IMG/VR virus record: IMGVR_UViG_3300021365_002527
Coordinates: 1 to 22,790 of that record
Strand: one strand, 5' to 3'
DNA length: 22,790 nucleotides
Source: a virus
Every line of letters begins with the position of its first letter. Within the stretch, counting starts at the first letter, position 1. Positions 1 through 22,790 of the stretch are shown here, piece by piece. The notes beneath the pieces were generated by a model. It made no database searches. It had not been told where the DNA came from and saw nothing but the letters and a program-made list of their open reading frames with translations. The position numbers were made by a program, and so were the translations under genes.

Positions 1-129
1 TATAAAACCTAATACTCCAATCTGTAAGTATTTTCTATTCTCATAGGGGAACATCACCCCTCTTCTATACCATAGTTTATTGCTAAAAACTCTCTTTGCA
101 TTCCAGTTGTTTACTATTTTAATACTCAT
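1..129 (-). CDS. Hypothetical protein, partial (runs off window)
   Basis: An open frame starts with ATG at 129 and continues without a stop to the window edge, giving 43 visible codons. The peptide is basic and aromatic-rich, starting MSIKIVNNWNAKRVF. I do not recognise the family. It follows the 49-aa gene at 149-298, with a copy of the repeated AACCTTTAAAACAAAA motif immediately upstream of its start. It is probably the next member of the short-gene run that begins at 1240. Confidence 0.5.
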   Translation of the reverse strand, partial: MSIKIVNNWNAKRVFSNKLWYRRGVMFPYENRKYLQIGVLGFI

Positions 130-140
130 AATTATTATTT

Positions 141-159
141 TTTTTGTTTTAAAGGTTTC
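141..159 (-). repeat. Intergenic motif GAAACCTTTAAAACAAAAA, copy 1
   Basis: The minus strand reads GAAACCTTTAAAACAAAAA between the 49-aa gene and the partial gene at the window edge. It overlaps the stop codon of the 49-aa gene. Near-identical copies lie at 530-548 and 1494-1510, and a diverged one at 2066-2084, each at a gene junction. The role is unknown; a regulatory or translation-leader element is possible. Confidence 0.55.
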
Positions 160-298
160 TATTTTTCAATTCCTCTTCAATGTTTTGTTTAAAGACCTCA
201 AGCCAATGTGTAGGCACATTCTCAATACCTCCGCTATTCCATTCAGTTAAAGCAGCATCGTGTGTCTTGAAGGTGTATCCGTTTCTTTCAAATTTCAT
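149..298 (-). CDS. Small hypothetical protein (49 aa)
   Basis: An ATG at 298 opens a 49-residue frame ending in TAA at 149. The product starts MKFERNGYTFKTHDAALTEW and has an acidic-basic C-terminal helix. It has no cysteines, membrane segment or motif I recognise. It sits in a same-strand run of very short genes, 19 bases after the 52-aa gene upstream. Its stop lies inside a copy of the repeated AACCTTTAAAAC motif. The call rests on tight packing and natural amino-acid composition. Confidence 0.55.
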   Translation of the reverse strand: MKFERNGYTFKTHDAALTEWNSGGIENVPTHWLEVFKQNIEEELKNRNL

Positions 299-317
299 TT
301 ATATTATCTATTAAAGG

Positions 318-476
318 TTAGTTATTCCAATAATCGTATCTACCATATTTAACCCATAGAGATAGGTGTCTTACGCTGTCCGTCACAAAATACTTGTGTG
401 TTAATGTATAGCCAAATGGTGTTTTCTTAAACCAATTGTGCTTTCTCAACAAACTGCAATCATATCTATTTACCAT
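318..476 (-). CDS. Small hypothetical protein (52 aa)
   Basis: The frame runs from ATG at 476 to TAA at 318 and encodes 52 residues starting MVNRYDCSLLRKHNWF. It is rich in Tyr, Trp, His and Lys and ends YGRYDYWNN. It is a basic, probably soluble protein of unknown function. It fills most of the gap between the 119-aa gene and the 49-aa gene on the same strand. Its leader of about 70 nt contains a copy of the AACCTTTAAAACAAAAG motif. Confidence 0.5.
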   Translation of the reverse strand: MVNRYDCSLLRKHNWFKKTPFGYTLTHKYFVTDSVRHLSLWVKYGRYDYWNN

Positions 477-529
477 AATCTTTGTTGGTGGTGTTATTCT
501 CTTGCCTCTTGAGTTTAGTTAAAATTATT

Positions 530-548
530 CTTTTGTTTTAAAGGTTTC
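530..548 (-). repeat. Intergenic motif GAAACCTTTAAAACAAAAG, copy 2
   Basis: The minus strand reads GAAACCTTTAAAACAAAAG a few bases after the stop of the 119-aa gene and upstream of the 52-aa gene. It is nearly identical to the copies at 141-159 and 1494-1510. Confidence 0.6.
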
Positions 549-565
549 GTTGTAGTATTGTTCTG

Positions 566-925
566 CTATTCCCACGGATAACCCTCTGTCTCGTCACATT
601 GACCATCAATATCTGTTGGTACTTCAATAATCTCTACTCCGCATCTATCTGCATTGTCCCAAATCATAGAATCATCGCAGTTAAGGATGTCAAGAAGGTG
701 TGCTGCTTCTTCTTGTGTAGTCTCTCTTGTGTTGTAAATTATTAGTGTTCTTTTCATTGCTTCTTGTTCGTTTAACTCTGCGATACACTTGTCAAGATAA
801 TCCTGACTTGCTGATGGTCTTCCGAACTTTAATTCAGCAAACAATTCTTGTAGCGTGTGTTCCGCAGGATTTGATAATGGGTTCTTGTGTTCCATTTCTT
901 TTTTCATTTCATTTTTTGTTTTCAT
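566..925 (-). CDS. Hypothetical protein (119 aa)
   Basis: This encodes a 119-residue acidic protein. The N-terminal 20 residues are charged and Met-rich (MKTKNEMKKEMEHKN), so the true start may be an internal Met at residue 7 or 11. The body has a stretch resembling a compact alpha/beta fold (RTLIIYNTRETTQEEAA) and a very acidic C-terminus ending in GYPWE. I do not recognise the family. It is the second gene of the transcription unit that starts at the promoter near 1290. Its leader shares the sequence ATACATAAATAAACA with the leader of the gene before it. Confidence 0.6.
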   Translation of the reverse strand: MKTKNEMKKEMEHKNPLSNPAEHTLQELFAELKFGRPSASQDYLDKCIAELNEQEAMKRTLIIYNTRETTQEEAAHLLDILNCDDSMIWDNADRCGVEIIEVPTDIDGQCDETEGYPWE

Positions 926-988
926 TTCTGTATTTGTTTATTTATGTATTTTTTTCCACCACTTAACCGCAGGCAGATACTCGGTTTA

Positions 989-1240
989 TTAGAATTGTAG
1001 ACGTTCAAACGTCTTACCATTTTCAGTCATAACGTAGTAGTGAGTGTCTTTGTGAAGAGTAAAAAACTTTCCATCTTCATCAGATATAATTCCATCTGCT
1101 CCCTCAGGTGTTACCTGATGCATATTGCAGAAGTCTTGAAATTCTTTGGGATTGTAGAGTTTACTCATAACTGAGTAGTTGTCCCCTAATTCGTAATTGC
1201 GGGTGATTCGACCCTCGTCAATCATTCTAAGTATAAACAT
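989..1240 (-). CDS. Hypothetical protein (83 aa)
   Basis: This 83-residue protein starts MFILRMIDEGRITRNYELG and has an alternating charged and aromatic pattern suggesting a small beta-rich fold. No catalytic motif is visible. It is the first gene after the terminator-promoter element at 1279-1314, so it should be expressed from its own promoter. The leader of about 38 nt is A/T-rich with no Shine-Dalgarno sequence, as is normal in Bacteroidota. The function is unknown. Confidence 0.65.
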   Translation of the reverse strand: MFILRMIDEGRITRNYELGDNYSVMSKLYNPKEFQDFCNMHQVTPEGADGIISDEDGKFFTLHKDTHYYVMTENGKTFERLQF

Positions 1241-1278
1241 AGTGTTTAAATTTATGTATGTGTTTATTTATGTATACT

Positions 1279-1310
1279 TAAATATACGAAAAAAGGATTG
1301 GAAATCCAAC
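1279..1310 (-). promoter_or_regulatory. Bacteroidota-type promoter overlapping a terminator
   Basis: On the minus strand a GTTG box is followed by exactly 20 nt and then TATATTTA, close to the Bacteroidota -33/-7 consensus (TTTG, N19-21, TAnnTTTG). The 20-nt spacer is mostly the 3' arm and T-tract of the terminator hairpin at 1287-1314. It should drive the 83-aa gene and the short genes after it. Confidence 0.65.
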
Positions 1311-1314
1311 CCTT
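1287..1314 (-). terminator. Intrinsic terminator
   Basis: The minus strand forms a 10-bp stem (AAGGGTTGGA with TCCAATCCTT, one G-U pair, 2-base loop) followed by TTTTTTCG. It lies just after the 49-aa zinc-ribbon gene and should end that transcript. Confidence 0.75.
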
Positions 1315-1339
1315 TCTTTAAATTTATTTACCTTTGGTG

Positions 1340-1489
1340 TTAAAGTCCTATGTACTCTTTCTTACATTTTGAACATTCGTAAATGTCCATATGAGTGTGT
1401 AGTCTTGTAATGTGTACATCAGTGTTCTTCATAGGTGCTTTGCAGCAATCACTCTTTGGTCGTAACCAATTGATAATTTTACTAATCAT
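1340..1489 (-). CDS. Small zinc-ribbon-like protein (49 aa)
   Basis: The ATG at 1489 opens a 49-residue frame ending at 1340. The protein carries two cysteine pairs: Cys15-Cys16 (SDCCKAPM) and Cys39/Cys42 (YECSKCKKEY), with several His residues between. This arrangement suggests a single zinc-ribbon, but the first pair is CC, not CxxC. Small zinc-ribbon proteins are common in phages and often bind nucleic acid or RNA polymerase; that role is inference. It is the last gene before the terminator at 1287-1314 and is preceded by the motif at 1494-1510. Confidence 0.65.
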   Translation of the reverse strand: MISKIINWLRPKSDCCKAPMKNTDVHITRLHTHMDIYECSKCKKEYIGL

Positions 1490-1493
1490 CTTT

Positions 1494-1510
1494 CTTTTGT
1501 TTTAAAGGTT
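1494..1510 (-). repeat. Intergenic motif AACCTTTAAAACAAAAG, copy 3
   Basis: The minus strand reads AACCTTTAAAACAAAAG directly upstream of the ATG of the zinc-ribbon gene at 1489, leaving only a 4-base gap. This position in the leader argues for a role in initiation or transcription. Confidence 0.6.
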
Positions 1511-1634
1511 AATGAGTGCAATCATTACAAGTTGCAATCACAGTAAAAAAGCCTGTCGGGAGATAAGTTTTTCTATTAAGAGTTTTATTGAGTTTAAAAA
1601 AATCTACTATAGACGTCTTCAGCCCACTTATCAA
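1509..1634 (-). CDS. Possible 41-aa frame or frameshifted tail of the 111-aa gene
   Basis: After the stop of the 111-aa gene the +1 frame stays open to 1509 and reads protein-like sequence ending KTYLPTGFFTVIATCNDCTH. It has no ATG; the nearest alternative start is TTG at 1634. The two frames meet at a run of seven T residues (minus strand, 1596-1602). Removing one T would fuse this segment to the end of the 111-aa protein. It could therefore be an independent TTG-started gene, a frameshifted C-terminus, or chance. The translation looks better than random but is short. Confidence 0.3.
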   Translation of the reverse strand: MISGLKTSIVDFFKLNKTLNRKTYLPTGFFTVIATCNDCTH

Positions 1635-1929
1635 CTATATTTTTATATTTATCCCCTTCTGCCCTCCAATCCCCAGAGTATTTAGATGGAGGTGGGGTAA
1701 TAAATTGAATTAATTCATATCCATCATCCTTAATAAATTGTTTAATATCTTCTTTAGTTGACTCTGGGTTTTTTTCTAGGTAAGTTTTAATATTGTTAAC
1801 TATAGTGGTTTCTTTTTTGGTTAGGAGAGATATTATATCGTTTATAATATCTTCTTTTAATAGGGATTTATACTGACTTTCAGTAATTATACCAGCCAAC
1901 ATCTGCATACGTAATTGTTCTTGTGACAT
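1594..1929 (-). CDS. Hypothetical protein (111 aa)
   Basis: This is a 111-residue, largely helical protein. Its N-terminus (EQLRMQMLAGIITESQYK) resembles a short motif I associate with several marine phage proteins, where it precedes unrelated bodies. The rest is charged and ends WAEDVYSRFF at a run of seven T residues. It is the first gene after the terminator-promoter cassette at 2013-2063. The leader contains a TTTA-type tandem repeat (ATAAATAAATAAATAAA). The function is unknown. The C-terminus may be extended if a one-base shift occurs in the T run. Confidence 0.65.
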   Translation of the reverse strand: MSQEQLRMQMLAGIITESQYKSLLKEDIINDIISLLTKKETTIVNNIKTYLEKNPESTKEDIKQFIKDDGYELIQFITPPPSKYSGDWRAEGDKYKNIVDKWAEDVYSRFF

Positions 1930-2012
1930 TTTATTTATTTATTTATTTATAAATATAAAAAAAAAAAATCAAAGTTAATTCTTTTTATCATCTCTCTTAA
2001 CTTTCTTATAAC

Positions 2013-2044
2013 TAAATATACGAAAAAAGGATTGGAAATCCAAC
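2013..2044 (-). promoter_or_regulatory. Bacteroidota-type promoter overlapping a terminator
   Basis: The minus strand carries GTTG, 20 nt, then TATATTTA, identical to the element at 1279-1310. The spacer is filled by the terminator arm and T-tract. It should drive the 111-aa gene and the zinc-ribbon gene. Confidence 0.65.
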
Positions 2045-2048
2045 CCTT
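2021..2048 (-). terminator. Intrinsic terminator of the chaperone operon
   Basis: This has the same 10-bp stem with one G-U pair and TTTTTT tail as the terminator at 1287-1314. It lies downstream of groEL and the 85-aa gene and should end that operon. Confidence 0.75.
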
Positions 2049-2057
2049 TCTTCAAAT

Positions 2058-2144
2058 TTATTTCTCTTGGGTGTTAAAGGTTTCTAAATCTTTAGAACGA
2101 TATTTTTCAACTAATAATGTGTGATCTTTAGTCGCGGTCACCAT
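2058..2144 (-). CDS. Possible 28-aa peptide
   Basis: A short frame from ATG at 2144 to TAA at 2058 overlaps the end of the 85-aa gene by 17 nt. It encodes 28 residues ending LETFNTQEK. It stops just before the terminator, as a last gene of an operon would. It also covers the diverged copy of the AACCTTTAAAAC motif, so it may only be a reading of that repeat. I list it because overlapping starts are the rule here. Confidence 0.25.
   Translation of the reverse strand: MVTATKDHTLLVEKYRSKDLETFNTQEK
2066..2084 (-). repeat. Intergenic motif, diverged copy 4
   Basis: The minus strand reads GAAACCTTTAACACCCAAG, matching copy 2 at 16 of 19 positions. It lies between the 85-aa gene and the terminator. 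Confidence 0.45.
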
Positions 2145-2384
2145 ATAAACTATAACTTTTTACTGGGGGTGGTTTTACTTCCACTTCTTTACTTCGTATA
2201 ACATACAACTTACTATCTAGGGGAGCAAGTCTAAATTCGGCTTTTTCTCCAGATTTTTGAAACCAAGCCTCTAAAGCATCTGTAATATTTTTATGGACTG
2301 TAGAATCATCAACTAGAGACCACCTGTCACCAGGTGGAACTCTAATTGCGATTAACTCATTATGTTCTTTAACTTCAGTCTTCA

Positions 2385-2385
<1 letters not shown>
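2128..2385 (-). CDS. Hypothetical protein (85 aa) downstream of groEL
   Basis: This 85-residue protein has a Trp-containing charged body and a C-terminus rich in Pro, Lys and Tyr (VKPPPVKSYSLYGDRD). Its ATG overlaps the groEL stop codon (TAATG), so it is probably translationally coupled to groEL. I do not recognise the family. The position suggests co-expression with the chaperones, but a direct role is only a guess. It ends about 80 bases before the operon terminator. Confidence 0.65.
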
Positions 2386-4292
<1,907 letters not shown>

Positions 4293-4296
<4 letters not shown>

Positions 4297-4574
4297 AATC
4301 TAATTAAATTTTTAAGTTCTTCTGATTTTTGTTCAAAACGTTCTACGAATTCTTTTAGTGAATCATAACTTTGAGATTTAGCACTATCACGAGCAATTGC
4401 TTCGATACAAGTACCTAATTTACCAAAGTGACCAATTGTGTTTTGGTACTCTTTACCTGACTCAGAAAATGTTGATTTCTGAGCAATGTAACAATGATCA
4501 TCTAATTGAATGTAATAAGGAGTCAACGCGGGATCCTTAATAAAACGTAAATTTGATTTGCTAGGTTTAGCCAT
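4293..4574 (-). CDS. Hypothetical protein (93 aa), first gene of the groES-groEL operon
   Basis: This 93-residue protein starts MAKPSKSNLRFIKDP and contains a beta-rich section (PYYIQLDDHCYIAQKS) followed by a helical, charged C-terminal half. No known motif is visible. It overlaps groES by 4 nt and is preceded by a promoter-like sequence at 4596-4627, so it leads the chaperone operon. The layout resembles small single-domain phage proteins of unknown role. I cannot assign a function. Confidence 0.65.
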
Positions 4575-4595
4575 AACTATTTCTATTTGTTTATG

Positions 4596-4627
4596 TGAAT
4601 ATACGAATAAAATTGCGCTAGGACACG
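4596..4627 (-). promoter_or_regulatory. Probable promoter of the chaperonin operon
   Basis: The minus strand reads CGTG, 20 nt, then TATATTCA, followed by a 21-nt A/T-rich leader to the ATG at 4574. The -7 box and the preceding TTCG match the other promoters in the window. The -33 box is weak (CGTG instead of TTTG). Confidence 0.5.
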
Positions 4628-4629
4628 CT
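4617..4629 (+). repeat. 13-nt inverted repeat flanking hsp20, left arm
   Basis: The plus strand GCTAGGACACGCT matches the minus-strand GCTAGGGCACGCT at 5103-5115 at 12 of 13 positions. The two arms lie on either side of the hsp20 gene and are GC-richer than their surroundings. Confidence 0.45.
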
Positions 4630-4644
4630 TATTTTATATAACTT

Positions 4645-5049
4645 TTATTTGATTTTAATTGTTTTTGGTTTAGCTTTTTCCGAGATAGGGATAGAAATTT
4701 CAAGTAAGCCATTTTCAAGTTTAGCATCTGCTTTACTTAAATCATACTTAGCTGAGATTTTGTATCCTAGATCAAAGGAGCGTTTTGACAATCCTCTATG
4801 GATAGTCCCAGAATGAAGTTTCTCTTCTTCTGGTTTATTATAACTGATTTTTAATACATCATCTTCGATGTCTACTTTAACATCATCTTTAGTAAGACCA
4901 GTACAGGCAACTTCAAATTGAAGGCTGTCATCAGTATAAAAGATGTTTAAAGGGTGTGGTTGTTTAGCCTGTGAGGCTGCTAGATACCCACTTGATGGGT
5001 GAAAGAAATTGTGGAATAAGATATCAAATTCCGAATAGTTTGTACTCAT
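4645..5049 (-). CDS. Small heat shock protein, Hsp20/alpha-crystallin family
   Basis: This 134-residue protein holds unfolding proteins in a refoldable state, usually as large oligomers in the cytoplasm. The alpha-crystallin domain runs from about residue 40 to 125. It shows the VACTGLTKDDVKVDIED entry strand, a HRGLSKRSFDL segment and the signature KLENGLLEISIP near the end. The C-terminal tail has an I-x-I element (IKI), which typically mediates oligomer assembly. The N-terminal arm is rich in Phe and His, as is usual. It has its own leader and a possible promoter at 5091-5121, upstream of the chaperonin operon. Hsp20 genes are common in T4-like phages of marine bacteria. Confidence 0.93.
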   Translation of the reverse strand: MSTNYSEFDILFHNFFHPSSGYLAASQAKQPHPLNIFYTDDSLQFEVACTGLTKDDVKVDIEDDVLKISYNKPEEEKLHSGTIHRGLSKRSFDLGYKISAKYDLSKADAKLENGLLEISIPISEKAKPKTIKIK

Positions 5050-5090
5050 ATCGATTTACTTTTGTGCTGTCTTTAAGATCAGCGATTAAT

Positions 5091-5121
5091 TAAAAATATA
5101 ACAGCGTGCCCTAGCTACAAT
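5091..5121 (-). promoter_or_regulatory. Possible promoter of hsp20
   Basis: The minus strand has ATTG, 19 nt, then TATTTTTA, or alternatively TATATTTT two bases upstream with a 17-nt spacer. It is about 40 bases before the hsp20 ATG. The fit to the Bacteroidota pattern is moderate. Confidence 0.4.
5103..5115 (-). repeat. 13-nt inverted repeat flanking hsp20, right arm
   Basis: The minus strand GCTAGGGCACGCT matches the plus-strand arm at 4617-4629 with one mismatch. It lies in the spacer of the possible hsp20 promoter. Confidence 0.45.
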
Positions 5122-5122
5122 G

Positions 5123-5770
5123 TTATTTTGTTATACGTATGTCAAGTTTTTTTCTATTTACAAAAAACATATCACTTTGATTGAGTTTATCATCCCAGTA
5201 GTAAAAACTACCAATATCAAATAAATCAAATCCTAAATTATATAAGTAAGAAATAATCTCACTTGCTTGAGGAGCCCCTTTATTATAATCTAACATTTCT
5301 ACTTCTAGTTGTAGAATTGTAGTGTTTTGAATTGTGTCTAAACCTCCTTTAATGATGTCAAGTTCAGCACCTTGAACATCCATTTTAATAAAATCAAATT
5401 GTTGATCTATAGAATCTAAAGTTTTAACTGGTAGGGTAATGCCTACACTATTATCGTAAAATTCAGTTTGTTCTTTATACATTGAGGCTCCCGTACAATA
5501 TGGATCTGAGGGGCTAATATAAAATTGGGTTGTTCCTTCTTCTTTACCCAAACATGAGATAATAGAATTAGGGTTTACTCTACTTAACTTAGTAGTACAT
5601 TTAGGATTAGCTTCAACACTTAATACCTCTGAATTGGGGTATATAGATTTAATTGTTTTGTACCAATTCCCAACGTGGGCACCAATATCTAAGATTTTGG
5701 TTGGGGTGAAATTATGTTTATCACGTAATACCTCGTATCTACTATATACAAAATCATTTACTCCCCACAT
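5123..5770 (-). CDS. FkbM-family SAM-dependent methyltransferase
   Basis: This 215-residue protein has a Rossmann methyltransferase core: motif I ILDIGAHVGNW at 26-36, the acidic loop VEANP at 52-56, and the FkbM hallmark FIKMDVQGAELDIIKGG near 127-143. FkbM enzymes are O-methyltransferases that usually act on sugars or small molecules. In phages they may modify surface glycans or nucleobase sugars, but the substrate cannot be read from the sequence. The C-terminal part is aromatic-rich (YYWDD). Its ATG overlaps the stop of the clamp gene, so it is co-transcribed with the replication genes, an odd partnership for this family. Confidence 0.88.
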   Translation of the reverse strand: MWGVNDFVYSRYEVLRDKHNFTPTKILDIGAHVGNWYKTIKSIYPNSEVLSVEANPKCTTKLSRVNPNSIISCLGKEEGTTQFYISPSDPYCTGASMYKEQTEFYDNSVGITLPVKTLDSIDQQFDFIKMDVQGAELDIIKGGLDTIQNTTILQLEVEMLDYNKGAPQASEIISYLYNLGFDLFDIGSFYYWDDKLNQSDMFFVNRKKLDIRITK

Positions 5771-6510
5771 TATATATCTGCTTTTCTAACTACGTAATAA
5801 TAACTATTCCAACCCTCACCTTCAAATTCGAATTTTACATACCCTTTAGTATTAACCTTCATAGTTGCTTTAGTAGCATCTTTATTGTTATTAAGGATAG
5901 TTTTAAACATTGCTGAATTAAAGGGTAATTCAGTCCCATAAGGAACATTATCTAATGTTGTATTAGGTACTTGATAATCAATTTTATTTGTGTGATTAGA
6001 AACATCACCAAAGGATAAAACTAATACATCTTGTAGATCTAAATCTTTATCAATATTAATTACTACATTATCACTTTCAAGTGCGTTGTGTGCTTTAATA
6101 ATAGCTGAGATGCTTTCTGAATCTAGTTCACTAACAATTTCATATTCTCCTGATTCAGTAATATCACCTACACTTGAAATAAGTAATAAATCCGTTAATG
6201 AAAAATTCAGAGTATAATTCATATCTGAAATGATGAGTTTAGTAAATACTTTTTGTGTCTTTTCTAACTCTAAAAATAATTCACCACTAGTAACCCCTAA
6301 TAATTTATTTAATTTTGAGGTATCATATACCGCCATTTCACCATTTTCTAGCGGGAAATTCGTGTGATTAACATGTCCAATCATGTCTTTATTGGGCGAT
6401 TGGAAATCTATATCTAACGCGTTATCTTCAATAGTCCATTTAACAGATTCTACTAATCCATTTAAGTGGTATTTTCCAATAACTGATTGTAAGTCGTGTT
6501 TGCTTATCAT
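5770..6510 (-). CDS. Sliding clamp, T4 gp45-like DNA polymerase processivity factor
   Basis: This 246-residue protein matches a T4 gp45-type clamp in length and pattern. It has a first-domain segment MAVYDTSKLNKLLG, similar in spacing to the gp45 VAIYDLNGFLGIL region, and a C-terminal GYVKFEFEGEGWNSYYYVV segment, similar to KFEGEHANYVVAL. As in gp45, sequence identity is low and the body is beta-rich with few motifs. The clamp would encircle DNA as a trimer and tether the polymerase. It follows the C-terminal polymerase piece directly, which strongly supports the assignment. The clamp-loader genes are not visible in this window. Confidence 0.82.
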   Translation of the reverse strand: MISKHDLQSVIGKYHLNGLVESVKWTIEDNALDIDFQSPNKDMIGHVNHTNFPLENGEMAVYDTSKLNKLLGVTSGELFLELEKTQKVFTKLIISDMNYTLNFSLTDLLLISSVGDITESGEYEIVSELDSESISAIIKAHNALESDNVVINIDKDLDLQDVLVLSFGDVSNHTNKIDYQVPNTTLDNVPYGTELPFNSAMFKTILNNNKDATKATMKVNTKGYVKFEFEGEGWNSYYYVVRKADI

Positions 6511-6511
6511 A

Positions 6512-7441
6512 TTAAAAACTAAAAATTAGATTTCGGTATGGGTTCATGTTTAATTCCCACCCTAAATCGTTATAAAACCCTTGTAATTTACTTTCTAAAA
6601 TAGATTCAAATGCTCTATTTTTATCAGCATACTTATCCAATAATGTAATGATTTTCTCTGGGATATCAAAATCTAAGAACGCAAGAGCATCAATTTTGTA
6701 TGGATTTTCTTTTAAATAAATCCACTTAACTTTATCACCTTGAGTAATTTTAGAATGTTGTTTATCTAACTTCCAAAATGTAAGTAAATCATTGTACTTA
6801 ATAGCTGCTTTTACTGGGGCAGGAGCACCTTGATTAATAGAAGAAAACATTTCTCCTGGTCTAGGGGGTGATGCTAAGTATTTATCTAATGTTTTTACAC
6901 GAGTAGGATTACCTAGAATGGTAAGGCTAGTATCTGGTGATAATATTTTGGTTCTAAAGTCTTTTAGTAAAGTATCAATTTCATCTTGTGGGGCACCTTT
7001 AATAACTCTCTGTAGTATGTCCTTAAAGAAATTACCAAATATTTTAGGGTAATTAGATTTCATAAATTCTAACCCCTTGATATCTAAATCATCAGTTGGG
7101 ACACCTTCTTTTTTAGTAATCCATTGAGCATATCTACGAGTAGCCCTAAAATAACCAGCACGAATCATACACTCTGTTTTCATCTCAAGTCTATGAGATT
7201 TAACATTAAACGCTTCTAACGCTAATGTATCATATGATTTAGTAATTAAATCTTGGTATATAAGTGCGATTTCCTCTAGTTTTTCATCTCGTTCCTCCTC
7301 TGACATATCATCAAAGTTAGGGTTAAGTTTTCTAAGCATAGGTTCAGCATTGTAATAATTAGAATCTGTATCTACATAGACGCAGTAGTTTTCATCTTCT
7401 TTATCACATATAAACCAAGGTGTGCTTTCTAATTGTTTCAT
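6512..7441 (-). CDS. Family B DNA polymerase, C-terminal piece (palm motif C and thumb)
   Basis: This 309-residue protein holds the missing C-terminal part of the T4-type polymerase. Motif C, YVDTDS, is at 22-27 with catalytic Asp24 and Asp26. A basic RRYAQW segment follows near residue 100, corresponding to the conserved KKRY element of family B polymerases. The C-terminal tail ends YRNLIFSF, resembling the clamp-binding tail of gp43 (FDMFDF). It lacks motifs A and B and the exonuclease, which lie in the piece at 7900-9693. The two pieces total 906 residues, close to the 898 of T4 gp43, so nothing large is missing. Its ATG overlaps the stop of the Smr-like gene (ATGA). The protein must associate with the N-terminal piece to be active. 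Confidence 0.92.
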   Translation of the reverse strand: MKQLESTPWFICDKEDENYCVYVDTDSNYYNAEPMLRKLNPNFDDMSEEERDEKLEEIALIYQDLITKSYDTLALEAFNVKSHRLEMKTECMIRAGYFRATRRYAQWITKKEGVPTDDLDIKGLEFMKSNYPKIFGNFFKDILQRVIKGAPQDEIDTLLKDFRTKILSPDTSLTILGNPTRVKTLDKYLASPPRPGEMFSSINQGAPAPVKAAIKYNDLLTFWKLDKQHSKITQGDKVKWIYLKENPYKIDALAFLDFDIPEKIITLLDKYADKNRAFESILESKLQGFYNDLGWELNMNPYRNLIFSF

Positions 7442-7659
7442 TCACTTATTTGTATTTCACCTAAATTATGAGCTGGAATATAATAAGAATAATCGTGGGC
7501 AGCAAGCCATTTAGTAACTATTCTTTTCATCTCATAAGAATTACCTGTAATAATTCTGTATTGTTTGTAACCAGGTTTTTCCCAAAAGAAAAATTTTATT
7601 AATCTATCTTCTACTTCTTTATGTTTTACACCATGTAAATCTAAACTAGAATTTTGCAT
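7438..7659 (-). CDS. Smr-domain-like small protein between the polymerase pieces
   Basis: This 73-residue protein has the opening LDLHGVKHKEVEDRL at 6-20, matching the LDLHG motif that starts Smr domains. A later IITGNSYEMKRIVTKWL at 37-53 fits the second conserved element, usually TGxG-x-hydrophobic. Smr domains, as in MutS2, can nick or cleave DNA or RNA. The second motif has GNS instead of the usual GxG, so activity is uncertain. The gene overlaps the 86-aa gene by 14 nt and the C-terminal polymerase gene by 4 nt. A mobile nuclease that split the polymerase gene is one explanation; a normal small phage protein is another. Confidence 0.7.
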   Translation of the reverse strand: MQNSSLDLHGVKHKEVEDRLIKFFFWEKPGYKQYRIITGNSYEMKRIVTKWLAAHDYSYYIPAHNLGEIQISE

Positions 7660-7906
7660 CGTCTCCAGGCAATGTAATTATCCCAGCGTCTTTTTGTCCT
7701 TGGGAAGTTAATAATTGTTCTTCAGGGATAATATGAAATTTAAATCCTTTAATTGAGAATTTACCCCCTTGTTTTAACATTTTTCTAAAGAAATTTTGTT
7801 GGACTTCACTCCAACTTTCACTTAAAGCAATAATTTCTTCTTTTTCGAGTTTTCTACCTTCATGTAAAACCTCTACTTTACCTCTAATTGATTGTTTACT
7901 TAGCAT
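7646..7906 (-). CDS. Hypothetical protein (86 aa) between the polymerase pieces
   Basis: This 86-residue basic protein starts MLSKQSIRGKVEVLHEGRKL, with a central helix (SWSEVQQNFFRKMLKQGG) and a strand (KFSIKGFKFHIIPEE). The ATG lies inside the last codons of the N-terminal polymerase piece (7-nt overlap). I do not recognise the family. It is not an intein: there are no splicing blocks and neither polymerase piece is fused to it. It may be a small DNA-binding protein or a relic of the event that split the polymerase. Confidence 0.65.
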   Translation of the reverse strand: MLSKQSIRGKVEVLHEGRKLEKEEIIALSESWSEVQQNFFRKMLKQGGKFSIKGFKFHIIPEEQLLTSQGQKDAGIITLPGDDAKF

Positions 7907-9693
7907 AATTCTATTTCTCCTCTCATTACTTGATTCATATGTTTGTTAGCAAATGCTGCTGACTCTTGGATAATTCGTTGTCCTGATAATGTAATTGCTT
8001 CTGATAGGATAACATTACCATATCTAAAGGAACCTAATGCTGTTGCTCCATAAAGTGAGTTAAGCAAAATTTTCATTGTGTGTTGTTTTAAGTGCATTAA
8101 TTCACCTAATTCTTTATTACCAGCTTTATAAGCATCCTTCATTTTATTTTTAAATACAACCCTTTCATTAAACCATTTGTTTAGAATAGTAGACAATACT
8201 GAATCAAAGTCAGTTCTAAACATTACCCCGTTAGCTGAAACTGCTAGATTTTCACTTTCAATTAGATCAATTAAATCCTTAATTTTAATATTAGTATTAC
8301 TACGTTTAGCATTTTGAACTAATACAGAACGATCCTGATCCATTTTCTTTAGATCGTTTAAGGCATATCTACAATTAAAAATTTCTTTATTTTCAACCAT
8401 TACCTTTTCATCAGGCATTATAATCCTCCCTACTAAAGTTTCTTTACCAATGTTTAAGGACATAATAATTGAAGGATATAGTGATGTTAAATCTTCATCA
8501 AACATATAGTTAAAAATACCTGCTGTAGGGCAAAATAAATAACCACCAGCATAGTTCTTTTTATTGATTGGGTTTGGATCACGAGCTGGTGGGGCAATAC
8601 CTTCACTTAATAGGTAAGCTGAGATGGCTCCATCTTGGGTTTTTGTGTTAGCATATACCTCACTATAATTGTGTTTACCTTTGTGTGATAGATTTTTTAC
8701 AAGTGCTAGGTAATCTAACTTTTCATCTAGTAATTTAAGGATTTCAACATCTCGAAAGTTATATTGAATAAACTTATAGATATCATCTTCAAATAAATTA
8801 TCAAGATTACCTTCGTATTCAATTTTATTTAATCCAGTATATTTTTCACCAATAACATCTAGTTTGTATGAAGGTTCATCCCTGAAGCTAAATTTTTTAT
8901 GGACTCTCATGTAATCTAAAGACTCAACACCTACAATGTCTACATACATATCTTGTTTGTACCATCTGGCTTTTATCTCACCTGTGTTTTGATCCTTGTA
9001 TTTAGCTGATTTACGGGTTTTGACTATTCCTAAAGGAGATAAACTAGTAGCTGCTTTTTTAGATAAAACCTTTTCAATTCTATAATAAAGGTAAGGAATA
9101 TCAAAATAATCACTATTCCACCCAATAATAATATCAGGATTCATTTCCTTAAACAATTTAACAAAAGTCTTTAACAATTCTGTTTCTGTAGTAACAGGAA
9201 TTATTTCTTTGTTTCGGGCTTTAGTATGGTTTAATTGTTTTTTCTTATCTAAAATAATAATTGACCACTTATCCTCTTGTTTATCAAACCAAGCAATTGA
9301 AGTAACTGGTTTTGGAGCATCTTCAATGTATTCTTCAGTAAGTGCACCTCCCATTTCAATCTCGATATCAAAAAATACCTCTCTGTGTCCTGTAGAAGGA
9401 TCATCATTAATTCCATATTTTTCAATAAGGAATTTTTGATAAGCTGGCATATCGTGGAAGTGAAGACCAGGTGTGTTTTTATCCTTATACATTGGATTTT
9501 TAGAAAATCTCCAATTTGTAATAGGTTTTACAAATTCACCATTTAGACCTTTTAGAGTAGAATCTTGTTTAGAACAATTAACATAAGCAGTATTTTTATA
9601 TTCTACTACTTGATGTTTTCCATCTTCTTCCCAAAGATGCATTTCATACAAGTTATGGTCTAATTTTTTACCTTGATAGCACTTTTTATACAT
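7900..9693 (-). CDS. Family B DNA polymerase, N-terminal piece (exonuclease, motifs A and B)
   Basis: This 597-residue protein is the front two thirds of a T4 gp43-type replicative polymerase. The 3'-5' exonuclease shows Exo I (FFDIEIE, Asp109 and Glu111), Exo II (GWNSDYFDIP, Asp198) and Exo III (YNFRDV, Asp315). Polymerase motif A, DLTSLYPSII, starts at Asp401, and motif B, KILLNSLYGA, at 541-550. It then stops about 45 residues after motif B, before motif C. The last residues GEIELC arise where the stop overlaps the next ATG. Proofreading could work on this piece alone, but polymerisation needs Asp24/Asp26 of the 309-aa piece. It starts where the MazG-like gene stops. Confidence 0.94.
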   Translation of the reverse strand: MYKKCYQGKKLDHNLYEMHLWEEDGKHQVVEYKNTAYVNCSKQDSTLKGLNGEFVKPITNWRFSKNPMYKDKNTPGLHFHDMPAYQKFLIEKYGINDDPSTGHREVFFDIEIEMGGALTEEYIEDAPKPVTSIAWFDKQEDKWSIIILDKKKQLNHTKARNKEIIPVTTETELLKTFVKLFKEMNPDIIIGWNSDYFDIPYLYYRIEKVLSKKAATSLSPLGIVKTRKSAKYKDQNTGEIKARWYKQDMYVDIVGVESLDYMRVHKKFSFRDEPSYKLDVIGEKYTGLNKIEYEGNLDNLFEDDIYKFIQYNFRDVEILKLLDEKLDYLALVKNLSHKGKHNYSEVYANTKTQDGAISAYLLSEGIAPPARDPNPINKKNYAGGYLFCPTAGIFNYMFDEDLTSLYPSIIMSLNIGKETLVGRIIMPDEKVMVENKEIFNCRYALNDLKKMDQDRSVLVQNAKRSNTNIKIKDLIDLIESENLAVSANGVMFRTDFDSVLSTILNKWFNERVVFKNKMKDAYKAGNKELGELMHLKQHTMKILLNSLYGATALGSFRYGNVILSEAITLSGQRIIQESAAFANKHMNQVMRGEIELC

Positions 9694-10310
9694 TAAAAGA
9701 ACTTTTTAAGATCTGGTCTAAAGTAGTTAACGTTTTTCATTACTTTTCTGTCACGGCTTCTATAGACAATAAAATAGTCTCCAACCTTCTCATAGTGACA
9801 AGGTTCATTTTGTTCTTTGGAACGTCGCTCCACCGTTTCTTGTGCTTCTTCTTCGTTAATACAAGCCTTTGACATATTAGACGCTTGTACTTCTTGATAC
9901 GCATCCCATAACTTATCCTTAAGACCATGAAGCATAGCTCCGTTACCAATCGAAACGTAGGCAATGTCACATAAAGCATCAAGCACCTCAACAATATCTC
10001 CTGCTTCACAGGCAGCTTTGTACTCTTCAAGTTCTTCGAGAATGAAGTCGTAAACAAACATCCATTCTTTAGTGTTTTCAGGTATGATAGGCTCATAATT
10101 ATTTGGTTTTCCCATTGTGGCGTTAAATTCTTCTACTTCGCTTACAAAAGGAACGTACCTACCCTTAAACTTATCTGCTATACGTTGAGCTGTTAATTCA
10201 GCCCATTCGTGTTCTGGGACCATTGATAATTGGTCTCTGTCTTTAAGGGAATTTAGTAAACCTAGACTATTACGTAGTTCTAGTTCTACTTCTTCTTTAA
10301 AATTACTCAT
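9693..10310 (-). CDS. MazG-like nucleotide pyrophosphohydrolase
   Basis: This 205-residue protein has an all-alpha NTP pyrophosphatase core in its central part. It shows EELEEYKAA at 92-100 and the metal-binding VLDALCDIAYVSIGNG at 109-124, an E..E....D..D pattern. Such enzymes hydrolyse (d)NTPs to monophosphates plus PPi. In phages they are proposed to tune nucleotide pools or the host ppGpp response. The N-terminal region includes EFNATMGKP, typical of the phage subset. The C-terminal extension of about 60 residues (CHYEKVGDYFIVYRSRDRK) is not part of the core fold. It lies between folE and the polymerase, consistent with nucleotide supply. Confidence 0.8.
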   Translation of the reverse strand: MSNFKEEVELELRNSLGLLNSLKDRDQLSMVPEHEWAELTAQRIADKFKGRYVPFVSEVEEFNATMGKPNNYEPIIPENTKEWMFVYDFILEELEEYKAACEAGDIVEVLDALCDIAYVSIGNGAMLHGLKDKLWDAYQEVQASNMSKACINEEEAQETVERRSKEQNEPCHYEKVGDYFIVYRSRDRKVMKNVNYFRPDLKKFF

Positions 10311-10313
10311 AAT

Positions 10314-11009
10314 TTAAATGTTATGTCCTCCGTTATTAATTTTTAAACTATCAAAGAATTCCTTACGGGCATTATTTGTATCATCTCTAAATGCTTTGGA
10401 TGCTTTAGTTGTAACCATAGCAGCACCTTGATGTTTTACACCTCTACAAGATACACAGTTATGGGTACCTACAATAGTTACAATTACACCTAAATTACCT
10501 TCTGTAATTTTATCTACAGCATTATGAATAGCTGATGTTAGTTGTTCCTGGATAGCACCTCTACGTCCAAATAATTCTACAATTCTGTTTAATTTTGATA
10601 GGCCAATTACTTGACCTTTATCTCCAGCAATGTAACCAATATGAACTACACCTCCAATGGTTTGGTGATGGTGAGAACACATAGATGTAAGTGGGATATT
10701 TCTTTCAATCACAATACCATCATACCCATCACTAGGGAATGATGTGATAGGAGACATTGCTGTATAACGTCCTGCCCATAAATCGTTTACATATGCTTTA
10801 GCTACTCGACGAGGAGTCTCCATTGAATTTGGATCATTTCTCCAATCACATCTTAGAGCATCTAAAAATTGACCATATGCTTCAGTAGCTTGATCAATCA
10901 TTTCTTGTTTTTGATCTGTATTGAGAGGGAAACCAGGTGCTACTCCGTTAGCAAACCCTTCCTGTACCACTTCTAATTGTTCGTGGATTTTTCTGCGTTT
11001 GTTTTCCAT
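10314..11009 (-). CDS. folE: GTP cyclohydrolase I
   Basis: This 231-residue enzyme converts GTP to dihydroneopterin triphosphate, the first step to 7-deazaguanines and folate. The zinc site is intact: CSHHH at 111-115 (Cys111, His114) and HNCVSCRGVKHQG with Cys185. ETPRRVAKAY at 64-73 and the IGLSKLNRIVELF segment at 135-147 are family signatures. The N-terminal 30 residues are an extension without clear function. With queD, queE and queC nearby it most likely feeds base modification instead of folate. A promoter (TTTG, N20, TACATTCA) lies at 11030-11061, overlapping the end of the phosphoribosyltransferase gene, so folE may head its own replication operon. Confidence 0.95.
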   Translation of the reverse strand: MENKRRKIHEQLEVVQEGFANGVAPGFPLNTDQKQEMIDQATEAYGQFLDALRCDWRNDPNSMETPRRVAKAYVNDLWAGRYTAMSPITSFPSDGYDGIVIERNIPLTSMCSHHHQTIGGVVHIGYIAGDKGQVIGLSKLNRIVELFGRRGAIQEQLTSAIHNAVDKITEGNLGVIVTIVGTHNCVSCRGVKHQGAAMVTTKASKAFRDDTNNARKEFFDSLKINNGGHNI

Positions 11010-11029
11010 TTATTATAACTTATTTTATA

Positions 11030-11061
11030 TGAATGTACGAAACTATTTTATAAAGCCCAAA
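11030..11061 (-). promoter_or_regulatory. Promoter of the folE-polymerase operon
   Basis: The minus strand has a perfect TTTG, exactly 20 nt, then TACATTCA. The TTTG box lies inside the last codons of the phosphoribosyltransferase gene. A short leader leads to the folE ATG at 11009. No hairpin occupies the spacer here. Confidence 0.65.
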
Positions 11062-11551
11062 TTGAAGGTAGATTTCTCATATTACCATTTTCATCATCTA
11101 ATCCGTAACCCACAATCCATTCTTCATCAATATCAAATGCGTGGTAGCATTCTTGAGGTGGGGTAGGTGATGTTTTTCTAACAATAAGGGTAACGATTGA
11201 AATAGAGGCTGGTTTTTTAACTTCTAGATACTCAGTAATAGCTTTCATTGTATTACCTGTATCATAAATGTCGTCTACTATGTAGACGTGTTTACCTTTG
11301 ATAGGGGTTTCTAAATCTTTTGATATAACTATATCGCCTTGTTTGCGGTTTATATACGATTTAACGCGCATAAAATCACATTCCATGTCAATTGGTGTGA
11401 CACGAACCAAATCGCTGTAGAATGCAAAACACCCATTTAATAGACCTACCATTACAACAGGTGTCTTATCTCCTCTATGTTTATCGGCGATTTGTTTACC
11501 GATAATTTTAGTTTTGAATTGAATTTCTTCAGCTGTTAATAACTCTTTCAT
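11048..11551 (-). CDS. Hypoxanthine/purine phosphoribosyltransferase
   Basis: This 167-residue protein is a type I phosphoribosyltransferase that joins a purine base to PRPP to give a nucleotide. The PRPP-binding loop is VYIVDDIYDTGNTM at 89-102 with the two acidic residues. The pyrophosphate loop is GLLNG at 36-40. The C-terminal base-binding region WIVGYGLDDENGNMRN matches hypoxanthine/guanine enzymes. It would salvage host purines; given the neighbours, it could also handle deazapurine bases, but that is speculation. It overlaps the thioesterase gene (ATGA). Confidence 0.9.
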   Translation of the reverse strand: MKELLTAEEIQFKTKIIGKQIADKHRGDKTPVVMVGLLNGCFAFYSDLVRVTPIDMECDFMRVKSYINRKQGDIVISKDLETPIKGKHVYIVDDIYDTGNTMKAITEYLEVKKPASISIVTLIVRKTSPTPPQECYHAFDIDEEWIVGYGLDDENGNMRNLPSIWAL

Positions 11552-11931
11552 TTAAATTTATTTTTTACTCTTTCTGAAATAGGAATAGGGTCATTGTTCT
11601 CATCTATCCTTACAAATTTTATATTTGTAGATAATATAATACTCTGTTTTCCAGAATACACATTATGAGAACGAGCTTCCATATAGAGTGTAATAGAAGT
11701 ATTTCCTACCTCTGCTACATCCCCATAAATTTTAATCATTTGCCCTTCCTTAGCTGCTTTTTTAAAAATACATTCATCTATCTTTACAGTAACCATTCTT
11801 GGGGTATCACAAACTTGCATAGCAAAGGCAGCTGCTGAAGCATCAAGCCAAGCTAATAGTTTACCTCCAAATAGGTTAGCATGAAACCCTAAGTCAGATT
11901 TTTTAATTGGATGGGTTGATATTAACTCCAT
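11548..11931 (-). CDS. YciA-like acyl-CoA thioesterase (hotdog fold)
   Basis: This 127-residue protein fits a single hotdog domain of the acyl-CoA thioesterase II type. The N-terminal HANLFGGKLLAWLDASAAAFA at 17-37 carries Asn19, the Gly22-Gly23 pair and Asp30, the usual catalytic helix. EARSHNVYSGKQS forms the later conserved strand. Such enzymes cleave acyl-CoA to fatty acid and CoA. The gene is coupled to the thermonuclease and phosphoribosyltransferase genes. It could alter host lipid metabolism during infection or act on another thioester; the substrate cannot be told from sequence. Confidence 0.83.
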   Translation of the reverse strand: MELISTHPIKKSDLGFHANLFGGKLLAWLDASAAAFAMQVCDTPRMVTVKIDECIFKKAAKEGQMIKIYGDVAEVGNTSITLYMEARSHNVYSGKQSIILSTNIKFVRIDENNDPIPISERVKNKFK

Positions 11932-12305
11932 TAACGTTTTCCTCCGTAATATTCTTTAGCGTGACCTTCGTTAATTAAAATTCTATTAACGCTTATCTCA
12001 GGTAAGTTTGGATTATCATTGTAGGTGTTTTCAACATAAATTTCACCTAAACAACGACCATATTTTCCTACTCCATGAGATATTAGGATAAACTTATTTT
12101 CATTGTCTTTTAGGATTTCAATTAGACGAGCTTTAGCTGCTAATCCTTTTTTCTTTTCTTCTTTATCTCGAGTTCTAGATTCCCAAGCATCCATCCCCAT
12201 CATTCTAATTCTAACTTTTTTCCAAGTATCGAATCCTAAATCAATTAGGGCATCAACTGTATCTCCATCTACTACTCTATCTACTGTGGCGTGGTAAGTA
12301 TACAT
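11931..12305 (-). CDS. Thermonuclease (SNase) family nuclease
   Basis: This 124-residue protein has the staphylococcal nuclease fold signatures: VVDGDTVDALIDLG at 11-24, VRIRMMGMDAWESR at 31-44 and GKYGRCLGEI at 80-89. These hold the calcium and catalytic residues: the DGD acidic pair, Arg34, Asp39, Glu42 and Arg84. No secretion signal is present, so it should act inside the host cell. It may degrade host DNA or RNA to recycle nucleotides. Protection of phage DNA by deazaguanine would let such a nuclease discriminate, though this is only inference. Its start overlaps the stop of the 52-aa zinc-ribbon gene (TAATG). Confidence 0.88.
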   Translation of the reverse strand: MYTYHATVDRVVDGDTVDALIDLGFDTWKKVRIRMMGMDAWESRTRDKEEKKKGLAAKARLIEILKDNENKFILISHGVGKYGRCLGEIYVENTYNDNPNLPEISVNRILINEGHAKEYYGGKR

Positions 12306-12463
12306 TATTTATTTCTTTTATTTACACAATTTTTACATAACATAGCTGTATAAGCAGGACCTACACTAGACATAGGAACATTATATCTAAGAATAGTTTT
12401 GTCAGGAATGCTGTTAAGGCAATCCTGACAAACTGTAGTTAGCTTAGGTTGTTTTTTAGCCAT
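12305..12463 (-). CDS. Small zinc-ribbon protein (52 aa)
   Basis: This 52-residue basic protein starts MAKKQPKLTT and carries two CxxC pairs, Cys12/Cys15 (VCQDCLN) and Cys43/Cys46 (LCKNCVN). That is a classic four-cysteine zinc-ribbon. Its ATG overlaps the queE stop codon and its stop overlaps the thermonuclease ATG, so it is embedded in the operon. Such mini-zinc ribbons often bind nucleic acids or serve as protein adaptors. No specific function is assigned. Confidence 0.7.
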   Translation of the reverse strand: MAKKQPKLTTVCQDCLNSIPDKTILRYNVPMSSVGPAYTAMLCKNCVNKRNK

Positions 12464-13299
12464 TATACTCCTCTCTTAGTATCAAAGGCAATGATATGAT
12501 CTCTACCTGTCATATTGTAACCTTTTTCAGCACACATCTCAAATACTAAAGGATACATTTCTACTAATGTTTCTCTAGTATCTCCAGCGGGCATGACATA
12601 GGTTTTGTCTTTAGGAATATTGAGCTCTTGTCTGTAAGCTTCGATTTCAGCGAGGCCTTCATCAGTCCCATCCCACACAGGCTTATAATGATAGTCAGTA
12701 TGATAATCAATACTCGTTCTAATGGCTTCAGTATTAAGGCGAAGACGATTGTGCGTTTTAACCATCTTTTCATCTGTGATAGATCCATTGGGAGTAAGGG
12801 CGCCAACAACAGGGACACTATTACTAAACTTAGGTGAGATAGAAAGGAGACCAATCGGATGATCGGTTTCGAGGAAATGAGAGCCTTCAGTCTCGATAGT
12901 AATAAGTATTCCTCTTTCATTAGCAAAATGTGTTAGTTCGTTTACTAGTTTTGGGTGCATTGTTGGTGAACCCCCAGTTAACATCATTTCTTTGACGTGA
13001 GGATTCTCATCATAGATTTTAATAATGTCGTTAAACGTAAATGTACCTTTCTCAGGGTGGACTGAAGTATACCAGCTATCGCACCAACCACCTTCACCAA
13101 AAAAGCAGCGGTGAGTGCAGCCAGTAGTACGGACAGCAATAGTGGGGCGACCAAACCTACTTCCTTCAGATTGGACACATCTATAGACTTCAAGAACAGG
13201 AAGTACTTTATCATAATCTTCGATACGACCTAAAGGGGCCGATTTATTCCACAATTTGGGATTAATAGGTTGAGACATAATATGCTGCATTTTTACCAT
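12463..13299 (-). CDS. queE: QueE-like radical SAM 7-carboxy-7-deazaguanine synthase
   Basis: QueE converts 6-carboxytetrahydropterin to 7-carboxy-7-deazaguanine (CDG). The protein has 278 residues; family hallmarks are the VQSEG turn at 42-46 (usually QGEG), the Fe-S cysteines Cys61, Cys65 and Cys73 (CTHRCFFGEGGWCD) and LTGGSP at 107-112. The cluster spacing is CX3CX7C, not the canonical CX3CX2C. Variable insertions here are known in QueE subfamilies. The annotated start overlaps queD by 38 nt; Met4 or Met8 (MSQPINPKLW, start at 13278) are more likely. It is sandwiched between queD and a zinc-ribbon gene. Confidence 0.92.
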   Translation of the reverse strand: MVKMQHIMSQPINPKLWNKSAPLGRIEDYDKVLPVLEVYRCVQSEGSRFGRPTIAVRTTGCTHRCFFGEGGWCDSWYTSVHPEKGTFTFNDIIKIYDENPHVKEMMLTGGSPTMHPKLVNELTHFANERGILITIETEGSHFLETDHPIGLLSISPKFSNSVPVVGALTPNGSITDEKMVKTHNRLRLNTEAIRTSIDYHTDYHYKPVWDGTDEGLAEIEAYRQELNIPKDKTYVMPAGDTRETLVEMYPLVFEMCAEKGYNMTGRDHIIAFDTKRGV

Positions 13300-13738
13300 G
13301 TTCCATAAATTTAACTTTAGTAACCTTTACTCGGCCTTCAGTTTCTTCATGAACAAAGTTATCTATTTTTTGGAAAATATATTCCGCGAACTTTTCTGCT
13401 CCAGTAGCAGGAATAACTCTTAATTGAACTAAACCTTCAAATTCTAATTTTCTAAAATGATGTAGGCCTGGATCGTCTTCAGCTACAATTAAAGTATGGT
13501 CAAACATATAGTCCATCCATTCTTTAGGTTGTTTACCTTCGATTAAGGTTTTAGCACGTTTCATACCACCAAAATCCCAAACCCAATTACGATCATCTAA
13601 TTCACCTTCAAAGTAAACTTTAAATGAAATGCCATAACCATGTAAAAAACTACAATGTGTAGATTTAGCGTTGTGTTGACGGAAGACTGTACTAAAACCA
13701 TCAAATACTTTGCTTGATTGAAATTTACCCATTTGCAA
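13262..13738 (-). CDS. queD: QueD-like 6-carboxytetrahydropterin synthase
   Basis: This 158-residue protein belongs to the PTPS/QueD fold, turning dihydroneopterin triphosphate into 6-carboxytetrahydropterin. The active-site region is FRQHNAKSTHCSFLHGYG at 19-36: Cys29 is the catalytic cysteine and His22 and His33 probable zinc ligands. The canonical HGH is HGY here. WVWDFGGMK and FDHTLIVAEDDP are further matches. This FRQHxAKSxHC type is a QueD variant I know from marine bacteria and phages. It overlaps thioredoxin upstream by 14 nt and queE downstream, so it is in the deazaguanine operon. Confidence 0.9.
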   Translation of the reverse strand: MQMGKFQSSKVFDGFSTVFRQHNAKSTHCSFLHGYGISFKVYFEGELDDRNWVWDFGGMKRAKTLIEGKQPKEWMDYMFDHTLIVAEDDPGLHHFRKLEFEGLVQLRVIPATGAEKFAEYIFQKIDNFVHEETEGRVKVTKVKFMEHGKNAAYYVSTY

Positions 13739-13988
13739 AATTATTATAAGTTTCTATTAATTCAGTAGCTTTCATTTTACTACCACCAGTTCTATAATAT
13801 TCTTTACCTGAGTCATCAACGAGGATTACTGTTGGTAGGTTTTTAACATTATATTCTGTAACTAGTTCAGCACTATATTCAGCATTAATTGCTTCAACTG
13901 TAATACCAGCTTCTGATACTTTTCTAAGTTGTGGTTTTATCATTTTACAAATACCACACCAATCCGCTTCAAATTTCAAATATTTCAT
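13725..13988 (-). CDS. Thioredoxin-like protein
   Basis: This is an 87-residue minimal thioredoxin fold with the redox motif ADWCGICK, Cys11 and Cys14, and the cis-proline segment NLPTVILV. It lacks a signal peptide, so it works in the cytoplasm. The CGIC active site differs from the CGPC of host thioredoxin. Small phage thioredoxins usually reduce ribonucleotide reductase or act as polymerase partners. Here it is translated in overlap with queD and one base from the membrane-protein gene, so it could also keep the QueD/QueE cysteines reduced; this is inference. Confidence 0.9.
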   Translation of the reverse strand: MKYLKFEADWCGICKMIKPQLRKVSEAGITVEAINAEYSAELVTEYNVKNLPTVILVDDSGKEYYRTGGSKMKATELIETYNNFANG

Positions 13989-14224
13989 TATACTAATTCT
14001 TCTATGATTCCTATTACTTCACTAAATATAAGAACTCCTACTGCAACAGGCAAATTTATAATCAAGAGTCCGTATCCTAAGATACGCACTCCCGATTTAA
14101 TAAACGAGATTACTTGGTGTTTGTAAGCATCAGGTTGATGTTTTACTTTAGGGAGGGATACTTTTGTATCTGGGTAACTCCAACTCCACCCTGGTTTTGA
14201 TTCCATTATCTCTCTATCACTCAT
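13988..14224 (-). CDS. Small membrane protein (78 aa)
   Basis: This 78-residue protein has a soluble N-terminal half (PGWSWSYPDTKVSLPKV) and one hydrophobic segment of about 25 residues near 50-75 (GYGLLIINLPVAVGVLIF). It ends with an acidic helix, EVIGIIEELV. One membrane span with the N-terminus probably in the cytoplasm is likely. It begins one base after queC ends and overlaps the thioredoxin start. I do not know its role. Confidence 0.6.
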   Translation of the reverse strand: MSDREIMESKPGWSWSYPDTKVSLPKVKHQPDAYKHQVISFIKSGVRILGYGLLIINLPVAVGVLIFSEVIGIIEELV

Positions 14225-14225
14225 A

Positions 14226-15068
14226 TTACTTAACTAATTGTTCTTTTACATATTCTGAAAGTACTTGTTCTACATAAATTCTAGCTGTTTCATAACTAAC
14301 AGGACCTGTTTCATCTGCATAAGCTACAGGATCTGGGCGTCCTAATTTAAGGAATGCTTCAATGCGCTCTACACTAGAGGCTGATTTGTAATCTGAATAC
14401 CAATTACCTGATACTCCTGTGAGTTTTTGTTGTGGGATCCAAATTGGTTTATAAGAAGTGTTGGTGCGAGAATACACCTCATCAAAATCGATGTTTAAAT
14501 ACTCACATAATACCTCTCCATCTTTTAAGATGTCAAACTTATCACCTTGAAGGTAGGGGGTAAAATAACCTACATTATCTACATCCCAGTTACCCATTCT
14601 AAAAGCATGATCATCAGCATCTCTCCATTCTTGACGACAATCAGGATAAATAGCATGATCACCAGCATGAATACCTAAAGCGATATCTGTTTGCTCTTCT
14701 GTTTTGTTAGCTACTGAAAGAGCAACTGCTTGAACTAATGAAGCAAAGATTTTATTACGGTTGGGAACAACAGTAGCTTTCATGTTGTCTTCCTCATAAT
14801 GTCCTTCTGGGACTTCATCTCCACCTGTTACAAGTGCTGAATCTAGTAAGTCAACTAGTCCATCTAAATGGATTTGACGATAATTAACATCATATCCACT
14901 AGTATTTAAGTAATCTACTAGTGCTTGAGCACGCTCAAGTTCAACTACGTGTTTTTGACCATAGTTAAAGCTTAATGCTGTAACGGTATCGTATTCTTTG
15001 ATAGCTCTTAACAATAGGGTGCTGCTATCCATTCCACCACTTAACGAAATTACACAGTGTTTTGCCAT
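14226..15068 (-). CDS. queC: QueC-like 7-cyano-7-deazaguanine synthase, zinc cysteines absent
   Basis: QueC uses ATP and ammonia to turn 7-carboxy-7-deazaguanine first into the amide and then into preQ0. This 280-residue protein keeps the PP-loop SGGMDSST at 10-17, FNYGQKH and the YPDCRQEW segment. Where QueC normally has the zinc motif Cys-x-n-CxxCxxC, this protein has TNTSY and then SDYKSASSVERIEAF, with no cysteine in the last 90 residues. The four zinc ligands are therefore replaced. The family match is otherwise clear. It may stabilise this region differently, stop at the 7-amido product, or be a phage-specific QueC subgroup. It is about 45 aa longer than typical QueC. It has its own terminator-promoter upstream (15127-15158). 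Confidence 0.9.
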   Translation of the reverse strand: MAKHCVISLSGGMDSSTLLLRAIKEYDTVTALSFNYGQKHVVELERAQALVDYLNTSGYDVNYRQIHLDGLVDLLDSALVTGGDEVPEGHYEEDNMKATVVPNRNKIFASLVQAVALSVANKTEEQTDIALGIHAGDHAIYPDCRQEWRDADDHAFRMGNWDVDNVGYFTPYLQGDKFDILKDGEVLCEYLNIDFDEVYSRTNTSYKPIWIPQQKLTGVSGNWYSDYKSASSVERIEAFLKLGRPDPVAYADETGPVSYETARIYVEQVLSEYVKEQLVK

Positions 15069-15103
15069 GTTTTATATAACTTTTATATTTGCCAGGTATT
15101 TTA

Positions 15104-15121
15104 AGCGTATAGGCTTACGCT
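15104..15121 (-). promoter_or_regulatory. Hairpin in the queC leader
   Basis: A perfect 6-bp stem (AGCGTA with TACGCT, 6-base loop) lies about 40 bases before the queC ATG and just after the probable -7 box. It would be at the extreme 5' end of the transcript. It may stabilise the mRNA. It does not match a preQ1 riboswitch. Confidence 0.45.
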
Positions 15122-15126
15122 ATATT

Positions 15127-15158
15127 TAAATGTATAAATGGGGGGTTAAACCCCCCAT
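15127..15158 (-). promoter_or_regulatory. Probable promoter of the queC operon
   Basis: The minus strand has TACATTTA as a -7 box. The upstream -33 position is occupied by the GATGG end of the terminator stem, a poor match to TTTG. The position just after a terminator matches the other operon starts. Confidence 0.4.
15138..15158 (-). terminator. Terminator-like G/C hairpin
   Basis: The minus strand ATGGGGGGTT pairs with AACCCCCCAT around a one-base centre (perfect palindrome), followed by TTAT. It is 6 bases after the stop of the 59-aa gene. The T-tract is short, so termination may be partial. Confidence 0.6.
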
Positions 15159-15163
15159 CTTTA

Positions 15164-15343
15164 TTACTCAATGATAAATTCTGTGCTTCTATCTGTTGGA
15201 TGAGAGATTTTAAAACCTCCTTGGACAGATGCTAATAAAGCTTCAAACTCTTTATCTCCTTTTCTAGCTTCAGTTACTTGTGCGTCTGTTACATCTACTG
15301 CGTAGTAGGTGTGTGTTGTGTCAATTTTTACTAATTTTGGCAT
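15164..15343 (-). CDS. Hypothetical protein (59 aa)
   Basis: The ATG at 15343 opens a 59-residue frame to TAA at 15164. The product starts MPKLVKIDTTHTYYAVDVTD and is soluble and acidic, with a predicted strand-helix-strand pattern. I do not recognise the family. It is the last gene of the DpdA-containing unit, between the YubB-like gene and a strong hairpin at 15138-15158. Composition and packing support a real gene. Confidence 0.65.
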   Translation of the reverse strand: MPKLVKIDTTHTYYAVDVTDAQVTEARKGDKEFEALLASVQGGFKISHPTDRSTEFIIE

Positions 15344-15377
15344 GATTCTATTTTTAAATTATTTATTGTTATACGTA

Positions 15378-15887
15378 TTATATTTCTTTCATTACTTTAT
15401 CTAACCTTGCTTGAAGTCCATCAAAAGCAGGTTCAATTACATCATCCCAAAAGTATTCTTGATCTTCATCCTCATCAATATCTTGTTCTTCAGAAATAAT
15501 TTGACCATAATAAACTTCAAACACACCAATTGGTTGGTATCCTTCATCCCAGTATTTACCTGAGACTTTAATTTTGTCATCAATTTTAGCCATTTGTCTG
15601 TAGATCTCTAAGATCATATCTGATGGTGGGTACCAAGCTGTGTCTAAATAAATTTCACATCTATTATCACTTGAATGGTATAACCCTTCATCGTAAATCT
15701 CAACCCATTTTGAACCAATTCTATCGATTAGTAGTTCTGCCTTAGCACCAAACTCATCTATGATGTGAGGATTTTCTTCTTGATTTGGGTAAGGTCCACT
15801 ATGGCACTTTTCAAATCGTTCTACAAAATTGTCAATTGCTTCCTTAGATCCTTCTATATAGATCTCTGTTCTATTACTATTCGCCAT
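15378..15887 (-). CDS. YubB/ferredoxin-like phage protein (169 aa)
   Basis: This 169-residue protein resembles the ferredoxin-like alpha-beta family found in phages and plasmids (YubB/api92 type). It starts with NRTEIYIEGSKEAIDNFV and has the characteristic YLDTAWYPPSDMILEIY segment, similar to the W-x-PP motif of that family, followed by GVFEVYYG. The C-terminal third is strongly acidic (EEQDIDEDEDQEYFWDD). The function of the family is not established. It overlaps the upstream 69-aa gene by 11 nt. Confidence 0.6.
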   Translation of the reverse strand: MANSNRTEIYIEGSKEAIDNFVERFEKCHSGPYPNQEENPHIIDEFGAKAELLIDRIGSKWVEIYDEGLYHSSDNRCEIYLDTAWYPPSDMILEIYRQMAKIDDKIKVSGKYWDEGYQPIGVFEVYYGQIISEEQDIDEDEDQEYFWDDVIEPAFDGLQARLDKVMKEI

Positions 15888-16086
15888 CTTCGTCTTCTAT
15901 TAATTCAGGCCATTCAGAATCTTCAAGACATTTATCACGAGCTAAATCAAATTCAACTTCGTCTAAAACTTCTTCTTGTAAGTCTTCATCTTCTGATTTC
16001 CATTTAGCTAATTGCTCTGGAGTTAATTCCTCTGTCTCTTCCCATCTGTAATCAGTATAGGTAACTAATTTTCTTAATATTGCCAT
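15877..16086 (-). CDS. Small acidic hypothetical protein (69 aa)
   Basis: This 69-residue protein starts MAILRKLVTYTDYRWEE and becomes highly acidic (LQEEVLDEVEFDLARDK). Nearly a third of the residues are Asp or Glu, which fits DNA-mimic or regulatory phage proteins, but no family is recognisable. It begins 1 base after the DpdA-like gene ends and overlaps the next gene. Confidence 0.6.
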   Translation of the reverse strand: MAILRKLVTYTDYRWEETEELTPEQLAKWKSEDEDLQEEVLDEVEFDLARDKCLEDSEWPELIEDEDGE

Positions 16087-16087
16087 T

Positions 16088-16879
16088 TTATAAATCGTTT
16101 ATGTATCTAAATTTAGTTAAATTATCTGTTAATAAATCCCAATTTACTTCGTTTTCAAGCATATAGTAATAGTCGTTCATATTTGCTTTTGGTTTTTTAT
16201 CTAAACCAGCAGTAGTATATCTAATACCTTCTAAAGCAGCCATTACTGGGTTGGAGGTATCAATTGATTCAATACAATCATATCCTTTATACCAGCCGAA
16301 CTCTTGTGGAACCGCACAACCTAATAAATGTATTCTATCACGTTGTGAAATTACTTTAGTTTTGTATAAAGCTGAAATTACTGAGAGTCTTCCCAAGGCC
16401 TTACCAAGATCGTGGTTAGGATGAGGGACAGTATCGTTATAATAAGAAGCACCATATGAAAAAGCTATTTTTTGATATCCTAAATCTTTATAAGTTTGAT
16501 AACAAGTCGCGGCCTCATGAATTGTAGTAGCTTGAACCACAGCTACTTTTTCTACACCTTCAGGTAATTCAATAGAAGCCCATTTACGAGCATTTACTAC
16601 CGAAGCATTTCTATCTTCCCATACGTCTGGAATGATAAATTCATTTGGTCTTAGTTCCTCAACCCATTTTAATAGACCAGCATCATTATAAGCATGACCT
16701 AACTCATGTAATGAGTTGTCTAAAATAATGTAGCGCCCTTTATTACGGGCTTCCAAAAAGTATTCTCGGTATGTCTCATCTTCTTCTAATAAGTGAACTA
16801 ACGCATAATCATAATCGTTAAAATTTTCACTGTCATAGAGAAGACAACGGGGAACTTCATGACTAATCTTTATTAACAT
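16088..16879 (-). CDS. dpdA: DpdA-like TGT-fold DNA deazaguanine transglycosylase
   Basis: This 263-residue protein matches phage-type DpdA, relatives of tRNA-guanine transglycosylase that swap guanine for a deazaguanine in DNA. It has RYIILDNSLHE at 49-59 (Asp54 as a likely acid), LRPNEFIIPDVWEDR at 76-90, VVQATTIHEA at 114-123, RIHLLGCAVPQEF at 182-194 and YDCIESIDTSNPV at 200-212, whose Asp207 is the probable nucleophile. There is no C-terminal zinc site of the tRNA enzymes, as expected for the phage DpdA group. The gene lies upstream of queC, queD, queE and folE. I assign it from memory of motifs, so the DNA substrate is inferred. Confidence 0.75.
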   Translation of the reverse strand: MLIKISHEVPRCLLYDSENFNDYDYALVHLLEEDETYREYFLEARNKGRYIILDNSLHELGHAYNDAGLLKWVEELRPNEFIIPDVWEDRNASVVNARKWASIELPEGVEKVAVVQATTIHEAATCYQTYKDLGYQKIAFSYGASYYNDTVPHPNHDLGKALGRLSVISALYKTKVISQRDRIHLLGCAVPQEFGWYKGYDCIESIDTSNPVMAALEGIRYTTAGLDKKPKANMNDYYYMLENEVNWDLLTDNLTKFRYINDL

Positions 16880-17009
16880 AACTTTTTAATTTGTAATAAA
16901 TATAATTAAAAGCTGGGGCTAATCCAAATCCACTTAAAAGAATTGTAAAAACATTTGGGTGCCAATGTTCACCACAAAATCCGAAACTATGTCTTAATAC
17001 CTCAATCAT
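16863..17009 (-). CDS. Small membrane protein (48 aa)
   Basis: The ATG at 17009 opens a 48-residue frame ending TAG at 16863. The sequence has His/Cys near the start (RHSFGFCGEHWHPNV) and then one hydrophobic stretch (FTILLSGFGLAPAFNYIYY) with a basic tail. I recall similar CGEHWHPN-type small proteins in marine phages. It overlaps the DpdA-like gene by 17 nt and the 82-aa gene by 8 nt. Its function is unknown. Confidence 0.6.
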   Translation of the reverse strand: MIEVLRHSFGFCGEHWHPNVFTILLSGFGLAPAFNYIYYKLKSYVNKD

Positions 17010-17250
17010 AATGCTCTCCTGTATTTCCGTTTTGTCCTATAATATTCATTCTACGATTTGATTCTTCCTCATCCCATTTAGGTTCATCTCTTAAACTCGT
17101 ATGAGTCCCATCATGGTTATTAGTAAAACTAGTAGTAGCTATAAAATCTGATTTACCTTCTATAGCACCTCTAACTAACACTAACATAATTTTACCTGTA
17201 GTATCGTCTATAACGACATGACCTTTATTATCTCCAATTTTTAATTCCAT
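17002..17250 (-). CDS. Hypothetical protein (82 aa)
   Basis: This 82-residue protein has a beta-rich N-terminal half (GHVVIDDTTGKIMLVLVRG) and a charged C-terminal half with NNHDGTHTSLRDEPKWDEEE. No known motif is visible. The ATG overlaps the stop of the 84-aa frame (TAATG), so it is part of the same coupled row of small genes leading into dpdA. Confidence 0.6.
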   Translation of the reverse strand: MELKIGDNKGHVVIDDTTGKIMLVLVRGAIEGKSDFIATTSFTNNHDGTHTSLRDEPKWDEEESNRRMNIIGQNGNTGEHYD

Positions 17251-17504
17251 TATTTCCTAGTTAATATTATTCCATATTCTTTTCTCATAGGACAATAAAA
17301 AAAGTGTTTTACTGTCCACCCAATATAAGCACCTTGATAAAACCCTTCTGTAAAGGTTTGGTGTGCTTCCTTACCGAATAGGGTTTTTTCTTGGTCTTCC
17401 CCGTTTCGATTTTCTACCCGCGTATGGTGTTTCATATTTAAATTCCATGCAATATTTGTAATAAGATAATAACTCACCAGGCCAATTGCAAAGTTCTTCT
17501 TCAA
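17250..17504 (-). CDS. Hypothetical protein (up to 84 aa; start uncertain)
   Basis: The frame is open from 17504 to 17250 and ends in a TAATG overlap with the 82-aa gene, which supports a real product. The full frame overlaps the 178-aa gene by 134 nt, which is excessive. A start at Met24 (17435; MKHHTRVENRNGEDQEK) gives a 61-aa protein with less overlap. The C-terminal part GFYQGAYIGWTVKHFFY looks genuinely encoded, with a short hydrophobic segment. I do not recognise the family. Confidence 0.5.
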   Translation of the reverse strand: MKKNFAIGLVSYYLITNIAWNLNMKHHTRVENRNGEDQEKTLFGKEAHQTFTEGFYQGAYIGWTVKHFFYCPMRKEYGIILTRK

Positions 17505-17907
17505 GCTCAGTGCGAGTTATATTAAATGTTTTTGTGAATGCCTCGTATAATGCCTCTAGACGAGCAGCCTCTTCCTTCCAATAATCTTCCATCAAGCGCT
17601 TATAGCGAGCAAGGTCAACAGCTAATATGTCTAATTGATCTGAATGGTCATGACGATTAAGATCGACTTTAGCTTTAGCATTATGTAATGCTAGTTGAGC
17701 TTGCATAAAATATGATGACTCATTGAAATCACCATTGATGATACGATCTTTTAAAGTCGCGCGTTTACTCAACGGCTTAATTCCGTCCGTATGACTGCGC
17801 CACCACATAAAGCGATTGTAATTTAACGGCTGATATCGCGCTAAATTCTCATGGACTACATCGAGTGGTTGGGTCAAAACTGCTTCTCTAATAAAACTAA
17901 AACGCAT
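17371..17907 (-). CDS. Hypothetical protein (178 aa)
   Basis: This 178-residue protein is mostly helical and rich in Tyr, Arg and Trp, with a basic C-terminus RKSKRGRPRKNPIR. The GRPRKNP part resembles an AT-hook-like DNA-binding tail. The central part (LARYKRLMEDYWKEEAARLEALYEAF) is likely a coiled-coil helix. No enzyme motif is visible. It overlaps the 66-aa gene by 11 nt and the next frame by up to 134 nt. A DNA-binding role is plausible only from the tail. Confidence 0.65.
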   Translation of the reverse strand: MRFSFIREAVLTQPLDVVHENLARYQPLNYNRFMWWRSHTDGIKPLSKRATLKDRIINGDFNESSYFMQAQLALHNAKAKVDLNRHDHSDQLDILAVDLARYKRLMEDYWKEEAARLEALYEAFTKTFNITRTELEEELCNWPGELLSYYKYCMEFKYETPYAGRKSKRGRPRKNPIR

Positions 17908-18097
17908 CGCTTGGATCTATTATTGGTATATTTTTGTATTTGGGAATATACGCATCCCCTTCCTCATCTACAACCTGTTTTTGAGGAGGTTTTGGGATAA
18001 GGTTTGGGGCATTTTGACGCGCCCACCTTACATAGCCTGGGTCTATTAGCTCAACATCAACTAATGTATAACCTTTGTATTTTCCGTATCTAAACAT
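17897..18097 (-). CDS. Small protein with a DUF3820/exodeoxyribonuclease-X-tail-like motif (66 aa)
   Basis: This 66-residue protein starts MFRYGKYKGYTLVDVELIDPGYVRWARQN. That GKYKG...DPGYVRWA pattern matches small domains found alone (DUF3820 type) or at the end of exonuclease X-like proteins, presumed to bind nucleic acid. The rest is Pro/Lys-rich and acidic. The gene overlaps its neighbours by 8 and 11 nt, typical of this operon. Function is not established. Confidence 0.6.
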   Translation of the reverse strand: MFRYGKYKGYTLVDVELIDPGYVRWARQNAPNLIPKPPQKQVVDEEGDAYIPKYKNIPIIDPSDAF

Positions 18098-18371
18098 CTA
18101 ATGTGTTGCCTAGTTCAATATTTTCCCACTTGATTTTTGGAGTAGTGGGATTATCCAAAACATCAAATGTAAGTAAGATTAACCCTTGTTTGGTAATTGA
18201 TTTAACACTCGCTATCTTACCTAATGTGCTTAATTCTTTAACAAAAGCCATCGAGTATTTTTCATCAGGGTTTTGTGGAACAAATTCCAATACCTTTTTT
18301 CTTGAATATCTATTAAAAACAGTAAATTCAAATTTTTCTGTTGCTGTTTCGAAATGCTTTTTCATGTCCAT
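18090..18371 (-). CDS. Hypothetical protein (93 aa)
   Basis: This 93-residue protein has alternating strands and helices (EKFEFTVFNRYSRKKVLEF; SITKQGLILLTFDVLDN). No motif I recognise. It is the first gene after the terminator-promoter at 18395-18426, with a leader containing AAAGGTTATG before the start. It heads the unit that runs down to dpdA and the 59-aa gene. Confidence 0.65.
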   Translation of the reverse strand: MDMKKHFETATEKFEFTVFNRYSRKKVLEFVPQNPDEKYSMAFVKELSTLGKIASVKSITKQGLILLTFDVLDNPTTPKIKWENIELGNTLDV

Positions 18372-18394
18372 AACCTTTATATCTTTTTAACACG

Positions 18395-18426
18395 TGAATA
18401 TAAGAAGCCCCTTTCGGGGCTCCAAA
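18395..18426 (-). promoter_or_regulatory. Bacteroidota-type promoter with a terminator in its spacer
   Basis: The minus strand has TTTG, exactly 20 nt, then TATATTCA. The 20-nt spacer is GAGCCCCGAAAGGGGCTTCT, which is the terminator hairpin. It drives the 93-aa gene operon. Confidence 0.75.
18406..18421 (-). terminator. Intrinsic terminator with GAAA loop
   Basis: The minus strand AGCCCC pairs with GGGGCT around a GAAA tetraloop and is followed by TCTTATATT. It lies about 25 bases after the lipoprotein stop and should end that transcript. Confidence 0.7.
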
Positions 18427-18447
18427 TATTTTGTATGTTTTTTTTAA

Positions 18448-19464
18448 TTAGAGTGCGCCTTTTTCAGCAGCCATCGTCCAATCAAATACTGTTAAGTCAG
18501 CTCCTACAGTAGCATCAATCATAACTGATGTAGCTGAATCTGCTTCAATTGTAGCAGGGGTAATAGTATAATCGTAAGAAACAAATCCTAAAGCACCATC
18601 CCTAAAATGAAAATCTACATTACCATCACTTGAGATAAATGTTCCTTCTTCTAAAGTAAATGCAGGATTAAGATTACCTTCTCCCCCATCTAATTCTAAA
18701 GCATGGTCTGAGTTTGAACCTTCAATTCCTACATAGTTAGTAATTGTTCCGAACCAACCTTGATCAATATCAAAAGCATCATCGCCTTGTGCCCATACTA
18801 ATAAGTTTGAAGCATTTACACAACCACCGAAGAATTCGATTCCATCATCTAAATTACCTACAACTTCAATATGGTCAATAGTAGTAGCTCTACCAACACC
18901 ACCAAGTGTTAGACCATTTAATTCATTACCACCACCTAATAAAGTACCAGCGTGGCGAATTGAAACATACCTTAAAGTACCTGAGTTATCCATCTGGTCA
19001 TCACCACCATAAAGACCAAATTCATCATTTACCGGAACACCTTCAATGTTTGCTGGTGTAGCATCTGCTGAAATTGGGGCATTACCTAGTACAACAATAC
19101 CTCCCCAAAGACCTTGGTCAGTTTCATCTAAATTATTACCTGTATCATATATAGAGGTAAATACAATAGGTGAATCAACTGTACCTTGAGCATCAATTTT
19201 ACCATTACGAGCTACAATTAGAGCAGTAGATAAAGAACCTTGACCATCTCTTGCTTTAATTAAAGTACCAGGTTGAATAGTTAAAGTAGCACCTTCACCT
19301 ACTACAACTTTACCTGCCATTTCATAAATGGTATCTGAATACCAAGTTACATCTTCTGAAATTAGTCCTGTTATGATACTTTCTTTAGGACCTTCTACAG
19401 GGGGATTTTTTTCACATGAAGTGAAAGCTAAAACTGCTGTTAAAGCTAAAACGATTTTTTTCAT
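18448..19464 (-). CDS. Exported lipoprotein with beta-helix repeats
   Basis: This 338-residue protein has an N-terminal signal of type II: a Lys-rich start, a hydrophobic stretch and a lipobox FTSC with Cys17. The mature part has strands and Gly/Asp turns typical of a right-handed beta-helix (GATLTIQPGTLIKAR; RNGKIDAQGTVDSPIVF; DDGIEFFGG; DGGEGNLNPAF). Such proteins occur in Bacteroidota surface systems. The export motif after Cys (EKNPP) is only weakly acidic, so the final location is uncertain. A phage carrying it may alter the host surface, for example to block superinfection. It looks host-derived; its composition and divergent promoter set it apart from the core genes. Confidence 0.85.
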   Translation of the reverse strand: MKKIVLALTAVLAFTSCEKNPPVEGPKESIITGLISEDVTWYSDTIYEMAGKVVVGEGATLTIQPGTLIKARDGQGSLSTALIVARNGKIDAQGTVDSPIVFTSIYDTGNNLDETDQGLWGGIVVLGNAPISADATPANIEGVPVNDEFGLYGGDDQMDNSGTLRYVSIRHAGTLLGGGNELNGLTLGGVGRATTIDHIEVVGNLDDGIEFFGGCVNASNLLVWAQGDDAFDIDQGWFGTITNYVGIEGSNSDHALELDGGEGNLNPAFTLEEGTFISSDGNVDFHFRDGALGFVSYDYTITPATIEADSATSVMIDATVGADLTVFDWTMAAEKGAL

Positions 19465-19488
19465 TACTTATTTAATTTAAATTTCCAT

Positions 19489-19520
19489 TATAGATACGAA
19501 AAATAACTTGGGGAATCAAT
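19489..19520 (-). promoter_or_regulatory. Promoter of the lipoprotein gene
   Basis: The minus strand has ATTG, 20 nt, then TATCTATA, about 25 bases before the ATG. It lies back to back with the leader of the plus-strand MORN-like gene. Confidence 0.55.
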
Positions 19521-19573
19521 TTGACTTTTTTACATTTATATGACGTTAAAATGACTAACTAATATTTATTACC

Positions 19574-19864
19574 ATGAAACGCATTATTATTACATTAGCA
19601 TTACTAATTGGATTAAATCTAAGTGCTCAGGAGAAAAAAGCATATCAGCTTGAAAATGGACTTACCAGAGTAGAAACTTTATACCCAAATGGGGGAATAA
19701 GTCAAGTTAGTTTTTACCTAGAAAATAAGGCATTTGGTACTTGGAAAAAGTACGATGAATCAGGAAATGTTACTATGAAAGCAAAAATGGAGAATGGGCG
19801 ACCTGTTAAGATCACCCACTATCAAAATGGTAATATTATCGTTATTGATAGAAGAAAGGATTAA
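19574..19864 (+). CDS. Exported MORN-repeat-like protein (96 aa)
   Basis: This is the only plus-strand gene. The 96-residue protein has a signal peptide (ITLALLIGLNLSAQ) and then YPNGGISQVSFYLENKAFGTWKKYDESGN and ITHYQNGN, which are MORN/YwqK-like repeats common in flavobacterial secreted proteins. It should be exported, probably to the periplasm or surface. It is divergent from the lipoprotein gene and its stop overlaps the stop of the convergent 186-aa gene (shared TTAA). A host origin and a surface role are likely, but the function is unknown. Confidence 0.78.
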   Translation: MKRIIITLALLIGLNLSAQEKKAYQLENGLTRVETLYPNGGISQVSFYLENKAFGTWKKYDESGNVTMKAKMENGRPVKITHYQNGNIIVIDRRKD

Positions 19865-20421
19865 ACCTTAGGAGTACCCATCAACATTTTGGTAAACATT
19901 TTACCACCGATTTCTCTTTGGTAAGAACCATCATCATTAAATTCGACTTCTTTACCCTTTAATACGTTACGGATGACTTCCTCATCTGTAACTATTGGGG
20001 CACCTTTAGCCTTTAAAATATCTTTTAATTTACCTGATACTTCTACAAAGTGTCCTGGTTGTTTTAAAAGTAGAGCTGTAATATTGACTGCTGCTGATCT
20101 TGCTGGTTTTGTTCCATCATGACCCATAGCTACTGATTTATTACCTGCTGCTCGTTTTTTGGATACTTTAACAGCATCGAATTCAGGATCATCATCTAAA
20201 TCGATAACCATATAATCCGAACCCCTTTCAGCCCCCATTACATCAGATGGTGATTTATAGTTAGGATGACCTCCTATTGAGGCGTAAGCGTTATCGATTA
20301 GATTAAATAATTCAATAGCGAATTCCTCTTTTTCTTCGTCAGTAAGATAAACCCATTTATTTTTAGGGAAATCTTCTGTAAGGGGGTTTTCGGTTAAATA
20401 TTTTTTTAAATCAAAGCTCAT
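19861..20421 (-). CDS. Hypothetical phage protein with shared N-terminal tag (186 aa)
   Basis: This 186-residue protein starts MSFDLKKYLTENPLTED, a tag shared with the next gene upstream (MSFDLKNYLAEG). The body has SDYMVIDLDDDPEFDAVKV, VAMGHDGTKPARSAAV and REIGGKMFTKMLMG. I recall a similar MGHDG-type domain in other phages, where its role is not clear to me. The last codons overlap the end of the plus-strand MORN-like gene. No catalytic residues are recognisable. Confidence 0.65.
   Translation of the reverse strand: MSFDLKKYLTENPLTEDFPKNKWVYLTDEEKEEFAIELFNLIDNAYASIGGHPNYKSPSDVMGAERGSDYMVIDLDDDPEFDAVKVSKKRAAGNKSVAMGHDGTKPARSAAVNITALLLKQPGHFVEVSGKLKDILKAKGAPIVTDEEVIRNVLKGKEVEFNDDGSYQREIGGKMFTKMLMGTPKV
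20402..20421 (-). repeat. 20-nt direct repeat at start codon, copy 1
   Basis: The first 20 bases of the 186-aa gene, ATGAGCTTTGATTTAAAAAA, are identical to those of the 74-aa gene at 20626-20645. They encode the shared MSFDLK start. Confidence 0.8.
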
Positions 20422-20645
20422 TAAATAGTAGGATTCGTTTGTTCATCTTTAATGGCATCTACTAGAGTATCAAATGCTAGTTTAATACTATCGTTCATGT
20501 AAACATCAGCATGATATTCATCATATACTAGTAAATCTAACTTACTAATCAATTCTTTCATCCTGCCACTATGGCCTATTTCAAAATCTGATTGTTCGTT
20601 TTGTAGCTTACCTTCAGCTAGATAATTTTTTAAATCAAAGCTCAT
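20421..20645 (-). CDS. Hypothetical protein with shared N-terminal tag (74 aa)
   Basis: This 74-residue acidic protein starts MSFDLKNYLAEGKLQNEQSD, sharing 9 of the first 12 residues with the neighbouring 186-aa protein. The rest (SKLDLLVYDEYHADVYMND) is helical and unlike the neighbour. Only the tag is duplicated, so the tag is probably an independent functional module, such as a docking or processing sequence. It overlaps the hydrolase gene by 11 nt and its stop overlaps the next ATG. Confidence 0.65.
   Translation of the reverse strand: MSFDLKNYLAEGKLQNEQSDFEIGHSGRMKELISKLDLLVYDEYHADVYMNDSIKLAFDTLVDAIKDEQTNPTI
20626..20645 (-). repeat. 20-nt direct repeat at start codon, copy 2
   Basis: This is identical to 20402-20421 and lies at the start of the 74-aa gene. 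Confidence 0.8.
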
Positions 20646-21120
20646 TTTTACACTTGTTTATTATATCAATAAATATAGGTAAAGGAACTTGATGTCCCAT
20701 TTCCTCAAGAACTATTTTATAATTGAAATTATTTTTAAGCATTATTTTAGTAATGTAAGGGGGGATAACTTCATCATTTTTACCTAACACAACTACTTTA
20801 CGCTCTTGAAGTTCAGCTTGCTCACCCTCAATTGGATATTCAATAGCAGGATCAAAACTACGATTATGAAGAGCAGGATTAAATAGAATAGCTGGGATAC
20901 CATACTTTTCGGCTAATATATCAGCAACATAACCACCCATACTACTACCAATAATGAGATCAGGTTTTAAATCCTGCATTGTAAAAAACATTTTAATGTT
21001 TAAATCAGGATCTTTATAATCCATTTTTGGAGCATGAACTATAAATTCGTTTGCTAGGAAATCAACTTTTGGACCGCCTTGATTACTTTCAAGACCATGT
21101 AAATATAAAACCTTTTTCAT
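20635..21120 (-). CDS. YqiA-like alpha/beta hydrolase (esterase)
   Basis: This 161-residue protein is a compact alpha/beta hydrolase of the YqiA/UPF0227 type. The catalytic triad is visible: Ser60 in GSSMGG at 58-63, Asp116 in GKNDEVIPP, and His143 in MGHQVP. The N-terminal LYLHGLESNQGG at 5-16 is the oxyanion region. Members are esterases with no agreed natural substrate. It is unusual in phages and could act on host lipids or surface esters, which is inference. It begins just after the 55-aa gene ends. Confidence 0.85.
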   Translation of the reverse strand: MKKVLYLHGLESNQGGPKVDFLANEFIVHAPKMDYKDPDLNIKMFFTMQDLKPDLIIGSSMGGYVADILAEKYGIPAILFNPALHNRSFDPAIEYPIEGEQAELQERKVVVLGKNDEVIPPYITKIMLKNNFNYKIVLEEMGHQVPLPIFIDIINKCKNEL

Positions 21121-21121
21121 C

Positions 21122-21289
21122 TTAATACATTTCGCTTACTAAATGACGACGATCATATTCAGCCATTGATAAAGCATACACATCATACCCTTCACTTTCG
21201 GTAACACACTTTTCAACACCATTTTCTCTGATGATGGCTAATTTGTCACCTGTTAACTCACACTTAAAAAATCTAACTAATTGTTTCAT
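21122..21289 (-). CDS. Small hypothetical protein (55 aa)
   Basis: The ATG at 21289 opens a 55-residue frame ending TAA at 21122. The product starts MKQLVRFFKCELTGDKLAII, ends YDRRHLVSEMY, and has two cysteines. No motif is recognisable. It is the first gene after the terminator-promoter at 21325-21356, with the same AAAGGTTATG leader end as the 93-aa gene at 18371. Confidence 0.65.
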   Translation of the reverse strand: MKQLVRFFKCELTGDKLAIIRENGVEKCVTESEGYDVYALSMAEYDRRHLVSEMY

Positions 21290-21324
21290 AACCTTTATTT
21301 TAGGCTCTCACCTCATTTACAGGG

Positions 21325-21356
21325 TAAATATACGAAGGGGCTTTCGCCCCTCCAAA
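21325..21356 (-). promoter_or_regulatory. Bacteroidota-type promoter with a terminator in its spacer
   Basis: The minus strand has TTTG, exactly 20 nt, then TATATTTA. The spacer GAGGGGCGAAAGCCCCTTCG is the terminator hairpin of the preceding gene. It drives the 55-aa gene operon. Confidence 0.75.
21336..21351 (-). terminator. Intrinsic terminator with GAAA loop
   Basis: The minus strand AGGGGC pairs with GCCCCT around GAAA and is followed by TCGTATATTT. It is directly after the stop of the 414-aa membrane protein gene. The T-rich tail is interrupted by C and G. Confidence 0.65.
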
Positions 21357-21359
21357 TAT

Positions 21360-22604
21360 TTAATATGTTATTGTTAAATCTTCGTCGTTATCTTTTTTAG
21401 TTTTATATTCTTGTTTTAAACTACTTTCAAGACGTCTTCTTCTAAATTCACCTAAAAGCATATTAGCTCTAAAATCTTTCATTTTAGCTTCAACATATTC
21501 TTCTTCTGTTGGTGGTTGGGGTTTTTCTTCTTCCTCTAAACCATCAAACATTACTACTGCAGAGATTTTATTTTTAAAATCATCTAATTTATTATTTAAA
21601 ATTTGAATTTCTCTCTCTAGATCTGGGATACGTTGGTCAAAGTTTATTTGTAATTGAGGGTTAATTTTTACTTCATCTTCATCAGGAATAAGATGATCAG
21701 CATTAAATTGATTTCGGAAATCTTCCATTTCTTCTTCTGTCCACATTCCATCATCTACAACTTTTTTTTCTCCGTAAATATTTTCTTTAGTTTTAGGACG
21801 TAATTTTTCAAAGGCAAAGTTAGCAGCAATAACTAAAGCAATAGCTAAAGGATCAAATACAAAGATAATAGTCAATAAAAGGTAGTTTATAATACGATCC
21901 ATTGGTATACCAGTTAACCCTGAAAGGTATTTAAGTGGTCCTAATTCACCTGCTATATCATTACCGGTTTTTACTTCTACTATTTCAGTTTCATATTTAA
22001 ATAGTTGTTCGTTTAAAACATCTACTTTAGTATTAATTTCAGTTTGACGAAAGATAGCTTGGTCTAATTGTTTTTCTAACGCTCTACGAGTTGAACTAGA
22101 AGTTGTAGTAATAATTTGACCGGTTTCTCGGTCTCTATACTGGATTTTATTGTTAGATAAGCCAGACCTAAGGTCACTCACGGCAGTATTAATACTAGTT
22201 TTTTCTTCGTTGTATACCGCGAGTTGTCCCTTTACATTATCTCTTTTAGTTTCTATTAACGCTATTTGAGAATCTATACTTCCAGCTTTAGCTGCTGTTT
22301 CTTGATAAGCGGATGATAAGAAACCATAAATACCCATTGATGTAATTAATACTAACACTACAGCAGCAACTGAGAGGTAATATTTTAATAAACGAGGGAT
22401 TGTTTTACGATACTGGTAGAGTAAAGAGGCTATTACTAATTTTGCTACTTCTAAAGAGGTAGCCATAATAATAACAGCAAATGCTGCTCCAGCAAAAAGT
22501 TTGCTAAGACCGCTAACTGAGTAGAAAGCGGCCGAAGCAGAGACTGACAGGGCAGAGGTTGCGATTATAAAAGGGAATATCCTTTCTTGTATTTTCTTAA
22601 ACAT
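21360..22604 (-). CDS. Multi-pass membrane protein with coiled coil (414 aa)
   Basis: This 414-residue protein has about four hydrophobic segments: near 10-30, 37-60 (FAGAAFAVIIMATSLEVAKL), 76-96 and 237-262 (LLLTIIFVFDPLAIALVIAA). A long charged coiled coil lies between spans three and four (residues about 105-215) and another after 300. I recall similar proteins from marine phages, always without function. Roles in lysis control, membrane remodelling or superinfection exclusion are possible. It ends right at the terminator-promoter element, so it closes its transcription unit. Confidence 0.75.
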   Translation of the reverse strand: MFKKIQERIFPFIIATSALSVSASAAFYSVSGLSKLFAGAAFAVIIMATSLEVAKLVIASLLYQYRKTIPRLLKYYLSVAAVVLVLITSMGIYGFLSSAYQETAAKAGSIDSQIALIETKRDNVKGQLAVYNEEKTSINTAVSDLRSGLSNNKIQYRDRETGQIITTTSSSTRRALEKQLDQAIFRQTEINTKVDVLNEQLFKYETEIVEVKTGNDIAGELGPLKYLSGLTGIPMDRIINYLLLTIIFVFDPLAIALVIAANFAFEKLRPKTKENIYGEKKVVDDGMWTEEEMEDFRNQFNADHLIPDEDEVKINPQLQINFDQRIPDLEREIQILNNKLDDFKNKISAVVMFDGLEEEEKPQPPTEEEYVEAKMKDFRANMLLGEFRRRRLESSLKQEYKTKKDNDEDLTITY

Positions 22605-22610
22605 AAGAGT

Positions 22611-22787
22611 TTATTTTCTAAAGCCCTTATGATTGTCTATGCGATCTAAAATTTTATTTAACTCTTCTGCTTTAATAAACCCAGCCATAGATGCATTCTT
22701 AAGGGCGCTAATTATTTGTAGCACTATAAATGGTATGACAACTACTTCACTAAGCCAAGCTGTTCCTGCAAATCCCTTTTCTACCAT
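22611..22787 (-). CDS. Small hypothetical protein (58 aa), start possibly outside window
   Basis: The ATG at 22787 opens a 58-residue frame ending TAA at 22611. It starts MVEKGFAGTAWLSEVVVIPF, with a short hydrophobic region and a helical basic C-terminus. The frame is still open at the window edge, so the true start could be further upstream. It lies 6 bases before the large membrane-protein gene. The function is unknown; an anti-holin-like or accessory membrane protein is a guess. Confidence 0.5.
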   Translation of the reverse strand: MVEKGFAGTAWLSEVVVIPFIVLQIISALKNASMAGFIKAEELNKILDRIDNHKGFRK

Positions 22788-22790
22788 TAA

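Follow-up and report, generated by a model that had tools for sequence, protein, structure and literature searches.

The T4 late promoter consists of TATAAATA without a -35 element, and every promoter of the N4 virion polymerase requires a hairpin. The promoter of the Bacteroidetes primary sigma factor has a TTTG box at -33 and a TAnnTTTG box at -7 (consensus as quoted in PMC7366714). Intrinsic terminators require a larger distance from the upstream stop codon (PMC4824070), and a polymerase kept on the DNA past such a terminator can restart at a nearby promoter, so that, as Harden et al. suggested, a nearby sense promoter could couple genes (PMC6978380, PMC6978322, PMC11347151). In yeast, bifunctional terminator-promoter elements have been engineered in which one element is intended to end one gene and start another (PMC10298055); they are fusions built for Saccharomyces pathways, unrelated in sequence and mechanism to the phage elements presented here. 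No description of a terminator nested in a promoter in this manner was found in searches of an open-access collection from which most subscription papers are absent.

Terminators and promoters are commonly depicted as distinct features, while in the phage group studied here dozens of them are written in the same letters, in a fixed register. The best explanation, with a probability of roughly three in four, is that every element combines a phage promoter (TTTGG, 19 nt, TATATTYA) with a built-in intrinsic terminator that serves the gene before it, so that a stretch of about 32 letters appears, judging by its sequence, to do both jobs, stopping one unit and starting the next. Such nesting shows how tightly two signals for the same polymerase can be overlaid.

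Nested elements and hairpin-free promoters in the window

The window is a 22,790-nt (22.8-kb) IMG/VR fragment of an uncultured T4-like phage with nearly all of its genes on the minus strand (gene calls in this and all other counts are simple ORF calls). The group to which it belongs is large and consists of uncultured marine phages with, apparently, Bacteroidetes hosts. Among the window genes are phage-borne GroEL (2385-4007) and QueC (14226-15068, minus strand), neighbored by GroES-, Hsp20- and FolE-like genes that were assigned by reading the sequences alone, and a T4-type DNA polymerase B (6512-9693, minus strand) split into genes of 597 and 309 aa with two small genes between them.

An earlier note on this DNA had described two sites in which boxes exactly 20 nt apart enclose a GAAA-loop hairpin, and both are present as described when read on the minus strand. 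The first (21356-21325) reads TTTG GAGGGGCGAAAGCCCCTTCG TATATTTA, with the -33 TTTGG starting at 21356 and the box TATATTTA at 21332-21325. Its hairpin, GGAGGGGC-GAAA-GCCCCTTC (21353-21334), fills the whole spacer and starts just 6 nt past the stop codon of a 414-aa gene with no function assigned (21360-22604, minus strand), whose ortholog occupies the same place in L104. The box lies 35 nt before the ATG of a 55-aa gene (21122-21289, minus strand), which is presumably started from this element and is followed by a UPF0227 hydrolase-like gene (20635-21120). The orthologous site was found in about 10 relatives, in some with the hairpin and in others without it.

The second element (18426-18395, minus strand) reads TTTG GAGCCCCGAAAGGGGCTTCT TATATTCA, with a TTTGG at -33, the box TATATTCA at 18402-18395 and the hairpin GGAGCCCC-GAAA-GGGGCTTC at 18423-18404. 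It is located between a 338-aa gene (18448-19464, minus strand), the stop codon of which is 24 nt from the hairpin, and a 93-aa gene (18090-18371, minus strand) with its ATG 23 nt past the box. In its orthologs the arms are different yet still complementary, or the hairpin is missing.

Two other minus-strand elements (2044-2013 and 1310-1279) were said to follow the same rule with the -33 box inside the stem. The register and the position of the -33 letters held, but these letters are GTTG rather than TTTG. In the element at 2013-2053, GTTGG is part of the 5' arm of a hairpin (2053-2022) with a T6 tract, and the box TATATTTA is at 2020-2013. The element at 1279-1318 is built in the same way, its hairpin (1318-1289) including GTTGG on the 5' side and being followed by a T6 tract and by TATATTTA at 1286-1279; an 83-aa gene (989-1240) lies downstream, and the element is conserved in G023. 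A possible degenerate element precedes queC at 15127-15160 (minus strand), with GGGGGG-TTTAA-CCCCCC followed by TACATTTA; its -33 letters are ATGG and its position weight matrix (PWM) score is below threshold. Folding of the four nested elements was far more stable than that of shuffled sequence (z from -5.2 to -6.2; -5.5 at 21325 and -5.2 at 18395).

Promoters of the same class are also found in the window without a hairpin. One precedes folE at 11030-11061 (TTTGGGCTTTATAAAATAGTTTCG TACATTCA), and a promoter-like site precedes a 263-aa gene at 16928-16897 (TTTGGATTAGCCCCAGCTTTTAAT TATATTTA), both on the minus strand. The latter and a TTTG-N20-TATATTYA match within a gene (14054-14023, minus strand), also hairpin-free, show that the two boxes need not be accompanied by a hairpin. 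A variant without a strong hairpin is located at 4596-4627 (minus strand), before the 93-aa gene adjoining groES (CGTGTCCTAGCGCAATTTTATTCG TATATTCA). Here TTTGG is replaced by CGTGTCCTAGCGC, which is kept nearly letter for letter in about 10 relatives and could possibly be a separate regulatory element; the similar letters AGCGTGCCCTAGC are found near 5104 on the plus strand.

The promoter class

The spacing of the two boxes is strict. Across 30 contigs, related to the window phage or picked by pattern, TTTG preceded TATATTYA by 20 nt at 95 sites, while every other spacing from 5 to 40 gave between 0 and 9; a PWM detected 181 sites against a single one in reversed sequence, which excludes chance. 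Scanning the whole of IMG/VR for TTTGG-N15-TTCGTATATTYA returned at least 120 stretches, compared with 4 when the spacer was one base longer and 31 when it was one base shorter. The consensus is A-[CT]TTGG-nnn-CCYRAAA-nnnn-TTCG-TATATTYA-C, and phage contigs carrying it reach 412 kb. In a set of 151 non-redundant sites collected without regard to hairpins (the hairpin-blind set), 127 are located within 120 nt upstream of a same-strand start codon. The pattern announced from the window alone is general among the relatives, with a hairpin in a minority of sites.

The boxes resemble those of the Bacteroidetes sigma-A promoter, with TTTG upstream and TA..TT downstream at a similar distance, but the phage box ends in YA instead of TG, the spacer is fixed at 20 nt and the additional motifs CCYRAAA and TTCG are conserved. 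The host form TAnnTTTG did not follow any of 107 phage hairpins. The T4 late promoter differs from the phage promoter, which has the box TATATTYA plus a strict upstream TTGG. Of 301 Flavobacteriaceae genomes, only one, a Winogradskyella MAG, contained the extended motif; at least one of its three matches is on a contig that shares synteny with the window and is thus of phage origin. Taken together, the position before start codons, the look of an altered Bacteroidetes promoter and the absence from 300 host-family genomes indicate that the TTTGG/TATATTYA consensus is almost certainly a phage promoter, and it appears to define a new phage-specific class, which could be useful in the annotation of uncultured marine phages.

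There is scarcely any room for the contrary reading that no promoter exists and that TATATTYA is simply how a conserved type of terminator ends in its T-rich tail. The box does overlap the U-tract, and hairpin and box do co-occur; however, most boxes with TTTGG at the exact spacing are hairpin-free, the boxes lie shortly before start codons, and for those that bear hairpins TTG is found at 23 nt and hardly at any other distance.

Genes for single- or multi-subunit RNA polymerases were not detected at cut-off in 14 large phage records, and the host polymerase, perhaps modified, is therefore the likely reader of the promoter. A phage sigma factor was considered and rejected, as Sigma70_r4 exceeded the cut-off in only one of the 14 records. 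A weak match, below cut-off, to the phage-type RNA polymerase family was seen in a 1706-aa open frame of G332 (155530-155748, record of L112). Sites matching the sigma-70 consensus were no more frequent than in shuffled sequence, Rfam and tRNA scans gave no matches, and a BLAST search of the 32-mer against isolated phages returned unrelated hairpins only, mostly from phages of enteric bacteria.

Hairpins in the promoter spacer

Hairpins occupy the spacer far more often than the promoter consensus would produce by itself. In the hairpin-blind set, with redundancy removed at 75% identity or identical sequence and several contigs coming from overlapping phage lineages, 17 of the 151 sites carried a hairpin that reached -8 kcal/mol, where 0.96 +/- 0.89 were expected from column shuffles that preserve the consensus; at -12 kcal/mol the count was 14 against 0.06. 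The enrichment over shuffled controls, which the earlier note had made its test, is thus borne out. An initial count of 28 of 91 sites with a hairpin was dropped as biased, since some contigs had been picked via the hairpin pattern.

In the stems, pairing is kept while the letters change. A search that placed no constraint on the inner arms gave 54 sites of the GAAA/GAGA class, 53 of them fully complementary, in nine paired combinations, and the covariation score was 0.506 compared with 0.161 after shuffling, also well above slid controls. Arm letters interchange with pairing kept (GGGC/GCCC, CCCC/GGGG, ACCC/GGGT, GAGC/GCTC), and at orthologous loci the promoter is kept while the arms are swapped or the hairpin is lost. 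A GARA motif in the middle of the spacer is conserved in hairpin-free promoters as well, and the loop of the GAAA class coincides with it, which explains the exact fit. Outside the fixed columns, G-T wobbles numbered 10 and A-C 5, so this strand asymmetry does not prove that the stem originated at the RNA level. Pairing of sequence upstream of the -33 box with the -7 box was tried for the GAAA class and showed only a weak trend (p = 0.07).

An inverted repeat across a core promoter has the usual form of an operator, and the GAAA class recurs often with similar letters, as might be expected of a site for a dimeric repressor or activator. The free exchange of arm letters, the variable center and stem length and the location of the sites after stop codons make such a role highly implausible.

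The hairpin could also act as DNA, in the form of a cruciform or single-strand hairpin that is recognized by a polymerase or sensitive to supercoiling, as at the N4 virion polymerase promoters. Perfect inverted repeats do lie inside the promoter and single-stranded DNA folds too, but in 133 of the 151 sites, or about nine in ten promoters of the class, no hairpin reached -6 kcal/mol, unlike in the N4 promoters. In addition, the hairpin center shifts relative to the boxes, the hairpin is lost at orthologous promoters and the large phage records yielded no RNA polymerase gene at cut-off. This alternative is accordingly very improbable. As most promoters are hairpin-free, the hairpin is an addition that is not needed for promoter recognition, and the suggestion that hairpin formation or supercoiling regulates the promoter found no support.

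Probable terminator function and possible polymerase hand-off

A folded-in terminator is favored by the position of the hairpins. Hairpin-bearing promoters are at a median of 31 nt from the upstream stop codon and the others at 5 nt (p = 6e-6), which fits the distance required by terminators (PMC4824070). The association of hairpin and promoter was also obtained from strong hairpins located within 50 nt past stop codons in 15 phage contigs, collected with promoters ignored. TATRTT followed 83 of these 154 hairpins and 17 of 154 when the same hairpins were taken antisense, and TTG was found exactly 23 nt before TATRTT in 58 of 154 against 1 of 154 antisense; no other distance exceeded 4 hairpins. 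With stems restricted to Watson-Crick pairs, a promoter was in register in 44 of 100 sense and 0 of 100 antisense cases, and with a T-rich-tail filter, 58 of 139 hairpins were nested (15 of 26 in one 172-kb phage). Contigs G331-G343 had been selected by promoter or class-A patterns; the share of nested hairpins may therefore be higher than in phages overall, but the sense-antisense contrast within these contigs is unaffected. In host-family DNA, mostly two genomes picked blindly from the family, one of them with 48% G+C, 0 of 47 post-stop hairpins were at the promoter spacing.

The box positions are constant in the nested cases, while the position and geometry of the stem vary: the -33 letters belong to the 5' arm in 37 cases, overlap the base of the stem in 21 and extend into the loop in 2. 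The stop-to-hairpin distance has a median of 18.5 nt, and in 59 of 60 cases the following gene has the same orientation, with its start at a median of 20.5 nt past the box. The exact register would follow from the promoter fixing the boxes, with the stem free to vary provided that it ends immediately upstream of the T-rich -7 region. As anatomy, the claim that a single 32-nt element closes one unit and opens the next is well supported by the hairpin-blind and post-stop counts.

Post-stop position, larger stop distance and a T-rich tail on the promoter strand all fit an intrinsic terminator of the upstream gene. We infer that the element is transcribed and that its hairpin terminates. Upstream transcription would form the hairpin in the RNA of the arriving polymerase, which would be released at the T-rich stretch that doubles as the -7 region, and a polymerase would then initiate the next gene at the boxes which that element contains.

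The nested hairpins share with intrinsic terminators a GC-rich stem-loop past the stop codon, a T-rich stretch after it and loops of the common GNRA type, but their U-tracts vary. Scores of the d'Aubenton-Carafa type were +12 at 1279 and 2013, both with T6, +6.3 at 18395 and -5.7, a failing value, at 21325; ordinary terminators of a related phage scored about +70. Promoter letters (CGTATA) break up the U-tract in the GAAA class, while in the non-GAAA nested classes a T5-T7 tract directly follows the stem. The 21325 hairpin also starts within the distance of a stop codon at which termination is blocked by ribosomes in E. coli. Both points count against the terminator reading, and the GAAA-loop elements at 21325 and 18395 are likely weak terminators by E. 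coli rules.

Their poor U-tracts, low scores and, at 21325, the adjacent stop codon could instead indicate a real RNA structure that caps or processes the 3' end of the upstream RNA or slows the polymerase, with mostly read-through. The T5-T7 tracts straight after the stem in other classes, and distances after stop codons in the range of ordinary terminators, render this reading unlikely and favor the terminator folded into a promoter.

Termination may also aid the next start. By analogy with the recycling studies, it is conceivable, though doubtful, that the released polymerase remains bound to the DNA and initiates again at that site, handing over from operon to operon; upstream transcription would then drive the downstream promoter, and a genome read mostly in one direction would be read as a relay. 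Those studies used E. coli polymerase and test templates with separate promoter and terminator, whereas in the phage both are the same DNA. Since a polymerase can stay and restart after intrinsic termination (PMC6978380, PMC6978322), the nested arrangement is a natural test case. Nested elements and matched hairpin-free promoters at orthologous loci provide natural templates, bearing on whether a retained polymerase restarts in vivo at the nearest promoter, a question raised by single-molecule work (PMC6978322).

Variants of the arrangement were observed in other contigs. A further nested class occurs in G333 (L304-L312) and G334 (L313-L321), for example GGCTCCC-ATA-GGGAGCC between TTGG and TATATTTA, and in G336 (L322-L330) a TATGTTYA box variant follows many CTTGGGAAACCAAG terminators. 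A second (late) promoter motif may be represented by ATATGTATAA or ATATTTATAA, which follow terminators near 12.8 and 19.9 kb of G001 (L052).
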